A stretch of 62,275 bases of DNA from a virus, in the IMG/VR virus record IMGVR_UViG_3300043395_004461, positions 1 to 62,275 of that record; one strand, written 5' to 3'. The position numbers and the translations under genes were made by a program. A model generated the notes under the pieces. It was not told the origin of the DNA. It did not search any database and saw nothing but the letters and a program-made list of their open reading frames with translations. Shown one piece after another: positions 1-62,275 of this stretch; the first letter of the stretch is position 1, and each line of letters begins with the position of its first letter.

Positions 1-1
1 G

Positions 2-562
2 TCCAAAACTCAAATTATACTATCTCATACATCAAGGGAGGTCGAGGAATACTTGACCTCCCTTAAACTTAGATATAATGGTAGTTTCGATAGGGTTCCA
101 CACTTTGTAATTACAAGAAACGGCCAGTTATTACAACTCTTACCTGAGACCGCTGTTAACAATTTCTTTTCAAAAGAAACCATCAACCAAAACTCAGTAA
201 TTATATCTTTAGAAAATTTGGGATGGCTCGAGAAGAAACCATTATCAAACCATTATATTAACTGGATTGGGAGTATTTATAAAGAAGAAGTTTACGAAAA
301 GAAATGGAGAGACTTCTTTTTTTGGCAACCATACACCCAAGTTCAAATTGAATCACTTGCTGGGTTATGTAACCAATTAACTGATTCTCTTCAAATTGAA
401 AAGAGGTCCATTGGACATAATACCAAAATAGAAGGTATTACAAAATGGAATGGGATTATATCAAGAAGTAATATCGATAGTAGATATACTGATTTGAACC
501 CATCTTTTAATTTCGAAAACTTCGCAAAATTTTTTGAAAATGAACAACAATATGCTGAATGA
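2..562 (+). CDS. N-acetylmuramoyl-L-alanine amidase (endolysin), 5' truncated
   Basis: This is the C-terminal part of an Amidase_2-type endolysin that would cut the amide bond between muramic acid and the stem peptide at lysis. The reading frame is open to the left edge, so the true start lies outside the window. The fragment opens with a hydrophobic strand ending in LSHTS, which carries the expected first zinc histidine. A FVITRNGQ strand and a later SIGHNTK histidine match the family. The usual third ligand (Cys or Asp about eight residues after that His) is not obvious, so catalysis is not assured. The next gene overlaps its 3' end and spanin-like genes follow, which fits a lysis module. 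Confidence 0.8.
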   Translation, partial: SKTQIILSHTSREVEEYLTSLKLRYNGSFDRVPHFVITRNGQLLQLLPETAVNNFFSKETINQNSVIISLENLGWLEKKPLSNHYINWIGSIYKEEVYEKKWRDFFFWQPYTQVQIESLAGLCNQLTDSLQIEKRSIGHNTKIEGITKWNGIISRSNIDSRYTDLNPSFNFENFAKFFENEQQYAE

Positions 563-1115
563 AAGATATGATGAGATTAAAAATCTCCTAAAAAAATCAA
601 GGATGTTAGTTGAGCAAGACACTCAAGTCAACGTTGCCAAGGATTTAGAAAAAAGAATTTCACAAGACAATGAATATGAAACAGCTGTTTCAGACATTGA
701 ACAAGATGAACAACCAACTCAAGAGGATAGGGTACAAAAGTACAGAATCTCAGGAGGTATTTTAGCCCTTCATGGTAAAGATAAATCTGACTTGGACATA
801 ACAACCGATGATAAGGTTGCCTTTCAGGAAACCATGGATGAGTTTGTTGAGGAGGTTTCAGACTTAGTTGACTTCAACGTTTTGAATGTATATCCAAATA
901 ATGTAGAATGGTCAGGTAAAGTTATTGATGAAGATTTGGAATTCATATTCACAATTGGTGAAGATAGTGGAATCTATATCAATGGACAGATGGTTAAAGT
1001 GGACCAAGAATTTTTGGATATGATTAACAAGCTTCAACAGTTTTACCAAAAATTCAAATCTAAATGGGGTAAAGTACTGGCAAGCAGAAAGAAGACAAAA
1101 GAATCACCAATGTAA
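540..1115 (+). CDS. Acidic phage protein of unknown function
   Basis: The protein has 191 residues and overlaps the end of the amidase gene. ATG 540 was chosen over an upstream TTG; ATG 552 is also possible. The N-terminus is a basic helix ending in SRMLVEQ, a weak match to the [I/L]xE tag seen elsewhere in the window. The middle is very acidic, followed by a probable alpha/beta region around the sequence NVEWSGKVIDED. It lies between the endolysin and the spanin-like pair. I do not recognise the family and infer no function. Confidence 0.75.
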   Translation: MNNNMLNERYDEIKNLLKKSRMLVEQDTQVNVAKDLEKRISQDNEYETAVSDIEQDEQPTQEDRVQKYRISGGILALHGKDKSDLDITTDDKVAFQETMDEFVEEVSDLVDFNVLNVYPNNVEWSGKVIDEDLEFIFTIGEDSGIYINGQMVKVDQEFLDMINKLQQFYQKFKSKWGKVLASRKKTKESPM

Positions 1116-1116
1116 T

Positions 1117-1479
1117 ATGTTAACAAAAGTTTTGAATTTTATTAAAGAATATTATAAAACAATACTGAAGGTAGTCTTCGGTTTGTTTATTTTATACTAC
1201 CTTATATTTTTTCTAACGCCAAGGGTTCAAATGGCGGCTGACCAAAAACAACAATTGGATTCACTAAATTCAGTCATCAAACAATTACATGAAGACAATT
1301 TGAAATTGGAAGATAAAATCTCTGAGTTCGATAATGAAATCGAACAAGTCGACCAATCCATCAGCAAAATAAAAAATCAAAAAACAATTGTTAAAGAAAT
1401 ATATCATGAAAAAATTAGCAATATTGATAAGCTTACTTCTCGTGAAATCGATAGCTTTTTCACAGACAGATACAAGTAA
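1117..1479 (+). CDS. Inner-membrane spanin-like protein (Rz-like)
   Basis: The 120-residue protein has one N-terminal transmembrane helix (about residues 16-34) followed by a long heptad-like coiled coil and a short charged end, IDSFFTDRYK. This is the layout of an i-spanin, which links inner and outer membranes in the last step of lysis. The gene starts one base after the previous stop, and its last 74 bases contain the start and signal peptide of the next gene in another frame, a classic Rz/Rz1-style nesting. Function is inferred from topology and position beside the amidase, not from sequence identity. Confidence 0.6.
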   Translation: MLTKVLNFIKEYYKTILKVVFGLFILYYLIFFLTPRVQMAADQKQQLDSLNSVIKQLHEDNLKLEDKISEFDNEIEQVDQSISKIKNQKTIVKEIYHEKISNIDKLTSREIDSFFTDRYK

Positions 1480-1816
1480 GGTTGAAAAATGTTTTCCAAT
1501 TCCTGTTGTTAAACAAATAATGAAGGACTTGGTTAGTGGAGACGAGGCTAAAACTCAATTAAAGTTAACTGAACAACAATTGTTGGAAACTGAAAAGAAA
1601 GTTTCTTTAAAAGATAGTGTTATCACAACCCTGAGAGCCAAAGAAACAAATTATTTAACCATAATCGATTCTGAAAAACAAAAGTTTGATATAATGGAAA
1701 AATATTCAAAAAAACTTGAGGTTGATTTGAAAAAAGAAAAAGTAAAAAATAAATTCAAATCCATATTGGGAACAGGTGTAATAGCAGTATTAACCTTCTT
1801 TTTAATTACAAACTAA
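1406..1816 (+). CDS. Secreted coiled-coil protein, candidate outer spanin partner
   Basis: The start is set at ATG 1406, which opens a clear signal peptide (MKKLAILISLLLVKSIAFSQ); an upstream TTG in frame would bury it. The 136-residue product has a predicted signal peptidase I site after AFS, a Cys-Phe-Pro motif, a central coiled coil and a hydrophobic C-terminal segment (about 118-134) that could anchor it. There is no lipobox, so it is not a standard Rz1 lipoprotein. The start is nested in the 3' end of the Rz-like gene. Partner role is inferred from nesting and topology. Confidence 0.55.
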   Translation: MKKLAILISLLLVKSIAFSQTDTSKVEKCFPIPVVKQIMKDLVSGDEAKTQLKLTEQQLLETEKKVSLKDSVITTLRAKETNYLTIIDSEKQKFDIMEKYSKKLEVDLKKEKVKNKFKSILGTGVIAVLTFFLITN

Positions 1817-2061
1817 TGGCACTTACAAATTCAGAAGTTAAAGAAATCGAGGTAATGATTCGTAAAGAGATTAGAAACTTTATGGAAAATAATACTGTTC
1901 GACAGTTTGAAGACAAACTCATGGATAAAATCCAAAAAGAAATTAAAAGGGGAAAGCTCGAGGGTGATATAAAAGATATTACCTTAAGAATGTTCCGTGA
2001 GTTTTATCAATTTATGTGGATGAACAGAAGTTATTGGGAACCAAGATTAAAAAATGCATAA
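1816..2061 (+). CDS. Small helical protein of unknown function
   Basis: The 81-residue protein starts on the last base of the previous stop codon (TAATG overlap), so it is translationally coupled. It is charged and mostly helical, ending with an aromatic stretch (REFYQFMWMNRSYWEP). No family was recognised. The coupling suggests it belongs to the lysis/structural operon. Confidence 0.7.
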   Translation: MALTNSEVKEIEVMIRKEIRNFMENNTVRQFEDKLMDKIQKEIKRGKLEGDIKDITLRMFREFYQFMWMNRSYWEPRLKNA

Positions 2062-2062
2062 C

Positions 2063-3070
2063 ATGAAACAAGACGCATCTAAAGATTTCAAAAATGCGGT
2101 TGATAAAGCATTCACAACTCAACCAAACGTAAAGTTAAATTCTTCAACTATGAAAGATGCAATGGCTCTGAAACAATCATTCAAAGAACAACAAGAATTA
2201 GAGGGAGGGGTAGGAGATGAAATGACTTTGAAAAAATTATCAAAAAAACATGGAGTTAGTCTTTGGGAGTTAGTTAGTCAATTTGATATGGGCGTTGAAG
2301 TAGAAAGAGAACACACAAATGATTTGAAAAAGGCAATGGAGATTGCGATTGACCATTTAACGGAAGACCCAAAATATTATAAAAAACTAAATTCAATCGA
2401 GAAAACAAAGGAGCCAAAAATGACTGCTAAGAAACAATTTTCTAAGGACTTACAATTAGATAAAGATTTTTTAGACTTTAAAAAAAGAGCAAAGTACAAA
2501 CAAGGATACAGAGATTTCAATTTTGGAACCCCTAATGTTACAGTTGATGACCCATTTATAAATAAAAGGAAATGGAGTAGACCTGGTAAAGAAGAAGCTT
2601 TCGAGGCAACGGGTTCAGGTTCATCAGGGGCATTTTCAGGTCCGATAGCCTTCAAAGACAGTGAATTTTTGAGAAATAGTTTCAAAGAAACTCCCAAACT
2701 TAAAGAAGGACTCGCAACAAATGCGATGGACCTTCATGGTGTTGAAAAAGCAGAAACCAAAGAAGCAACTGGTTCGGGGTCCGTAGGTGGTTATGAATCA
2801 CCATCGATGTGGGCCAAGTCGACAAAAAAGAAAGATTGGGGACCAAGTAGAAAAACACAAGTTCCTGGGGGTTCATTTGTAAAGGTCAAAAAAAAGTGTA
2901 CAAAGTTTCCTTATTGTAATCAAGGAGATATAAATGCATTAATTTTAAGTAAAAATGAATCAGTAAAAGAAGCTGTGCGTTCTATTTCTAAGAAATATAA
3001 TATAGGTGAAAATGTTATCATATCTATTTTGGAACAAGAATATTCCAAACTAAACAAAAGAGCTAAATAA
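2063..3070 (+). CDS. DUF5661-like phage protein
   Basis: The product has about 335 residues. ATG 2063 lies one base after the preceding stop; ATG 2054 is an in-frame alternative. Residues ~55-110 contain GVSLWELVSQFDMGVEVE followed by a run resembling AIDHLTEDPKYYKKL, which matches my memory of DUF5661, a small helical domain common in phage virion genes. Two ATGSGS linkers divide the middle, and the C-terminus has a second helical piece with CTKFPYCNQGD. The next gene is a tagged acidic protein behind a TATTTATA box. Probably a virion-associated protein; role unknown. Confidence 0.65.
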   Translation: MKQDASKDFKNAVDKAFTTQPNVKLNSSTMKDAMALKQSFKEQQELEGGVGDEMTLKKLSKKHGVSLWELVSQFDMGVEVEREHTNDLKKAMEIAIDHLTEDPKYYKKLNSIEKTKEPKMTAKKQFSKDLQLDKDFLDFKKRAKYKQGYRDFNFGTPNVTVDDPFINKRKWSRPGKEEAFEATGSGSSGAFSGPIAFKDSEFLRNSFKETPKLKEGLATNAMDLHGVEKAETKEATGSGSVGGYESPSMWAKSTKKKDWGPSRKTQVPGGSFVKVKKKCTKFPYCNQGDINALILSKNESVKEAVRSISKKYNIGENVIISILEQEYSKLNKRAK

Positions 3071-3073
3071 TGA

Positions 3074-3081
3074 TATTTATA
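3074..3081 (+). promoter_or_regulatory. TATTTATA box, putative phage late promoter
   Basis: A perfect TATTTATA lies 14 nt before ATG 3096, in the intergenic gap after the DUF5661-like gene. The same octamer precedes most tagged genes in the window. Confidence 0.5.
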
Positions 3082-3095
3082 TAAAAAATACACAA

Positions 3096-4763
3096 ATGGG
3101 TAAGTTTGAAAAACATATTGATAGTTTAATCACGAAGATTCTCAATGAAGAAATTGAGACAAAAGTAAAAACAATTTCTGAAGAGATGGGTGAGTGGCAA
3201 GAGATTGAAGTTGATGAGGACCTAAAAGGAGGACAAAAAAAATTAGACGTTGCCGCACCTAAGGGTAAATTAACCGCAGCCGATTTCAAAAAACTTCGTT
3301 CTAAGAAAAAAGAAACTAAAGAATTTTTCTATAATGATGATTCAATCGAGGATGCTGAAGAAAAATCTCAGGACGAACCAACTTACGTTGGTAAAGGATT
3401 GAAAGATAATAAAATCAAGGCTGACTTAAGAAACAGAATCTTTGGTTCTTTCGATGATGAACACGGTTGGTTTGATGATAAGGATAGACAATTCACTGAT
3501 GAATTTGACTTTGATTATGATGAAGAGGTTTTTCCAACATTTGATTCTTTGATGTCTAAATACGGAAAAAAACAATCATGGTTCAGTCCTAACGATGGTG
3601 AAAAATTTTTCTCAAAATACCAAGAAAAATTTGGTGGGGTTCCTTTCAGGGTTAGAAAAATGAAAGACCTGGGTGAAGAGGCGGAAACAGAAGAAGGTAA
3701 TGCTTTCACAGGTGCTTTAGCTAAAGCAAAAGAAAGTGGTAAAGACTCCTTTGAAGTTGACGGAAAAAAATTCAATGTTAAAGAAGAAAAGAATTGGATT
3801 CAAAAAACAGATATGAAAAAAGGTGCTCTACATAAGAAATTAGATGTACCTCAAGATGAAAAAATCCCACAGGCGAAATTGAAGTCGCTGAAAAAAGAAC
3901 TTATGAAAAAGGCCGAGGGAGATAAAAAATTATCGGCTTCCGATTCAAAGTTACTGAAACAAGTAAACTTGGCTTTGACTTTGAAAGGAATAAAAGAAAG
4001 TGCAAATACAATCTCTTTCAGTGAGGATGAATTGATTGATTTCATCGAGAATATTGTTTTAGAGCAACAGGTAAAAGATAAAGCAGAAAAAGAAAATATT
4101 TCAAAGAAAAAACCTGAGGGACTGAAAAAGACAGAAAAGGCTTTAGCAGGTTCTAAGAAAGAAAATGAAGACTACGCTAAAGAGGTTGTTAAAAAAATGA
4201 AAGAATACGTCAAAGCAGGTTCTAACGGTGAATTTAAAGAAAACCCTGAGGAATTTCCAGAGAGTAATTATGACCTTTCAGGAATGAAAGAAAAAACAAA
4301 GAAATACCATCCTTCCCAAGCGGTAGATGAATACATAGATGCATTTGCATATCCTGGTCAAACAAATCTTGTTTTTGATGAAATCAAACCAGAAGATGAA
4401 AAGATTGAAATGTATTTGAAAGGTGATTCTAAAACAGGTAACGCTGTAAAAGATAAAGACGGTAAGGCTTTGGGTAATGTTGTTCCGAGTGAGGTAGGTG
4501 AAAAATTCATGAAAAACTATAAGGACAACTTATATGGTGCTGAACAAATGAACACTTCTTATAAAAGACAACCTATGCCTATTGAAACTGCAGGTGAAGA
4601 AAAAACACAAGGGGGACTTGCAAAATTCAAGGGGTCATCTACAAAGAAGGCAAGTAGTATTCTTAATAAGTTAGAATCAGTAGAAGATAAGAAATTGAAA
4701 ATTGTTACTGAAGAAATGAATAAGATGAAAAACTTGATTTCGTATAACAGAAAAACACAATAA
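3096..4763 (+). CDS. Large acidic tagged virion-type protein with an internal second tag
   Basis: The 555-residue protein begins with a basic amphipathic tag, MGKFEKHIDSLITKILNEE, ending in a prohead-protease-like site (ILNE/E). Residues ~46-70 (KKLDVAAPKGKLTAADFKKL) and ~242-258 (KGALHKKLDVPQDEKIP) are short modules I have seen in many phage proteins. At residues ~307-324 a second tag-like stretch occurs (FSEDELIDFIENIVLEQ), so the chain could be cut in two during head maturation. The rest is highly charged and low in hydrophobics, like T4 core or internal proteins. It sits downstream of a TATTTATA box. Function in the capsid is inferred. Confidence 0.75.
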   Translation: MGKFEKHIDSLITKILNEEIETKVKTISEEMGEWQEIEVDEDLKGGQKKLDVAAPKGKLTAADFKKLRSKKKETKEFFYNDDSIEDAEEKSQDEPTYVGKGLKDNKIKADLRNRIFGSFDDEHGWFDDKDRQFTDEFDFDYDEEVFPTFDSLMSKYGKKQSWFSPNDGEKFFSKYQEKFGGVPFRVRKMKDLGEEAETEEGNAFTGALAKAKESGKDSFEVDGKKFNVKEEKNWIQKTDMKKGALHKKLDVPQDEKIPQAKLKSLKKELMKKAEGDKKLSASDSKLLKQVNLALTLKGIKESANTISFSEDELIDFIENIVLEQQVKDKAEKENISKKKPEGLKKTEKALAGSKKENEDYAKEVVKKMKEYVKAGSNGEFKENPEEFPESNYDLSGMKEKTKKYHPSQAVDEYIDAFAYPGQTNLVFDEIKPEDEKIEMYLKGDSKTGNAVKDKDGKALGNVVPSEVGEKFMKNYKDNLYGAEQMNTSYKRQPMPIETAGEEKTQGGLAKFKGSSTKKASSILNKLESVEDKKLKIVTEEMNKMKNLISYNRKTQ

Positions 4764-4791
4764 AAATTCACAAATTTTTTAATTTAACTAT

Positions 4792-4827
4792 AATTCTCCA
4801 TAGATGAGCTCTATGGAGAATTTTTTT
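4792..4827 (+). terminator. Rho-independent terminator overlapping a start codon
   Basis: A perfect 13-bp inverted repeat (AATTCTCCATAGA paired with its complement) with a 5-nt loop is followed by at least five T. It lies just after the 3096-4763 gene. The ATG of the next gene (4804) straddles the 5' arm and the loop. Confidence 0.85.
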
Positions 4828-5271
4828 AATTGGATGTCTAAAACAATACCTGATGAGGAAGTTTTGGTGTGGTTCAGTGTGCACAACATGAATTATGAAA
4901 AAATTGAGTTATTTGGAGATATATTCAAAAGTCTCAACCAAATAATTGTTGATACATATATGGGGGAGACTGAAGGTGAAACAAAAATCACTTTGAGCCA
5001 AGAAGATAAAGAGAATCATTTTGAATGGTGTTGGAATACTTTAATCAAAACATTTAGAAAAGAAAACATTCAAATTAAATCAAACGGGGACCACAAAGAA
5101 TATTTCAAACAATTTTTTTTGGACAGTTTTTATAATCAATCTCAAGAAAACGTGCGAATTTCAATTCCAGAATTTTTAAAAGATGTTTTTGATGTAGAAA
5201 AACCATTTTCAAAATCTGACTTAGATATTCTTACAGAGTTGTATAAACTGATAGAGAAAAATATGGAATAA
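4804..5271 (+). CDS. Protein of unknown function starting inside a terminator
   Basis: The 155-residue product is acidic and helical and matches no family I know. Three in-frame starts are possible: ATG 4804 at the edge of the terminator loop, ATG 4813 in its 3' arm, and ATG 4834 just past the T run. The last gives MSKTIPDEEVLVWF and needs no translation through the hairpin, but there is no promoter-like sequence after the terminator, so expression would depend on read-through or on unfolding of the hairpin. The body contains WFSVHNMNYEKIELF and a helical C-terminus. Confidence 0.65.
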   Translation: MSSMENFFNWMSKTIPDEEVLVWFSVHNMNYEKIELFGDIFKSLNQIIVDTYMGETEGETKITLSQEDKENHFEWCWNTLIKTFRKENIQIKSNGDHKEYFKQFFLDSFYNQSQENVRISIPEFLKDVFDVEKPFSKSDLDILTELYKLIEKNME

Positions 5272-5352
5272 AAAAAACCTCGTTTTTATTTACACCAGAC
5301 CAAAAAAAGTTAAAATTAGAATATAAATAAACTTTTTTCAATAACTCGAAAA

Positions 5353-5535
5353 ATGGAAACATTAGAACAAATCAAAGAAATGGCTGAGTTGTTATCTGTA
5401 GATACAACTAAGTTTTTCAAAGGAAACAAGAGTGCAGGAACAAGAGCAAGAAAAACCGCACAAGAATTGAAAGCTCTTCTTCAAAAATTAAGAGGAGAAA
5501 TCCTTGAGCACAAAAAGACAGAAACTAATGCATAA
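5353..5535 (+). CDS. Histone H1-like (Hc1-type) DNA-binding protein
   Basis: The 60-residue protein matches the small histone H1-like proteins widespread in Bacteroidetes: an N-terminal helix, a TTKFFKGNKSAGTRARK core with the GN(K)xAGTRARK signature, and a basic C-terminal helix (QELKALLQKLRGEI). These proteins bind DNA non-specifically and compact the nucleoid. In a phage it could shape phage or host DNA. It has its own start after an AT-rich leader of about 80 nt and overlaps the next gene by 8 nt. The family signature is strong; the phage role is inferred. Confidence 0.8.
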   Translation: METLEQIKEMAELLSVDTTKFFKGNKSAGTRARKTAQELKALLQKLRGEILEHKKTETNA

Positions 5536-5716
5536 TATTGAAACAATATACCTTTTTATATTTGTTTTTACAATATTAGTAACATTAAAAAATGTCGCGA
5601 AGTTTTTAAGTGCCCTGTTACAAAAGGAACCAAGACCATTGGTTTATAGTAACAGGGAACTTATCTTCCTTGGTTTATCATTGAGTTATATCATCACTTA
5701 CATTATTTCACTATGA
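5528..5716 (+). CDS. Small two-helix membrane protein
   Basis: ATG 5528 is preferred over TTG 5504 because it places the first hydrophobic helix at the N-terminus. The 62-residue product has transmembrane segments at about 8-26 and 44-60 joined by a basic loop (QKEPRPLVYSNRE). It overlaps the histone-like gene by 8 nt, and its stop overlaps the next start (ATGA). A holin-like role is possible from size and topology, but the lysis genes are 4 kb away, so it is left unassigned. Confidence 0.65.
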   Translation: MHNIETIYLFIFVFTILVTLKNVAKFLSALLQKEPRPLVYSNRELIFLGLSLSYIITYIISL

Positions 5717-6147
5717 GTTTTTACAAAGAAATATCAAGTTTCGCAGACTACCTTCGTTCAATTAGAAAACTTAAAAATTACTTGAGTTTTGATTTGGAAT
5801 TCCCAGCAAAATGGACTTTACCAAAATCTATGGTGGATGAAAATCAAATTGTACCATTTGAGACTGAAGACTCAAATTTAAAAGGTATTTCATTCGTTTC
5901 AGAATTGAATGAAACTGCAATAAATAATACGTTAACAAAAGTTTTGAAAATTATTAAATTGAACAAAGAGAGAGAAATAAAGGAAAAATTATTCAAACAA
6001 ACAATTGAACATTTGAAAGAAACTTTTGAAAAAACTGATTTAGATAAATTAAAAAAACTTTATTTTGATTTCGAAGTAGAGGATACAAACCTAACAATTA
6101 ATGATGAGTCAGAGAGCGGAGAAAATATTGAGTTGGTTGAACAGTGA
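5713..6147 (+). CDS. Protein of unknown function
   Basis: The 144-residue protein starts in a 4-nt ATGA overlap with the membrane protein gene. It has an N-terminal SFADYLRSIRKLKNYLSFDLEF segment shape, a charged helical middle and an acidic C-terminus. No family is recognised. The tight coupling of 5528, 5713, 6101 and 6256 suggests one translational unit. Confidence 0.7.
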   Translation: MSFYKEISSFADYLRSIRKLKNYLSFDLEFPAKWTLPKSMVDENQIVPFETEDSNLKGISFVSELNETAINNTLTKVLKIIKLNKEREIKEKLFKQTIEHLKETFEKTDLDKLKKLYFDFEVEDTNLTINDESESGENIELVEQ

Positions 6148-6292
6148 GAAAAATAAAGATAGCCGAGAACTTGAAAAGGAAAAAGAAAAACTTATCAAAC
6201 AAATAAAAAAATTGAATAAGGAGGACTTATTTCCAAAACCAAAAAAATTATCACTATGGCAGAAAATAAAAATACTACTTCTGGGGACTTAG
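6101..6292 (+). CDS. Small coiled-coil protein with amphipathic C-terminal helix
   Basis: The 63-residue ORF overlaps both neighbours (47 nt upstream, 37 nt downstream) in different frames. It is a Lys/Glu-rich helix followed by KLSLWQKIKILLLGT, which could lie on a membrane. Start is ATG 6101 or 6104. The overlaps and lack of a known family keep confidence moderate. Confidence 0.5.
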   Translation: MMSQRAEKILSWLNSEKNKDSRELEKEKEKLIKQIKKLNKEDLFPKPKKLSLWQKIKILLLGT

Positions 6293-6486
6293 AGAAGTTA
6301 GCCCTTATCGCTGACTCTGTTCAGACAATTTTCAAAGGTAAGGCAACAATAGTTTTCGAACTTGAGAGTGATGAATTTAAATCCGTTATAAATCATTTCA
6401 GAGAAATAGATAGACATCACAAACAGTTCTCAATCGATATTTCAGGAACTGAGTTTCATTTTGTTCTTACTGAGGAAGTGAAGTAA
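6256..6486 (+). CDS. Small acidic protein of unknown function
   Basis: The 76-residue protein begins MAENKNTTSGDLEKLALIAD and contains two predicted strands (ATIVFELESDEF, FSIDISGTEFHFVL) around a basic helix. It overlaps the preceding ORF and converges on the minus-strand gene, whose 3' end it overlaps by 20 nt. No family recognised. Confidence 0.65.
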   Translation: MAENKNTTSGDLEKLALIADSVQTIFKGKATIVFELESDEFKSVINHFREIDRHHKQFSIDISGTEFHFVLTEEVK

Positions 6487-7105
6487 ATTTTCTATAAAGA
6501 ACTTTTTTATCAAACCCTTTCGATTCTAAAAGGGCGTACAAATATTTTCTTTGAGGGGTGGATGTGTCTTTTATGAAAAGGCAATCACCCCTCTTTATTT
6601 TATGAAAGTAAGAAGACATACACTCAACAAACCTTAAAGATTCGTTTTCCGATTTAACAGTAAATAAAGAAAATTTGTCGTCATCCTGCACCACCACTTT
6701 ATTATTTAGAGTTGAGACCATTTTTATCCCATCACCTTTTAGATATGTTTTTACAAAATAATTCAAGTTAATTTTTTTGTTTTCCTGTAGGTCGTAAAGG
6801 TATTCTTCTTTTTTATATGGCTCAATCAAAATCAAAGTCATCCCCTTTTCATCCAATCTTACCCTTTGAAATCTACCGAGTTCATCTGTAAGATATACTG
6901 GTTCCTTTTGTTCTGAACTCATATGTACGATACCTAACTCATAACTACAATCACTACCCGATTCAACTTGGGTTTCGAATATAACTTCCTGACTCTCATT
7001 CATCATTTTTTTATAGAGTAAGTGAGCCTTTTGTGGGGTTATAAACTTGTTTATTATTTTTTTCTTTTTTTTATTTTTGAAAAGAACTACAGAATAGTTG
7101 GCCAT
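6467..7105 (-). CDS. Protein of unknown function, divergent from dnaJ
   Basis: The 212-residue product starts MANYSVVLFKNKKKKKIINK and consists of alternating strands and basic helices, with no transmembrane segment. I recognise no catalytic motif. Only 2 nt separate its start codon from that of dnaJ on the other strand, so each gene's promoter must lie inside the other gene or further away. It converges on the 6256-6486 gene with a 20-nt overlap and no terminator between them. Confidence 0.75.
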   Translation of the reverse strand: MANYSVVLFKNKKKKKIINKFITPQKAHLLYKKMMNESQEVIFETQVESGSDCSYELGIVHMSSEQKEPVYLTDELGRFQRVRLDEKGMTLILIEPYKKEEYLYDLQENKKINLNYFVKTYLKGDGIKMVSTLNNKVVVQDDDKFSLFTVKSENESLRFVECMSSYFHKIKRGDCLFIKDTSTPQRKYLYALLESKGFDKKVLYRKFTSLPQ

Positions 7106-7107
7106 AT

Positions 7108-8022
7108 ATGAAAAATTACTACAATATTTTAGAAGTTGAAGAGAATGCGTCAGATGAAGAAATTAAAAAGAGCTACAGAAATCTTTCTAAAAAATTCCAT
7201 CCTGATGTGAACCCTCAGGGAGCTGAAAAATTCAAAGAAATAAATGAAGCTTATGAAATCTTGGGTAACAAAGAAAAGAAACAAACATATGATTTCCAAA
7301 GAAAAAATCCTTTTCAAGGAAGTCAATTTGAAAGTTTTTTCGATAATATGTTCAATCGACAACAACAACCACAAAGAAAAAAATCCGCACCTGATAAAAT
7401 TATAAAACTCCAAATCAACCCTATAGAATCTTATTTGGGTTTGGAAAAAGAGATACAATATACAAGAGACTTGGCCTGTAATTCATGTGGGGGTTCGGGT
7501 GGAGATAAAGTCCCATGTTCACATTGTAGTGGTTACGGTTTCCATATAAAAACATTTGGTACTGGTTTTATGGTCCAACAGATTAGAACAGTTTGTCCAA
7601 CCTGTAATGGTCAAGGGCAAATGATTACAGAGAGATGTTATTTATGTGGTGGTAGAGGTACAAGTCAAACTGTAAGTGATATTCGAATTAAAATACCTAC
7701 AGGGTGTGATAATGGTCAATTTTTGAAATTACAAAGTTTGGGAGACTTCAAAAATGGTGATGTAGGTGACTTAGTAATTCAAATTGAACTAATACCGAAA
7801 GATGGTTTTGAGAAATTAAATAATGATTTAATTTATAATCTATTCTTGGATTTAAGCGGAGTTACTCAAGAAAAGTATATTATCCCACATCCCGACGGAA
7901 ATTTGAGTATGGATGCACCAAAAATATTTGATACATCAAGACCATTAAGACTAAGAGGTAAAGGTTACAATGGAGGAGATATGTATATCAAACTCAACGT
8001 TAAATTCCAAAGACCTGTCTAA
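7108..8022 (+). CDS. dnaJ: DnaJ-family co-chaperone
   Basis: This 304-residue Hsp40 stimulates the ATPase of DnaK (Hsp70) and delivers substrates. The J domain (residues 1-65) carries the HPD motif at 31-33. A short Gly/Phe-like linker (to ~85) precedes four CxxCxGxG zinc motifs: CNSCGGSG (124-131), CSHCSGYG, CPTCNGQG and CYLCGGRG (177-184). A reduced substrate-binding beta domain ends at 304, shorter than the usual ~370. All class A motifs are intact. No dnaK is in the window, so it would have to work with the host DnaK, as lambda and T4 do during assembly or replication. Confidence 0.95.
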   Translation: MKNYYNILEVEENASDEEIKKSYRNLSKKFHPDVNPQGAEKFKEINEAYEILGNKEKKQTYDFQRKNPFQGSQFESFFDNMFNRQQQPQRKKSAPDKIIKLQINPIESYLGLEKEIQYTRDLACNSCGGSGGDKVPCSHCSGYGFHIKTFGTGFMVQQIRTVCPTCNGQGQMITERCYLCGGRGTSQTVSDIRIKIPTGCDNGQFLKLQSLGDFKNGDVGDLVIQIELIPKDGFEKLNNDLIYNLFLDLSGVTQEKYIIPHPDGNLSMDAPKIFDTSRPLRLRGKGYNGGDMYIKLNVKFQRPV

Positions 8023-8164
8023 GGTATTCGGTAAGATGTCTTACCAAAACTATAGTTCCATAGATAGATGTTCCAAGAACCCAAAAACCTAAAGCGCCAG
8101 TAGCCCACTGTTTTAGATTTGTATTTTTTTGTTTACATTTTTTACAACCTTGTTCTTCGGACAT
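8000..8164 (-). CDS. Small membrane protein with CxxC motif
   Basis: A 54-residue ORF on the minus strand begins MSEEQGCKKCKQKNTNLKQW and continues with one transmembrane helix (GALGFWVLGTSIYGTIVLV). The CKKC pair near the N-terminus could bind metal or form a disulfide. It overlaps the end of dnaJ by 23 nt, convergently, and its start is 11 nt from the divergent start of the next plus-strand gene. Composition and topology look genuine; function unknown. Confidence 0.6.
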   Translation of the reverse strand: MSEEQGCKKCKQKNTNLKQWATGALGFWVLGTSIYGTIVLVRHLTEYLRQVFGI

Positions 8165-8171
8165 ATTTATA
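8164..8171 (+). promoter_or_regulatory. TATTTATA box, putative late promoter
   Basis: A perfect TATTTATA ends 3 nt before ATG 8175, implying a leaderless or near-leaderless transcript if it is a -10 type element. Confidence 0.4.
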
Positions 8172-8174
8172 ATT

Positions 8175-8351
8175 ATGATTAACGAGCAAATTATTAAGAG
8201 AGTTCTTTATCAATATCTTGACGAGAAAGAACAAAAGAAATTTAAGAAACCTCGTAAGTATAGTCAATCTTATTGTAAATCAACCCCATGTTCCAAGATG
8301 GGATTTACACAAAAGGCTTCTTGTCGTCCGTACAAAAATTGTTATAAGTAA
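8175..8351 (+). CDS. Small Cys-rich phage protein (TPCSKMGFTQKASC motif)
   Basis: The 58-residue protein has an N-terminal helix, MINEQIIKRVLYQYLDE, resembling the tag of other virion proteins here (YLDE/K), then a basic stretch and a conserved-looking motif, YCKSTPCSKMGFTQKASCRP followed by YKNCY. I recall this Cys-rich motif at the end of small proteins in many large phages; its role is unknown and may be metal binding through its four Cys. Preceded by a TATTTATA box. Confidence 0.7.
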   Translation: MINEQIIKRVLYQYLDEKEQKKFKKPRKYSQSYCKSTPCSKMGFTQKASCRPYKNCYK

Positions 8352-8387
8352 ATTTGCTTTTTTTGTTTTTTTTACTATTATTAACTT

Positions 8388-9227
8388 ATGTTAAGTTATA
8401 TTGGTGGAAAATCAAAAATCGGAAAATGGATAGTGGATTACTATCTCAGAGACATGGAAACGTATGTAGAAACATTCGGGGGAATGTTTTGGTGTTTCTT
8501 TAATATGGACTTGGGACAATTCCCAAATCTCAAGAGAGTTGTCTACAATGACTTCAACCCTTTAAATTACAACTTGTTCCAATGTGTTCAGAATCCATCT
8601 GAACTACAAAGAGCAATGGATGCAATACCAGTACAACAAAGAGGTGTGTATGTGACTGATTTCAGTTTCAAAGATAGATTTAGAGAATATCAGACAGAAT
8701 TATTTTCTTCAGGGTTTACAATAAATTATCCAGATTATGAAGTTGCAGCAAAATATGTTTATGTTGTAACTCAAGTGTTCAGTGGAAGTAAACCAGAAAC
8801 ATCATCATTTATTGACTTAAAAGGTGAGTATCGTTCGAAGTATCTTACATTCAGGGACAAACTTTCCAAACCTGATTGGGTTGAACACTTTATCAAAATT
8901 ACTAACGTTGAGAACATGGATTTCCAACAAGTGATTGAAAAGTATGATTCCCCTTCAACATACATTTATTTAGACCCACCCTATTGGAAAACTGAAAATT
9001 ATTATTCCAATCATGATTTTGATAGAGGGGACCACGAAAGACTAGCAACATGTTTAAATTCAGTTCAAAGTAAATTCAGTTTATCCTACTACGATTTTGA
9101 ATTATTACACCAATGGTATCCTTCAGACAGATTCAGATGGGAGAAAAAAGAATTTGCTAAAGCTGCGGCGGCAAAAAAAGGTGTAAAACAAAATATGGGA
9201 GAAGAGCTTTTGATATTGAATTATTAG
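8388..9227 (+). CDS. DNA adenine methyltransferase, D12 class (Dam-like)
   Basis: The 279-residue enzyme would methylate adenine N6 using S-adenosylmethionine. The N-terminal LSYIGGKSKIGKWI and the ETFGGMFWCFF motif form the SAM-binding site, and DPPY at residues 196-199 is the catalytic motif; a helical target-recognition insert lies between. Length fits orphan phage Dam enzymes, and no restriction partner is adjacent. It may protect phage DNA from host restriction or mark it. The upstream gap has a T-rich run but no clear promoter. Confidence 0.92.
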   Translation: MLSYIGGKSKIGKWIVDYYLRDMETYVETFGGMFWCFFNMDLGQFPNLKRVVYNDFNPLNYNLFQCVQNPSELQRAMDAIPVQQRGVYVTDFSFKDRFREYQTELFSSGFTINYPDYEVAAKYVYVVTQVFSGSKPETSSFIDLKGEYRSKYLTFRDKLSKPDWVEHFIKITNVENMDFQQVIEKYDSPSTYIYLDPPYWKTENYYSNHDFDRGDHERLATCLNSVQSKFSLSYYDFELLHQWYPSDRFRWEKKEFAKAAAAKKGVKQNMGEELLILNY

Positions 9228-9247
9228 TTATTTTTGTCTCAACAATA

Positions 9248-9255
9248 TATTTATT
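9248..9255 (+). promoter_or_regulatory. TATTTATT box, putative late promoter
   Basis: A one-mismatch version of TATTTATA lies 16 nt before ATG 9272, in the short gap after the Dam gene. Confidence 0.45.
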
Positions 9256-9271
9256 AATAAATTCACGGTAG

Positions 9272-10591
9272 ATGAAATTTACATCAATTTTGAGACAAGT
9301 TATTTTGGAGCAATCGAGGTTTGAGATTTTGAGAGATGCTCTTACAAAACCAACCACAGATAAGAAGGGTGAAAAACAAAAGCCTAAGATGTCTATCGGT
9401 GAGTTTTTGCAATTGGTACAAGCTGACCCAACAACAAGATTGAACAACGTTGACCCTGAGACTGCCGACTCAAAGGAACTTGCTAAAATCAAGGCTGGTG
9501 GATATGTTCAGTGGTTAATCAAAAATTATTTGAATCCAAGAACAGAGAGAGCCCCTGGTGATACAGGTTACGAAAAAGAAGTTAAGCAAGTCAAAGAAAC
9601 TTTCATGGAAGACTTGTATAAGGTTTCCGATGACTTAAAAAAATTCGAAAGATTCAAAGGTAGATTACCTAAAGAAATGAGGGATATCAATAACTTGACT
9701 CCTGACCAACTATATGATGCGGTTAAGGATTTCGATTTGACTTTAGCGACAACTACAAAATCTGAAAGAAAAAGTGCACCTGTTCACCCTGGTGCTAAAT
9801 TACTTTATGATGGTGAAAATTGGAGAGTTATTGAAATTGAGAACAAAGGTGCTACAGGTAAAGAAGCGGCTTGTTTCTACGGTGGAAATAACAAAGAAAC
9901 AAGATGGTGTACTTCAGCTCCAGGTGCAAGTTGGTTTGATAGATATATCAAAGACGGACCATTATATGTAATTTTCAACCCTAACGACCCTAAAATTGCT
10001 CCTGAAACAGGATTACCTGTTGAAAGATATCAATTCCATTTCCCATCAGGTCAATTCATGGATAAAGACGACCGTAGTGTAGACCTAATTAAGATGTTGA
10101 ATGGTCCAATGGTTGAGTTGAAATCTATATTCAAGCCTGAGTTTGCAAAAGGTCTTACTGTTGGTGGAGAAAAATTGGTTATCGATAGTTTCAGTCATGG
10201 TGCCATCGGTAAATTTATCGGTCTTTATGGCCTTGATGACCTCATTGATAACTTACCTGAATCATTGAAAGAGTTCCAAATTCAAAACAGAGACAACAAA
10301 AACGAAATCAATATCTCAATTCCTGAATCAATCTCAAGATTCCAAAATCTTCAGATGGTTCTATTAGATAACTGTATTGATAGTGTCCCTGATTCAATAT
10401 GTGAATTGCCTAAGTTGAAATTCTTGGCTCTTATCAATAACCCAAAACTTAAGAGCATTCCTGATTGTATTGGAAACTTGCCTAACTTATTCTTCTTGAA
10501 TCTCAAGGGAAGTGATAATGTGCAGGTTCCTGAAAGTATCAAGTCGAAAGGTACTGATATGGGTAATGGAATGTGGGATTTACAAGATTAG
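9272..10591 (+). CDS. Tagged WCT-domain protein with leucine-rich repeats
   Basis: The 439-residue protein starts with a capsid-type tag, MKFTSILRQVILEQ (cleavage expected at ILE/Q). A helical region follows to ~160. Residues ~170-270 form a domain with ETRWCTSAPGASWFDRYIKD (WCT at 212-214) and PSGQFMDKDD (259-267); the same landmarks occur in the 58699-60264 protein and in part in the 26229-27986 protein. Residues ~327-425 hold leucine-rich repeats (repeated LPxxIxxLPxLxxLxL). LRRs usually bind proteins, so it may be a delivered effector that docks on a host target. Late-type box upstream; role inferred. Confidence 0.75.
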   Translation: MKFTSILRQVILEQSRFEILRDALTKPTTDKKGEKQKPKMSIGEFLQLVQADPTTRLNNVDPETADSKELAKIKAGGYVQWLIKNYLNPRTERAPGDTGYEKEVKQVKETFMEDLYKVSDDLKKFERFKGRLPKEMRDINNLTPDQLYDAVKDFDLTLATTTKSERKSAPVHPGAKLLYDGENWRVIEIENKGATGKEAACFYGGNNKETRWCTSAPGASWFDRYIKDGPLYVIFNPNDPKIAPETGLPVERYQFHFPSGQFMDKDDRSVDLIKMLNGPMVELKSIFKPEFAKGLTVGGEKLVIDSFSHGAIGKFIGLYGLDDLIDNLPESLKEFQIQNRDNKNEINISIPESISRFQNLQMVLLDNCIDSVPDSICELPKLKFLALINNPKLKSIPDCIGNLPNLFFLNLKGSDNVQVPESIKSKGTDMGNGMWDLQD

Positions 10592-10610
10592 TAATCATTA
10601 AATTTATTAT

Positions 10611-10889
10611 ATGAGTGTTGATGTTGATATCTATATGAATAACATCATCAAGTTCTTCAAACAGAATGAAAAAGACTTATTGAACCTTGTACCCAAACAC
10701 AAGGAAGATGAGTTTTATGATAGAATCCGTGAAGTTGCTTTGGAGAACTTTGAAAAAGGAAAGGAAGTAAGTCTTACTAGAGTTCAATTAATTGATGTTT
10801 GTAGAGAACTTAATGAAAAGAAATTGGAACCTGTCGAAATACCAGCAAATTTCATGAAGACAAAATTTGGTCTCATTTGTTTAAATTAA
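10611..10889 (+). CDS. Small helical protein of unknown function
   Basis: The 92-residue protein begins MSVDVDIYMNNIIKFFKQN and has a helical body with FYDRIREVALENFEKGKEVS followed by a segment like LTRVQLIDVCREL. I have the impression of a conserved small family in large phages but cannot name it. It follows the LRR protein by 19 nt and precedes a host-type promoter. Confidence 0.7.
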   Translation: MSVDVDIYMNNIIKFFKQNEKDLLNLVPKHKEDEFYDRIREVALENFEKGKEVSLTRVQLIDVCRELNEKKLEPVEIPANFMKTKFGLICLN

Positions 10890-10890
10890 T

Positions 10891-10922
10891 TTTGGCAGTT
10901 TGATTCGAGGTGATTATCTTTG
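10891..10922 (+). promoter_or_regulatory. Bacteroidetes-type promoter (TTTG / TATCTTTG)
   Basis: A -33 TTTG at 10891-10894 and a -7 TATCTTTG at 10915-10922 are separated by 20 nt, the consensus of Bacteroidetes primary-sigma promoters. It drives the DUF932 gene (ATG 10942). Confidence 0.8.
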
Positions 10923-10941
10923 TAATCTAAATCAGTCAAAT

Positions 10942-11697
10942 ATGTTAACACTCGAAACTCTCCGTAATCTAACTCCGTCAGTATTCTCTACATCACCATC
11001 TCCAAAGATGTCCAACAAGTACACTTTCGTTCCCACGATTGAAATTCTTGAAAATTTCGACCGTGAGGGTTGGAAGGTATATTCAGCGAAACAATTGGGT
11101 GGTGGTCAGTTCTCAAGCCACGAGCTTCGTCTCCGTAACGGTGATTTACCACAGGTTGGTGATTCACTTGTCGAGGCGGTTATCAGAAACTCTCATAATG
11201 GTATGAGCACGTTTTCTGTAAGTGCAGGTCTTTTCCGACTTGTATGTTCAAATGGTCTCACAGTCCCAACTTCAGTTGCGGATGCAATCACTGTGAAGCA
11301 CATGAAAGTTGATATGGGTGCTGTAAGAATGATTACAGACGAATTTGCAGACCGTCTCCCTGTTATTCAAAGGTCAGTTGGTTGTATGGAGTCAACCACC
11401 CTCAATGAAGAAAGAACTATGGACTTATTGTCTAAGGCATCTTTGATTCGTTGGGAAAAAGGTTCTGTTCCATCGACACTAAAACTAACCGACTTGATTT
11501 CTCCTGAGAGAAACGAAGACCAAGGGAATTCAGTTTGGAAGGTATTCAATGTAATCCAAGAGAAATTTGTTCGTGGAGGTACTCAGTACCAATCCAAGAG
11601 AGGTCGATTGGTGACTATGAAAGAACTCAAAAACTTTCAGAACATCAATAAGATTAACACGAACCTTTGGGAGTTAGCAGAGTCTTACTGTGTTTAG
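10942..11697 (+). CDS. DUF932 family protein
   Basis: The 251-residue protein matches DUF932 (phage/plasmid-like protein): KYTFVPTIEILENFDREGWK near the N-terminus, then SSHELRLRN, a central LFRLVCSNGLTV strand pair, and a C-terminal ESYCV. Members occur in phages and plasmids; function is not established, and a role in DNA metabolism or anti-defence has been guessed. ATG 10942 is chosen because a strong host-type promoter ends just upstream; an earlier in-frame codon would overlap it. A strong terminator follows the stop codon. Confidence 0.85.
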   Translation: MLTLETLRNLTPSVFSTSPSPKMSNKYTFVPTIEILENFDREGWKVYSAKQLGGGQFSSHELRLRNGDLPQVGDSLVEAVIRNSHNGMSTFSVSAGLFRLVCSNGLTVPTSVADAITVKHMKVDMGAVRMITDEFADRLPVIQRSVGCMESTTLNEERTMDLLSKASLIRWEKGSVPSTLKLTDLISPERNEDQGNSVWKVFNVIQEKFVRGGTQYQSKRGRLVTMKELKNFQNINKINTNLWELAESYCV

Positions 11698-11699
11698 TT

Positions 11700-11726
11700 G
11701 AAGGGGGTTTACCCCCTTCTTTTTTT
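11700..11726 (+). terminator. Rho-independent terminator after DUF932 gene
   Basis: GAAGGGGG pairs with CCCCCTTC around a 4-nt loop and is followed by seven T. Confidence 0.9.
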
Positions 11727-11730
11727 ATTC

Positions 11731-11738
11731 TATATTTG
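11731..11738 (+). promoter_or_regulatory. Bacteroidetes-type -7 element (TATATTTG)
   Basis: A perfect TAnnTTTG lies directly after a terminator and only 4 nt before ATG 11743, so the transcript would be leaderless or nearly so. The -33 element is weak (T-rich, no TTTG at the right distance). Confidence 0.6.
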
Positions 11739-11742
11739 TTTT

Positions 11743-13362
11743 ATGAGCAATGAAATTTTTAAAATAAGTTTTAACAAACATCATTCTGAGAAGTTCAAAG
11801 ATTTTACATCTTTGAATGACCCTGATACTCAGTTATACTTAAGTGATTATTCACCCAAACATCCCTATTTCACTCGTGAAAAAGTATTCACGGATGAGCA
11901 AACATTTGTAGATAATTTTGGTAATCCGATGTATTCTGTTCAGAGAGAGCATCTTATGGTTGTAATTGAAGAGAAGGAAGAAAAAATTTCACTTAAAATT
12001 TTTTGGGGAGGTAAAGATAGAAGAGTTGGAAAGACTTGGTTCAGAAGAACTAAAAACGTTGAGTTTTTGACTGTGAACAGAAAGACAGGAGATTTTTATT
12101 TTGGTTACCTTCACAACTATCAAAAAAAGAGAAAGTTTACCAAATCCATTAGAAGAAATTATTTCTTAGGTAAACCTGTTTCTTCTACTTTTTCAAAGTT
12201 GAAAAACATTCTTAATTCGTATCATCCCAATCCCTCTGAAATTTTATTTGAAGTTTCATCCAAATTTTTGAATAACATCTGTCCTGAACATATTGGTATG
12301 GATAGTGACCAAAGGTTGATGAAGTTTTATTTGGATAAAAAGGGTTTCAAATATCCAAACAACTTTTGGGTGTTCTCTGAATTTATGTGGGGTAAAGACT
12401 ACAGAAAGGTGCTCAAGAAGAATCAGCTAAGGATTGTTGATACTTTTATGCAACTTTGGGGAATCAAAGGAAAGAAGGTAAAAAAATATCTTCACGAAAT
12501 TGACTCAATTAATATTCACTGCTACATATTTGCTAATGAACTTTTTGGTGATGATTGGATGAATCAAGATGGAGATTTTATAAAAACTGTTTTGAGTTAC
12601 ACACCGCAAACTTTTAAAGTTCCTGAAAATTTCAAAAGTAGTATGTCCTTAGAGGAACTCAGAAAGGTCTATTCTTCATTCAAAGAAACAATCAACGGTG
12701 ATTATTTGAATGCTTGGACATTCCAAGACCATATTAATACCTACTCAAAGCTCAAAGATTACGGTGAAACAGATTTAAAATGGTTATCTGATGGCACTGA
12801 TTACAAAAAATTTCAAGAGGAACATTATTTGTGGTCTGAAAAATTAGACCATTATCGGAAGGGAAGCTACACAAGGACATATCCTCAGTATTTTTATGAT
12901 TCAATTGAAAAAGAGATTGATGGGTATTTTCCTGTTATTCTCAAAAGTAGTGAAGAATATAACAAAGAGAGTTACATTCAACAAAACTGCGTTAAGGGTT
13001 ATATTGGAAGGGTAAGTTCAATGATTATATCATTAAGGAAAGGTGAACTTGAATCAGAAACAAGAGCTACTATTGAATATAGAATTTTATACCTGAAAAA
13101 CTTCGGTAAAATTCATGTTGATAGAGTCCAAACACTTGGTAAATACAATCAACGTTTGGATGAAACTTGGAATGAAGTTCTATTTAAATTAGACGAAATT
13201 GTGTTATCTTGCCATCAAGAAAAAAACTTCGAATCTGTTAAAATATCAAAGTTATGTGCAAATGGAACAATATTAGCTTCTGACTCACACTTTGATGAAA
13301 ATGGAAATTTGACTTGGACAAATAAAAAACATAAAGTAGAATCATATTACGACGAATGGTAA
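11743..13362 (+). CDS. PcfJ-like protein
   Basis: The 539-residue protein resembles PcfJ-like proteins of plasmids and phages. The key region is NCVKGYIGRVSSMIISLRKG (Cys at about residue 416), followed by a strand with ATIEYRILYL and GKIHVDRVQTLGKYNQR; this C-x4-Y-x-G/R-x-ISLR layout is the family hallmark. The N-terminal 350 residues are helical and basic. ATG 11743 was chosen over an upstream ATG at 11698, which lies inside the terminator, and because TATATTTG ends 4 nt before it. Biochemical role is unknown; it shares the C-x-x-Y logic of the WCT-domain proteins. Confidence 0.7.
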   Translation: MSNEIFKISFNKHHSEKFKDFTSLNDPDTQLYLSDYSPKHPYFTREKVFTDEQTFVDNFGNPMYSVQREHLMVVIEEKEEKISLKIFWGGKDRRVGKTWFRRTKNVEFLTVNRKTGDFYFGYLHNYQKKRKFTKSIRRNYFLGKPVSSTFSKLKNILNSYHPNPSEILFEVSSKFLNNICPEHIGMDSDQRLMKFYLDKKGFKYPNNFWVFSEFMWGKDYRKVLKKNQLRIVDTFMQLWGIKGKKVKKYLHEIDSINIHCYIFANELFGDDWMNQDGDFIKTVLSYTPQTFKVPENFKSSMSLEELRKVYSSFKETINGDYLNAWTFQDHINTYSKLKDYGETDLKWLSDGTDYKKFQEEHYLWSEKLDHYRKGSYTRTYPQYFYDSIEKEIDGYFPVILKSSEEYNKESYIQQNCVKGYIGRVSSMIISLRKGELESETRATIEYRILYLKNFGKIHVDRVQTLGKYNQRLDETWNEVLFKLDEIVLSCHQEKNFESVKISKLCANGTILASDSHFDENGNLTWTNKKHKVESYYDEW

Positions 13363-13718
13363 ACAAACCTGATTACATATTGGACATTGAAAGGAAGGAC
13401 GGGGTTCTGTCCATAATGAGATTTCATATGTTCGATTTAATTGCTCTTAAATATTTGGATGAAAAAAACTATGAGAGGGTATATGAGGAAGGTGCCGTCA
13501 AAACAAGTGGAAAGGCTAAATGGATTGAGGTTATATTCAAAACAGCGCAACCCTTCTACTTACATTTCATAAATGATACTGAAGACGACGAACGGTATTG
13601 GCTCAATATTTATTATAAAGCGGAAAACCGAAAAGAACTTATATATTTTACAACTCAAATATTAAAACCTATAAAAGATGGAACAACTAACGACACAACA
13701 ACTGAAGGAAAAAATTAA
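13356..13718 (+). CDS. Protein of unknown function
   Basis: The 120-residue protein overlaps the PcfJ-like gene by 7 nt and the thioredoxin gene by 41 nt. It has strands resembling YILDIERKDGVLSIMRF and FYLHFINDTEDDERYWLNIY and a disordered Thr-rich tail. No family recognised; the overlaps tie it to the redox genes. Confidence 0.65.
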   Translation: MVNKPDYILDIERKDGVLSIMRFHMFDLIALKYLDEKNYERVYEEGAVKTSGKAKWIEVIFKTAQPFYLHFINDTEDDERYWLNIYYKAENRKELIYFTTQILKPIKDGTTNDTTTEGKN

Positions 13719-13998
13719 TCAAGGTGAAAATTTTGTATTAGATTTATATGCAACTTGGTGTGGACCTTGTAAAGTTATGTTGAATAACTTATCAAAAGTA
13801 AACGAAGCTCTTATTTTGGAGTCATCACAACCAAAGTATAATATCTACAAATATGATATTGATTCAGACAGAGAATACGTTGTTAATGAACTCAATGTTA
13901 GAAGTGTTCCAACTATAAAAATATTCAAATCGGGACAAGAGGTTTTTTCTAAACCTGGTGTTATGTCTCCCGTTGAAGTTCTAAATTTATTGGACTAG
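13678..13998 (+). CDS. Thioredoxin
   Basis: The 106-residue protein has the thioredoxin fold with the WCGPC active site (FVLDLYATWCGPCKVML) and the conserved cis-proline in VRSVPTIKIF. It would reduce protein disulfides or supply electrons to ribonucleotide reductase. Length is standard. It overlaps the preceding gene, and a glutaredoxin gene starts one base after its stop, so the two redox proteins are co-expressed. Confidence 0.93.
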   Translation: MEQLTTQQLKEKINQGENFVLDLYATWCGPCKVMLNNLSKVNEALILESSQPKYNIYKYDIDSDREYVVNELNVRSVPTIKIFKSGQEVFSKPGVMSPVEVLNLLD

Positions 13999-13999
13999 C

Positions 14000-14302
14000 A
14001 TGAAAGACTTAAATGTTATTGTTTATACGATGGAGGGTTGTCCTCACTGCGTTGATTTCAAAAAAATGTTGAAAGAAGCAAAAATAAAATTTTTCGACAG
14101 AGATATCGACAAGTATAAAAAAGAGTATGATTTGTTCTCTGAAATCACTAACAACGATATGGTCCCAGCGATGTTGATAATTGAGGGTGATTCAGATAAC
14201 TATGAGTCATTTACCTATGTACCTGAGAAAAATTATAATCAACTAACAGAAGCGGTTGATATTATCAAAGGACACCAAAAAAAATTGGGACTTATTAAAT
14301 AA
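14000..14302 (+). CDS. Glutaredoxin
   Basis: The 100-residue protein carries a CPHC dithiol active site (VYTMEGCPHCVDFKKML) and the cis-proline motif MVPAMLI, typical of a glutaredoxin/NrdH-like protein. The active site resembles the CPHC type also found in DsbA. It follows thioredoxin by one base and converges on the minus-strand gene, overlapping it by 8 nt. Confidence 0.88.
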   Translation: MKDLNVIVYTMEGCPHCVDFKKMLKEAKIKFFDRDIDKYKKEYDLFSEITNNDMVPAMLIIEGDSDNYESFTYVPEKNYNQLTEAVDIIKGHQKKLGLIK

Positions 14303-15017
14303 TAATAAAGTCCTTTACGACTTCTTTTAATTCTGAATGTTCTTCAAGTGGATTCGTGAGTTCAATACTCCAATCCACTTTTTTCATTTTTTCACTTAAT
14401 CTATCAAAATTAAAATCAAACACATCTAAGATTGCTGACTTTAACCTTTCATCCTCCGATTTGAAAAACTCATCAAACACAATCAAGCCTTGGTCACCAT
14501 CTTCATTTTTTTCTTTGGATAAGGTGAGAGTTAAAGAAGTTACAGGGTAATTTGAGGGTATATTATAAAAAATGTATTTCATGTAATAATATAAGTCTCT
14601 ACCCTGTTGCAATGAATACCCATAAGGGAATTCAGACACATAAACAATTTCATCAATTTCGATGTAACCTTCAAAACCTTCAACTTCTTTCCAATGATAT
14701 GAACAGTTTGGAGTGTTATTGTGGAAAGTATGTTCGATTTCTAAAGTTTCATTAAGTTCTGAGTCGTACTCAATTAAATCTATAGTGTGAGTTATAGATT
14801 TATTTTCTATGTATTCGGAATATTTTTCTTTGAACTCTGAAATTATGTTTGGAATGAATAAAACCTCTTTTGATGAGGTTTTTCCTTTTAACACGTAAAA
14901 ATTTTCACAATCAATAACCTTGATAATTGATTTCTCTTCAGGTGGTATTTTACTGAGAATAAAGTCAGAAAGTAGATTTACAAGAAATTTCTTTCCGCCT
15001 ATTTTTTTTAAGTTCAT
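14295..15017 (-). CDS. Protein of unknown function
   Basis: The 240-residue minus-strand protein starts MNLKKIGGKKFLVNLLSDFI and has an alpha/beta look with several hydrophobic strands (SIIKVIDCENFYVLKG, EVLFIPNIISEF). The N-terminal motif and ITHTIDLIEYD are reminiscent of small phage proteins, but I cannot place it. It is alone on this strand, between the redox genes and the tail-fibre block. Confidence 0.7.
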   Translation of the reverse strand: MNLKKIGGKKFLVNLLSDFILSKIPPEEKSIIKVIDCENFYVLKGKTSSKEVLFIPNIISEFKEKYSEYIENKSITHTIDLIEYDSELNETLEIEHTFHNNTPNCSYHWKEVEGFEGYIEIDEIVYVSEFPYGYSLQQGRDLYYYMKYIFYNIPSNYPVTSLTLTLSKEKNEDGDQGLIVFDEFFKSEDERLKSAILDVFDFNFDRLSEKMKKVDWSIELTNPLEEHSELKEVVKDFIII

Positions 15018-15089
15018 TCGATGTAATTATTATTTGAACAATCATATAAATTATAAAAATAAAAATGAATACAAATCCATAGTTAATTG

Positions 15090-15097
15090 TATTTATA
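15090..15097 (+). promoter_or_regulatory. TATTTATA box upstream of tail-fibre block
   Basis: A perfect TATTTATA lies 19 nt before ATG 15117, the start of the first collagen-like gene. It could drive all three fibre genes, which overlap one another. Confidence 0.55.
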
Positions 15098-15116
15098 GAT
15101 ACAGAAAAAAACATTC

Positions 15117-17996
15117 ATGGGCGATATCTTAATAGTTCCAAGTAATACGTTAGCTCCGCAACCCGACCGTATACCGTATATTAACTGGGTAAACAACAGT
15201 ACGAGTAGTTGGAAAGTCGTATCAGGCTCAACAATCAATATTAGTTCTCCTACTCAAGTCAATACCGTATCGGTTCAAATTTCTAATGCGATTATATCTG
15301 TGGTATCGTTGAACGTTAGAAACAATTTTACAATTGGAGGAGTACAGGTAATCGATGGTACTGCCAATTGGATTGGTCCCGACACAGGAATTGCTGGAGC
15401 GCAAGGAGCCACGGGTCCAACGGGTGCTCAAGGTGCCACAGGTTCACAAGGAGCTACAGGTAATACAGGTGCTCAAGGTGCAAACACAGGTGCTCAAGGT
15501 TCTACAGGTGCTCAAGGTGCCACAGGTGATACAGGAGCTCAAGGAGCTACAGGAGACACAGGTCCAACAGGAGCTCAAGGTGCTACAGGAAATACAGGTG
15601 CTCAAGGTGCCACAGGTAACACAGGAGCACAAGGTCCAACAGGAGCTCAAGGTAACGTAGGTCCAACGGGAGCGGTTGGTCCGACAGGAGCCCAAGGTTC
15701 TACAGGTGCTCAAGGACACACAGGAGCACAAGGAGCCATAGGTAATACAGGTGCTCAAGGTCCGACAGGAGCACAAGGTAACGTAGGTCCAACAGGAGCA
15801 GTAGGTCCAACAGGTGCTCAAGGCTCAACAGGAGCACAAGGTGCGGTTGGTCCGACAGGTTCGGTAGGTCCAACAGGTGCTCAGGGTCCAACGGGTGCAC
15901 AGGGTAACGTAGGTCCAACAGGAGCAGTTGGTCCGACAGGTGCTCAAGGCTCAACAGGAGCACAAGGTGCGGTTGGTCCGACAGGTGCGGTTGGTCCAAC
16001 AGGAGCACAAGGTCCAACGGGTGCACAAGGTAACGTAGGTCCAACAGGAGCTGTAGGTCCTACAGGAGCCCAAGGTTCGACAGGTGCACAAGGACATACA
16101 GGTGCACAAGGAGCTATAGGTAATACAGGTGCTCAAGGTCCAACGGGTGCACAAGGTAACGTAGGTCCAACAGGTGATACTGGTCCAACGGGAGCTCAGG
16201 GTTCAATTGGTGCCACAGGTAATACAGGAGCACAAGGTGCTACAGGTAATACAGGAGCACAAGGACCCACTGGAGCTCAAGGTAATGTGGGGCCAACAGG
16301 TGCAACAGGTCCGACTGGTTCTCAAGGAGCAACAGGACCAACAGGTGCAGTTGGACCAACAGGTGCAACAGGTCCAACTGGCTCACAAGGTGCTGTCGGT
16401 CCAACAGGGTCAGTAGGTCCAACAGGAGCTGTAGGAGCGACAGGTTCACAAGGTGCAACGGGAAACACAGGAGCAGTAGGTCCAACAGGCGCGGGAGGTC
16501 CCACAGGGGCTCAAGGTTCCATAGGGGCTGTAGGACACACAGGAGCACAAGGTGCTACAGGTGGAGGAGGTTCTGCAGGTGCTCAAGGAAACACAGGGCA
16601 TACAGGAGCACAAGGTGCAGGAGGAGCAGGCGGAAATACTGGTTCTCAAGGTGCTGTTGGTCACACAGGAGCACAAGGTGCGGGAGGTGCTGCTGGTTCA
16701 ACAGGAGCTCAAGGAGCAACAGGTAATACAGGAGCACAGGGTGGTGGAGGAGCTGCAGGAAATACTGGTTCCCAAGGTGCGGTGGGTAATACGGGAGCAC
16801 AAGGCGCCACAGGAGGCGGAGGTTCAACAGGAGCTCAAGGGGCCACAGGTAATACAGGTGCTCAAGGAGCACCAAACGCTGCAGGTTCTCAGGGTGCTAC
16901 AGGTTCACAGGGAGCTAAAGGACCGACAGGAGCCGCAAACATTACAGGGCCACAAGGGGTCCAAGGTGCCACAGGTAATACAGGTGCTCAAGGAAATACA
17001 GGGGCTGGAGGTAATCAAGGTTCACAGGGAGCTGTCGGAAACACAGGTGCACAAGGAAATACAGGAACAGGAGGTTCTCAAGGGTCACAAGGAGCCACGG
17101 GACATCCAGGAGCGCAAGGTGCTACAAACTCAGGGGGTTCTCAAGGAGCTCAGGGTGCAACAGGACACCCAGGAGCACAAGGAGCTGTAGGTGCAACAGG
17201 ACCTACAGGACCAGCAGGAAATACAGGTCATCCAGGAGCTCAAGGTTCAACGGGTGCGACAGGTTCACAAGGACCTGGAGGTTCACCAGGACCACAAGGT
17301 GCTCAAGGTGCGAAAGGTGGTACAGGATACGTTGGTTCAACACAAGGTGCTACAGGAAATACAGGTGCTCAAGGGGCTCAAGGTCCAACAGGTCCAACAG
17401 GACCAAGTGGAACTTGTAATGCCAACTTGGTATGGTCAAACTGTACTCAATATTCATTATGTAATTATCCATACAGTTGTGGTTCGTTCTACTATTATAC
17501 AACAGTTTCATGGAGTGGATGTGCTGACGTACAGTTATATACCGCTTCAGATTGTAGTCAGTGGACCGCAGGTGCAAGGAACGTGAGATACCAAGGTAGT
17601 TCTTGTGCTGGATATACAGGAAGTGGTGGATACTATATTTACAACTACTTCTGTTCGGATAGGAGACTTAAAAGAAATATTGTAACTCTTGAGGACTCTT
17701 TAAATAAAATTCTTCAGATTGATACTGTTGAATTCGATTGGAATGAAAAATTAACTGACGGAAAATATAGAGATATTAATGGACTCAAAAAGATTCACTC
17801 AGTTGGTTTGATAGCTCAAAACGTAAAAGAGTTTTATCCGACGGTAGTAAAAGTCAACCACCAAGGTTACTATTATATTGAATATGTTAAATTGAATGCA
17901 GTATTAGTTGAGGGTATAAAGGAACAACAACTATTTATTGATGATATTGAAAATCAAATAAAAGATTTAGAATTAAAATTGAAAAATGCCCACTAA
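15117..17996 (+). CDS. Collagen-like tail fibre with Cys-rich head and S74 chaperone domain (fibre 1)
   Basis: The 959-residue protein has a ~90-residue beta-rich N-terminal domain, about 670 residues of Gly-X-Y triplets (mostly GAQ, GPT, GNT), an ~85-residue head with eight Cys ([17 protein letters not shown] onward) and a C-terminal Peptidase_S74 intramolecular chaperone domain from Ser847. S74 trimerises the fibre and then cuts itself off at a Ser-Lys dyad; here SDRRLK has Ser and Lys five apart, as in endosialidases. The Cys-rich head is absent from the other two fibres and may be a receptor-binding tip. Its gene overlaps fibre 2 by 11 nt. Confidence 0.9.
15651..16406 (+). repeat. 126-bp tandem super-repeat in fibre 1 (six units)
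   Basis: The element GGTAACGTAGGTCC recurs at 15651, 15777, 15903, 16029 and 16155 and in degenerate form at 16281, always 126 bp apart. Each unit encodes 42 residues (14 triplets). Confidence 0.9.
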
Positions 17997-20700
17997 CGTT
18001 ATAATATATCCTAATGGAAATGCTGGTGGTAACACCGCTCCACATACTGTATTTGAAGATGCGAGTGGTGGAAGAATCCAACTCAACGTAGGAGCTGACG
18101 GGGTAGTTGTTGTTTCATCTACGACTAACTCCAATATTGCAACACTTGGAGCAACAGTAACTGTAAGTGGAAGTTCTGTTACAGGTACAGGCAAAGGTTT
18201 ATATGTTGGTGGTGTTAAGATGGTTAACTCTGATGGTACATGGGCAGGACCAACAGCGGGTATCGCAGGTGCTCAAGGAGCACAGGGAGGTCAGGGAGCT
18301 CAAGGAGCACAGGGAGGTCAGGGAGCACAAGGTGGTCAAGGAGCTCAGGGAGGACAAGGTGCTCAAGGTGGACAAGGTTCGCAAGGAGCAAAAGGTGGAC
18401 AAGGTGCTCAAGGGGCAAAAGGTTCACAGGGAGCCACTGGTAACACTGGTGCTCAAGGAGCCCAAGGAGCAAGTACAGGTGCACAGGGTAGTACAGGAGC
18501 TCAGGGTGGTCAAGGAGCCCAAGGCGCTCAAGGTGGTACGACAGGAGCACAAGGTGCTACAGGTAACACAGGCGCTCAAGGTTCTCAAGGAGCCCAAGGA
18601 GCAAGTACAGGTGCACAGGGTAGTACAGGTGCCCAAGGTGGTCAAGGAGCCCAAGGAGCTCAAGGTGGTACTACAGGAGCCCAAGGTGCTACAGGTAATA
18701 CAGGTGCTCAAGGAGCTCAGGGTGCTCAGGGAGGAACTACGGGAGCACAAGGTAGTACAGGAGCCCAAGGAGGACAGGGAGCTCAAGGAGCTCAAGGTGG
18801 ACCAACAGGAGCACAAGGAGCCACAGGGAATACAGGTGCTCAAGGAGCTCAGGGTGCTCAAGGAGGAACTACAGGTGCTCAAGGTTCAACTGGAGCTCAA
18901 GGTGGTCAAGGAGCACAAGGAGCTCAGGGTGGTACAACGGGAGCACAAGGAGCCACAGGGAATACAGGCGCTCAAGGGGCGCAAGGAGCTCAGGGAGCAA
19001 GTACAGGTGCTCAGGGAGGTCAAGGAGCCCAAGGAGGACAGGGAGCTCAAGGAGCGCAAGGAGGCACAACGGGAGCACAAGGAGCCACAGGAAATACAGG
19101 TGCTCAAGGAGCACAAGGAGCTCAGGGAGCAAGTACAGGCGCCCAAGGAGGTCAAGGTGCACAAGGAGGTCAAGGTGCACAAGGAGCTCAAGGTGGAACT
19201 ACAGGTGCTCAAGGTGCTACAGGTAACACAGGTGCCCAAGGTGCTACAGGAGCTCAGGGAGGAACTACAGGTGCTCAAGGTGCTACAGGTAACACAGGTG
19301 CACAAGGTGCTACAGGAGCACAGGGTGGAACCACAGGTGCTCAAGGGGCGACAGGTAATACGGGAGCACAAGGTGCACAAGGAGCACAGGGTGGAACCAC
19401 AGGTGCTCAAGGTGCCACAGGTAATACGGGAGCACAAGGTGCACAAGGAGCTCAGGGAGCAAGTACAGGAGCACAAGGAGCAACAGGAGCTCAAGGTTCA
19501 CAAGGTGGTCAAGGTGCACAGGGAGCGAGTACGGGAGCCCAAGGTGCTACAGGTGCTCAAGGTAGCACAGGAGCTCAAGGAGCTCAGGGAGCAAGTACAG
19601 GTGCTCAAGGCGCGACAGGAGCACAGGGAGCTCAAGGTTCTCAAGGAGCCCAAGGTGCTAGCACAGGAGCCCAAGGTGCTACAGGTGCTCAAGGTAACAC
19701 AGGAGCTCAAGGTGCTCAAGGAGCTAGTACAGGTGCTCAAGGTAATACAGGAGCTCAAGGTGCTCAAGGTTCACAAGGAGCTCAAGGAGCTAGCCAAGGT
19801 TCACAAGGTGCGGTTGGAGCTCAGGGAGCCCAAGGTTCAACAGGAGCTCAAGGAGGACCTCAAGGAGCTCAAGGAGCTGTTGGTTCAACGGGTGCGCAAG
19901 GAGCCCAAGGTGCACAAGGAACCCCTACAGGAGCTCAAGGAAACATAGGTGCTCAAGGAGCTCAAGGAGCCCAAGGTGCACAAGGAGCAAGTACAGGAGC
20001 CCAAGGTGCAACAGGAAGAACAGGTGCTCAAGGTTCACAAGGAGCCCAAGGTGCAAACACAGGAGCCCAAGGTAACGTTGGTGCTCAAGGAGCTCAAGGA
20101 GCCCAAGGTGCTCAAGGTGCTAACACTGGAGCACAAGGTGCTCAAGGATTACCAGGTAACCAAGGTGCTCAAGGAGCTCAAGGTGCAAATACAGGAGCTC
20201 AGGGTGCTCAAGGTCCAGGTGGAGCACCAGGACCTAACAACGGTCCAACAGGAGCACAAGGCTCAACAGGAGCACAAGGCGCCACAGGTGGTCAAGGGTC
20301 ACAAGGGGGTCAGGGAGCTCAAGGGTCACAAGGCCCTACAGGTCCAACTGGTCCACCATCAGACCAAAGATTAAAGGATAACATCAAACCTTTACAGGAT
20401 GTTATGGATACCATAAAATTAATTCAGGGAGTTAGATTTGATTGGTTACCCCATAAAAAAATCGTTGAAGACCCAAATATTGCTACACCATATGCCTTTA
20501 CGGGAGGTTCTGTCGGATTCATTGCTCAAGACTTAGAAAAAGTTGTTCCCGAAGTCGTTTGGACTGATGATGAAGGATTTAAGTCTGTTGACTATGATTC
20601 AATGGTTGCATTTGGAATCGGAGCAATAAAAGAACAACAAGTCAGAATCGACAATATTTTGAAGAGAATAAATTTATTGAAAGAAAAAATAAATGGCTGA
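17986..20700 (+). CDS. Collagen-like tail fibre with S74 chaperone domain (fibre 2)
   Basis: The 904-residue paralogue of fibre 1 has a ~95-residue beta-rich N-terminal domain, about 690 residues of Gly-X-Y repeats dominated by GAQ, and an S74 domain beginning at Ser792 (SDQRLKDN) with the Ser-Lys dyad intact. Unlike fibre 3, its triplets are broken at regular intervals by single extra residues (GASTG, GGTTG, GANTG). It is translationally coupled to both neighbours by short overlaps. There is no separate head before the S74 domain, so the N-terminal domain or the collagen shaft may carry specificity. Confidence 0.9.
18562..19485 (+). repeat. 132-bp and 66-bp tandem super-repeats in fibre 2
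   Basis: Matching sites at 18562, 18694, 18826, 18958, 19090 and 19222 are spaced 132 bp; those at 19288, 19354 and 19420 are spaced 66 bp. The 66-bp unit encodes 22 residues: seven triplets plus one extra residue. Confidence 0.88.
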
Positions 20701-23269
20701 AGATATTATAATAACCCCAGGTAGTGGACAGATAGATTTTTTGGACACTGGAAGTACATCAACTCTACTTGTTGTATCTAGTGGTACTCTCCAATGGAAA
20801 AGAGGTGCAACAACCTATCTTACATGGAATTCAGCCGCTCCAACATTTAGGGTTAGTGACGCGGATTTGAAGTTGACTACCAAGTTAGTTAACAATGCTT
20901 TAGACCCATTGATAACTTCAGTCGGTTGGTTGGGAAATCCCGAACCACAAGGAGCTCAAGGTCCTACAGGTGCTCAAGGCTCAGTCGGACCAACGGGTGC
21001 TCAAGGTCCCACAGGTGCTCAAGGTTCAGTTGGACCTACAGGAGCCTCGGGTGCAACAGGTTCACAAGGAGCGGTGGGTGCTCAAGGTTCAACAGGAGGC
21101 CAGGGTGCACAAGGTGGTCAGGGAGCGCAAGGTTCTCAAGGAGGTCAAGGTTCTCAAGGAGGTCAAGGGGCGCAAGGTAATACAGGTTCACAGGGTAGCC
21201 AAGGTGGACAAGGAGCCCAAGGTGCTCAAGGGGGTCAGGGAGCACAAGGTGCTACTGGCTCACAAGGTGGTCAGGGTTCTCAAGGAGGACAAGGTTCTCA
21301 GGGTAATACAGGTTCACAGGGTAGCCAAGGTGGACAAGGTGCTCAAGGGGCTCAAGGGTTACAAGGAGCGCAAGGTGCAACTGGTTCCCAAGGTGGTCAA
21401 GGTGCTCAAGGAGGACAAGGTTCTCAAGGAAATACGGGGTCCCAAGGTTCCCAAGGGGGACAAGGAGCTCAAGGTGCTCAAGGAGGACAAGGAGCACAAG
21501 GTGCAACTGGTTCCCAAGGTGGTCAAGGTGCCCAAGGTGGACAAGGTTCTCAAGGTAATACTGGGTCACAAGGAAGTCAAGGTGGACAAGGAGCTCAAGG
21601 TGCTCAAGGAGGACAGGGTGCACAAGGTGCAACGGGTTCCCAAGGAGGACAAGGTTCACAAGGTGCAGTTGGTTCCCAAGGAAATACGGGGTCACAGGGT
21701 AGCCAAGGAGGACAAGGTGCTCAAGGAGCGCAAGGTGGACAGGGAGCACAAGGTGCCCAAGGTTCTCAGGGTGGTCAAGGTTCTCAAGGAGCTGTTGGTT
21801 CACAAGGTAACACTGGTTCACAAGGTTCTCAAGGAGGACAAGGTGCTCAAGGAGCTCAAGGAGGTCAAGGTGCTCAAGGAGCTCAAGGTTCACAAGGAGG
21901 ACAAGGTGCTCAAGGAGCTCAAGGAGGTCAAGGTGCTCAAGGAGCTCAAGGTTCACAAGGAGGACAAGGAGCACAAGGAGCTCAGGGTGGACAGGGCGCT
22001 CAAGGAGGTCAAGGTTCACAAGGAGGACAAGGAGCTCAAGGTTCGCAAGGAGGTCAAGGAGCTCAAGGAGCCCAAGGTTCACAAGGTGGACAAGGTGCTC
22101 AAGGAGCTCAAGGTTCACAAGGTCCCGTGGGTAACCAAGGCTCACAAGGTGGACAAGGCGCTCAAGGGGCTCAGGGTAGCCAAGGAGGACAAGGTGCTCA
22201 AGGTTCTCAAGGAGGACAAGGTGCTCAAGGTGCTCAAGGTTCACAAGGCGCCAAAGGAGGACAAGGAGCACAAGGAGGTCAAGGTGCTCAGGGAGCTCAA
22301 GGGTCTCAAGGAGGACAAGGTGCTCAAGGTTCACAGGGTGGACAGGGAGCACAAGGTGGTCAAGGAGCTCAAGGTGCAACGGGTAATCAGGGTTCACAAG
22401 GTGGACAAGGGGCGCAAGGAGCCCAAGGTGCTCAGGGTCAAACAGGGCCCCAAGGTGCACAAGGTGGACAGGGTGCTCAAGGAGCACAAGGTGGACAGGG
22501 TGCTCAAGGAGCTCAAGGGTCACAAGGTGGACAGGGTGCTCAAGGAGGTCAAGGTGCTCAAGGAGCTCAGGGTGCTCAAGGGTCTCAGGGTGGTCAAGGT
22601 TCACAAGGTTCTCAGGGAGGACAAGGCGCTCAAGGAGCCACAGGACCTGGTGGCGGGCAAGGTGCTCAAGGAGGACAAGGAGCCCAAGGTAGTGTTGGAG
22701 CTCAAGGACCTGGTGGTGGACAAGGTGCCCAAGGTACACAAGGACCAAAAGGACCTCAAGGAGCACAAGGACCAACAGGTGGACAAGGGGCTCAAGGAGC
22801 CCAAGGTGGTCAGGGTGCTCAAGGTGTTGGAGGACCTCCTGGTAACCAAGGAGCCCAAGGCTCACAAGGTTCACAAGGACCTGCTGGTCCTGGTGGTTCT
22901 ACAGGACCTCAAGGTGCACAAGGAGCTCCAGGTCCTACGGGACCTACGGGTCCGTCAGATATAAGATATAAAACAAATATCCGACCTATCACTAACGCTA
23001 TAGATAAAATATCCAAGATAAGAGGGGTAAATTACAACTGGAACAACGAAAAAACAAATGATGGTTTAGTTGATGTTGGTTTCATTGCCCAAGAATTACA
23101 AGTTGCCTTCCCTGAATTGGTGGCAGGTAAAGAAGATGACGAAAATGTGTTAGTTGTAAAATATGACTCGTTGATTGCTGCGTGTTTGGAAGCAATCAAA
23201 GAACAAAGTGAAATCTTAGATTATAATGAGAAGAAATTAGAGATTTTAGAAAAAAGTTTGGGAATCTAA
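20693..23269 (+). CDS. Collagen-like tail fibre with S74 chaperone domain (fibre 3)
   Basis: The 858-residue third paralogue has a short beta-rich N-terminal domain (~85 residues, with [15 protein letters not shown]), about 660 residues of almost uninterrupted Gly-X-Y triplets rich in Gln (GAQ, GSQ, GGQ) and an S74 domain from Ser755 (SDIRYKTN), again with Ser and Lys five apart. Glutamine at Y replaces hydroxyproline, as in other bacterial and phage collagens. It overlaps fibre 2 by 8 nt and converges on the tagged metallopeptidase gene with a 2-nt gap. Confidence 0.9.
21176..21931 (+). repeat. 126-bp tandem super-repeat in fibre 3 (six units)
   Basis: The GNTGSQ-coding site recurs at 21176, 21302, 21428, 21554, 21680 and 21806, a constant 126 bp. 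The period equals that of fibre 1 though the encoded triplets differ. Confidence 0.9.
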
Positions 23270-23271
23270 CC

Positions 23272-24117
23272 TTATTTTTTATTAATTAAATCTTTAATCT
23301 CGAATGTTGTATCGTACAACATACTTAGAAACTTCTTCCAAATTTCTGGATTGAATTTCTTAATCATTTGCACATAATAGAGATAGTAAGGTTCTTCCTC
23401 TCCACGAGTCATGAAGTCGGCCAAATGAGGCATATCTGCAGTCCAATTTTTTAAAGCTTTCGGAGTCTCTTCACTGACGTGTTCGTCATTTACTCTGAAA
23501 AGAATATCCTTACTTAATGGACTTAACGGTTCACCTTTTGCAAAGTAATTCAAAATGTTTTTAAGTGAATTATTCAAAAATTCTATATTTTCAGGCTTAC
23601 GTGTTCTCTTAACTCTTCTTGCAAATTCTTTTACCAAACCTTCCAAAAATTCATTGGAAATCGCAAAAAATTCAACAGGATGACCCCAATAATTCTCATC
23701 AGATTTTTCGTCATAATTCATCATGTGTCTTGGAGACCAATGTACACTTTGAGTTGGGTCAACAGCGTGTAACATTTCATGGTATAAAGTAAGATAAAGG
23801 TTCTTTTTTGACTCATAATATTTTGGGTTCACCTCGATAACTAAATCTGCTGGGTCCAATGATTTTGAAGGTCTTAAATCCATAAAACCTATGTATGATA
23901 ATCTGGGATTAACGTAAACTCTTACCAAACCATCAACACCATTGGCGGTTTTAACAGGAATAACACCCATAAGTTCTTTGCGTCTTTGGAGGTCTTTACC
24001 TCTTTCGGACCAAAGTTTATCTACCATCTTGTTGATTTTATCCAAAGTTTCAGGAGAAAATTTATATCTCTTGGCTTCGGAAATCAGGTTTGTTAATATG
24101 TTTACGAATCTAATCAT
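23272..24117 (-). CDS. Tagged zinc metallopeptidase (HEMLH)
   Basis: The 281-residue protein begins with a capsid-type tag, MIRFVNILTNLISEA (cut expected at ISE/A). Residues 113-117 are HEMLH inside YLTLYHEMLHAVDPT, a gluzincin/metzincin-like HExxH zinc site, and WGHPVEFFAI places a candidate third ligand Glu at 149. The remainder is helical. It would hydrolyse peptide bonds, perhaps in host or virion proteins. It is translationally coupled (8-nt overlap) to a second tagged peptidase upstream on the same strand. Tag and motif are seen; delivery with DNA is inferred. Confidence 0.8.
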   Translation of the reverse strand: MIRFVNILTNLISEAKRYKFSPETLDKINKMVDKLWSERGKDLQRRKELMGVIPVKTANGVDGLVRVYVNPRLSYIGFMDLRPSKSLDPADLVIEVNPKYYESKKNLYLTLYHEMLHAVDPTQSVHWSPRHMMNYDEKSDENYWGHPVEFFAISNEFLEGLVKEFARRVKRTRKPENIEFLNNSLKNILNYFAKGEPLSPLSKDILFRVNDEHVSEETPKALKNWTADMPHLADFMTRGEEEPYYLYYVQMIKKFNPEIWKKFLSMLYDTTFEIKDLINKK

Positions 24118-24895
24118 TATTAAGGTCTGTGGACCAATCTATTTTAATTTTTTTCGGTTTGATTTTCCCTGCATATGAATCAAAAACCTCTTTAAAAGGA
24201 ATTTGGGCTTCTTTAATACCTTTAATTGCAGTCATTGGATAATCTACCCCTGTAGATAAATAGGCTTGTATCTCATCATTTATTACATTTTCACCATATC
24301 CCATGGTACTTATTTTTTTAGACAAGTTTTCTCTGATATTCGGGTTGAGTCTTTCTATGTTTTTTAACTGCTTGTTTTTATAGTTTGGTGAAGAATAATA
24401 AAGACCATGTGCAACTTCGTGAAAAATCAAAGAAGGGTCTTCACCATTGCTTTGGTCGATTCCAATCAAATAAAAGTTGTCGTTTCCAACTATTTCTCTG
24501 ATGGTATCAATTACACTGAACATTATTAAATCATAATAATTTATATCAGGTATTAATTTCATACATGATTCTATTGAATCACATGGTATGTTATAACCAG
24601 CCCAATCTTCATGATAAGAGAAATAATCTTTTTTAGTTTTTTCCTTATAATACTTTACGTAATCATACCACTTAAAACCTTTACCTCTGAAAGTTTCTGA
24701 ATCCGACTCATAAAATTCTTGATATCTCATGAAGACTCTTGCTCTTAACCTATCATCTTTGATAACCAAAGCAAAAATCTTTGGATACATTTCAAATAGT
24801 TCAATCTGAGAAAGAATATTATTAATATTCTTTGGTGGCTTTTTGGAAGGGGAGAACCCTCTCTGTTCCAATAATGTATATTTTATGTATGCCAT
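24110..24895 (-). CDS. Second tagged zinc metallopeptidase (HEVAH)
   Basis: The 261-residue protein starts MAYIKYTLLEQ, a very short tag with LLE/Q. The active site is SLIFHEVAHGLYY (HEVAH at 159-163), and a likely third ligand is Glu208 in INDEIQAYLS. It shares only the HExxH logic with its neighbour, so the two are not close paralogues. It abuts the 24895-25896 gene (shared base 24895) and overlaps the first peptidase gene, forming a minus-strand operon of three. Confidence 0.78.
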   Translation of the reverse strand: MAYIKYTLLEQRGFSPSKKPPKNINNILSQIELFEMYPKIFALVIKDDRLRARVFMRYQEFYESDSETFRGKGFKWYDYVKYYKEKTKKDYFSYHEDWAGYNIPCDSIESCMKLIPDINYYDLIMFSVIDTIREIVGNDNFYLIGIDQSNGEDPSLIFHEVAHGLYYSSPNYKNKQLKNIERLNPNIRENLSKKISTMGYGENVINDEIQAYLSTGVDYPMTAIKGIKEAQIPFKEVFDSYAGKIKPKKIKIDWSTDLNND

Positions 24896-25896
24896 TAGAA
24901 GTGGTCTCCAAAATATTCGTTTATGTTTTTATCTACTAATCTGTGGTCAGGATAATCTGGAGCTTGTACACTTAAACAATCTTTATCCGCTTCAATTATA
25001 CCAAGAAAACTACCGTGATATTCTAATGTTCCTGAATTTCCATAACCCTTGTTATTATCCAAGTAATCTACAACAAGACCTTCGAAGTCTCGAATTGGTA
25101 ATCTATATTTTTCTATTTTTACATCTTTCTTGTAGGGGTGTTGTGTATAGACCCATTCACCTTTTTCAGTATCGAAATAATCATCAAGTTCATGGAATAT
25201 ATTATCATAAACCTCATGTTCATAAGCGGAATTGTAGGCACTTGAATGAATTGAATATAAATCACTTTTTATATCACTTAGTTCATCCTTTAATAAGGTT
25301 TTGATTGACTCATCATTATCAATAATTCTTGCTACATTTTCAGGAGTTATTACCCAAAAATCCTCATGTCCCTGTTCAGCTGCAATTAATTCCATTTCTT
25401 CTGTTTCGGGGGAAAGTTTTTTACCCTCTAATTCCTTCAGTACTCTTTGTTTGAAGAGCTCCAAATTTTGAGGTGTTAATTCTTCAATTACGTCTCTTAC
25501 AACATCATCAGTTGTATCCCAATATGGTTCAAAAACATCATCACCTTTCAAAATACTCTCAACAGTGTCGCGACTTAAATCATATCTTGCCCCATCACAA
25601 AAAAGTCTCGCTAAATCCTCTCTATCTCCCTCCCAATATACTTGGTCCTTGAAGTCGATATCATTTAACAATTCTTTCATCCATTTGTAAAATTCTACTT
25701 TATCATTGTTATATAACCAAATAAGATATTGATTTTGCCATACATCACCGTTACCTGCATTGTGTGGGTCTATTTCACCCATTAGACCTTTTCTATTCAA
25801 TATAGAAAAAAAAGTATCGTAGTCGTTGAAATACTTTTCGACATCCAAATCATCGTTATTGAACATCTCCACAAAATCTTCTAATGAATATTCCAT
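24895..25896 (-). CDS. Large acidic protein of unknown function
   Basis: The 333-residue protein is strongly acidic and helical (MEYSLEDFVEMFNNDDLDVE at the start) with no transmembrane segment or known motif. Its C-terminus contains strands around YRLPIRDFEGLVVDYL. It leads the operon with the two metallopeptidases. High acidity could mean a DNA mimic or an inhibitor of the adjacent peptidases, but nothing shows this directly. A TATTTATA box on the minus strand lies 3 nt upstream. Confidence 0.7.
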   Translation of the reverse strand: MEYSLEDFVEMFNNDDLDVEKYFNDYDTFFSILNRKGLMGEIDPHNAGNGDVWQNQYLIWLYNNDKVEFYKWMKELLNDIDFKDQVYWEGDREDLARLFCDGARYDLSRDTVESILKGDDVFEPYWDTTDDVVRDVIEELTPQNLELFKQRVLKELEGKKLSPETEEMELIAAEQGHEDFWVITPENVARIIDNDESIKTLLKDELSDIKSDLYSIHSSAYNSAYEHEVYDNIFHELDDYFDTEKGEWVYTQHPYKKDVKIEKYRLPIRDFEGLVVDYLDNNKGYGNSGTLEYHGSFLGIIEADKDCLSVQAPDYPDHRLVDKNINEYFGDHF

Positions 25897-25899
25897 GTA

Positions 25900-25907
25900 T
25901 ATAAATA
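25900..25907 (-). promoter_or_regulatory. TATTTATA box on minus strand
   Basis: The minus strand reads TATTTATA 3 nt before the start codon at 25896, within a terminator-containing gap. Confidence 0.45.
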
Positions 25908-25908
25908 C

Positions 25909-25934
25909 AAAAAAAGGGGCAAATTTGCCCCTTT
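25909..25934 (-). terminator. Terminator of the 25958-26143 gene
   Basis: A 22-nt perfect palindrome (AAAGGGGCAAA and its complement) is followed on the minus strand by a run of seven T. Confidence 0.8.
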
Positions 25935-25957
25935 CAATTATATTTCAACTACCGTTA

Positions 25958-26143
25958 TTATTCAGGAATATATCCGTTAGTTTTTTTTTGTACGTTGTAG
26001 TATTTTTCAACAGTTTTTTTGATAGACTCTTTTAGTGCGTCATTTCTAACGATTGCTGCTTTTTGAATGGCTTCCTGTTGCATTTTTTGTTGTTCAGCTG
26101 TTGGTTGAGCCTGATTTCCTTTGTTTTTACATCCGCATCCCAT
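25958..26143 (-). CDS. Small Cys-rich helical protein
   Basis: The 61-residue protein begins MGCGCKNKGNQAQPTAEQQK and continues as a charged helix. The Gly-Cys-Gly-Cys start is unusual and might bind metal. A terminator follows, and a TATTTATA box lies 26 nt upstream on the same strand, so it appears to be a single-gene late unit divergent from the 26229 gene. No family can be named. Confidence 0.65.
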   Translation of the reverse strand: MGCGCKNKGNQAQPTAEQQKMQQEAIQKAAIVRNDALKESIKKTVEKYYNVQKKTNGYIPE

Positions 26144-26169
26144 AATGAATAGATTTTTTTGTTTATAGA

Positions 26170-26177
26170 TATAAATA
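26170..26177 (-). promoter_or_regulatory. TATTTATA box on minus strand
   Basis: It lies 26 nt upstream of the minus-strand start at 26143 and about 30 bp from a divergent TATTTATT serving the plus strand, making a two-way promoter region. Confidence 0.5.
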
Positions 26178-26208
26178 TTACCTCAAACCAATTATAATTG
26201 TCCAAAGA

Positions 26209-26216
26209 TATTTATT
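26209..26216 (+). promoter_or_regulatory. TATTTATT box on plus strand
   Basis: It lies 12 nt before ATG 26229 and is divergent from the minus-strand box at 26170-26177. Confidence 0.5.
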
Positions 26217-26228
26217 AAATAAAAGTTG

Positions 26229-27986
26229 ATGAAATTTTTTCAAATATTAAAAGAAAGTAGAGTTGAAGACTTCCAGCAGAAGTACGCTAAAAAATTTGAC
26301 CCCCAACAGTTACAAAAGATTATAGACAATGTTCCTCAGAAGTTTTTGGATTGGGTTGGAAAAAATTTTGATACCATAAATTTTGACCAAAATTTTTCTA
26401 ACTTGGTTACTAAGTTAAGAGAGTTCGAAAAGATTTCATCCAATTTACCCCTAACGGACATAAATTCGTACAAAAGTGTTGAAGAGATTTATAAAGCTTT
26501 GGATGAGTACAGTAAAAGACCAAAAAGGGATTACCAAAAAGTTGAAGGGGGGAATGTGGTATTCGACGACGGGAGGTATTTTGTTGTAAACCCTGAAACT
26601 CATCAGGCATCCTGCGTTTATGGTAGGGGTACAAAATGGTGTACTGTTGCTGATTCAGATTATCAATTCCAAACCTACAACAAAGATGGTAAACTGTTTT
26701 ATATACTCGATAGAAATTTGGATTCATCAGACCCTTTTTACAAGGTGGCATTTTTGAAAAAATTCGATGGAAATCACACATTTTGGGATGCTGTAGACCA
26801 AGTCACCTCATTGTTACCTGCACAAATGGGTACAAATAAATTTACAGAAATGATGACTCAGATTGAAAATTATATGAATAGCCAATATTCTGAGCAAATC
26901 AAAATATTCAAAGATAAGGAAGAGGCAAAGAAAGAAAGGGAGAGACAAGAAGCTTTGAGACAAGCAAGAATATTAAACGATAGAAGAGAGGAAGCTTTAG
27001 ATAGAAGGATAGAAAACGAATGGGAGCTTGGTCCGAATTGTCCTGAAGAAGGTCTTAAAGCCCACGCATTATTAGAATGGTTATCTGATAATTCCGAGGT
27101 TGAGGTAAAAACACCTGAAGATAGGGTTGAAATAGATAGATTGAAAGGAGAGATTGAAAGATTGCAAAGACAATATGATGAAAGTGAAGACGTTGAAACA
27201 GATTTATTGGATAAAATAAGTGATTTGGAAGAGGAACTTCAGGAGTTAGAAGACAAAATTGATGTCTATAACATAATACCAACAGGAGAGCATTATGATA
27301 TGACTGAATTTGAAGTGATTGATGCTGGATTGGATGACCGAAGATATGCGGTAGGTGATGAGGACGAAGTACAAAGAAGTTGTTATGATAGAGTAGATAG
27401 TTTGATTGATGATATAGGTTACGAAGGATTCAGTCGTGGATTTGCACAATCCTACATCGATGTTGACGAAGTTGCTAACAAAGCAGACGATTATTGGTCT
27501 GATGACGTTTATAATAATCCCGAGGTTTATTTGGACGAGAGTGATAGAGAAATTTCAGACGTGCAAGAAAGAGAAATAAGCGTTTTGGAGTACAGAATTA
27601 CCAAAACTGATAAAGAAATTGAAAATCTCGAGGAAATAATCAACGATGAAAATGAAGAGGAAATCCAAGAAAAAATATCTGAACTACAAGATATTAGAAC
27701 AGAAATGGAAGATGAGATTGAATCAATAAAAGACGACCCTCAAGGTGATTTCCCTGATGATTTGATACAAGAAAAAATTGAAGAATTGGTTGAAGACGCT
27801 AAAAGCGACCCTGAAGCATTTCTTAACGAACATGGTTTTGATTGGTCAGATTTCATAGATAAAGATGAGTTTATTCAAGGAGTTATCGATGCTGACGGAT
27901 ATGGACATACACTTAATGGATATGACGGAACCGCAGATGAAGTTAAAGTCCAAGGAACTTGGTTTTGGGTAATGAGAATTGATTAA
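26229..27986 (+). CDS. Tagged WCT-domain protein with acidic coiled coil
   Basis: The 585-residue protein begins MKFFQILKES, strikingly like the T4 internal-protein tag (which starts MKTYQEFIAEA). ATG 26229 is chosen over TTG 26226. Residues ~105-190 hold the WCT domain: NPETHQASCVYGRGTKWCT (WCT at 137-139), then YNKDGKLFYILD. From ~220 a long basic then acidic coiled coil runs to ~350, followed by a very acidic C-terminal half with a second coiled coil. Compared with its LRR and MORN relatives only the tag and WCT core are kept. Function unknown; packaging is inferred. Confidence 0.72.
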   Translation: MKFFQILKESRVEDFQQKYAKKFDPQQLQKIIDNVPQKFLDWVGKNFDTINFDQNFSNLVTKLREFEKISSNLPLTDINSYKSVEEIYKALDEYSKRPKRDYQKVEGGNVVFDDGRYFVVNPETHQASCVYGRGTKWCTVADSDYQFQTYNKDGKLFYILDRNLDSSDPFYKVAFLKKFDGNHTFWDAVDQVTSLLPAQMGTNKFTEMMTQIENYMNSQYSEQIKIFKDKEEAKKERERQEALRQARILNDRREEALDRRIENEWELGPNCPEEGLKAHALLEWLSDNSEVEVKTPEDRVEIDRLKGEIERLQRQYDESEDVETDLLDKISDLEEELQELEDKIDVYNIIPTGEHYDMTEFEVIDAGLDDRRYAVGDEDEVQRSCYDRVDSLIDDIGYEGFSRGFAQSYIDVDEVANKADDYWSDDVYNNPEVYLDESDREISDVQEREISVLEYRITKTDKEIENLEEIINDENEEEIQEKISELQDIRTEMEDEIESIKDDPQGDFPDDLIQEKIEELVEDAKSDPEAFLNEHGFDWSDFIDKDEFIQGVIDADGYGHTLNGYDGTADEVKVQGTWFWVMRID

Positions 27987-28013
27987 AGAGAAAATAATGT
28001 TATTTTTTTACAA

Positions 28014-28793
28014 ATGGCTAAACAGAAAAAACAATCTTTTGAATTAGACCCTGAATGGATGTTAAAAAAACCTGTTGATTTTGAATTCAACAAATATACT
28101 CTATTGGACTATCTTCAAAAATGTGAAAGGAGATTCAATAAGTTAGAAATTTATCCTGACTTTGTAGAATTATCCTTGCACTTGGCAAACATTCAATCAT
28201 TAGTAAAAGAAAACAAATTACTTTTAACTAACAAAATTTTTGAATCATGTGATGATGAGATATTACTGAAAGAACTTGTACCAAAAAAGCCAAGACAACT
28301 TTCTGATAATGAACATGATGAGTTAGAAAAAACAATAAAATATTCAGGTAATAAGTTGTTTGATGCTTTCAACATGGCAAAATCAATATGGAATTTAGCC
28401 TATGATAACATTGAAGTTTCTCTCAAAAAAAATAAACAAAGATTATCGGAAAGAAGAGGTTTTGCCTATCATTACAGAAAATCTGACCACATTATCACAA
28501 TATGGGAGTTTGAAATTAAATCACCTGATGACGAACCCCTTAACAACAAAATTTATTTAAGACACATTTATGAGTCTGAGCCAAATGAAACAACTCTTGT
28601 TTCAATCATTGAAAATTTCTCTTCATGGAACTCTGAGGAAATTTGTAAAGAATTCCCAATATTTGAAGTCCGAGCTCTTCAAGATTTCCCAATGGAACAA
28701 ACATTTATCCCAATAATGAAAAGGAAAATTATGGCATATATTTTCCAAATTGTTAACTTGGAAAAGATAAATAACTTTGACTCTGATTTATAA
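28014..28793 (+). CDS. Protein of unknown function, large-phage type
   Basis: The 259-residue protein starts MAKQKKQSFELDPEWMLKKP and has helices with YTLLDYLQKCERRFNKLEIY followed by a PDFVELSLHLANIQ segment, then MAKSIWNLAYDNIEVSLKKN. I believe related proteins occur widely in Bacteroidetes phages, but I know no function. It has no capsid tag. It begins a run of small plus-strand genes leading to the sulfotransferase-like operon. Confidence 0.7.
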   Translation: MAKQKKQSFELDPEWMLKKPVDFEFNKYTLLDYLQKCERRFNKLEIYPDFVELSLHLANIQSLVKENKLLLTNKIFESCDDEILLKELVPKKPRQLSDNEHDELEKTIKYSGNKLFDAFNMAKSIWNLAYDNIEVSLKKNKQRLSERRGFAYHYRKSDHIITIWEFEIKSPDDEPLNNKIYLRHIYESEPNETTLVSIIENFSSWNSEEICKEFPIFEVRALQDFPMEQTFIPIMKRKIMAYIFQIVNLEKINNFDSDL

Positions 28794-28812
28794 GTTTCTT
28801 ATTATTATTCCC

Positions 28813-29028
28813 ATGGGATTCAATAAAAGATATGTAGACCTTGAAAGATGTATAAAGGCACTCGAGAGTAATAATCTCAAAGGTTATTATGGTAAAAGTG
28901 ATATGTTAATCTTTGAAGATGATACTAGTTCATTGATTTATGAACTCTTTAAACAAGGTAAAACTGACTCAGAAATTTTACAAACAATAAATAAAAACAT
29001 GGAGGAAAAAACCAATGAAGTGTATTAA
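28813..29028 (+). CDS. Small protein of unknown function
   Basis: ATG 28813 (MGFNKRYVDLERCIKALESN) is preferred to an upstream non-ATG start that would overlap the previous gene. The 71-residue product has an N-terminal helix, a SDMLIFEDDTSS strand and a C-terminal helix. It overlaps the next gene by 14 nt. The family is not recognised. Confidence 0.65.
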   Translation: MGFNKRYVDLERCIKALESNNLKGYYGKSDMLIFEDDTSSLIYELFKQGKTDSEILQTINKNMEEKTNEVY

Positions 29029-29272
29029 ATCAATTAGAGAAACAAAGAACACTGAACTCGGACACATTACCAGAATTGATGATGTAGAAGCCGAACTCAA
29101 AGTTAAATCAGGATATTGGGCTTACGCTCCCAAGTCTGAATGGAAATTACAAACAAGAAAACCAAAACCAAAGGAAGAGGAACTTGAACAAAAAAAGAAA
29201 CCTAATCCTAAACAAATGGATGGACAACCTTCCAATGAACCTTTTGTAAAAACTAGAAAAAAATCAAAATAA
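29015..29272 (+). CDS. Small basic protein of unknown function
   Basis: The 85-residue protein has an ordered first half (KSIRETKNTELGHITRIDDV, then a short beta segment KSGYWAYAPKSEWK) and a disordered Lys/Pro-rich tail. Its stop codon overlaps the next start by one base. A nucleic-acid-binding role would fit the charge, but nothing specific is visible. Confidence 0.65.
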   Translation: MKCIKSIRETKNTELGHITRIDDVEAELKVKSGYWAYAPKSEWKLQTRKPKPKEEELEQKKKPNPKQMDGQPSNEPFVKTRKKSK

Positions 29273-29487
29273 TGGGAAACGTAAAAATTCATTTAATCGA
29301 GATGCTCCGTTTGGATGCGGAAGCACAAAAAGCTAAAGCGCTTTTAACCTTGGAACTATTATCAAATCACGCGAGCGGTATTGGAGACCACTCAACAGGA
29401 GATTTCTATAAAAATGCAGAAGAAGCTCTACAAATGTTGGTGGATGCTGATGATAAATTGGAGGCAATTTCCAAATACTTTGCTTAA
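29272..29487 (+). CDS. Small helical protein of unknown function
   Basis: The 71-residue protein is almost entirely helical, with LRLDAEAQKAKALLTLELLS and GIGDHSTGDFYKNAEEALQ. It is chained by single-base overlaps to genes on either side. No family recognised. Confidence 0.65.
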   Translation: MGNVKIHLIEMLRLDAEAQKAKALLTLELLSNHASGIGDHSTGDFYKNAEEALQMLVDADDKLEAISKYFA

Positions 29488-29636
29488 TGAATAAATTTCT
29501 TAAGAAAATTGAATGGTGGTTTGATTACTATTTTGCTTGGATGCTCTATAACGGTAATAAGACCCATAGGTACATAGAATACATGGAAAACAAGTGGGGT
29601 AAAAATGCAAGCAATAAACATATCAGAAAAAAATAA
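29487..29636 (+). CDS. Very small aromatic basic protein
   Basis: The 49-residue ORF begins MNKFLKKIEWWFDYYFAWML and ends in a basic tail. It starts on the last base of the previous stop and overlaps the sulfotransferase-like gene by 32 nt. Composition looks protein-like, but the evidence is mostly its fit in the chain of overlapping genes. Confidence 0.5.
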   Translation: MNKFLKKIEWWFDYYFAWMLYNGNKTHRYIEYMENKWGKNASNKHIRKK

Positions 29637-30189
29637 AGTTGTTACGTGGACTCCTGCACACACAGCATCAAGGCTTGCGTGCAAGATTTTCGATAATTTT
29701 GATTTTGTTTCTTACAATGTAAGTAAAGGGGGTAAGATTTGGAAAAAAGGTTTTGAGCACAATCACTATATTGGACTCCCTGAAAACCATTTAGATTATG
29801 AACTTATTATGACCTGCAGAAATCCCTACACAAGTTGTACTGCTGGTTTCGACGGAGCTGGAGCTCAAGAAAATCTCATAAAAAGTTTAGAAGAAACATA
29901 TCAAAGTGATTATCACATCAACTTTTATAATTTTTTAAAATACAGAAAACCTGATTATTTCATCAGAGTGGAAAATCTCTTGGAAGATTATTTGAAAATC
30001 CCTTTCATAAGATACTCTGAATTTTATAAGTCAGGTGAAATGGAAAAACTTATCAATAACAATCCATTCAAAAACAAAGTTTATACAAACAGACCAGTAA
30101 TTGATAAAAAATTAGCTGATTTAATATATTACAATAACTCATACTATTTTGAACTTCTCGGGTATGATAAAAATTCTTGGAAAAAATGA
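29605..30189 (+). CDS. Sulfotransferase-like protein
   Basis: The 194-residue protein resembles PAPS-dependent sulfotransferases. Near the N-terminus VVTWTPAHTASRLACKIF aligns with the 5'-phosphosulfate loop (hydrophobic strand, T-P-x-x-T-x-S), MTCRNPYTSCTAGF with the 3'-phosphate motif (RNP-x(5)-S type), IRVENLLEDY with the later Arg-x-Glu-x-Leu motif, and the C-terminus ELLGYDKNSW with the usual GY-x(3)-W end. It would transfer sulfate from PAPS to a sugar, protein or small molecule. An APS-kinase-like gene 320 bp downstream could supply PAPS. It is shorter than most family members, so the call is moderate. Confidence 0.6.
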   Translation: MQAINISEKNKVVTWTPAHTASRLACKIFDNFDFVSYNVSKGGKIWKKGFEHNHYIGLPENHLDYELIMTCRNPYTSCTAGFDGAGAQENLIKSLEETYQSDYHINFYNFLKYRKPDYFIRVENLLEDYLKIPFIRYSEFYKSGEMEKLINNNPFKNKVYTNRPVIDKKLADLIYYNNSYYFELLGYDKNSWKK

Positions 30190-30278
30190 AAAAATTAGAT
30201 AGGGACCTATTATACTTTTGGACAGCTCTAGTTGTAAGTTGGTTGGTAATAATTATATATCTTTTAAAAACAACTTAA
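30186..30278 (+). CDS. Single-helix membrane peptide
   Basis: The 30-residue ORF (MKKLDRDLLYFWTALVVSWL, then VIIIYLLKTT) overlaps the sulfotransferase stop by ATGA and ends one base before the next start. It is one transmembrane helix with a charged N-terminus. The exact fit between neighbours supports it. Confidence 0.55.
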   Translation: MKKLDRDLLYFWTALVVSWLVIIIYLLKTT

Positions 30279-30279
30279 T

Positions 30280-30510
30280 ATGCATTCTGAAAATGAAATG
30301 GTAAATGGTCCCAAACATTATGGTGGGGCAGACAATCCTTACGAAGTAATTAAAGTATGTGAGGCTTGGGAATTAGATAAAGATGCTTATCTTTTCAATG
30401 TGGTAAAATATGTTGCCCGTGCAGGAAAGAAAGACCAAACAAAAGAATTGGAAGACCTGAAAAAGGCCGCTTTCTATCTAAACAGAAAAATAACAAACTT
30501 AGAAAAATGA
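30280..30510 (+). CDS. DUF3310 family protein
   Basis: The 76-residue protein matches DUF3310, a small phage family: NGPKHYGGADNPYEVIKVCE, then YLFNVVKYVARAGKKDQTKE and a helix LKKAAFYLNRKI. The family is often called a nucleotide-kinase-like or T7-like accessory protein; its biochemical role is uncertain. It overlaps the APS-kinase-like gene by 4 nt. Confidence 0.85.
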   Translation: MHSENEMVNGPKHYGGADNPYEVIKVCEAWELDKDAYLFNVVKYVARAGKKDQTKELEDLKKAAFYLNRKITNLEK

Positions 30511-30956
30511 TTATTTGGTTAACAGGACAACCTGGTTCAGGAAAAACTACCATCTGTGAGGAAATTCTAAGACTTAGAGACCATAGAGTTTTTCATATTG
30601 ACGGAGACGACCTCAGAGATTTGTTTGAAAATAAAGACTACTCCGAGACGGGTCGAAGAAAAAATATTGAGTTAGCTCAACAGATAGCCCAATACCTTCA
30701 TAATCAAGGTAAAGACGTATTAGTTTCTTTGGTTTCACCTTATAAAGACCAAAGAGATAGGTTCAAAGATAAAATGGGAGATAATCTTGTTGAAGTTTAT
30801 ATACACACTACAGAAATCAGAGGTAGAGAAGATTTTTTTGTTAAGGAATATGAAAAACCAACAGAAAGATATCTCAGTATCAACACCACCAATGAGAGTG
30901 TTGAAGAATCAACAAAAAAAGTATTAGAGTATGCAAAAAATTCACGTAGAGGGTGA
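30507..30956 (+). CDS. Adenylylsulfate (APS) kinase-like protein
   Basis: The 149-residue P-loop kinase has Walker A GQPGSGKTT (residues 7-15), the HIDGDDLRDLF segment where APS kinases have LDGDNxR, then SETGRRKNIELAQQIAQYL and VLVSLVSPYKDQRDRF, the family's SFISPYxxxR motif. It would phosphorylate APS to PAPS using ATP. It is shorter than CysC (about 200 residues). Homologous kinases also act on cytidine diphosphoramidate in Campylobacter capsule synthesis, so the substrate is open. It overlaps the nucleotidyltransferase gene by 26 nt. Confidence 0.75.
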   Translation: MIIWLTGQPGSGKTTICEEILRLRDHRVFHIDGDDLRDLFENKDYSETGRRKNIELAQQIAQYLHNQGKDVLVSLVSPYKDQRDRFKDKMGDNLVEVYIHTTEIRGREDFFVKEYEKPTERYLSINTTNESVEESTKKVLEYAKNSRRG

Positions 30957-31332
30957 CCCTAAATTAAAAAACACGGGGTCAAAACAATATTCAATGTTCA
31001 TAGGTAGATGGCAACCTTGGCACGCAGGTCATAGGTGGTTAATTGACCAAAGACTTAACGAAGGAAAAAATGTTTTGATTTGTATTCGAGACATTCAGCC
31101 AGATGAAAAAAATCCTTTCACCGCACAAGAGGTTGAAAGGAATATAAAAAATGAACTTTGGAAACTTTTGGGTGATGAAACAGTTAAAGTTATTATCATA
31201 CCTGATATTGAATCGGTTAATTTTGGGAGAGGAGTTGGATATGATATTATTGAACACATACCACCTCAAGAAGTTGGAGAGATATCTGCGACTAAAATTC
31301 GTGAACAATTAAAACAAGAGGGGAAACTTTAA
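30931..31332 (+). CDS. HxGH nucleotidyltransferase (NMNAT/cytidylyltransferase-like)
   Basis: The 133-residue enzyme has the nucleotidyltransferase signatures FIGRWQPWHAGHRWLI (HAGH, an HxGH motif) and ISATKIRE near the C-terminus (ISxTxIR). Such enzymes transfer AMP or CMP to a phosphate ester: NMN adenylyltransferases, cytidylyltransferases and, more distantly, ATP sulfurylases. Next to an APS-kinase-like gene it may make the kinase's nucleotide-activated substrate, but NAD salvage is an equal alternative. It overlaps genes on both sides. Confidence 0.75.
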   Translation: MQKIHVEGDPKLKNTGSKQYSMFIGRWQPWHAGHRWLIDQRLNEGKNVLICIRDIQPDEKNPFTAQEVERNIKNELWKLLGDETVKVIIIPDIESVNFGRGVGYDIIEHIPPQEVGEISATKIREQLKQEGKL

Positions 31333-32186
31333 TGGAAACAAATAAAATATATAATGGAGATTGTATTGAGGTCATGAAAACTTTCCCTGAAAATTCAATT
31401 GACCTCATAGTAACTTCACCACCCTATGGTGTTGGTATCGAATACGATACCCACAATGATGATGTCCCTTTTAGTGAATACAAAGAATTTTCAGTATTAT
31501 GGTTGTCGGAGGCTTTTAGGGTTCTGAAAGATGACGGGAGAATCGCACTTAACATTCCTTACGAAATAAACCGTCAAGACAAGGGAGGTAGAATTTTCAT
31601 GGTGGCAGAACTTTGGAAAATTATGCAGGACATAGGATATAAATTTTATGGACTTGTAGACCTGAATGAAAATTCACCACATAGGAGTAAAACCACTGCT
31701 TGGGGTTCGTGGATGTCTCCATCCGCACCTTATATCTATAATCCAAAAGAATGTGTAATTCTAGCTTATAAAAAAAATCACATCAAAAAAATCAAAGGGG
31801 AAACTCAATGGAAGGGAGACATAATTGATTTACAACAAGAAGACGGAACGATAAAGAAAAAGACTGTATACCAAGATGAAGATAAAAAAGAGTTCATGGA
31901 ATTAGTATATGGTCAGTGGGATTATTTTGCCGACACAAAACAAATGACTAAAGCTACTTTCTCAATGGATATTCCCATGAAAGCCATCAAGATATTAACA
32001 TATAAAAATGATTTGGTATTAGACCCATTCTGTGGTTCAGGAACAAGCCTTGCGGCTGCTGAGATACTTCACAGGAAATGGATTGGAATTGAACTCAGTC
32101 AAAACTATTGTGAGGTTGCAAATGATAGAGTTCAACACTTTGTCGACAGGAACAAACAATTGAAATTGGAAATGAAAGGGTCATAA
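31332..32186 (+). CDS. Beta-class DNA methyltransferase (N4-cytosine or N6-adenine)
   Basis: The 284-residue enzyme has the catalytic motif first (LIVTSPPYGVG, residues ~35-45) and the SAM-binding motif last (LDPFCGSGTSLAAAEI, ~232-247), the order that defines beta-class amino-methyltransferases. SPPY is most common in N4-cytosine enzymes but is also found in N6-adenine enzymes. It closes the 28.8-32.2 kb operon, and its stop codon sits in the loop of a terminator. No restriction enzyme is adjacent, so protection of phage DNA is likely. Confidence 0.9.
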   Translation: METNKIYNGDCIEVMKTFPENSIDLIVTSPPYGVGIEYDTHNDDVPFSEYKEFSVLWLSEAFRVLKDDGRIALNIPYEINRQDKGGRIFMVAELWKIMQDIGYKFYGLVDLNENSPHRSKTTAWGSWMSPSAPYIYNPKECVILAYKKNHIKKIKGETQWKGDIIDLQQEDGTIKKKTVYQDEDKKEFMELVYGQWDYFADTKQMTKATFSMDIPMKAIKILTYKNDLVLDPFCGSGTSLAAAEILHRKWIGIELSQNYCEVANDRVQHFVDRNKQLKLEMKGS

Positions 32187-32199
32187 GACCCTTTTTTTT
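32175..32199 (+). terminator. Terminator after the beta-class methyltransferase
   Basis: AAAGGGTC and GACCCTTT form an 8-bp stem around ATAA, followed by a T run. The stop codon of the methyltransferase overlaps the loop. Confidence 0.9.
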
Positions 32200-32210
32200 A
32201 TTTGTTTGGA

Positions 32211-32218
32211 TATTTATA
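32211..32218 (+). promoter_or_regulatory. TATTTATA box, putative late promoter
   Basis: A perfect octamer lies directly after a terminator and 16 nt before ATG 32235 of a tagged protein. Confidence 0.6.
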
Positions 32219-32234
32219 AAAGAAAATTCCCTCG

Positions 32235-33467
32235 ATGGCTGAATACATAATTTCCCAAACTCAATTAGAACTCATTCAGAACCAAATAGTAAATGAGAGC
32301 CCATATGATTCTATCAAAAACAAATGGGAAAAACTTAGTGTTGAGGAACAAAAAGTGGTGATGGATGTTTTGAACCATCTGTACCCTCAGAAGAAAAACA
32401 TCAAAGAAGCTAAGTGGTATAATACTGCCATGGATTTTTTAGGAATAGTTGACCCTACGCCAATTACCGACTCAATCAACGCCATTTCCTATTTCTCTCA
32501 AGGAGATACCCTTTACGGTATATTAAGTTTGGTAAGTGCGATTCCAATGTTTGGAGACTTCGTAGGTAAGTCTGTAATGGGAGCAGCCAAATTAGGTACA
32601 AGTTCAACTAAAGCCTTGGATAAGGCTTTGAAAATAATGAAAACCGCAGCTCCTGGTAGTAAACAATATCTTTCTGCAGCTAAATTAGTGGACGATTTTG
32701 CAAAAGCACCAAACGCGCTTGGAAAATTGATACAAAAACTTGGAGGGAAGACAGGGGACAATGTTATTGGTGTGATAGATTCTTTACCGTTGGGACCATT
32801 TAATGGTTTAAAAAATATGATGACGGACTATTTGAAACTTCTAGCCAACGCGGGAAAGAAAAGTGTGAACGTAAAAGGTTTGGCAACCACTTTGGGAGGT
32901 AAATTTGCTAGAGGAACGGCTAAAGCCGCTGATGTTGAAAATTTAATAAGCGCTGTGAAAAATACCAAAATATTTGATGTGGCAACTTTATCTAAACCTG
33001 GAATGTTAAGTCAAGTTTTCTTTGGTGGCATTCCAAGATTATTCAGAAGTCCAGAGGGTAGAAGAGTCAAAATTTTGATGGGACAGACAAAATGGTGGTT
33101 GGGTTTCTTAGACTATATTGGAGTGGGAAATTTTGTTGGACCTGAGGAACTATCAACTCAAATGGGAGAAGCTCAAATGATGAAAAAAATTGAACAATAT
33201 AATCAGACTCCACAAGCCTTGGAAAACTTCGACGACGAGTTTGGTAAGTATGATAGAAAAGGTGAACAAGAGAAGAAGTATGGTGAGATAGTAAAATTCA
33301 ACAGGGAACAACCCCAAACATCAACTTCATCTGCACCTCAACAACAAACTTCAGAGCCTCAAGTAAGTACACCTGTTTCATCTTCAGGGTCATCTGACGG
33401 AGACCCATTAGCTGGATTCCTCAAAAGTATGTTATTGGGAAGATTGAATCCAATACCAGGAATATAA
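32235..33467 (+). CDS. Tagged hydrophobic protein, pretoxin-like region
   Basis: The 410-residue protein starts MAEYIISQTQLELIQNQIVN followed by Glu-Ser, a tag variant (VNE/S). Residues ~65-115 (FLGIVDPTPITDSINAISYF, then a Gly-rich hydrophobic run ending PMFGDFVGK) resemble the hydrophobic pretoxin segments of polymorphic toxins and may insert in membranes. Ala/Gly-rich helices fill the middle, and residues ~365-400 are a Ser/Gln-rich disordered linker. It could be an ejected membrane-active protein. Tag and hydrophobic region are visible; the role is inferred. Confidence 0.7.
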   Translation: MAEYIISQTQLELIQNQIVNESPYDSIKNKWEKLSVEEQKVVMDVLNHLYPQKKNIKEAKWYNTAMDFLGIVDPTPITDSINAISYFSQGDTLYGILSLVSAIPMFGDFVGKSVMGAAKLGTSSTKALDKALKIMKTAAPGSKQYLSAAKLVDDFAKAPNALGKLIQKLGGKTGDNVIGVIDSLPLGPFNGLKNMMTDYLKLLANAGKKSVNVKGLATTLGGKFARGTAKAADVENLISAVKNTKIFDVATLSKPGMLSQVFFGGIPRLFRSPEGRRVKILMGQTKWWLGFLDYIGVGNFVGPEELSTQMGEAQMMKKIEQYNQTPQALENFDDEFGKYDRKGEQEKKYGEIVKFNREQPQTSTSSAPQQQTSEPQVSTPVSSSGSSDGDPLAGFLKSMLLGRLNPIPGI

Positions 33468-33475
33468 TATTTATA
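33468..33475 (+). promoter_or_regulatory. TATTTATA box, putative late promoter
   Basis: A perfect octamer lies 4 nt before ATG 33480, immediately after the preceding stop codon. Confidence 0.45.
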
Positions 33476-33479
33476 ATTT

Positions 33480-33851
33480 ATGAAAGAAGAAATAATAAAA
33501 AAATTTGTACAAATTCAATTACAATGGAGATTTCTTCATTGGCAGACATTTGGTGATGCAAAACATAAGACTTATGGCCAAATATACGAAGGACTTGATG
33601 CACTCATTGATAATTTTACAGAAACTATGATGGGTAAATACGGTAGGCCTGAGTTTGAACCTGAGTTCGCTCTTATGTTTCAAGACATAAGTGCATTGAG
33701 TATTCAAAACTTTATGGATGGTATTACTGAATTTATGGTTGGTATGACTGACCAATTGGACTCTAGATATGATACTGATTTACTAAATCTACGAGATGAA
33801 ATGCTAGCTTTAATAAATAAATCAAAATACCTTTTAACACTCAAATACTAA
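33480..33851 (+). CDS. Ferritin/Dps-like helical protein (DUF5856-like)
   Basis: The 123-residue protein has the start of a Dps/ferritin-like four-helix fold: LQWRFLHWQTFGDAKHKTYG, then IYEGLDALIDNFTETMMGKY, with His and Glu/Asp residues in helix positions that bind iron in Dps. Related small phage proteins are grouped, to my memory, as DUF5856. Helices three and four carry ITEFMVGMTDQLDSRYDTDL. It is coupled to the next tagged gene by a one-base overlap. Oxidative protection or a structural role are both possible. Confidence 0.65.
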   Translation: MKEEIIKKFVQIQLQWRFLHWQTFGDAKHKTYGQIYEGLDALIDNFTETMMGKYGRPEFEPEFALMFQDISALSIQNFMDGITEFMVGMTDQLDSRYDTDLLNLRDEMLALINKSKYLLTLKY

Positions 33852-34165
33852 TGGCAAAAATTATCAAATTAACTGAATCGGATTTAAATAGAATTGTTAA
33901 GAGAATAATCCGCGAACAAAAAGACAAAAAAATATCAATTGTAACACCAGGTGCTAATGCAGAAGCGGAAATAAAAATGGACTCTGAGGGGAACAAAATT
34001 TTAGTTGTTAGAACTGAAACAGGTCGTGAACAATCTATGAAGGTTAAAACAGCTTTACCAAAGGGTACGTTCATGTTTGAAATGGGTAAAGACGGTGAGA
34101 GAATGTTCGGATATGAGCCTAAAACAAAGAAAAAATTTGAAATTTTTTCGATTGAATTGAAGTAA
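33851..34165 (+). CDS. Small tagged virion-type protein
   Basis: The 104-residue protein has one of the clearest tags: MAKIIKLTESDLNRIVKRII then Arg-Glu-Gln (IRE/Q). After removal, about 80 residues of beta-rich domain remain (KKISIVTPGANAEAEIKMD onward). It overlaps neighbours by one base on each side. It would be packaged as a small internal protein if the tag works as proposed. Confidence 0.72.
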   Translation: MAKIIKLTESDLNRIVKRIIREQKDKKISIVTPGANAEAEIKMDSEGNKILVVRTETGREQSMKVKTALPKGTFMFEMGKDGERMFGYEPKTKKKFEIFSIELK

Positions 34166-35580
34166 TGAAAAGAGTAATTGTTGAGTCAGGTCTCAGAGAT
34201 ATATCGGCTTTGAGGAAGAGATATCCCAAAGCCGAAATTTATTTTCACCAAGATTTAGATGGTGTGACCACCGCAATTGCCATGAAAAAATATCTTGAGG
34301 ATAATGGTATAGAAGTTGTCGGAGCTCACGTCATTCAATACGGGGACAAAGAATTCGCTATTAAAAAAAATGATGCGGAAGGTGATACAATGCCAGTTTT
34401 AGTGGATTTTGCACATGGTAAACCAATGTTTAAAATACACACTGACCACCATGATAAGCAAGTTGGTGCGGAAAAAGAAGCATCAAAATCATTCAGACAA
34501 GCTCGTTCCAACGTAGAGACAATTTCACAAATAGTATCACCAAAAGATTTATTTCCCTCTCAGGACATCACGTTAATTAGCACTGTAGATTCGGCTGACT
34601 TTGTGAAGCAAGGTTTGAATCCTGAAGATGTAGTTAATTACATTTTTAGACTTGATAAAGATAAGACACTGTCTAAAAACAAGATGTTACTTGGATTAGT
34701 TATTAACAAACTAATATTAGCCTTCAAGAATAAAAAAGGTTTCATGGAAGACCTTGTAATGAATTCAGAACCATCATTACTTTCAATATTGAATAACATT
34801 AAATCGTGGATGAAAGCTACCAATGCAGAAACAGTTGATGTTCTACAAAAAAGGTCAGAAGATTATCACGAACAAATGAAAAATTATCCAAAAAGAGTTT
34901 ATCAAGACGGAATAATTTTCCAATATGGAGCTGGAAGTATGAAAAGTGGTTCCTATGATAGATATACTCCATTCAGAGTTCACCCTGATGCAGACTTTTT
35001 AGTTTTATTGTGGCCAATGGGACTATTACAGGCATCTTGTAACCCTTTTAAAAAAGAAAGACAACTTAAGGGAGTTAATTTGGGGGAGATAGCACAAGAA
35101 GTTTTATTGGAATATGAACCTGCACTGAAAAAAAGAGTAATACCTCTTTCAACTTTGAAATGGATAAGTGAAATTTCTGTTGGACCTGAAAGTGTTGGAT
35201 TTACATTTAAGGATTTTGATGCACTATTTGGGGGTAAATTTCAAATGATTGAGGGAGGAGAAGAAATTATATCCAAATTGAAACCAATTATGGACAAACC
35301 TTTTTCTGAGTTAACTGAAGAGGAAAAAAATGTGTTAGATAAAGTTGGAATTAACATGTGGGACTTTATTCAATCTCAATCTGGAGGACATAAGTGTATT
35401 ACAAATATTTCAGGTCTCAATTATTTAGGTAGAAAAACAAGACCATCCGAAGACCCATATAGATATTCACCCGACAAACCCGATGTGCCCTATATAAAGT
35501 TTATGAAGGAAGTGGGAAAGAAAATGGTTGAAAAAATCAAAGAAAAAATTAATTCCTCAAAAGTTGAAGTCGAACAATAA
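34165..35580 (+). CDS. DHH-family phosphoesterase
   Basis: The 471-residue protein carries FHQDLDGVTTAIAMKKYL (D-x-D motif I of DHH enzymes) and HTDHHDKQVGAEK (the DHH motif), with VLVDFAHG between them, as in RecJ nucleases and nano-RNases. The C-terminal half has HPDADFLVLLWPMG and a GGHKCITNISGLNYLG motif like the glycine-rich DHHA1 substrate motif. It would degrade single-stranded DNA, short oligonucleotides or cyclic dinucleotides. Degrading cyclic dinucleotide signals would be anti-CBASS, but that is speculative. Confidence 0.8.
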   Translation: MKRVIVESGLRDISALRKRYPKAEIYFHQDLDGVTTAIAMKKYLEDNGIEVVGAHVIQYGDKEFAIKKNDAEGDTMPVLVDFAHGKPMFKIHTDHHDKQVGAEKEASKSFRQARSNVETISQIVSPKDLFPSQDITLISTVDSADFVKQGLNPEDVVNYIFRLDKDKTLSKNKMLLGLVINKLILAFKNKKGFMEDLVMNSEPSLLSILNNIKSWMKATNAETVDVLQKRSEDYHEQMKNYPKRVYQDGIIFQYGAGSMKSGSYDRYTPFRVHPDADFLVLLWPMGLLQASCNPFKKERQLKGVNLGEIAQEVLLEYEPALKKRVIPLSTLKWISEISVGPESVGFTFKDFDALFGGKFQMIEGGEEIISKLKPIMDKPFSELTEEEKNVLDKVGINMWDFIQSQSGGHKCITNISGLNYLGRKTRPSEDPYRYSPDKPDVPYIKFMKEVGKKMVEKIKEKINSSKVEVEQ

Positions 35581-35598
35581 TTGACTTATTATTTGTGT

Positions 35599-36138
35599 AT
35601 GGCAAACAAAGTATACACAAAAAAAGGTGACGACGGCACAACAAGTTTGTTATCAGGCCGAAGGGTTCCCAAAACAATTCAAGAAATTAAGGCTGTAGGT
35701 TCACTCGATGAACTTAACTCATTTGTAGGATTACTCCGAAGTGAGACCTATAATTCACATGCTGATTTGGAAATAATCCAATGGAATCTTTTCAATGCGG
35801 GGTCCATGATTATCAACGATAATAAAACAGAATTAACTGAAGTTACCGAAGAGGATGTAAAGTTGTTAGAGGATGCTATGGATGTGATGAATCAAAAGTT
35901 ACCACCACTGAAAAATTTTATCTTACCAAAAGGTACAAGAGCTAGTTGTTTAGCACATATTTGTAGAACAATTGCAAGAAGAACTGAAATTGAAGTATTA
36001 GAATGTAAAGTATTGGATAATTTCGAAAAACTACACCCAATCACAATCTATCTTAACAGATTAAGTGATTTCTTCTTTGTTTTGGCAAGATTTATTGGAA
36101 ATAGAGAAGACGTGAACGAAACTATTTGGAAAAACTAA
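35599..36138 (+). CDS. Cob(I)alamin adenosyltransferase (PduO/MMAB type)
   Basis: The 179-residue enzyme moves adenosine from ATP to cob(I)alamin, making adenosylcobalamin. ATG 35599 gives the canonical start MANKVYTKKGDDGTTSLLSG with the ATP-binding TKxGDxGxTxL motif. Also present are SLDELNSFVG, FILPKGTRASCLAHICRTIA with the conserved Arg/Ser residues, and IYLNRLSDFFFVLAR. All hallmark residues are intact and the length is normal. Upstream a weak TAtTTG-like element lies near the ATG. In a phage it may support a B12-dependent class II ribonucleotide reductase. Confidence 0.9.
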   Translation: MANKVYTKKGDDGTTSLLSGRRVPKTIQEIKAVGSLDELNSFVGLLRSETYNSHADLEIIQWNLFNAGSMIINDNKTELTEVTEEDVKLLEDAMDVMNQKLPPLKNFILPKGTRASCLAHICRTIARRTEIEVLECKVLDNFEKLHPITIYLNRLSDFFFVLARFIGNREDVNETIWKN

Positions 36139-36482
36139 ATGTGATATTCAACCGAATCGCCAGCCTCAATACCAAGCAACTCACAAGTACCACCTTCAAC
36201 TTCCAAAACAATATTACCATTACCACAATAACTTGGACAAGGCTCCTCTAAACATGGAGGACAATCGTGGTGAATGTTGACTATTACATTATTTTTTATA
36301 ATAATTATGTCGAGCGGAATGATACAATTTTTCATCCAAAAACATTGTTTCTTTCCACCCATTAAAAATAATAAACCATTAAATGAGTCATCAAAAACTT
36401 TATTCATCATCCCAACTTTTTGTGATTTTGGGTCTGTTAAAGTTTTAACTTTAAAATAATTTTCGTTAATTTCAACAATCAT
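36135..36482 (-). CDS. DUF192 family protein
   Basis: The 115-residue protein matches DUF192: LFLMGGKKQCFWMKNCIIPL then DIIII, followed by an acidic Cys-rich insert (CPPCLEEPCPSYCGNG) and the terminal strand EVEGGTCELLGIEAGDSVEY. ATG 36482 is preferred to an upstream TTG. DUF192 proteins are small beta-barrels of unknown function. The Cys cluster in the middle is unusual and could bind zinc. It overlaps the adenosyltransferase 3' end by 4 nt and is divergent from the Nudix gene. Confidence 0.85.
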   Translation of the reverse strand: MIVEINENYFKVKTLTDPKSQKVGMMNKVFDDSFNGLLFLMGGKKQCFWMKNCIIPLDIIIIKNNVIVNIHHDCPPCLEEPCPSYCGNGNIVLEVEGGTCELLGIEAGDSVEYHI

Positions 36483-36496
36483 ATTTAATAAATACA

Positions 36497-36916
36497 ATGA
36501 AACAACAAAGGTACGTTGGTGTGATGGTCAAATGTGGAGATAAAATCCTCCTATGTAAAAGAAATAATCTTGGTTCTTTTCCTGGTATGTGGTCCATTCC
36601 AGGTGGTAAACTTGAAGAAAATGAATCAACCCAAGAAGGTGCTCGAAGAGAATTCTTCGAAGAAACAGCTAAAGATATTGATGGACTTGAATTAAAGTTC
36701 ATCGGACTAATTCCAAGACATACCCGTGATGGAAAAAAGGTAAAAGGTTTAATGTATGTTTATTTGTTAGAAGTCGAAAAATGTATTGAACCTGATTTAG
36801 AAAACGCTATTGACGGTGAAGAACATACAGATTGGGGATATTTCACAATCGATGAGGTAAAACCTGAAACTTCGGGTGAATATATGCATAAACTCGCTGA
36901 AATTATATTAAAATGA
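36497..36916 (+). CDS. Nudix hydrolase
   Basis: The 139-residue enzyme has a full Nudix box, GGKLEENESTQEGARREFFE followed by ETAKDI (GX5EX7REUXEEXGU form). The N-terminal RYVGVMVKCGDKILLCKRNN and FPGMWSIPGG are typical of MutT-type members that hydrolyse nucleoside triphosphates or nucleotide-linked metabolites. The stop overlaps the next start (ATGA). Confidence 0.92.
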   Translation: MKQQRYVGVMVKCGDKILLCKRNNLGSFPGMWSIPGGKLEENESTQEGARREFFEETAKDIDGLELKFIGLIPRHTRDGKKVKGLMYVYLLEVEKCIEPDLENAIDGEEHTDWGYFTIDEVKPETSGEYMHKLAEIILK

Positions 36917-37014
36917 TTTGGATTATATTTGTAGGAGTAATTGCTTTTGGTCTTTACTGTTGGTGGGATATCGAAAGACAAATAAAAAAGAATATCGACG
37001 ACATGGATTTGTAA
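36913..37014 (+). CDS. Single-helix membrane peptide
   Basis: The 33-residue ORF (MIWIIFVGVIAFGLYCWWDI, then a charged tail) starts in an ATGA overlap with the Nudix gene. It has one transmembrane helix. The coupling and composition support it over a longer ORF in another frame of the same DNA. Confidence 0.55.
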   Translation: MIWIIFVGVIAFGLYCWWDIERQIKKNIDDMDL

Positions 37015-37055
37015 AATATTTTTTTTACAAAGGTTACTTTTCGTCATTTTGGGAA

Positions 37056-37063
37056 TATTTATA
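37056..37063 (+). promoter_or_regulatory. TATTTATA box
   Basis: A perfect octamer ends 5 nt before ATG 37069 of a very small ORF; ATG 37063 overlaps its last base. Confidence 0.35.
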
Positions 37064-37068
37064 TGTTC

Positions 37069-37158
37069 ATGTCCGAAAGGACGAACACCCCAAAAAATGT
37101 TTCACTACATACGACAGAACGAGAGTTTTTTCAAAAAGTGAAACACCGAGATGAATAA
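37069..37158 (+). CDS. Possible 29-residue protein
   Basis: The ORF encodes MSERTNTPKNVSLHTTEREF and a short basic end. Its main support is the TATTTATA box 5 nt upstream and the terminator that follows at 37179. It may be a real small gene or a leader. Confidence 0.3.
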   Translation: MSERTNTPKNVSLHTTEREFFQKVKHRDE

Positions 37159-37178
37159 AATAGTAATCTCGAAATTTC

Positions 37179-37236
37179 AGTCCCACGAATTTGGTTATTT
37201 GAGAAAATCTCCTTAGATTTGTGGGACTTCTTTTTC
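37179..37236 (+). terminator. Terminator upstream of the RNA region
   Basis: AGTCCCAC and GTGGGACT form an 8-bp stem with a long AT-rich loop, followed by TCTTTTTC. It separates protein genes from the RNA region. Confidence 0.7.
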
Positions 37237-37260
37237 AAATTAAGTTCTTAAAAATATTGA

Positions 37261-37323
37261 TAGCTCCTGCTGGTACAACCAGCGCATGACGTGGATAGGT
37301 GACCGTGGGGTAGTAGGAGTTTA
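37261..37323 (+). ncRNA. Possible small structured RNA element before the tRNA
   Basis: CTCCT (37264-37268) can pair with AGGAG (37315-37319), enclosing a perfect GCTGG/CCAGC hairpin and a second weaker arm. The shape is tRNA-sized, but there is no T-loop or standard anticodon arm. It may be a processed leader or part of the RNA system at 37.4-38.5 kb. Confidence 0.3.
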
Positions 37324-37337
37324 TCATTAACTTATAT

Positions 37338-37409
37338 CGTGAGGTAGAGCAGCGGTAGCTCACAAGGCTCATAACCTTGGGGTCGTAGGTTCGAATCCTA
37401 CCCTCGCAA
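37338..37409 (+). tRNA. tRNA-Met(CAT), initiator-like
   Basis: A full 72-nt cloverleaf can be drawn with D stem GAGC/GCTC, anticodon stem CAAGG/CCTTG, loop CTCATAA and T arm GTAGG/CCTAC with loop TTCGAAT. Positions 1 and 72 are C and A and do not pair, and the 11-24 pair is A-T, both hallmarks of bacterial initiator tRNA. The three anticodon-stem pairs nearest the loop are A-T, G-C, G-C rather than three G-C. CCA is not encoded. It lies just upstream of a large structured RNA. Confidence 0.9.
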
Positions 37410-37413
37410 CTAC

Positions 37414-37431
37414 AATCAGGGAGACCTGATT
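37414..37431 (+). ncRNA. GNRA hairpin after the tRNA
   Basis: AATCAGG and CCTGATT form a perfect 7-bp stem capped by a GAGA tetraloop, 4 nt after the tRNA. It may guide 3' processing or be the first helix of a larger RNA. Confidence 0.55.
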
Positions 37432-37439
37432 AGTTCTTT

Positions 37440-37505
37440 GAAATATTTCATTTAAACCTGTCCTATTAAGAGTAGGGGGTCTTCGGAATTAAATGAAAAA
37501 ATTTC
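37440..37505 (+). ncRNA. Long hairpin between tRNA and giant RNA
   Basis: TTTCATTTAA (37446-37455) pairs perfectly with TTAAATGAAA (37489-37498), extended outward by a further GAAAT/ATTTC match, and encloses an ACC/GGT and CCTA/TAGG inner stem. Confidence 0.5.
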
Positions 37506-37524
37506 AAAAAAAGTTTTATAAGGA

Positions 37525-37556
37525 TTTGACTGATTCCAAAATCTTTCTTAACTTTG
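37525..37556 (+). promoter_or_regulatory. Bacteroidetes-type promoter of the large RNA
   Basis: TTTG at 37525-37528 and TAACTTTG at 37549-37556 are separated by 20 nt, matching the host consensus. The expected start (about 37561-37565) falls at the base of a 15-bp helix, so it should drive the structured RNA. Confidence 0.65.
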
Positions 37557-37562
37557 TAAGAC

Positions 37563-38505
37563 AATTGGAAGGAAGGGGTTGTAAATGTTCCAACTTCGGT
37601 GGGTCGTAAAGATACCTCTTCTTTCCAAATTAGATAGTTCTTTGTTTTAAGATATTGGCCGTCTATGGTCGTTAAATAAACTGTGAAAGCAGTATAAAGT
37701 GGGAATCACTGGTTTGGTGATTTCTGCGGTTTCATCTTCGGGTGGAACTCGTGTAGACAATCAGGATATCATCTAACCTTTACTACCGAGGGTAACACTG
37801 TAGGGAACGTGGTTGGGTGACCAAGCGATACGGGTCGTTTGGTTGAGGTCGGAAGACCAATAAGAATAACCTGAAGGATATATGTGAGAATTGATGGCAT
37901 CCACCATCACAATCACGTTTTCCAATGTAAACGGTGACTTAAAACCGAAAGGTATGTTGAAAAACAGGTGGTGCTGATTCAACCTTAACCTTGACCCTAC
38001 CAAGGGTATGAGTTATGAAGTTGTCGTAAAACATGGAGGTCGGGAGACTTCAGAGGGTAGTTTAGTATCGTGTCGTTCAAAAGATGGCATGGCTTCTGAC
38101 GGGCCGCTACCTTCCTCATCCGTAAACCAACCTATTATTAATTTCAATTGGTGAAAATCTAATAAAATCAATAAAGGAAAAGTGCTCGTCAGTTGTGGAC
38201 AACAGGTCACTACATAGTAATGAGAGGTTCATTGCCGTGAAGGGTCCCAAACCCGACATGAGTTTTTCGAAAATTCTCTAATCCCGCAAGGATGAATTGG
38301 CTCGGCAGGGTCGAAGAGTGATGAGTAAAGAGAGAGTAGTACACAACTTAAGGATTGGTTAATCTAATTGACCGTGACTGAGGATTACTTCTCAAAAGGA
38401 AGTGGAAATGAAGGGAACAAATAATCCTTCTAAAGATTCTCAATAAAACTTGTATTCTCAGAGTTTTTTGCCAAACCCCTTCGTATCTACGTTGGGGTTT
38501 TTTTG
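37563..38505 (+). ncRNA. Giant structured noncoding RNA candidate (GOLLD/ROOL-like class)
   Basis: About 940 nt lack a credible protein gene but are full of helices. The RNA would open with a perfect 15-bp helix with two G-U pairs (37565-37579 with 37614-37628) holding a cUUCGg hairpin (37590-37602). GNRA hairpins occur at 37813-37824 (GTGA), 37847-37858 (GGAA), 37944-37953 (GAAA) and 38036-38051 (GGGA). Longer pairings include 38053-38060 with 38107-38114 and 38350-38356 with 38423-38429. A host-type promoter precedes and a terminator ends it. Large ornate RNAs (GOLLD, ROOL) are known in phages near tRNAs; class membership is inferred. Confidence 0.7.
38473..38505 (+). terminator. Terminator of the large RNA
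   Basis: AAACCCC (38473-38479) pairs with GGGGTTT (38494-38500) and is followed by further T. It ends the noncoding block. Confidence 0.8.
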
Positions 38506-38514
38506 TTTGCAGTA

Positions 38515-38555
38515 TATTTATAAGAAAATAAAATCAATTTTGAAATATATTTATA
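38515..38555 (+). promoter_or_regulatory. Two TATTTATA boxes before the 38569 gene
   Basis: Perfect octamers occur at 38515-38522 and 38548-38555. The second ends 13 nt before ATG 38569 of a tagged protein and lies after a terminator, so a promoter is needed here. Confidence 0.6.
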
Positions 38556-38568
38556 AAATAAAGAACTC

Positions 38569-39369
38569 ATGGATAAAAGAAAAATAAGACTAACAGAGTC
38601 TCAACTAATCAACTTAATCAAAAAATCTTTAGTTGAAACAAAATCTTTAATCAAAGAGGGAACAGGAACGGCTCAAGACCCATTTACAGATACTGATTTG
38701 ATGGACGACGTTGAACGTGTCGTAGATTTAATGGATGGAACTGCGGGTTTCACAGGTAAACTAGCTGGCATTGTAACTGGAGGTGCGGGATGGACATCAG
38801 AATCTGACCTCAATGAAATAAAAAAAATCTTAGAGAAATATAAGGGTAAGTATTGTAAAGTTTCGGATGAGGCTGTAGTAAGACCTTGTCTTAAACGATT
38901 TATGGAGATGTATGAAGACGATGAAGGTGATAGCCTTTATGATGATTTGAAAAGTCTATATCAGTCGAGATATGGTTCTACAGGTAAAGAAACTCGTAGA
39001 ACATTAATGAATTGGTTAGAGGCTGATAAGGATAAACAAGATGTGGCAAAAACCGCAGTTACTCCAACACCAACACCTACACCAAATGCCCAAACAACAG
39101 TCGTGGCAAACTTTTTCAAATGTTTAGAGGGCGTAACTGGATATCAGGTTTATGGTGAAGGAGATAAACAACATGGTAAAGTACCTTATAAAGGTGGTGA
39201 ACTTAGTTTTTTCTTGAATGGTAGTGCTATCGCGGGTTACCCAAATGAAGCTAACGTTCTTTTGAAAAAAGGTGGAAAAACTTGGTCGGCAAAGTGTGAG
39301 TGCGTTGCGTCAGGACCTGATGAACCAGGAGGTTTGAAAAATAAAACGGAATGGGTTTTAAAAGCGTAA
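38569..39369 (+). CDS. Tagged virion-type protein
   Basis: The 266-residue protein carries the model tag of the window, KIRLTESQLINLIKKSLVET (LVE/T) with a second possible site in SLIKEG. A helical domain follows (to ~150, with DDVERVVDLMDGTAGFTGKL and two Cys), then a Thr-Pro linker and a C-terminal domain with FKCLEGVTGYQVYGEGDKQH and a CEC pair. It is two bases from the next tagged gene. Function is unknown; packaging is inferred from the tag. Confidence 0.75.
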   Translation: MDKRKIRLTESQLINLIKKSLVETKSLIKEGTGTAQDPFTDTDLMDDVERVVDLMDGTAGFTGKLAGIVTGGAGWTSESDLNEIKKILEKYKGKYCKVSDEAVVRPCLKRFMEMYEDDEGDSLYDDLKSLYQSRYGSTGKETRRTLMNWLEADKDKQDVAKTAVTPTPTPTPNAQTTVVANFFKCLEGVTGYQVYGEGDKQHGKVPYKGGELSFFLNGSAIAGYPNEANVLLKKGGKTWSAKCECVASGPDEPGGLKNKTEWVLKA

Positions 39370-39370
39370 T

Positions 39371-39961
39371 ATGAAAAGAGAAATTATCAATGAAATTCAG
39401 ACTATGAAGAAATTTATGGTCTACGATATAAGAAAAACTGATTCGGAAAATTTATTCATTTCGGAACAAATTAATATTACTGACCCGACAGGGTTCGGTG
39501 GTTCAGGTGGTGGTTCAGGTGGTGGTTCAGGTAGTGGTTCAGGTGGTGGCTCGGGACCTAGTATACAAATCCCAACAGAACTAGCAAATTCTGAAGGAGT
39601 TAAAAAATTTCAGGATTGGTTAGACATCAACAAAGCGGGTTGGGCTACAGGATACGCCGATGGTAAAGTGAATAAAGGAAGAGGTTATGGAAGATTTGGT
39701 CCGAGAACTAATAAGGCTTGGAGTAGTTATAAAAATGAATATCTCAATCCGACAGTGGTCGACACAGATGTGATGGGGGTTGACGACTTCCAAGGGGCAG
39801 ACGCTGTATATTCCTCAACAGAACCAACTACATTGACCAACAATTCAACAAACACTGGCACCGTAGCCAATGATGCTACAAATACGGTACCACTTGATGG
39901 GACCGTTCCAACTAATGTTCCAATAGAAACTACAGACAAAAAAGACCCTGATTTATTCTAA
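39371..39961 (+). CDS. Tagged peptidoglycan-binding-like protein
   Basis: The 196-residue protein has a tag-like N-terminus (MKREIINEIQTMKKFM onward) ending in LFISEQ (ISE/Q), a Gly/Ser linker (~45-65), then a domain with VKKFQDWLDINKAGWATGYA and GYGRFGPRTNKAWSSYKNEY, the layout of PG_binding_1 domains (FQ-x-W-L and the FGxxT-x-A-W signature). The C-terminus is a Thr/Asn-rich disordered tail. It could bind the cell wall during DNA entry. A terminator follows. Confidence 0.68.
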   Translation: MKREIINEIQTMKKFMVYDIRKTDSENLFISEQINITDPTGFGGSGGGSGGGSGSGSGGGSGPSIQIPTELANSEGVKKFQDWLDINKAGWATGYADGKVNKGRGYGRFGPRTNKAWSSYKNEYLNPTVVDTDVMGVDDFQGADAVYSSTEPTTLTNNSTNTGTVANDATNTVPLDGTVPTNVPIETTDKKDPDLF

Positions 39962-39968
39962 AAAATAT

Positions 39969-39997
39969 AACCCCAAGTTAAACTTGGGGTTTTTTAT
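39969..39997 (+). terminator. Terminator after the peptidoglycan-binding-like gene
   Basis: AACCCCAAGT and ACTTGGGGTT form a 10-bp stem with a 3-nt loop and T run. Confidence 0.9.
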
Positions 39998-40023
39998 TTC
40001 CCATCATTTATTATTTTTCTATC

Positions 40024-40962
40024 ATGAACGCAATATGGGTCGCCCATGATAGATATAAGGATTCGAGTTGGAAACAATCCAAACCAGAGTTAATGTCTTT
40101 GGTATCCAATGTGCTTTTTGTAAAAAAATTTTTTCCAAGTTTTAATCGAATTCTTTTTTGTGATGACCACACAAGAAAGTATTTGGGGAATTTCAGAATC
40201 ACATCCCTTTTTAATGAAATTAACGATTCAGTTTTAAATAAAGAATATAAAATAAGTCCAAAGTTTTTTTGGGCATATTCAAAAATTTTAGCTCAAAGGG
40301 CAACAAAAGGACCTACGACAGTTTTTGATTTGGATTTCAGATTGTTTAAAGACATTTCAAAAATTGGATTTTTCAATCACGACGTTGGTGCATATTCTTT
40401 CGAATCAATCGAGGGTAAGTACTATTACTCCACTCCTGAACATTGTCTAAAAGATATTGTTATAGGAAGTGACTTTGAGTGGGATGGTTATTCATTAAAT
40501 GTTTCATGCCTTTACATTAAGGACAATGATTTTAAAAATCAATATTGTGATTTTGCGTTGGATTATATGTATCAGTGGAGTAGTGTTAATAAAAACAAAA
40601 ATATAGATTACTGTGAAAACTATATATTATTTGCTGAACAGTATATGCTGGCACAGTTAATCAAGAAAAATAACAAAAAGGTTGCTGTTCTCATTAATGA
40701 TGAACAAGATGGACCACTTCCCGAATATGCTGTTGACTTAGATATCACGTTGGAAAATTCATCCAATTTTATTTATCATTATGGTAACAATAAAAAAGAT
40801 TTCAGTTTGAACGGTGAATATTATAAACCTGAAATTGAAACAATAAGAAACTACGCAGAGTATTCTTTAAACGACGTGAGAGGTCTTGAAATTCTCAATG
40901 AAATCTATAATTTAAAAGATGATGAAGGGTGTTTTCGTAAATTGGACGAAACCTTACGTTGA
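40024..40962 (+). CDS. DxD glycosyltransferase-like protein (DUF6734-like) 1
   Basis: The 312-residue protein has a GT-A-like layout: an N-terminal strand AIWVAHDRYKDS, KKFFPSFNRILFCDD, then FWAYSKILAQRATKGPTTVF followed by DLDFRLF, which holds a DxD metal motif typical of glycosyltransferases. I recall a similar arrangement in DUF6734 proteins. It could modify host surface sugars or phage proteins. It overlaps its paralogue by 44 nt. Confidence 0.6.
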   Translation: MNAIWVAHDRYKDSSWKQSKPELMSLVSNVLFVKKFFPSFNRILFCDDHTRKYLGNFRITSLFNEINDSVLNKEYKISPKFFWAYSKILAQRATKGPTTVFDLDFRLFKDISKIGFFNHDVGAYSFESIEGKYYYSTPEHCLKDIVIGSDFEWDGYSLNVSCLYIKDNDFKNQYCDFALDYMYQWSSVNKNKNIDYCENYILFAEQYMLAQLIKKNNKKVAVLINDEQDGPLPEYAVDLDITLENSSNFIYHYGNNKKDFSLNGEYYKPEIETIRNYAEYSLNDVRGLEILNEIYNLKDDEGCFRKLDETLR

Positions 40963-41872
40963 GAGAAAAAGGCTGAGAGGTCATGCTTTCAGTGTTTATA
41001 GAGCTCAAGAGTCCGATGTCTACATGACCACAGACCAAGAGTTATTGTTCACCATATTGGCGGTTGGTTATTGGAAAAGATTCAATGGACCAACAAAACT
41101 TTTCACCGACAAAACTGGTTTCGAATATTATAGAAAAAACAACATGATTAAGTTGTGGGATGAAATTGATGTTCATACCCTTGAAAACTACGATTATGTT
41201 GATGCTGGTCAATTTTGGACTTCGGGTAAATCTTTTGTAATCGGAAAAGAAAAAGGTCCTTTTGTTTTTTTGGATTTGGATTTTATCGTCAGACAAAGGC
41301 TCCCTGAATGGGTCTTTGATTCAAAAATCACAATTCCTTATTGGGAAATCCCAAGAGGTTATTATTATCCAACAGAACAACAATATTCAGAAATCAAACA
41401 TTGGAAACCAAAGGACGGTTATTCTTATAAGATGTTAATACCCAATACTTCGTTTCTTTATATCAATGACGAGACAGTTCAGAAAGAATATCTTGAAGAA
41501 CATTTGAAAGCGGTAAACACCAAAAATGAAGTTCCTGAATGGTTTTGGCTTGTAACAGACCAAGGACTATTTGGTCAATCACTCAGAAACAATAATGTCT
41601 TACCACAAACTTTAACAGATAGGGTATTTTTGGCTGATACAGAATATGTTGATTCGGAGGTAGGAAGAGCAGACCCATTTTTCTATATGTTATCTCATGA
41701 TAAGTCAAAAGAAGAACTTAATTGGGACCACATATGGTTCAGAAAAATTGTGTACAATTACGATGAAAGTGAAAGAGTCAAAGACTGTAAAAAATTCTAT
41801 AAGGAAATTGAAGAATTCTTGCCCGAGTATGTATACATGATTCAAAGCGATAGACTACTCAAATACAAATAA
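40922..41872 (+). CDS. DxD glycosyltransferase-like protein 2
   Basis: The ~316-residue paralogue of the preceding protein has the same order: an aligned LFTILAVGYWKRF helix, TKLFTDKTGFEYY and FVFLDLDFIVRQRLPEWVFD with the DxD motif, then an aromatic YWEIPRGYYYPTEQQYSE region. Start is ATG 40922 or 40919. The two genes probably arose by duplication and may act together. Sugar donor and acceptor are unknown. Confidence 0.6.
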   Translation: MKGVFVNWTKPYVERKRLRGHAFSVYRAQESDVYMTTDQELLFTILAVGYWKRFNGPTKLFTDKTGFEYYRKNNMIKLWDEIDVHTLENYDYVDAGQFWTSGKSFVIGKEKGPFVFLDLDFIVRQRLPEWVFDSKITIPYWEIPRGYYYPTEQQYSEIKHWKPKDGYSYKMLIPNTSFLYINDETVQKEYLEEHLKAVNTKNEVPEWFWLVTDQGLFGQSLRNNNVLPQTLTDRVFLADTEYVDSEVGRADPFFYMLSHDKSKEELNWDHIWFRKIVYNYDESERVKDCKKFYKEIEEFLPEYVYMIQSDRLLKYK

Positions 41873-41898
41873 TTTTATTAATATTCAAAATTTTTTCG

Positions 41899-41906
41899 TA
41901 TATTTG
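41899..41906 (+). promoter_or_regulatory. Bacteroidetes-type -7 element (TATATTTG)
   Basis: TATATTTG lies 20 nt upstream of ATG 41927. The -33 region is T-rich without a perfect TTTG. Confidence 0.6.
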
Positions 41907-41926
41907 TGGTACAAAACCCAAATTAT

Positions 41927-42466
41927 ATGTTTGATAAATTAATAGAAGTCGTTGTTACTTTCATTCACGATATCCTTCCATTCAAAATAGTTGACCAATG
42001 GGAACAAGGCGTGCATTTATCCTTTGGTAAATTCAAGAAAGTAGTTTATCCAGGTTTAAATTTTAAACTCCCTTTCTTTGATAAGATTTGGGTAACCCCT
42101 GTTATTACCCAAACGGTAAATTTGAAACCACAAACTGTTACTTCCTTGGATGAAAAAAGTGTTGTGTTATCAAGTATTGTTAGATATCATATCTACGATG
42201 TTGAAAAATTTCTCTTGGGGGTAATGCATGCAAATGACGTATTGGTTGATACAACTCAAGGTATTATTCGTGATATGGTCGAAGGTACAACTTGGGAGGA
42301 CTTGGTGGATTTAACTTCTATTGTAACACCTGAAGTCAACAATCAAGTGGGAAGATGGGGAATTAGAGTCGAACTGATAAGTTTCCCTGATTTGGGTGAA
42401 ATTACCACTTATAGAATTATTTCTGATGGTAAAGAAGTAGTTACACCTATATCACCACAGATTTAA
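41927..42466 (+). CDS. SPFH/band 7 domain membrane protein
   Basis: The 179-residue protein has a hydrophobic N-terminus (MFDKLIEVVVTFIHDILPF) followed by the stomatin/prohibitin pattern: QWEQGVHLSFGKFKKVVYPG then LNFKLPFFDKIW, then VLSSIVRYHIYDVEKFLLGV and WGIRVELISFPDL, which matches the end of the band 7 domain. Such proteins form membrane-bound rings and guard proteases such as FtsH. It is shorter than host members (no coiled-coil tail). ATG 41927 is used because the promoter covers an upstream GTG. Confidence 0.85.
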   Translation: MFDKLIEVVVTFIHDILPFKIVDQWEQGVHLSFGKFKKVVYPGLNFKLPFFDKIWVTPVITQTVNLKPQTVTSLDEKSVVLSSIVRYHIYDVEKFLLGVMHANDVLVDTTQGIIRDMVEGTTWEDLVDLTSIVTPEVNNQVGRWGIRVELISFPDLGEITTYRIISDGKEVVTPISPQI

Positions 42467-42475
42467 AAAATAATT

Positions 42476-42505
42476 TTTGTGGTACCGAATAATTGTTTAT
42501 CTTTG
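42476..42505 (+). promoter_or_regulatory. Bacteroidetes-type promoter
   Basis: TTTG at 42476-42479 and TATCTTTG at 42498-42505 are spaced 18 nt, 17 nt before ATG 42523. Confidence 0.75.
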
Positions 42506-42522
42506 TTGTAAATAAAAACGAT

Positions 42523-42804
42523 ATGAACCTACACAGCCATCACGTAAAAATTCAACACGAGACTTTCGGAATTCTTTTGGAAGAGACCTTTGTAAATGCT
42601 AGTCAATTTAAGTTGTTCTTGAAACTCGTACAAGGTTGTATCGAGACAAAAAACGACCTCACATTTTTCAATGGAACCGATTTTTTGGTTCATATACCAT
42701 ATAAGCACTTGGTTAACTCAATCGTTACCACTAAACTTGATATGTACACTCTAACTGACCATCTTGTTAATAAATCTAAAATCGAAGCGGAGGTAACCAA
42801 ATGA
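42523..42804 (+). CDS. Small protein of unknown function
   Basis: The 93-residue protein begins MNLHSHHVKIQHETFGILLE and contains FLKLVQGCIETKNDLTFFNG, an alpha/beta mix. ATG 42523 fits the upstream host-type promoter; an earlier start would overlap it. It begins a three-gene unit with 42801 and 43064, joined by 4-nt overlaps. Confidence 0.7.
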   Translation: MNLHSHHVKIQHETFGILLEETFVNASQFKLFLKLVQGCIETKNDLTFFNGTDFLVHIPYKHLVNSIVTTKLDMYTLTDHLVNKSKIEAEVTK

Positions 42805-43067
42805 ACACCAAACAAATTCTAAGATATGCGTTCTTCGGAGCGCTTGTGTACGGGGCGTACAAACTTGGCGAGAGAAATGCTAAGGACGATGTTGAAAATG
42901 AAGACAAACTTCTCAAAGGTTCTCCCGAACCTGTTGAGCAATCTGAAGCGGATTATATCCGTGAGATTATTGATTGTATTCGAATGAAACCTAACAAGAA
43001 CCGTAAGGATAAGGACAACATCGAACTTCTTGAAATTAAATTAAAACAACTTTTGAACTCAAAATGA
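42801..43067 (+). CDS. Small membrane-anchored charged protein
   Basis: The 88-residue protein has one N-terminal transmembrane helix (ILRYAFFGALVYGAYKLG) and a charged cytoplasmic or periplasmic helix with EADYIREIIDCIRMKPNKNR. It is coupled by ATGA overlaps to both neighbours. Family unknown. Confidence 0.65.
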   Translation: MNTKQILRYAFFGALVYGAYKLGERNAKDDVENEDKLLKGSPEPVEQSEADYIREIIDCIRMKPNKNRKDKDNIELLEIKLKQLLNSK

Positions 43068-43363
43068 TTACAATTAAAGACATAATATCTTACTCTAAGC
43101 CTCACTCAAATAGAATGGAAGGAGCTCGTCAAACGGTCCTTTCCGATGGTAAAGTCGCTCTTTCAATTGTGGGAGGTGCTCAGGGTTTATACGGAGATTT
43201 CGAGAATGATTTTGAGATTGCCATCTTAGATGAGGAAACTCGGGACTTTGTTACAAAATACTATGTCCCTGAAGCCAACGATGATGTTTTAGGCTATCAG
43301 GATTCCAAACAAGTGGAATTTATTGCTAATCTTATTTTTAGAAATGATTTCCAAGTTAAGTAA
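43064..43363 (+). CDS. Protein of unknown function
   Basis: The 99-residue protein contains RQTVLSDGKVALSIVGGAQG and LYGDFENDFEIAILDEETRD, suggesting a beta-rich fold with acidic loops. It ends the operon started at 42523 and is followed by a strong terminator. Confidence 0.7.
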   Translation: MITIKDIISYSKPHSNRMEGARQTVLSDGKVALSIVGGAQGLYGDFENDFEIAILDEETRDFVTKYYVPEANDDVLGYQDSKQVEFIANLIFRNDFQVK

Positions 43364-43403
43364 AACTTGGTGGTGGAGTGGCTGTTAAAACCGTACAGCC
43401 CCT

Positions 43404-43430
43404 ATGGGAGACTTCGGTCTCCCATTTTTT
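43404..43430 (+). terminator. UUCG-capped terminator
   Basis: ATGGGAGAC and GTCTCCCAT form a perfect 9-bp stem around TTCG, followed by six T. A second hairpin (GGCTGT/ACAGCC) lies just upstream. Confidence 0.93.
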
Positions 43431-43917
43431 ATTCCCACCATATACCAAAACCACAGTTTTGATATACTTTGTTGTATGCTTTCTCTTTGATATGGTCGAG
43501 TAGGTCGTCTAAATCAGACCAACCACCCATGTCTGTATTATCAATGACCTCTTGAATAGTCATATATTCCCCTTCACCTTCTTCATTTGTACTCAAAATT
43601 TTTGAGTCACCCCAAACATGTTTACTTATAACATCATTTTCAGATTCATCCTCGTGGTAATATATTGGGTATATGTGTATATAACAATATTCATCACCGT
43701 TTGGTCCATCCAAATCAACTCTAAGACCTTCTTTACCTGTAAGTTTTTCTATTGCTTTCTCACAAAAATCAACTACACCATCTTCACCGATTTCTTGTTT
43801 TAGGTCTAATAGAAATAATTCTATATTATAATCCATCATTGCGGCAATAGATTTTACATCAGGATTTGGATATCCTTCTTTCGATAAAACCTTCAAAAAA
43901 TAATTTACTTCACTCAT
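43429..43917 (-). CDS. Acidic protein of unknown function
   Basis: The 162-residue protein begins MSEVNYFLKVLSKEGYPNPD and has acidic stretches (YYHEDESENDVISKHVWGDS) and a C-terminal aromatic NCGFGIWWE. No family recognised. It forms a minus-strand operon with the two genes upstream (4-nt overlap). Confidence 0.7.
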   Translation of the reverse strand: MSEVNYFLKVLSKEGYPNPDVKSIAAMMDYNIELFLLDLKQEIGEDGVVDFCEKAIEKLTGKEGLRVDLDGPNGDEYCYIHIYPIYYHEDESENDVISKHVWGDSKILSTNEEGEGEYMTIQEVIDNTDMGGWSDLDDLLDHIKEKAYNKVYQNCGFGIWWE

Positions 43918-44780
43918 AAATAAAGGTGGTCAGCGTCCCAAGCTACCATATCTATTTTAGTATCAAATGGAGATAGACTTAATCTTGGTGAGTCTCCCAT
44001 AAACTGCAAACAGTATATTTTATGTTCTTGAACCTCAGTATCTAATTCAGCATAGCTTTCATCGGTGTTTAATATCATCACGGAATTTAGAGATTCAAAT
44101 TTGGTTTGAGAGGTTATTGGCTTCATTGTTTCCTCTTCTAATTCACATTTAGTTTTGAGTGTTGGATTCCAAGATGCGATTAATTGGACATAATAATTCT
44201 TTTCAAAATCAGATACTATTGTACCACTACCATCACATTCACTACATTCTTCACTACCTCCACCCGAACATTGGTCACATGTTTCGTAGCCGTCACCGTC
44301 ACAAGTATCACAATATACATCACCATCACCATCACAAGTTTCACAAGTCTTCGTATCACCACCATCCTCAACCTCACCATCTCCATCACATGTATCACAA
44401 CTAATTTTACCGCTTCCGTCACAGTCATCACAATCAATTCTTCCATTCCCATCACAATAATCACAGTCTACACTTCCATTCCCGCTACAGTCATCACACT
44501 CATTTTCATGGTAATCCCCATCTGTGTAAAACACAGTTGCAAAAAACAATTCCTCATACCATCTTTCAATTTCTTCAAATGATGCCTGACTTGATATTCC
44601 CCACATTGCAATACAAATCTTAACGAAATTATCTGGTCCGAAATTTCTTATGTATTCTGTTGTTTGGTCCCTCCTATTTTTGAAAAGGGTAATTACATTG
44701 GTTGGGGAACTGTAAGTGTGTAGTCCCGTGAACTCATGTAAATTCTTGGCAATCTTATATATCTTTTCGTTACTTATCAT
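43914..44780 (-). CDS. Protein with eight DnaJ-type CxxCxGxG zinc motifs
   Basis: The 288-residue protein lacks a J domain but holds eight consecutive CxxCxGxG-type motifs in residues ~90-190 (CDDCSGNG, CDYCDGNG, CDDCDGSG, CDTCDGDG, CETCDGDG, CDTCDGDG, CDQCSGGG, CSECDGSG). DnaJ has four, binding two zinc ions; eight would bind four. A helical domain precedes and a beta-rich domain follows. The motifs are unusually acidic (many Asp). It may act as a substrate-holding chaperone or scaffold, perhaps with the phage DnaJ, but no partner is shown. Confidence 0.8.
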   Translation of the reverse strand: MISNEKIYKIAKNLHEFTGLHTYSSPTNVITLFKNRRDQTTEYIRNFGPDNFVKICIAMWGISSQASFEEIERWYEELFFATVFYTDGDYHENECDDCSGNGSVDCDYCDGNGRIDCDDCDGSGKISCDTCDGDGEVEDGGDTKTCETCDGDGDVYCDTCDGDGYETCDQCSGGGSEECSECDGSGTIVSDFEKNYYVQLIASWNPTLKTKCELEEETMKPITSQTKFESLNSVMILNTDESYAELDTEVQEHKIYCLQFMGDSPRLSLSPFDTKIDMVAWDADHLYL

Positions 44781-45193
44781 TATAACTCTTCGTATTCGTA
44801 TTTATAAAAAATCTTGGCTTCGTGTTTCTCATCAATTTTATAAATGAAGTCTAAAAATAATCCGTCATTTAACATTGGGTCATTTTCACTTGCTTTTCTG
44901 AATTTTAAAGTTTTTTTATCAACAATAAATTCATATAATACAGCTCTTAAGTCATCGTTCATTTGGTTTATCATGTAACCGATTGAATATGAATCACCAT
45001 TACACCCACCCATGAAATCCACATGGATATCCAAACTTATTTCTATCAACTCGTCATTTTTATCTAAAATCACTTCATCACAAAAACAACTTAGCACTTC
45101 ATAATTTTTGAGCTCTGAAGTTAAGATGTACTTATACTTTTCACCCAATGTATTTCTGAACTTTTCTAACCACTCTTGTGATTTTTTTTCCAT
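44780..45193 (-). CDS. Protein of unknown function
   Basis: The start ATG 45193 (MEKKSQEWLEKFRNTLGEKY) is preferred because a TATTTATA box lies 4 nt upstream on this strand. The 137-residue product has VLSCFCDEVILDKNDELIEI and a beta-rich middle with HVDFMGGCNGDSYSIGYM. It shares its last base with the first base of the zinc-motif gene. Confidence 0.65.
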   Translation of the reverse strand: MEKKSQEWLEKFRNTLGEKYKYILTSELKNYEVLSCFCDEVILDKNDELIEISLDIHVDFMGGCNGDSYSIGYMINQMNDDLRAVLYEFIVDKKTLKFRKASENDPMLNDGLFLDFIYKIDEKHEAKIFYKYEYEEL

Positions 45194-45197
45194 AACA

Positions 45198-45205
45198 TAT
45201 AAATA
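45198..45205 (-). promoter_or_regulatory. TATTTATA box on minus strand
   Basis: A perfect octamer lies 4 nt upstream of the minus-strand start at 45193. Confidence 0.45.
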
Positions 45206-45252
45206 GATTTGTTTTTTTGTTTTTGTATCATATTTTTTTAAAAACAAATCAT

Positions 45253-45675
45253 ATGAGCATTACAGTGACCATCACATCAGAAGAAATTCTCAGTAATTCA
45301 AATAACTATGCTTTAGGGGAACTTGTGAGAAACAAGTATTGGCAAGAAAGAAGAAATCAAGAAGGTCCACCAAGAGATGATGAACATTTCTTTTTGGATA
45401 TTGCCCCTGACGGAACCGTCAAAAAAATTATTAGACCTTGGACTTGTTCCATCTGCGGTAAAGATACCTCAGAAGTTGAGTACGATTACCTCGTAGGTTA
45501 CGACCACTTAGGATGTATTCTTCAAGGAGACCCAAAGATGGATGAGAAAGACAGATGTGTAATCTGTGGTCAAGAGACACCATATCTTCGTTCAACAAAC
45601 ATCAACGATAGAGTTGGATATGTTGAAGGTGGAGGTCAAGGTTGTTACCAACCTCACATCTGTGATAAGGTATGA
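45253..45675 (+). CDS. Protein with two CxxC zinc-ribbon pairs
   Basis: The 140-residue protein has a helical N-terminus (MSITVTITSEEILSNSNNYA) and two CxxC pairs, RPWTCSICGKDTSEVEYDYL and DRCVICGQETPYLR, that could bind zinc, followed by a Gly-rich end with GCYQPHICDKV. ATG 45253 is used; longer forms begin at non-ATG codons. No family is certain. Confidence 0.65.
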   Translation: MSITVTITSEEILSNSNNYALGELVRNKYWQERRNQEGPPRDDEHFFLDIAPDGTVKKIIRPWTCSICGKDTSEVEYDYLVGYDHLGCILQGDPKMDEKDRCVICGQETPYLRSTNINDRVGYVEGGGQGCYQPHICDKV

Positions 45676-45764
45676 TGAACTACATCGACTGGCACAGGGA
45701 GAGGGATAGAATGGCTCAACGTCAAAGAAATTTTGAAGTCCATATAAAATTTTTTGGCTGGTAA
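45672..45764 (+). CDS. Possible 30-residue basic peptide
   Basis: The ORF (MMNYIDWHRERDRMAQRQRN then FEVHIKFFGW) starts in an ATGA overlap with the preceding gene. It is short and basic; support comes from coupling only. Confidence 0.4.
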   Translation: MMNYIDWHRERDRMAQRQRNFEVHIKFFGW

Positions 45765-45784
45765 CTTTGAGGGTCGTATATTTG
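45753..45784 (+). promoter_or_regulatory. Bacteroidetes-type promoter
   Basis: TTTG at 45753-45756 and TATATTTG at 45777-45784 are 20 nt apart, 22 nt before ATG 45807. Confidence 0.8.
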
Positions 45785-45806
45785 TATTCACAAAAACAAA
45801 CACACT

Positions 45807-46262
45807 ATGACCCAAACCATCACCATCCCCGCACTTCACATCAACACCAACAACGCCTATTCTTCTGACGTTTTTTACGGTTCATTCAGAACTTACGTTA
45901 AAGGTAAATCTCTCGACGTTTCAGTTTCAAACCACCTGAAAGATATCAACAAGGAATATGAATTCCGTATTGCAGGCAAATGCAAGGCGGGGTTCATCAA
46001 CATCCACGACACCAAAGGAACCGTTGACGTAATCCGTGGGTATGGTAAGAATTCTTTGGTTAACATTCAAGCTAAGAACGAATACGGTCAGTGGATGAAC
46101 GTTTACACTACCAAAGGTGGTAAGTGGTATTCAATCGACCTTGGTTTTTTAAAGGTAATCACTGTGGGAACTATGAGACAGTCTTTCCCTGATATGTGTG
46201 ATATGAATTTGTGGACTTTGGTTGGGGCTAAGACTTGGGCAGATAAGGCATTCGCGAAATGA
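45807..46262 (+). CDS. Protein of unknown function
   Basis: The 151-residue protein starts MTQTITIPALHINTNNAYSS and is beta-rich with GFINIHDTKGTVDVIRGYGK and a C-terminal aromatic helix. Its codon use is more GC-rich and its leader is of the host type, like the DUF932, UvrC-like and 51165 genes, which hints at an early, highly expressed class. Family unknown. Confidence 0.7.
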   Translation: MTQTITIPALHINTNNAYSSDVFYGSFRTYVKGKSLDVSVSNHLKDINKEYEFRIAGKCKAGFINIHDTKGTVDVIRGYGKNSLVNIQAKNEYGQWMNVYTTKGGKWYSIDLGFLKVITVGTMRQSFPDMCDMNLWTLVGAKTWADKAFAK

Positions 46263-46489
46263 GTTGGGAAATATTTGGATACATTGGAACTGTTCTCATT
46301 CTAAGTTCATTCTTAGTTGAGAACATTTTCCGTTTAAGACTGATTAATACAATCGGTGCTTGTTTTTGGATTATTTATGGTGTTGGAATTTCTGCAGGTC
46401 CAACAATTGTTGTAAATTCGTGCGTTATTGTTATTCACCTTATTTGGTTTTATAGACACAAAAAAGAATGGAACTCAAAGAAAAAATAA
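46259..46489 (+). CDS. Three-helix membrane protein (YgjV/SemiSWEET-like)
   Basis: The 76-residue protein has three transmembrane helices: IFGYIGTVLILSSFLVE, LINTIGACFWIIYGVGI and TIVVNSCVIVIHLIWFY. The NTIGACFWIIYGV and IVVNSCVIVIHL segments resemble the YgjV/SemiSWEET group, whose members transport sugars as dimers. It overlaps neighbours by 4 and 22 nt. Transport is an inference from topology. Confidence 0.65.
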   Translation: MSWEIFGYIGTVLILSSFLVENIFRLRLINTIGACFWIIYGVGISAGPTIVVNSCVIVIHLIWFYRHKKEWNSKKK

Positions 46490-47733
46490 AGTCGGCTCCC
46501 AAATACCCTGGTTGTTACATCTACAAAGATGATAAAGACCAGGTTATCTATGTTGGGATGTCGAAGTTCCTTCCAAAACGTGTATCATCTTATTTCACAA
46601 AAAAACACGAGGACAAAAAAACAAGAACTCTTGTTGAACAAATCCGTGATGTTGAGTATCAGATTGCTTCATCTGAAGCGGAGGCTCTTATCATGGAAGA
46701 AGAGCTCATCAAAATCTACAAACCAAAGTTCAACATCAAAGGTAAGGACGACAAGACAAGAACTTGGTACTTGTCTTTGACTGAGGGTCCTTATGCTAAA
46801 CTCCAAATCACTCACGGTAAAGGTGATGAGACTCGTGGTATCAATTTCACATCAGGTCAGAGGGCTCACGAGGTAATGCAACTTATCAACGACATCCTAC
46901 CACTCAGAACCTGTTCCTATACTCTCAATCAAGAGAATATCGAAGCGGGTAAGTTCAAACCTTGTCTTGAGTATCACCTTGGACGTTGTAATGCTCCTTG
47001 TATTGCTCTTGAATCCAATTTGTATTACTTGAAGTATCAACTTATCGTCAGAAAAATCTTTGAACTCGATTACAAGATGCTCAAGACATTTCTCACAGGT
47101 AAGATGCATGAGTTTGCTAAGAATCTGGAATTTGAAAAAGCGGACAACTATCTTCATAGAGTTAACCAAATCAAACTCCTTGAGGACAAACTTGAACCAA
47201 TTCGAGTACGTAAGTACAACAAGATTGCTTTTGGTATCAAGAAGGTATTGGGTCTTTCTCAATTGCCACTCATCATTGAAGCGTTCGATAACTCCCATAA
47301 TCAGGGGGATTGTAATGTTGCAGCCTCTGTAAGATTTGTTAACAACAAACCTGAGAAAAATCAGTATCGTAAGTACATCATCCGTGATGGAGAGAACAAA
47401 GGTAACGACTGTGCGTCCTTCGAAGAGGTGGTTTATAGACGTTTTAAGAGACTCTTGGATGAAAAGGGTCAACTACCCAACCTTGTTATTATTGACGGAG
47501 GAAAGGGTCAATTAAACACCGCGAAAGGTGTTTTGGAATCACTGAACCTTCTTGGTAAAGTTGACCTGATATCTATCTCCAAAGATGGTAATCACAGAAG
47601 TAATATCATCCACACGATTGATGGTAAACAACATCCAATGCAATGGACGGTGTTAGGTGTGATACAAGAGGAGATTCACAGATTTGCAATCAAATTTCAT
47701 AGAGAAAAGGCAGGAAAAAAACTTTTGGCATAA
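46468..47733 (+). CDS. uvrC: UvrC-like excision nuclease lacking the C-terminal HhH domain
   Basis: The 421-residue protein follows UvrC from its N-terminus: a GIY-YIG nuclease (PGCYIYKDDKDQVIYVGMSK), the four-Cys segment (RTCSYTLNQ...CLEYHLGRCNAPCI, the iron-sulfur cluster site in UvrC), a UVR coiled coil, and the RNase H-like domain (IEAFDNSHNQG and NLVIIDGGKGQLN, ending in FAIKFHREKA). UvrC makes both cuts in nucleotide excision repair. The final helix-hairpin-helix tandem (~150 residues) is missing. It may repair phage DNA or attack damaged or modified host DNA. Confidence 0.9.
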   Translation: MELKEKIKSAPKYPGCYIYKDDKDQVIYVGMSKFLPKRVSSYFTKKHEDKKTRTLVEQIRDVEYQIASSEAEALIMEEELIKIYKPKFNIKGKDDKTRTWYLSLTEGPYAKLQITHGKGDETRGINFTSGQRAHEVMQLINDILPLRTCSYTLNQENIEAGKFKPCLEYHLGRCNAPCIALESNLYYLKYQLIVRKIFELDYKMLKTFLTGKMHEFAKNLEFEKADNYLHRVNQIKLLEDKLEPIRVRKYNKIAFGIKKVLGLSQLPLIIEAFDNSHNQGDCNVAASVRFVNNKPEKNQYRKYIIRDGENKGNDCASFEEVVYRRFKRLLDEKGQLPNLVIIDGGKGQLNTAKGVLESLNLLGKVDLISISKDGNHRSNIIHTIDGKQHPMQWTVLGVIQEEIHRFAIKFHREKAGKKLLA

Positions 47734-47753
47734 CAACAATTACTTTATATTTG
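47724..47753 (+). promoter_or_regulatory. Bacteroidetes-type promoter
   Basis: TTTG at 47724-47727 and TATATTTG at 47746-47753 are 18 nt apart, 15 nt before ATG 47769. Confidence 0.75.
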
Positions 47754-47768
47754 CTGAAAATACGACAG

Positions 47769-49010
47769 ATGATATACAGACAAAATACCGAAACCACCAT
47801 TGAGAACTTTGTAAAAAGTTACGCTCTCAAAACATATGTAGACCCACGTTTCCAAAGAAAAAAAGTTTGGAAAGACTCAAGTAAGATTGGGTTTAGAACC
47901 TCTGTTATTGAAAACACAATCGCGAATCCAATAATTTTGGTGTCGGTTGAAAGTTGTATTGAAAAGGCTGAAATAACAAAGAATCAACTTGACTTGGATT
48001 ATTTTACAAAAGTCAAGGAGAGGAACTTCAAGTATATTTCAATCGATGGTAATAATAGAACAAACTATTGTTTGGATTCTTGGGCGGTTGTGGATAAAGA
48101 AAATATGAAACCTGATGAGGAGATTTTCTTCAGGGAGAGACAAATTCCTTTGACCATCTTCAGAAGTTGTTCAAGAGCTGATATGCATCTGATTGCAATC
48201 AGAACCAACAAAGGTATTGCTTGGAACAAACAAGAAGACCGAAATGCAATTTTTGGTTACGTTTCTGATTTCATCCGTGATTTATCTGTCGACTTATCCA
48301 AATCTAACACAACACAACTGATTTCTGGTCTTAATCAGAATAGAATGCAGGACGATGAGTTATATGCTATGATGTTGGCTTATCACCAACATCCTTCAAC
48401 TAACATCTCAGTGGCATCCTTGAAGTCTCTTTATGAAAGAAAAAGTATCGATAACGAAAAAGAGTTCAAAACAATAATTTCCGCATGGGAGACAATTGTG
48501 AAAAACATGGGAACAAACAAAATCAAGATTGATAAATCCCTGGTAATGAACCTATTTGTTTTCTTGTATGAGATTTACCACAACACAGGTAGAAAGTTGA
48601 ATGAGAAGACCGTTAGTGAATTCTCTAAAACTTACATTGAGTTGGAAGGTAAAAGACTTATGGAAATCGATTCTTGGAAGAACAACCTTAGATACGCTCC
48701 AAAGAAGTTGAAGGAAAAGTCAGATAGAATTATTTCGGATTTCATCCCTTATATCGACGAGTACTTTATCAAGTTGGATAACAAAAGACTTTTCAGTATT
48801 GATGATAAAATCAAAATGTACCAACAATCTAAAGGTATCGTCAAAAGACTTGATGGAACGGAAGTAAAGATGGATTTATTACAAGTTTTGAATGGTGATT
48901 TGGTTCATGCTGACCACGTTGACCCATATACCTTGGGTGGTGAGACAACAATTGAAAATGGTCAACTTTTACTTAAGGAAGATAACTTGAAAAAATCTGA
49001 TAAAATTTAA
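47769..49010 (+). CDS. DUF262-type protein with HNH nuclease motif
   Basis: The 413-residue protein starts with a DUF262/ParB-like region: DPRFQRKKVWKDSSKIGFRT, then ISIDGNNRTNYCLDSW, where DGxxR is the usual nucleotide-dependent motif. The C-terminus has HADHVDPYTLGGETTIENGQ and NLKKSDK, a complete HNH endonuclease signature. DUF262-HNH (GmrSD-like) proteins restrict modified DNA, and related phage proteins exist. In a phage it may degrade host or rival DNA. A host-type promoter suggests early expression. Confidence 0.82.
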   Translation: MIYRQNTETTIENFVKSYALKTYVDPRFQRKKVWKDSSKIGFRTSVIENTIANPIILVSVESCIEKAEITKNQLDLDYFTKVKERNFKYISIDGNNRTNYCLDSWAVVDKENMKPDEEIFFRERQIPLTIFRSCSRADMHLIAIRTNKGIAWNKQEDRNAIFGYVSDFIRDLSVDLSKSNTTQLISGLNQNRMQDDELYAMMLAYHQHPSTNISVASLKSLYERKSIDNEKEFKTIISAWETIVKNMGTNKIKIDKSLVMNLFVFLYEIYHNTGRKLNEKTVSEFSKTYIELEGKRLMEIDSWKNNLRYAPKKLKEKSDRIISDFIPYIDEYFIKLDNKRLFSIDDKIKMYQQSKGIVKRLDGTEVKMDLLQVLNGDLVHADHVDPYTLGGETTIENGQLLLKEDNLKKSDKI

Positions 49011-49011
49011 T

Positions 49012-49042
49012 TTTGCCGTAATTACCAATGCACTTATCTTTG
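49012..49042 (+). promoter_or_regulatory. Bacteroidetes-type promoter
   Basis: TTTG at 49012-49015 and TATCTTTG at 49035-49042 are 19 nt apart, 23 nt before ATG 49066. Confidence 0.8.
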
Positions 49043-49065
49043 TAATCTAAATCAAACAAATAAAC

Positions 49066-49632
49066 ATGAAACAAATCCTTGTGGTCGCAATCGCCCTAAT
49101 TGCATCGATTCAATCTTATGGTCAAAAAACAATCACCGCGGAGCAAATGAAAACATTCACCAAAGGTGCTTTCGAAGCTGCGGATTTCGACCAATATGTT
49201 GCTTTGGATGGACATACATATAAGGTCGGTGATACTTTGAAAATTGGCAGACCTTCTGTTAATAAAACTTTTACTTTCATTGAAGATTATTCAGGTGTTG
49301 CAGGTGCATTGGCGGGAACTCCATTAACTCCGACTTTAGCAAGTGTAAGTGGTAACAACACCGTCATTAAAAGAATTTACGCTCAAGGAACAAAAAGAGC
49401 TGGTTTTAGAATTTATATTATTAGTAAAGGACTCTGTGGTATGTGTCCAAATTATCTAATTAATATTGAGGAGGCTTTTGCGGTGGGTGAATTGAAATCT
49501 TTAGGTATGAACCGAGAAAATGCCCTTGCTAAACTCAAAGAACAAAAAGAACTTCTCGATTTGGGAATGATTACTCAGGAACAATTTGAGAAAGTTAAGA
49601 CTGAATTAACTCCGTACGTAATGAAAAACTAA
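49066..49632 (+). CDS. Secreted protein with SHOCT-like C-terminus
   Basis: The 188-residue protein has a signal peptide (MKQILVVAIALIASIQSYGQ), a periplasmic beta-rich middle with a CGMC pair, and a C-terminal helix pair (ALAKLKEQKELLDLGMITQE then QFEKVKTEL) that matches the SHOCT motif found at the ends of many bacterial proteins. A host-type promoter drives it, and a terminator follows. It looks like a host envelope protein captured by the phage. Function unknown. Confidence 0.75.
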   Translation: MKQILVVAIALIASIQSYGQKTITAEQMKTFTKGAFEAADFDQYVALDGHTYKVGDTLKIGRPSVNKTFTFIEDYSGVAGALAGTPLTPTLASVSGNNTVIKRIYAQGTKRAGFRIYIISKGLCGMCPNYLINIEEAFAVGELKSLGMNRENALAKLKEQKELLDLGMITQEQFEKVKTELTPYVMKN

Positions 49633-49653
49633 TAGATTAATCATTATATTTGA

Positions 49654-49679
49654 ACCCTCACCAAATGGTGGGGGTTTTA
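49654..49679 (+). terminator. Terminator after the SHOCT protein gene
   Basis: ACCCTCACC and GGTGGGGGT pair around AAAT with one wobble, followed by T-rich sequence. Confidence 0.75.
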
Positions 49680-49687
49680 TATTTATT
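49680..49687 (+). promoter_or_regulatory. TATTTATT box, putative late promoter
   Basis: It lies directly after a terminator and 4 nt before ATG 49692 of a tagged protein. Confidence 0.5.
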
Positions 49688-49691
49688 TTAG

Positions 49692-50633
49692 ATGAGAGAA
49701 TTGATAAGAAACATAATAAGGGAACAAGTTTCTGAAAAATATTTGAGTAAATTATTAAATTACATTAAAGAATCAGGTTTAACAATTAAATCTGTAGGGG
49801 GTGGTATAACTCTTGCAAGAAGAGACATTGAAACAGGCCAAATAGAGTGGGTTAATAAAAAAAATACCGCAGAAGCGGTTATAGACAGAGAAGACCCATA
49901 TCTCAGAACTTATTTAGCTGGATATACCGATGAGGACATAATATCAATTTTATCAGAAGTAGCTGGAAAGAATTTAGAAGAAATTTCAAATATTTTGGAT
50001 TTGCAGTCAGACTCCAGCGGTTCAGTTTTTTTGATTTATGAGGACCCTAAATTATTTTTAGCAACAGAGAATATGAAATCAATTCCCAGTAAACTTGGTG
50101 GAAATATTGTACTCATCAGGGATAAAGTGTGGTTTGACGGAAGGCCTTCTTTTAGTGGTATCAATAACTTATCAAGACTAAAAAATGTTTTTTGTGATTT
50201 GTGGGTGGGGGCGGAATTAGATTATTTGGGTGGGTTGGAATTTGTAAAAGGAGATTGTTCGCTTAGCGTTTGCAACAATCTTGATACCTTAATTGAGGTT
50301 AAAGGTAAGTTCAAATTACAATCGGGAAAAACCAATTCATTGGGTAAACTTCGCAAAGTTTGGGGTAAGTGTGTTTTAGGTGATGGCCTAACAGAATTGA
50401 ATTCATTAGGTGACTTAGAGTACGTTGGTGATGAATTAGTGATAACTTCACCAAATATAAAATCATTAGGTGACTTGAAATATGTTGGTGGAAAACTAAG
50501 ACTAAGAAAATCTAGTGTTGAGGATTTAGGAAATTTGGAATTTGTGGGGGGTTCAATTTTGATTGATAGGTCAGCATCACCGAATTTGATTCAACAAATC
50601 AAGGAAAGAAATTTCAAAATGACCAAAGGATAA
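49692..50633 (+). CDS. Tagged protein with leucine-rich-like solenoid repeats
   Basis: The 313-residue protein has a compact tag, MRELIRNIIREQ (IRE/Q), a helical region, and from ~160 a series of repeats with LGDLEYVGDELVITSPNIKS and LGDLKYVGGKLRLR, a right-handed solenoid resembling receptor-L/LRR domains. It has the same tag-plus-repeat plan as the LRR and MORN proteins but no WCT core. It probably binds a protein partner. Packaging is inferred. Confidence 0.72.
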   Translation: MRELIRNIIREQVSEKYLSKLLNYIKESGLTIKSVGGGITLARRDIETGQIEWVNKKNTAEAVIDREDPYLRTYLAGYTDEDIISILSEVAGKNLEEISNILDLQSDSSGSVFLIYEDPKLFLATENMKSIPSKLGGNIVLIRDKVWFDGRPSFSGINNLSRLKNVFCDLWVGAELDYLGGLEFVKGDCSLSVCNNLDTLIEVKGKFKLQSGKTNSLGKLRKVWGKCVLGDGLTELNSLGDLEYVGDELVITSPNIKSLGDLKYVGGKLRLRKSSVEDLGNLEFVGGSILIDRSASPNLIQQIKERNFKMTKG

Positions 50634-50661
50634 TTTATTTTCCAATTAATTAAATTTACTT

Positions 50662-51072
50662 ATGAAAATATTGATAAAGGAAGAATCTTTGGATGATTTA
50701 ATTTTGACTGAAATAAAAAATATTTTTGAACCCGAAGGATTTGAAAGTTATCATGCATTGCAGGGTAAAACTTTCCAAATAATCAAGCCAATAGGAGATG
50801 AAGATGCAATCGTTTTACTAAATTGGTACAACTGTGAAAACTTCACTGAGACCAAGTGGGGAATTTACCAATATGATTTCCCGAAATTCACTTTAGATGA
50901 AATTAAAAATATTTGTCCGTTTGTTGAAATACACCCAAAAGAACTCACTAAACTGAATGGATTCTTTTCTGATAAATGGGTTCCTATTTTCAAAGAATGG
51001 TTCGAAAAAATATCAAATGAGGAGTTTAAATCAATCATACCATTCTCCAAAGAAAGTTTGATAAACCAATAA
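50662..51072 (+). CDS. Small tagged-family protein with WxPIFxxWF motif
   Basis: The 136-residue protein begins MKILIKEESLDDLILTEI, a variant of the tag. The C-terminus has FSDKWVPIFKEWFEKISNEE, matching GEGWKPIFIEWFQKNTGLEL in the 56181 protein and more weakly two others at 56.6-57.2 kb, so they form a paralogous family. Function unknown. Confidence 0.65.
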   Translation: MKILIKEESLDDLILTEIKNIFEPEGFESYHALQGKTFQIIKPIGDEDAIVLLNWYNCENFTETKWGIYQYDFPKFTLDEIKNICPFVEIHPKELTKLNGFFSDKWVPIFKEWFEKISNEEFKSIIPFSKESLINQ

Positions 51073-51112
51073 TTTTATTTATCAGATTTTATAACTTATT
51101 TCGTCAAATAAT

Positions 51113-51143
51113 TTTGGTGAATTGTGTGAAATGATTATCTTTG
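51113..51143 (+). promoter_or_regulatory. Bacteroidetes-type promoter
   Basis: TTTG at 51113-51116 and TATCTTTG at 51136-51143 are 19 nt apart, 21 nt before ATG 51165. Confidence 0.82.
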
Positions 51144-51164
51144 TATTCACAAAACACATCCACC

Positions 51165-51914
51165 ATGACTACCACAACCCAAGTTTCAGTTCAAGACAAA
51201 GTTCGTAACTACCAAGGTCAAAACCGTTTTATCCTCAACATGAAAGACGCTCTCAAGAAGTGGGGAGGTTTAACCCCAAAGCAACTCATGGCTACCGAGA
51301 AGGCTCTTAACTCTGAAGTTAAGACCATCAACAAAGCCGAACTTCCTGAGGACGTGAAGCGTATCGTCGAGTACAAGGGTGAGAACCCATTCGTTAAGGA
51401 CATCGCTTCCAAATTCGAAAAGTGGGGTACACTTACCTCAAAGCAAATCTCAGCCGCTGTGGCTCAGATTCAAAAGGAGGAGGACAAAGAAAAGACAGTT
51501 CGTATGAACTGGCCAACAATCGGAGAAACCATCAAACTTGGTCGTAAGAAGGGCGTCGAACTCAAAGAGAAGTATGGTCTCAAGTTCAACCCAATCCTTA
51601 TCGACATCACAGCTCTTAAAGCTGTGTCTCCAAAGGCGGTTCTTTTCACAGGTAAGTTGACTATCAAGCGTGGTGATGTTTGTACTTGTTGTTTGAAGAC
51701 TTTGACTGATGAGTTTTCAATGTTGACTGGGTTCGGTAAGATTTGTGCTAAACATGTGGGTGTGGAGTACATCACCGACAAATCTCAGGCTCAGCGTTTC
51801 CGTGAGGAGTACCTGAAGCGTGTTGAGGAGATTGGTGAGATGGAGTTTTGGGTTCCCAAAACTCAAATCAAGAAGTGGGATGGCGTAACCGCTTCGATTG
51901 TAGAAACAATCTAA
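51165..51914 (+). CDS. Protein with tandem KWG(x)LT repeats and a CxCC zinc-like motif
   Basis: The 249-residue protein starts MTTTTQVSVQDKVRNYQGQN. Two similar helical units (ALKKWGGLTPKQLMATEKAL and KFEKWGTLTSKQISAAVAQI) form the N-terminal half, as in small phage DNA-binding modules. The C-terminal half has VCTCCLKTLTDEFSMLTGFG and KICAKHVGV, a Cys/His set likely to bind zinc. A strong host-type promoter and GC-rich codon use suggest early high expression. Function unknown. Confidence 0.7.
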   Translation: MTTTTQVSVQDKVRNYQGQNRFILNMKDALKKWGGLTPKQLMATEKALNSEVKTINKAELPEDVKRIVEYKGENPFVKDIASKFEKWGTLTSKQISAAVAQIQKEEDKEKTVRMNWPTIGETIKLGRKKGVELKEKYGLKFNPILIDITALKAVSPKAVLFTGKLTIKRGDVCTCCLKTLTDEFSMLTGFGKICAKHVGVEYITDKSQAQRFREEYLKRVEEIGEMEFWVPKTQIKKWDGVTASIVETI

Positions 51915-51920
51915 GAGCCA

Positions 51921-51948
51921 ACCCCTCCCGAAACGGAGGGGTTTTTTT
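51921..51948 (+). terminator. Terminator, first copy of a repeated element
   Basis: CCCCTCC pairs with GGAGGGG around CGAAAC, followed by T. The same 27 bases occur at 55706-55732, on the other side of the receptor/lipoprotein cassette. Confidence 0.93.
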
Positions 51949-52023
51949 ATTTATTGATATCTTAACCATTTGTTAATACAAAAACTATGGGCATGTAAAG
52001 TTGAGTTCATAATTATTGTGGAC

Positions 52024-54501
52024 ATGAAACAACTTTTATTTTTATTTCTAATTTTACCAAACCTTTTGTTCTCTCAAGTGAACATCAAAGGGGTAACAAA
52101 ATCAAAGACTGAGACAATCTATTTTTCTCACATTACTTTTAAGAACGAAAAAGGTGAGGTCTTCACTACATTATCAGACAAGGACGGAATTTACTCAATC
52201 ACTTTAGCCGAGGGTAAGTACCAAATTAAAGCAACCTACGTTGGATATAAGGAGTATCTACAGGACTTATTGGTTCAGGGTGATATGAATTATGATATCG
52301 TATTTGAAGACAATACAACTCAATTAAATGAGGTTGTAGTAAGGAGTGTCCCACAGAAAGTTACTGAAGTTTCTGTTATCAGAACAATAAGAAACAACAA
52401 TGTTGTATCTGATGGAGTATCGATTGAATACATTAAGAAGACTCCTGATAGAACAGTTGGTGACGTATTGAAAAGGGTTAATGGGGTTACAATCCAAAAC
52501 GATAAGTTTGTTTTGGTAAGAGGACTCTCTGATAGATATAACCTTTCATTTTTAAATAAAACAATTTTACCTTCGACAGAGCCAGATAGAAGGTCATTTT
52601 CTTTTGATATCATACCAGCGGGTCTTATAGATAACGTGATGGTATTGAAATCGGCTTCTCCATCACTTCCTGGTGACTTCGCTGGTGGAGTTGTTCAAGT
52701 TACAACAAAGGAGGTAAACGACAATTTTTTGTCCTTATCATTCGGAACAAGTTATGGAACGGTTTCGAGTTTAAGAGATTTCAGATTGGTGGAAAATATA
52801 ACCTTCCCCACCAAGTTTCCGTCAACATACAAATTCAGAGTTGGAACAATCGGAGACAGAAGGGCATACACAAAACTAGTGGTTGATGGAAATGAACGTA
52901 ACTTCCTATCCACGCCAAACTTTAATGGAGGTCTTTCATTTGGTTTGAAAAAGTCCAAGTGGAATTACTTGTTTAGCTCAAACGCGAGAAAATCATTTGG
53001 TCTTAACTACACAGATAGATTGGACTATCAAAGTTCAACAGAGCTTGCTTACAAATACAGAGACACTTTGTTTACTGATAACAGTTCTGTGAGTGGATTA
53101 TTCAACCTAACTTATATTGGTGATAATAAATTCTCTTGGAAGTCAATTTTGAATCATCAGGTTGAACGTTCTTATCTACAAAGAAACGGTGAGAATTATG
53201 ATAACGTTCAATATGTTAAAAGTAATTCATCAAACACGGTGGTTAAAACAATCTTCAACTCTCAGTTCGAAGGTAAGATAAAGACATGGGATTTCATCTT
53301 GGGTTATAATTTGATGTTAAGAGACCAACCTGATTATAGAGTTAATCCAATAACAAAGTCATTGGGAACAAATGATAACTTCTCAGTTGCTTGGAGAGAC
53401 ACCTATAGGTTTTGGTCGGTAATGGATGAAAACCAATTTAATGGTTCGGTAGACAAAGACTTTGGTGACTTTAAAGTAGGTGTAGGACACCTAAAAAAGT
53501 TCAGAAACTTTCAAGCAAGAATATTCAGATATGATGCTGTTGACCTATTAAACGAAATTACAAACAACACTGATAGATATTCTGCCGACTTTGACCTTTC
53601 GAATGGTTATGTCCAATACGATAAGACATGGAACAAATGGAAATTTAATGGTGGTCTTAGAACAGAGTACAATGTATTTCAAGTTAACACATCAGATTTC
53701 AGTGGTACGAGAGTGAGAGTTAACAGAGAATACTTGGACTTCTTACCCTCAGCTAACATATCTTATAACTTGGACAAAGATAAGTTTAGATTTTCAATGT
53801 CCAAAACATTAGCAAGACCTGAGTTCAGAGAAGTAGCAAACTTTGCATACTATGACTTTGTTAGAAACGCACAACTTTTAGGTAATCCAAACCTCGAAAA
53901 GACTGATATCTATAACTTCGATTTGAAGTGGGAACACTACCCAAAACTCGGTGAAAACTTTTCAATTGGAGTTTTCTCGAAAAACTTTATCAGACCAATT
54001 GAACAAATAGTTGCTGACGGTTCAGTACCATCAAATCTTCTTCTAACATATACAAATCCAAATCAAGCATCTGTAATGGGAATTGAATTTGAATTTAGAA
54101 AAAAAATGAGCGAGTGGCTTGATGTTTACACAAACTCAGCACTTATCAATTCAAATGTGAATGTCGGTCAAATCAAAAGACAATTACAAGGACAATCAAA
54201 TTACATTATCAACGGTGGATTAAACTTCCACAAGAACAACAACTCTGTTTCAATAACATATAATAGAATCGGAGAAAGAATATCTGCAGTTGGATTTCAA
54301 GGATATCCTGATATCTTCGAAAACTCAAGAGATGTTGTAGACATGGTTATATTAAGAAAATTAAAAAAAGGAGAAATAAAATTATCTGTTGGGGATTTGC
54401 TAGCACAACCAACAAGATTTTATCAAAAAATAAACAATAGGGATTTGATTAAAACAAACAACGAACAATCAATCTCTCTATCAATTAATTTAAATCTATG
54501 A
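52024..54501 (+). CDS. TonB-dependent outer-membrane receptor
   Basis: The 825-residue protein has a signal peptide (MKQLLFLFLILPNLLFSQ), a carboxypeptidase regulatory-like domain (~20-100, ITFKNEKGEVFTTLSDKDGI), a plug domain with IEYIKKTPDRTVGDVLKRVN and VRGLSDRYN, and a long beta-barrel (~200-825) ending in alternating strands (SISLSINLNL). This is the standard Bacteroidetes receptor for TonB-driven uptake. It is translationally coupled to a lipoprotein gene. ATG 52024 begins the signal peptide. No good promoter was found upstream. Such genes are very unusual in phages; the pair is bracketed by identical terminators. Confidence 0.92.
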   Translation: MKQLLFLFLILPNLLFSQVNIKGVTKSKTETIYFSHITFKNEKGEVFTTLSDKDGIYSITLAEGKYQIKATYVGYKEYLQDLLVQGDMNYDIVFEDNTTQLNEVVVRSVPQKVTEVSVIRTIRNNNVVSDGVSIEYIKKTPDRTVGDVLKRVNGVTIQNDKFVLVRGLSDRYNLSFLNKTILPSTEPDRRSFSFDIIPAGLIDNVMVLKSASPSLPGDFAGGVVQVTTKEVNDNFLSLSFGTSYGTVSSLRDFRLVENITFPTKFPSTYKFRVGTIGDRRAYTKLVVDGNERNFLSTPNFNGGLSFGLKKSKWNYLFSSNARKSFGLNYTDRLDYQSSTELAYKYRDTLFTDNSSVSGLFNLTYIGDNKFSWKSILNHQVERSYLQRNGENYDNVQYVKSNSSNTVVKTIFNSQFEGKIKTWDFILGYNLMLRDQPDYRVNPITKSLGTNDNFSVAWRDTYRFWSVMDENQFNGSVDKDFGDFKVGVGHLKKFRNFQARIFRYDAVDLLNEITNNTDRYSADFDLSNGYVQYDKTWNKWKFNGGLRTEYNVFQVNTSDFSGTRVRVNREYLDFLPSANISYNLDKDKFRFSMSKTLARPEFREVANFAYYDFVRNAQLLGNPNLEKTDIYNFDLKWEHYPKLGENFSIGVFSKNFIRPIEQIVADGSVPSNLLLTYTNPNQASVMGIEFEFRKKMSEWLDVYTNSALINSNVNVGQIKRQLQGQSNYIINGGLNFHKNNNSVSITYNRIGERISAVGFQGYPDIFENSRDVVDMVILRKLKKGEIKLSVGDLLAQPTRFYQKINNRDLIKTNNEQSISLSINLNL

Positions 54502-55700
54502 AAAAATTATTATTTTCTCTGACTTTATTATCATTTATCAGTTGTACTAAAGACCTTGGAGGTGATGAGGGACCAATAAACGTACCATCATCAACTACTC
54601 TTACAGGTAACATCAATGCAACAACAACTTTGACTTCAGACAAAGTATGGACATTGAAGGGTTATGTCTATGTAACAGATGGGGCTTCATTAATCATCCA
54701 ACCAGGAACTGTAATCAAATCAGATGTTGCAGAAAAAGGTGCACTATGTATTGAGAGAGGTGCAAAGATAATTGCTGAAGGCACACCTGATAGACCAATT
54801 GTTTTCACATCAGGTCAACCTGAAGGACAAAGAAGTCCTGGTGATTGGGGTGGAATTGTAATTCTTGGTAGAGCAAAAACAAACAGAAGTTCTGAACCAA
54901 CAATTGAAGGTGGAATCGGAAGACCTTATGGCGGGACAAATGATGAAGACAACAGTGGTATAATCAAGTATGTTAGAATTGAGTACGCTGGAATCGCAGC
55001 ACTTCCAAATTCGGAGATAAATGCTTTGACGTTAGGTGCGGTTGGTAGAGGAACAATTATTCAATATGTTCAAACAATTTACGCTAACGACGACGCTTTT
55101 GAATTCTTCGGTGGAACTGTATCACCAAGATATCTTTATGCATTCGCAACAGCAGATGATGATTATGACTTTGACTTTGGTTATACAGGTGAACTTAATT
55201 ACGGTGTTTCCAAAAGAGACCCTTTATTTGTTGATAACGGAGATGCAGGAAATGGTGTTGAATGTGATAACGATGGAACAGGTTCATCTGCACAACCATT
55301 CACACATCCAAAGTTAAACCAAATGATTTTGATTGGACCATTCAGCAACACTTCTTTATCAAACCATAATTTAGGTTTGAGATGGAGAAGAGCAACTCAA
55401 TTCACAATAACAAACTCAAAAATACTTGGATATCAAAAGGGTTCATTTTCAATTGAAAGTAATGAAACTGCTCAGTCTTACAAGGACGGGGTCTCTAAAT
55501 TTTTGAATAATGAGATTCAGGCATTTGACCCACTTCTCAATTTCAAATCTACCTCTACAGTGTTTACAGCAACAGACATGAAAACCAAGGCACTATCCGA
55601 AGGTAATTTAGAAAAACAATATACCAAAGAGGAAATGGATTTACTATCCAAACCAACTTGGACTAACGGTTGGACAAGGTTCCCTACCAAAGGAAACTAA
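54498..55700 (+). CDS. Outer-membrane lipoprotein with beta-helix (receptor partner)
   Basis: The 400-residue protein has a lipoprotein signal (MKKLLFSLTLLSFISC, lipobox Cys16) and a body of right-handed beta-helix-like repeats: LIIQPGTVIKSDVAEKGALC, GDWGGIVILGRA, YVRIEYAGIA, IIQYVQTIYANDDAFEFFGG. Bacteroidetes commonly encode such a lipoprotein after a TonB-dependent receptor. It overlaps the receptor gene by 4 nt. It probably sits on the cell surface and works with the receptor; ligand unknown. Confidence 0.85.
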   Translation: MKKLLFSLTLLSFISCTKDLGGDEGPINVPSSTTLTGNINATTTLTSDKVWTLKGYVYVTDGASLIIQPGTVIKSDVAEKGALCIERGAKIIAEGTPDRPIVFTSGQPEGQRSPGDWGGIVILGRAKTNRSSEPTIEGGIGRPYGGTNDEDNSGIIKYVRIEYAGIAALPNSEINALTLGAVGRGTIIQYVQTIYANDDAFEFFGGTVSPRYLYAFATADDDYDFDFGYTGELNYGVSKRDPLFVDNGDAGNGVECDNDGTGSSAQPFTHPKLNQMILIGPFSNTSLSNHNLGLRWRRATQFTITNSKILGYQKGSFSIESNETAQSYKDGVSKFLNNEIQAFDPLLNFKSTSTVFTATDMKTKALSEGNLEKQYTKEEMDLLSKPTWTNGWTRFPTKGN

Positions 55701-55705
55701 TTCAG

Positions 55706-55732
55706 ACCCCTCCCGAAACGGAGGGGTTTTTT
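55706..55732 (+). terminator. Terminator, second copy of the repeated element
   Basis: This is identical over 27 nt to 51921-51947 and lies just after the lipoprotein gene. Confidence 0.93.
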
Positions 55733-55743
55733 ATTTTCATTCG

Positions 55744-55751
55744 TATTTATA
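55744..55751 (+). promoter_or_regulatory. TATTTATA box, putative late promoter
   Basis: A perfect octamer lies just after a terminator and 4 nt before ATG 55756 of a tagged protein. Confidence 0.55.
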
Positions 55752-55755
55752 AGAT

Positions 55756-56184
55756 ATGAAAGAACTCATAAGAAAGGTTTTAAAGGAAGCTCTCAAAGTG
55801 GAACCTGATACTCCAGATTGGGTGGTTAAGTTTCACAGCTTACCAACGGAAGGTAGAGTTGAGTTCATTAAAGAATATAAAAGTCATATTGAAAGTATTA
55901 TTCCAAGGATAGTTGATTACTTCGAATCTAAGTACAGTGAATTATTGGTAAAGATTGAGATTAAGGAGAAACCCTCTCACTATGGGCATGAAAACTTTTC
56001 AATTCAAAAACCAAATCTGAAGTTTTATTTTGATTTCAATAATATGGAAAATGATAGAAATTGGGCCGCTGTAACCAAAAGGGAAATATTCAAAGACCTA
56101 AAGTCCTTTTTCAATATTGATGTAACGTATTATGGGACACCTCTCGACGTGGATGTCTATTCATTAAATTGGACGAAAGTATGA
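55756..56184 (+). CDS. Small tagged protein
   Basis: The 142-residue protein starts with the tag MKELIRKVLKEA (LKE/A). The rest is alpha/beta with EFIKEYKSHIESIIPRIVDY and a beta-rich C-terminus. It heads an operon of four small proteins (55756, 56181, 56576, 56881). Function unknown. Confidence 0.7.
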   Translation: MKELIRKVLKEALKVEPDTPDWVVKFHSLPTEGRVEFIKEYKSHIESIIPRIVDYFESKYSELLVKIEIKEKPSHYGHENFSIQKPNLKFYFDFNNMENDRNWAAVTKREIFKDLKSFFNIDVTYYGTPLDVDVYSLNWTKV

Positions 56185-56567
56185 TTTATATAATAACAGA
56201 GGAACAAAACAGAAGGTTGGTAAAACAAATCATCAAATATCTTGACGATAACCTAACGCCTTATATTGGATGGGAGTCAACCAAAGAGTATAAAAAAGGA
56301 TTGAAACTCAACGATAACGAGCTTTTTTTACATTTCACCGATGATGAGGATGATTATGATGATAACCATATGTGGTATTCTCTTCACACAAATCCTAATG
56401 TAAGTTTGAAAAAAGAGGATTGTCCAATTGTTTTGATTCCTGACCCGATTGCAAATTCCTTGAACGCTTATTTTGGTGAAGGATGGAAACCTATTTTTAT
56501 TGAGTGGTTTCAAAAGAATACAGGACTTGAATTAAAAAAAGTCGATAACTTTGGTTGGGACAACTAA
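56181..56567 (+). CDS. Small protein with tag-like N-terminus and WxPIFxxWF motif
   Basis: The 128-residue protein starts MIYIITEEQNRRLVKQIIKY, a tag variant (ITE/E). It is acidic in the middle and ends with GEGWKPIFIEWFQKNTGLEL, shared with the 50662 protein. The start overlaps the previous stop (ATGA). Its partners in this row look like diverged copies. Confidence 0.65.
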   Translation: MIYIITEEQNRRLVKQIIKYLDDNLTPYIGWESTKEYKKGLKLNDNELFLHFTDDEDDYDDNHMWYSLHTNPNVSLKKEDCPIVLIPDPIANSLNAYFGEGWKPIFIEWFQKNTGLELKKVDNFGWDN

Positions 56568-56575
56568 TATCCAAT

Positions 56576-56884
56576 ATGAAATACGTAATATCAGAAAATA
56601 GGTTAAATCAGTTCATAATCGACTATCTAAACGATATCATCGAAAGAAAGGTCGTTAACCGTCTTCATCCTTATATTGTTATCTCCCAACGAATTGGTGA
56701 TGACGAGGATGATTGGGAGGATATTATTGAGTTTGACCATACAGATGGAAGATTATGGGTGAACCGTAATCTCCAAAAAATGTTGACCGATATGTTTGCT
56801 TTAAGTCAAGAAAGAATGAAAGTTTTACTCAAACAATGGTTTGAAAATAAATTCAATGTTAAAATAGAATTTGTCGAGCCATGA
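56576..56884 (+). CDS. Small tag-like protein, diverged paralogue
   Basis: The 102-residue protein begins MKYVISENRLNQFIIDYLND and ends with SQERMKVLLKQWFENKFNVK, matching the pattern of the neighbouring family. ATG 56576 is preferred over an earlier in-frame codon inside the previous gene. Its stop overlaps the next start. Confidence 0.62.
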   Translation: MKYVISENRLNQFIIDYLNDIIERKVVNRLHPYIVISQRIGDDEDDWEDIIEFDHTDGRLWVNRNLQKMLTDMFALSQERMKVLLKQWFENKFNVKIEFVEP

Positions 56885-57204
56885 GATACATCATTACAGA
56901 AAATAGAATAAAAGACTTTTTGAAAAGTAACCGAATTGATGAATCCAAAGTTAATACAATGATTTTTTTATTTTTGGATTCGTATTTGAAAGATTACAGT
57001 CCTGAGGAACAGAAAAATGTAGTTCTTTTCGGTAGAAACGAAAGAAATCAAATTGCATACGAAAAAGGTGATGAGATTTTATTTGTAACTGATGAACTTT
57101 TCCATAAGATACAGGATATGTTCAATTTAACAGCTTCTGGTACAAGACAGGCTTTTAAAGATTACTTTGCATCCAAGGGAATGAGAGTCAAAAGGTTCTT
57201 GTAA
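56881..57204 (+). CDS. Small tag-like protein, diverged paralogue
   Basis: The 107-residue protein begins MRYIITENRIKDFLKSNRID and ends TASGTRQAFKDYFASKGMRV, the same N- and C-terminal pattern as the two genes before it. It closes the four-gene operon. Confidence 0.62.
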   Translation: MRYIITENRIKDFLKSNRIDESKVNTMIFLFLDSYLKDYSPEEQKNVVLFGRNERNQIAYEKGDEILFVTDELFHKIQDMFNLTASGTRQAFKDYFASKGMRVKRFL

Positions 57205-57227
57205 GTCGATTTTCATAAATTCAAAGA

Positions 57228-57235
57228 TATTTATA
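57228..57235 (+). promoter_or_regulatory. TATTTATA octamer after the four-gene operon
   Basis: A perfect octamer lies upstream of a terminator and 83 nt from the next start, so its role is unclear. Confidence 0.25.
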
Positions 57236-57251
57236 AGAGAATATAAGTCCC

Positions 57252-57287
57252 ATCCCATCTCAACTAAGTTGTAGGTGAAGATGGGAT
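57252..57287 (+). terminator. Terminator after the small tagged operon
   Basis: ATCCCATCT and AGATGGGAT form a 9-bp stem, with a long loop, followed by T-rich sequence. Confidence 0.8.
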
Positions 57288-57290
57288 TTT

Positions 57291-57298
57291 TATTTATA
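57291..57298 (+). promoter_or_regulatory. TATTTATA box
   Basis: A perfect octamer lies after a terminator and 20 nt before ATG 57319. It overlaps the T-rich tail of the terminator, so it could be incidental. Confidence 0.35.
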
Positions 57299-57318
57299 AA
57301 CCGTTAAATAAAACGAAA

Positions 57319-57771
57319 ATGAAGAAACAATTTTTGTTATTTCTTGCTATCACATGTTCGCTAGTAACATTTGCACAAAAACACGATAAAAAGGGATGGG
57401 ACATCTCTGTGGGGGCAACTGTGAACGCACCGTTAGCTGGAAATGTTGGTTGGGACTCAAAAGCATGGGGTCAGAAAGTTAACTTTCATAAAAAGAATTT
57501 GAATGTATCTTTCCAATTCATGCAAAACAAGGCGTCTTTTGTAAGAATGCCTGTGTTAGTTGGGTACCGTAAGCACCTTAAAAAGAACCTATATGTTGGT
57601 CTTGATGGGGGTGTTACTTTGTTCGATGGTCAAAAAGGGCAATTTACTTATGTCCCTACCATTGGATACAAGATAAACAATAAATGGTGCTTAGAACAAT
57701 CAATTCTAAGAACTGTAAAAGATGGTAAGCATGCGAACCTTGTGGGTTTGGGTCTAAACTATCATTTATAG
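57319..57771 (+). CDS. Small secreted outer-membrane beta-barrel-like protein
   Basis: The 150-residue protein has a signal peptide (MKKQFLLFLAITCSLVTFAQ) and eight or so alternating strands (GWDISVGATVNAPLAG, LNVSFQFMQ, MPVLVGYRKHLKKNLYVGLD, GLGLNYHL at the end). It fits a small outer-membrane barrel or porin-like fold of host type. It may alter the infected cell surface. The ligand is unknown. Confidence 0.7.
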   Translation: MKKQFLLFLAITCSLVTFAQKHDKKGWDISVGATVNAPLAGNVGWDSKAWGQKVNFHKKNLNVSFQFMQNKASFVRMPVLVGYRKHLKKNLYVGLDGGVTLFDGQKGQFTYVPTIGYKINNKWCLEQSILRTVKDGKHANLVGLGLNYHL

Positions 57772-57803
57772 TCTAAACAAAATTAAACCTTTTTTAAAAA
57801 ACT

Positions 57804-57911
57804 ATGGAACAATTAGAATTTTTATGGCACTGGCACTTTTTATTAGGTGTAGTTGTCGGAGTTGTGGTGGGACCACATATTCTAAAACTTGTTTCTAAAA
57901 TAAAGAAATAA
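57804..57911 (+). CDS. Single-helix membrane peptide
   Basis: The 35-residue ORF (MEQLEFLWHWHFLLGVVVGV then VVGPHILKLV and a Lys-rich end) has one Gly/Val-rich transmembrane helix. It is followed by a strong terminator, which supports it as a real gene. Confidence 0.55.
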   Translation: MEQLEFLWHWHFLLGVVVGVVVGPHILKLVSKIKK

Positions 57912-57915
57912 GTAA

Positions 57916-57942
57916 ATCCCCCGAGAAATCGGGGGTTTTTAT
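57916..57942 (+). terminator. Terminator
   Basis: CCCCCGA and TCGGGGG form a 7-bp stem around GAAA, followed by T. Confidence 0.92.
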
Positions 57943-57959
57943 TTTTAACATATTTCCCT

Positions 57960-57967
57960 TATCTTTG
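57960..57967 (+). promoter_or_regulatory. Bacteroidetes-type -7 element (TATCTTTG)
   Basis: TATCTTTG lies 4 nt before ATG 57972, so the mRNA would be leaderless; the T-rich tail of the terminator occupies the -33 region. Confidence 0.6.
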
Positions 57968-57971
57968 CCTT

Positions 57972-58685
57972 ATGGCATTTCCTTCAGACGGTAGAAATCA
58001 TTGGGCGGCGGTTGATTCTGAAAAGAACATCCACGAGTACACTCCTTGGTTCGAGGAGAAATTCGGTAAGTCGGTTAAACAAATAACTCACCTTGGTGGG
58101 ACGAAAACCACCATCGATTTCCAAATTCTGTTTGAGGACGACACACTATCCGTGTTCTCACTCAAAAGAAAAAAACAAATTAAGACTGGGTCCTTTGATT
58201 ATGTTAATACTGCAAATTTCGACAAAGACCTATTCAAAGATAGTATTCACCTAATTGATACGTTCAGAAAATCGGGTAACCGAATAGGAGCTGAGTCCAT
58301 TAAATCCAAAATTCACGAGGAGCTATCTAAAACAACACCTGAAACTCTCACGGAACTCTTCAAGTCCAAAGTGATTGAAAAGTACAAAGGTCAGTCATTG
58401 AAACTCATTCTTTTAGAGGAAAGTACAAAGACTCTTCACCTATTAAATCCAAAAATCTTCAGACTAATGTCCGAAGGATACAAGTTAATTCTATCAGACA
58501 CAACGAAAGGTAAAACCTCTTGGAAAGTATTATGTGTTTCTCCTGATGGAGACAAACTTGACTTAGGTCTAAGAGTCAGAGTTCATCTGAATAACGGTAT
58601 AACAAAACTAATCAACAAAGATGACGGTGGTTCATACCTTTGTCTCAAGTTCCAACAGGATAGTGTTCACAAACTATTTCTTTAG
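57972..58685 (+). CDS. Possible restriction-like nuclease
   Basis: The 237-residue protein begins MAFPSDGRNHWAAVDSEKNI. The segment KTTIDFQILFEDDTLSVFSL followed by KRKKQI has the spacing of a PD-(D/E)xK core (Asp, then S-L-K in the second strand), and KTGSFDYVNT resembles a motif I associate with restriction-like phage proteins. The rest is alpha/beta without other marks. The nuclease call is tentative, since the Glu of ExK is replaced. Confidence 0.45.
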   Translation: MAFPSDGRNHWAAVDSEKNIHEYTPWFEEKFGKSVKQITHLGGTKTTIDFQILFEDDTLSVFSLKRKKQIKTGSFDYVNTANFDKDLFKDSIHLIDTFRKSGNRIGAESIKSKIHEELSKTTPETLTELFKSKVIEKYKGQSLKLILLEESTKTLHLLNPKIFRLMSEGYKLILSDTTKGKTSWKVLCVSPDGDKLDLGLRVRVHLNNGITKLINKDDGGSYLCLKFQQDSVHKLFL

Positions 58686-58687
58686 AG

Positions 58688-58695
58688 TATTTATG
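58688..58695 (+). promoter_or_regulatory. TATTTATG box
   Basis: A one-mismatch version of TATTTATA, ending 3 nt before ATG 58699. Its last three bases are themselves an in-frame ATG (58693). Confidence 0.35.
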
Positions 58696-58698
58696 GGT

Positions 58699-60264
58699 AT
58701 GGAATTACGCTCACTTATTTGGAAACTACTCAGAGAACAAGTAGACCAAAACACCATCAATTTGAAAAACAAATATGTTGGTGAAGGTAAGCCTATTTCT
58801 GAAGAAGACTTCAACAAATTGGTTGAGGTAACGGGGGACAAATTTTACTTACTTAGTTGGCTTACAAAAAAGGTCGGAACAGGAATTATCAAAGCTGAAG
58901 ACATCTACAAATACAAAGAATACTTTGACCTATACGAGAAGAACAAGAAGAAGTTTGAACATAAAGACATTCACCTATACAAGACAGCCGAAGACGTTAA
59001 GAAATTTTTACAAGAGATTGTTAAACTTAGAGAGGGAAATATTGTCTTTGATGAGATTCAGGGTAAAGATAATTTCGTTTCACAAAATGATATCGAGAAA
59101 TTGCAATCTTCGGGTGGAATCAAATATTTGGGGGTTTATGATAACGGTGACTACAAGTATCAGGTATTCGAAGTTTTTGGTGTTAACAAAGATGTTTGGA
59201 AATTGTATAGAGACATTCTCGGGAGATGTAAGGGAAGAGACAAAGGTGCCAAAATTGATATATGTACCATAGGTCAATACAGTTACTTCAAAAGTTATCT
59301 TAACGACCCAAAAGGTTCAAGTTATTTTTTGTTATTCAATTTGGATGATAGAAGGTCTCCTTATCAATTACACCACGAGTCAGGTCAGTTCATGGACAAA
59401 AATGACTATGAAAGTCATAAGATAAAACAAATAGATTTTTTCAAATTTGTTGGTGATAGGGTACCAAAATACAGTATTGATGCTGAAAATTTCCCAAGTC
59501 AATTCGAAATTCCCGTTAAAGATAATGGTTTTGAAGACAAGAAAGGAAGAAAGCAAGGTTTGTGGAAATACTTCTATGGGGGAGGACAACTTGCTGGAAT
59601 TCATACTTATAAAAATGGTGAAGAGGATGGACCTTTTGTTAAGTATTACTCTAACGGGGGAATTGAAGTGAAGGGTACTCGTTTGAGAGATGTTGGTTTA
59701 GTTGGGGAATATGAAGAGAATTTCAGAAACGGAAGAACCTACAGAAAAGGTACGTACAATAGCAACGGAAAATTTGAAGGTCTTTGGACTATGGGTGATT
59801 ATGACGGAGTTTATAAGAATATGAATTATTCAGATATGACTCAAACGGGTTATACAAGTACAGGTAGGATAAGGTATGTTTCTCAGATAAGAAACCAATC
59901 GGATTTTTACCCATTTGGTCAAACTATTTTCTACGGAAGAACAGGGAAAGTTGAAGCCATTGGTAAAATCGGAGCTTCGAGAAAATACTTGGGTAAATGG
60001 ACTTATTATTTTCCCAATGGAGATATTCGCTCGGAAGGTGGTTTTCGAGGAGGTTACCGAAGTGGCGTTTGGACTGACGTGGTCAAATCGAAAGATGGAA
60101 ACAAGTACATTTTTGAGGCTGATTTCGCAACAGGGAGGCCCTTAGATAAAGTTAAGGTTTATGATATCAATGGTGAGTTTTTGAAAAAAGTAAGTCCAAA
60201 AAAAATTAATCCACCTTATTGGGAAAATAATTATTTTAATACAGATAAATTTACAATAGATTAA
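58699..60264 (+). CDS. Tagged WCT-related protein with MORN repeats
   Basis: The 521-residue protein starts MELRSLIWKLLREQ, a capsid-type tag (LRE/Q); ATG 58693 would add two residues. Residues ~150-240 form a degenerate WCT domain: DICTIGQYSYFKSYLNDP in place of WCT, then QLHHESGQFMDKND, nearly identical in layout to the LRR protein. From ~280 to ~480, MORN_2-type repeats (GLWKYFYGGGQLAGIHTYKN and GEEDGPFVKYYSNGG) appear, as in YwqK-type antitoxin or phosphatidylinositol-binding MORN proteins. It shares the delivery-module-plus-repeat plan with two other proteins. Confidence 0.75.
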   Translation: MELRSLIWKLLREQVDQNTINLKNKYVGEGKPISEEDFNKLVEVTGDKFYLLSWLTKKVGTGIIKAEDIYKYKEYFDLYEKNKKKFEHKDIHLYKTAEDVKKFLQEIVKLREGNIVFDEIQGKDNFVSQNDIEKLQSSGGIKYLGVYDNGDYKYQVFEVFGVNKDVWKLYRDILGRCKGRDKGAKIDICTIGQYSYFKSYLNDPKGSSYFLLFNLDDRRSPYQLHHESGQFMDKNDYESHKIKQIDFFKFVGDRVPKYSIDAENFPSQFEIPVKDNGFEDKKGRKQGLWKYFYGGGQLAGIHTYKNGEEDGPFVKYYSNGGIEVKGTRLRDVGLVGEYEENFRNGRTYRKGTYNSNGKFEGLWTMGDYDGVYKNMNYSDMTQTGYTSTGRIRYVSQIRNQSDFYPFGQTIFYGRTGKVEAIGKIGASRKYLGKWTYYFPNGDIRSEGGFRGGYRSGVWTDVVKSKDGNKYIFEADFATGRPLDKVKVYDINGEFLKKVSPKKINPPYWENNYFNTDKFTID

Positions 60265-60265
60265 T

Positions 60266-60589
60266 ATGAAAAAAACAATTTTAATCGTGATGAGCTTATT
60301 TGCTACACTTACGCTTGTCGCACAACAACCAAGAGGAATGAGACCTCTTCCAAATCAATTTAGGGACTTTTTGGACCATCAACAAGGGTTAGAAAGACAA
60401 AGACCTCAAATCGAAAAGAAAGACGGTAAAGTCATCATTACAATGTCTGAGGAGCAATTCAAAAGAATGCAACAAATGAGAGCGGCCCAAAGATATAGAC
60501 TGGCCCAACACAGACCTTTACCCCCTTGTTCTAAATGTGAGAAAAAACATTTGAAACATAAATCAGATAAATTTAATAGAAAATCATGA
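60266..60589 (+). CDS. Small secreted basic protein with CxxC
   Basis: The 107-residue protein has a signal peptide (MKKTILIVMSLFATLTLVAQ), an Arg/Gln/Pro-rich disordered body and a C-terminal CSKCEKK. It overlaps the next gene by 4 nt. It may be exported to the periplasm. Function unknown. Confidence 0.65.
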   Translation: MKKTILIVMSLFATLTLVAQQPRGMRPLPNQFRDFLDHQQGLERQRPQIEKKDGKVIITMSEEQFKRMQQMRAAQRYRLAQHRPLPPCSKCEKKHLKHKSDKFNRKS

Positions 60590-61443
60590 AAAAAATTGCA
60601 AAAATTTTAATAGCATTAGGAATTGGTTTATTGATTGCTGGTTTGATTCTTTATTTTTGGAAACACAAAAATCCTCCATCCATTGATACTACTAAGTATA
60701 CCGATGTAGTGTTGATTAATAAATCTCAACTTGACTCAGTTCAAGTTTTCGTAACTTTACAAGGAACTGAATCAATTATCGGTCTATTCGGAATGGATTC
60801 ATCTGATATTGTGACTTACTGTACAGACTCTGTTCCATGCGTCGGAAGTTTTTGGGCTAAAAAGGGAGTTGAATACCATTTAGGTGATACTACAGCCTTG
60901 ACTGGCGTAATTGTAACTTGGGGTGTTCAAAATCAATCTTGTGATGCTGCTCAAGCAATCGGATATCCTTTTGGAATCAATAACTTTGAGTTTACAGTAA
61001 ACACTTGGTGGCAAAATGGGAAAGTAACAGGTTCAGGTGAATCATTTGATATTACCTGTGTGGATGGATTACATTCTATTTTACAACAAAGAGTTACATC
61101 CTTTGGACCGAGAGTAGATAGTGTATTATCACCAAACTTTGGAGCATTTTGGGACTTTGGATACAAAGACAGTACAGGTAAGTTGGAAGTATTTAAAGGT
61201 TCATCCAACGGTGAAACGTTAGACAAATGTGTGAACATACCTGGTGTTTTCCCTTACCAATGTGATTGGGGGTATAAAAGTTTTGCTCCACCACCTGCAT
61301 GTAATAATCCTTCATATCCTGTAAAATGTTCTGATAAGTGGGGACAAATCAATACCTCTCAAACGAACAGACAAGGTCAAGGTGGTCAGGTAATTTGTGA
61401 ATTCATCGGATTCACCGCAGACCCTCAACCAGCACTTAAATAA
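60586..61443 (+). CDS. Membrane-anchored Cys-rich extracytoplasmic protein
   Basis: The 285-residue protein has an N-terminal transmembrane helix (ILIALGIGLLIAGLILYFW) and a long extracytoplasmic beta-rich domain with about ten Cys, for example IVTYCTDSVPCVGSFWAKKG and FDITCVDGLHS. The pattern recalls thaumatin-like folds weakly (a short ITCVDG motif and disulfide-rich beta sandwich), which I do not regard as proven. Probably exposed in the periplasm or at the surface. Confidence 0.65.
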   Translation: MKKIAKILIALGIGLLIAGLILYFWKHKNPPSIDTTKYTDVVLINKSQLDSVQVFVTLQGTESIIGLFGMDSSDIVTYCTDSVPCVGSFWAKKGVEYHLGDTTALTGVIVTWGVQNQSCDAAQAIGYPFGINNFEFTVNTWWQNGKVTGSGESFDITCVDGLHSILQQRVTSFGPRVDSVLSPNFGAFWDFGYKDSTGKLEVFKGSSNGETLDKCVNIPGVFPYQCDWGYKSFAPPPACNNPSYPVKCSDKWGQINTSQTNRQGQGGQVICEFIGFTADPQPALK

Positions 61444-61451
61444 AACAATAT

Positions 61452-61523
61452 ATGAAACAAATCTGTAATTTCATCTCGAAAGTAACTTTTGGTAAAGTAT
61501 GTTTCGGATGGTGTAAAAAATAA
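61452..61523 (+). CDS. Possible 23-residue Cys-containing peptide
   Basis: The ORF (MKQICNFISKVTFGKVCFGW then CKK) has three Cys and lies between the Cys-rich gene and a terminator. The placement supports it, but it is very short. Confidence 0.35.
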   Translation: MKQICNFISKVTFGKVCFGWCKK

Positions 61524-61527
61524 AACA

Positions 61528-61553
61528 AACCCCTCCATTGTGAGGGGTTTTTT
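61528..61553 (+). terminator. Terminator
   Basis: AACCCCTC and GAGGGGTT form an 8-bp stem followed by T. Confidence 0.9.
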
Positions 61554-61604
61554 ATTGATTTTGTTTAACAATAGGGTTATAATTATAGATAAAATTTATA
61601 TTCT

Positions 61605-61943
61605 ATGATTACATTATCATTAATTGGATGGTTGATAACAGGTATTGTTACAATCTTTTTGGGGAAAGGAGCGGTTGAAAAAATCCTTGGAACTCAAGAA
61701 ATGGTAGGAAATTTTGCCTACATGAAATTAGAAAAGTACAGAGTACCAACGGGTCTCGGAGAGCTACTTGGAATTGTATTGTTAGTAATTCCAATGACCT
61801 CATTATGGGGAATGGTTCTCATCACATCATTCATGAGTGCAGCCGTTGTTCTACACTTATCTTTGATGAACGGTGTTAAAACATATATTCCAATTATTGT
61901 TGGAATTTTGGCTGTTGTTTCTTATATTTTAAGAACAATTTAA
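61605..61943 (+). CDS. DoxX-like four-helix membrane protein
   Basis: The 112-residue protein has four transmembrane helices with the DoxX-like motif set: GKGAVEKILGTQEMVGNFAY, LGELLGIVLLVIPMTSLWG and VVLHLSLMNG. DoxX-like proteins are small membrane proteins of mixed or unknown function in Bacteroidetes. The host-like sequence suggests capture from a host. It is separated from neighbours by a terminator upstream. Confidence 0.8.
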   Translation: MITLSLIGWLITGIVTIFLGKGAVEKILGTQEMVGNFAYMKLEKYRVPTGLGELLGIVLLVIPMTSLWGMVLITSFMSAAVVLHLSLMNGVKTYIPIIVGILAVVSYILRTI

Positions 61944-61947
61944 CCCT

Positions 61948-62163
61948 ATGTTTATAGACTACGAATCACCCAAAACAACCTCCAAAACTGTTTGGTTTCC
62001 TGGCGAAACCTCAGAAGGAAAAAAATTCACCATTGTCGCTAATTGGGACGAATGGGATGATTGGACCGCTGACGCATCCGACATGATGTGGGATGATGAA
62101 GAGGGTTCAGAAGATGAAGCTCAAGAAGTAATTCATGAGTTTTTATCTGAAATGAATGGTTAA
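61948..62163 (+). CDS. Small acidic Trp-rich protein
   Basis: The 71-residue protein has FIDYESPKTTSKTVWFPGET and a very acidic, Trp-rich second half (NWDEWDDWTADASDMMWDDE). It starts 4 nt after the DoxX-like gene and ends at a terminator. Such acidic small proteins can be DNA mimics, but there is no direct evidence. Confidence 0.65.
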   Translation: MFIDYESPKTTSKTVWFPGETSEGKKFTIVANWDEWDDWTADASDMMWDDEEGSEDEAQEVIHEFLSEMNG

Positions 62164-62168
62164 TCTAG

Positions 62169-62193
62169 AATCCCACTTTGTGGGATTTTTTTT
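62169..62193 (+). terminator. Terminator
   Basis: ATCCCAC and GTGGGAT form a 7-bp stem around TTT, followed by a T run. Confidence 0.9.
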
Positions 62194-62206
62194 ATATTAT
62201 TAATCA

Positions 62207-62275
62207 ATGGGAAATAGATTACTTGAACAAGAAAATAAAATGATTGATGAAATCATTGCAAATTTCGATTTCGTA
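62207..62275 (+). CDS. Start of a small tag-like gene, 3' truncated
   Basis: The ORF begins MGNRLLEQENKMIDEIIANF and runs off the window. RLLEQ resembles the [I/L]xE tag site. Only 23 codons are visible. Confidence 0.45.
   Translation, partial: MGNRLLEQENKMIDEIIANFDFV

What the first reader, a model, noticed from the sequence alone, without database searches (positions are those of the whole stretch)
37563..38505. A ~940-nt structured noncoding RNA beside a tRNA
The region has no credible protein gene on either strand but contains a perfect 15-bp opening helix, a cUUCGg hairpin, at least four GNRA hairpins and several long-range helices, with a host-type promoter whose start would match the first helix and a terminator at the end. 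Large ornate phage RNAs of the GOLLD and ROOL classes are known beside tRNAs and form RNA multimers. I cannot tell whether this is a member or a new class.
Basis: partly seen in the sequence, partly recalled or inferred. Interest (0 to 1): 0.87.

Follow-up and report, generated by a model that had tools for sequence, protein, structure and literature searches.

The report
GOLLD cage RNA with rRNA-style leader
The stretch encodes GOLLD, a known giant phage RNA whose relatives assemble into hollow RNA cages, and in this clade of phages the RNA always carries the short start signal (boxA) that the bacterial hosts use on their ribosomal RNA genes, usually beside a phage-encoded initiator tRNA.

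Summary
Rfam RF02032 matches window 38053-38464 at 320 bits (cut-off 150, model 1-416). Both halves covary strongly: 96 of 127 and 70 of 106 pairs show compensated double changes at about 70% identity. A Bacteroidota-type promoter (37525-37556) and a terminator (38473-38505) bound a transcript of about 940 nt. As an RNA it is a new member of a known kind.

The surprise lies in front of it. All 55 clusters with enough upstream sequence carry GTTCTTT(G/A)A within 160 nt of the cap (50 exact, 5 with one mismatch, the window among the five), against 0.7% exact in control windows. The same motif sits behind rRNA promoters of Flavobacteriales, where boxA is expected. The neighbouring tRNA is nearly always CAT (24 of 29) and initiator-type (22 of 24). 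tRNA, GOLLD, tmRNA and two unnamed small RNAs often each have such a leader. I infer that these phages transcribe stable RNAs with the host's rRNA antitermination machine. Nus-factor binding and GOLLD's function remain untested. Streptococcal and actinobacterial-type GOLLDs lack the motif.

The parts
37525..37556 (+). Bacteroidota-type promoter of GOLLD (-33 TTTG, -7 TAACTTTG)
   Evidence: pattern scan; aligned in relatives; full promoter before boxA in 31 of 55 GOLLD clusters against 15 of 754 null windows
37565..37628 (+). leader hairpin, 15-bp helix 37565-37579 / 37614-37628
   Evidence: MFE -26 kcal/mol, z -4.6; hairpin kept with different sequence in relatives L019, L029, L106, L270
37637..37645 (+). 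boxA-like element of GOLLD leader, GTTCTTTGT (one base off GTTCTTTGA)
   Evidence: aligned column for column with exact copies in close relatives; motif in 55 of 55 clusters, 50 exact; same motif in host rrn leaders
37655..38052 (+). GOLLD 5' (cap) domain
   Evidence: homologous in 176 GOLLD RNAs; 127 consensus pairs, 94.4% of cells paired, 96 pairs with double compensation
38053..38464 (+). GOLLD 3' (ring) domain, Rfam RF02032; variable linker about 38115-38179 without tRNA
   Evidence: cmscan 320 bits, model 1-416; 106 pairs, 70 with double compensation; self-kissing loop dinucleotide GC at 38286-38287
38473..38505 (+). intrinsic terminator of GOLLD
   Evidence: hairpin AACCCC...GGGGTT plus T run, -13.9 kcal/mol, z -4.1
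37338..37410 (+). initiator-type tRNA (CAT): C1.A72 mismatch, A11:U24, G30:C40 and G31:C39
   Evidence: ARAGORN; Rfam tRNA 63.5 bits; features
37244..37252 (+). boxA-like element before element X and the tRNA (GTTCTTAAA)
   Evidence: sequence; 11 of 14 upstream initiator tRNAs in GOLLD clusters have such a motif within about 100 nt
37259..37325 (+). element X: conserved structured RNA directly upstream of the tRNA, not in Rfam
   Evidence: 67 distinct relatives; core pair A-T/C-G/T-A covaries; closing stem 9.6 bp against 7.2 when partners are swapped
37433..37441 (+). boxA element before element Y, GTTCTTTGA exact, behind a GNRA hairpin 37414-37431
37440..37506 (+). element Y: small structured RNA between tRNA and GOLLD promoter, not in Rfam
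   Evidence: 20 distinct relatives, stem pair T-A/C-G covaries; z -2.75

Best explanation
This is a phage GOLLD RNA of about 940 nt that is transcribed like a host ribosomal RNA. SHOWN: GOLLD identity, its two-domain fold by covariation, its own Bacteroidota promoter and terminator (by sequence), and a boxA-type motif just behind the promoter in every member of its clade. INFERRED: host RNA polymerase starts at 37525-37556; the nascent boxA recruits NusB-S10 and the other rrn factors; the modified polymerase resists Rho on this long untranslated RNA and helps it fold; the finished RNA assembles through kissing loops and A-minor contacts into a multimeric cage, as GOLLD env-38 does in vitro. 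The constant company of an initiator-type tRNA, and often a tmRNA with the same leader, suggests that the island serves translation during infection; what the cage does there is not known.
For: Rfam 320 bits. Covariation of both domains. Intermolecular loop L21a dinucleotide: GC in 40 of 53, and many of the rest carry TCGA, i.e. CG; PMC12286853 reports exactly this GC/CG switch as evidence of multimers. BoxA: 55 of 55 clusters within 160 nt, 50 exact, null 11 of 1532 exact. Its distance to the cap varies from 16 to 126 nt, and it is no more complementary to the core than shuffles (28 of 57 against 21 of 57), so it is a linear motif. The same motif in the same place in Flavobacteriales 16S leaders: 9 of 30 exact, 16 of 30 within one mismatch, several others GTTCATAGA-like. 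Promoter-like sites near GOLLD are followed by boxA in 49 of 96 cases; elsewhere in the same contigs in 9 of 127, and 8 of those 9 lead tmRNA genes. tmRNA leaders 28 of 52 strict. Initiator-type tRNA 22 of 24 neighbouring CAT tRNAs against 40 of 126 in a control sample. Independent named case: the 634,780-bp phage LR745206.1 has initiator-type tRNA, hairpin, GTTCTTTGAAATATTG and GOLLD in that order.
Against: No expression or binding data. The window's own GOLLD boxA has one mismatch (GTTCTTTGT), and one-mismatch matches occur in about 7% of null windows; its identity rests on alignment with exact copies in close relatives. Streptococcal prophage GOLLDs, a divergent viral GOLLD (L002) and actinobacterial-type ones (L043, L121, L046) have no such motif, and neither do five ROOL loci, so boxA is not needed for this kind of RNA in general. 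The clusters share ancestry and are not fully independent. In E. coli rRNA is itself only partly dependent on boxA (PMC4807359, PMC10250234). The host phylum is inferred from promoter and leader type, not shown.
Confidence: 0.75

Rival explanations
1. GOLLD as above, but the GTTCTTTGA motif is a structural part of the GOLLD fold or a processing or quaternary contact, not a Nus-factor site.
For: It is invariant across the clade and close to the cap.
Against: Its distance to the cap ranges from 16 to 126 nt with whole hairpins in between; no complementarity to the core above shuffles; the same motif leads tRNAs, tmRNAs and host 16S genes.
Confidence: 0.1
2. The several boxA leaders act as decoys that titrate NusB-S10 away from host rRNA operons, shutting down host ribosome synthesis; the GOLLD body is secondary to this.
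For: Up to three boxA-like leaders within 400 nt in the window; high-level transcription of a lambda nut site is reported to titrate Nus factors (PMC4807359).
Against: It does not explain the strong covariation of about 800 nt of GOLLD or of X and Y; each boxA precedes a structured RNA rather than being a free-standing array.
Confidence: 0.08
3. The leader was simply inherited from host stable-RNA genes (for example tmRNA) and has no special role for GOLLD.
For: Some host tmRNA genes also carry GTTCTTTA or GTTCATTA just before the mature end (3 of 29 exact, 12 of 29 within one mismatch).
Against: The nine bases are kept in 55 of 55 clusters while the sequence around them is not alignable, which implies selection.
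Confidence: 0.06
4. A new class of giant RNA distinct from GOLLD.
For: The 5' half is not covered by the Rfam model.
Against: The full-length Rfam match at 320 bits and the same 5' cap in 176 RNAs that also have the GOLLD 3' domain.
Confidence: 0.01

Closest known systems
GOLLD RNA, Rfam RF02032; structure of GOLLD env-38 (Kretsch et al. 2025, PMC12286853)
   Same: Rfam 3' domain at 320 bits; two-domain layout of about 400 + 412 nt against 420 + 413 in env-38; variable linker; phage-encoded; downstream of a Met tRNA as in env-38; self-kissing loop L21a with GC.
   Different: The paper sections read and the library searches mention neither a boxA leader nor initiator identity of the tRNA.
ROOL RNA, Rfam RF03087
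   Same: Giant phage or prophage RNA forming a cage, often near tRNAs.
   Different: No Rfam match here; five Lactobacillales ROOL loci have no boxA and no tRNA in the flanks held, up to 1.5 kb.
rrn antitermination leader (promoter, boxB-like hairpin, boxA) and the rrn transcription antitermination complex
   Same: Promoter, short hairpin, GTTCTTTGA/GTTCTTTAA in the same order as in Flavobacteriales 16S leaders.
   Different: It precedes a phage RNA, not rRNA; factor binding is untested.
Bacterial initiator tRNA (tRNA-fMet)
   Same: C1.A72 mismatch, A11:U24, G30:C40, G31:C39, CAT anticodon.
   Different: The third canonical G:C pair (29:41) is A:U; CCA is not encoded.

Membership tests
GOLLD RNA (RF02032) | match to the curated covariance model of the conserved 3' domain | tested here: met
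   320 bits against cut-off 150, model 1-416
GOLLD RNA (RF02032) | structure supported by covariation across homologues | tested here: met
   cap 96 of 127 pairs and ring 70 of 106 pairs with double compensation
GOLLD RNA (RF02032) | less conserved 5' domain of about 420 nt preceding the 3' domain | tested here: met
   37655-38052, shared by 176 GOLLD RNAs; homology to env-38's cap not testable without its sequence
GOLLD RNA (RF02032) | encoded in phage or prophage, often near tRNAs | tested here: met
   IMG/VR virus record; tRNA at 37338
GOLLD RNA (RF02032) | conserved intermolecular kissing loop (L21a, GC or CG dinucleotide) | tested here: met
   GC at 38286-38287; GC in 40 of 53 relatives, many of the others TCGA
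GOLLD RNA (RF02032) | assembly into a 14-mer cage | not testable with these tools
   needs transcript and cryo-EM or mass photometry
GOLLD RNA (RF02032) | expression rising during lysis | not testable with these tools
   no RNA-seq data
ROOL RNA (RF03087) | match to the ROOL covariance model | tested here: not met
   no hit in the window at gathering threshold, nor at E<=10 over 36900-38600
rrn-type boxA leader | boxA consensus behind a promoter, as in host 16S leaders | tested here: met
   clade 55 of 55, 50 exact; host leaders; the window copy has one mismatch
rrn-type boxA leader | binding of NusB-S10 and antitermination | not testable with these tools
   needs binding assay or Rho reporter
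initiator tRNA | no strong pair at 1:72 and A11:U24 | tested here: met
   C1.A72, A11:U24
initiator tRNA | three consecutive G:C pairs in the anticodon stem | tested here: not met
   two G:C pairs, the third is A:U; hence 'initiator-type'

The most novel reading that the evidence does not exclude
A large clade of Bacteroidota phages, including huge ones, runs an 'RNA island' in which GOLLD, an initiator tRNA, tmRNA and two unnamed small RNAs carry copies of the host's rRNA leader, so that the phage borrows the rRNA transcription and folding machine for a cage-forming RNA that acts on translation initiation or ribosomes during infection.
Probability: 0.45. Interest if true: 0.85.

Novelty: new member of a known kind. 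Interest (0 to 1): 0.62.

Why it matters
GOLLD forms one of the largest natural RNA-only assemblies known, and its function is an open question. A boxA leader in every tested member of a clade of 57 clusters, together with a recurrent initiator-type tRNA and tmRNA, ties it to the host's rRNA synthesis machinery and to translation. That yields direct tests: NusB-S10 binding, Rho sensitivity, folding with and without boxA, and pull-down of initiator tRNA or ribosomes. It also suggests how a cell can make and fold a 900-nt untranslated RNA in time.

Tried and rejected
A first pattern for GOLLD in viral contigs was too strict (2 hits). The Flavobacterium glycines pattern hit (L245) proved to be a chance match without a GOLLD hit. 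No 16S was found in the four first genomes, so 59 genomes of the order were searched. A first count of 16S leaders ignored orientation and was redone. The idea that any phage CAT tRNA is elongator-type was wrong: 40 of 126 control CAT tRNAs are initiator-like, so the enrichment beside GOLLD is about 2.9-fold, not absolute. The idea that boxA marks phage tRNAs in general was tested: only 7 of 248 first-of-cluster tRNAs have it. ROOL was tested for boxA: none in five loci. Two large genome searches failed on the server. RNAalifold on a rough alignment of element X gave only the core hairpin, so its closing stem was tested by partner swapping instead. Protein annotation of the window gave few hallmark genes. 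The sigma-70 scan found no GOLLD promoter, as expected for a Bacteroidota-type promoter.

Full report
WHAT IS THERE. The window is a 62,275-base virus record of IMG/VR. Between a NUDIX gene (36497-36916) and an ORF at 38569 lies a stretch of 1.6 kb without credible genes. It holds a tRNA (37338-37410) and the reported region. Rfam identifies the reported region: GOLLD, RF02032, 38053-38464, 320 bits against a cut-off of 150, full model. The Rfam model covers only the 3' domain. The 5' half was tested by homology.

RELATIVES. Degenerate patterns from the conserved 3' domain pulled about 200 further stretches from viral contigs. Profile searches found 176 RNAs with both the window's 5' cap and the GOLLD 3' domain, 57 clusters at 85% identity. 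Covariation is strong in both domains: cap, 57 sequences, mean identity 0.70, 127 consensus pairs, 94.4% of cells paired, 96 pairs with at least two double-compensated sequences; 3' domain, 53 sequences, 106 pairs, 93.4%, 70 pairs (consensus energies 32 and 30 standard deviations below column-shuffled alignments). The loop that kisses its own copy in the GOLLD env-38 structure, with a GC dinucleotide that switches to CG in evolution (PMC12286853), has GC here at 38286-38287. GC is kept in 40 of 53 relatives, and many of the others show TCGA. So the RNA is a GOLLD, and cage formation like that of env-38 (a 14-mer) is a fair inference, not shown.

BOUNDARIES. A Bacteroidota promoter, TTTG-N20-TAACTTTG, lies at 37525-37556. 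The predicted start falls at the foot of the leader hairpin (37565-37628, z -4.6). A terminator ends at 38505 (z -4.1).

THE LEADER. Alignment of close relatives showed eight invariant columns, GTTCTTTG, between the leader hairpin and the cap. Over the whole clade the nine-mer GTTCTTT(G/A)A occurs in the 160 nt before the cap in 50 of 55 clusters, and with one mismatch in the other five, the window among them (GTTCTTTGT at 37637-37645). Control windows from the same contigs have it in 11 of 1532 (exact) and 106 of 1532 (one mismatch) cases. It sits 16 to 126 nt from the cap, with unrelated sequence between, and is not complementary to the core above shuffles. It is therefore a linear motif, not part of the fold. 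The typical leader is promoter, 27 nt containing one GNRA-type hairpin, then the motif.

WHY BOXA. From general knowledge, the motif resembles boxA of rRNA operons. It was tested against host leaders. In 30 16S leaders from 59 genomes of the order of Flavobacterium glycines (Flavobacteriales), the same motif follows the rRNA promoter, about 67-120 nt before 16S, exact in 9 and within one mismatch in 16. Several others show GTTCATAGA or similar in the same place. One 16S leader reads AAGTTCTTTGAAAATATAGG, close to phage leaders such as GTTCTTTGAAAATATT. In E. coli boxA is described as necessary and sufficient to recruit the rRNA antitermination complex, which raises processivity and may chaperone folding (PMC10250234; PMC4807359). 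No paper found in the held library links boxA, or an initiator tRNA, to GOLLD; the library is incomplete: Morgado 2020 is not held, and Weinberg 2009 did not turn up in the searches.

SPECIFICITY. In the GOLLD clusters, promoter-like sites within 1.5 kb upstream of GOLLD are followed by an exact motif in 49 of 96 cases, elsewhere in 9 of 127. Eight of those nine lead tmRNA genes (confirmed by Rfam). Of 52 distinct tmRNAs in the loci, 28 have the strict motif within 90 nt. Some host tmRNAs have it too (3 of 29 exact, 12 within one mismatch). So the leader looks like a Bacteroidota stable-RNA leader that the phages use for their own stable RNAs. It is not a trait of all GOLLDs: Streptococcus prophage GOLLDs (L243, L244, L246), divergent L002 and tRNA-array GOLLDs (L043, L121, L046) lack it, as do five ROOL loci. 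Generic phage tRNA clusters have it in 7 of 248.

THE tRNA. The window's tRNA has C1.A72, A11:U24, G30:C40 and G31:C39: initiator-type, though its 29:41 pair is A:U. Of 55 clusters, 29 have a same-strand tRNA within 450 nt; 24 of these are CAT and 22 of the 24 initiator-type. In a sample of phage CAT tRNAs chosen without regard to GOLLD, 40 of 126 are initiator-type by the same rule. Some clusters counted as lacking a tRNA have a degenerate CAT tRNA at the same place that ARAGORN misses (L019, L028). Eleven of 14 upstream initiator tRNAs have their own boxA-like motif. In the 634,780-base phage LR745206.1 the order is initiator-type tRNA, hairpin, GTTCTTTGAAATATTG, GOLLD.

MECHANISM. The best-supported account is transcription of GOLLD by host polymerase modified through boxA. 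This would protect a long untranslated RNA from Rho and aid its folding, followed by cage assembly. The neighbours point to translation, and PMC12286853 cites pull-downs of ribosomes with GOLLD. The step from cage to effect is unknown. Decoy titration of Nus factors and a structural role of the motif are the main rivals.

NOVELTY. As an RNA it is a new member of a known family. The clade-wide rRNA-type leader and the initiator-tRNA pairing are, as far as the held library shows, undescribed.

Noticed in passing
window 37259-37325; L364-L432 and others: Element X, about 70 nt, core ACCAGNGCATGACNTGGAT, is widespread in phage contigs (scan stopped at 119 stretches; 67 distinct sites). It is mostly within 300 nt of tRNAs (51 of 67), often inside tRNA arrays and near tmRNA or GOLLD; no Rfam family. 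It looks like an unnamed phage RNA family.
   Followed up: partly
window 37440-37506; L364, L370, L375 and others: Element Y, a small hairpin RNA with core CCTGTCCNATTANGAGTNGGGGG, has its own promoter, hairpin and boxA leader in relatives; 20 distinct copies, stem pair T-A/C-G covaries; no Rfam family.
   Followed up: partly
L017, L024, L051, L064, L078, L099, L273, L277, L309: Phage tmRNA genes a few kb or less from GOLLD, with boxA directly before the mature 5' end; the L078 hit overlaps a group I intron hit.
   Followed up: partly
L480-L509 (host genomes): Some Flavobacteriales tmRNA genes also carry a boxA-like GTTCTTTA or GTTCATTA about 15 nt before the mature end.
   Followed up: partly
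window 35581-36138: A phage-borne cobalamin adenosyltransferase gene (PF01923, E 4e-49) a few genes upstream of the RNA island.
   Followed up: no
window 15117-23269: Three consecutive large tail-fibre genes, with matches to collagen-like minor tail families.
   Followed up: no
window 34165-35580: The protein's only relatives in named phage records are in huge phages of 635-735 kb (LR745206.1, LR756502.1, LR756501.1, LR756503.1), so the window may be a fragment of a huge phage.
   Followed up: partly
L026 about 9445-9520: In place of the initiator tRNA there is a degenerate copy whose anticodon loop reads ATTATAA instead of CTCATAA.
   Followed up: no
L125-L242 (control sample): About a third of CAT tRNAs in phage contigs look initiator-like, many with odd anticodon-stem pairs.
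   Followed up: no
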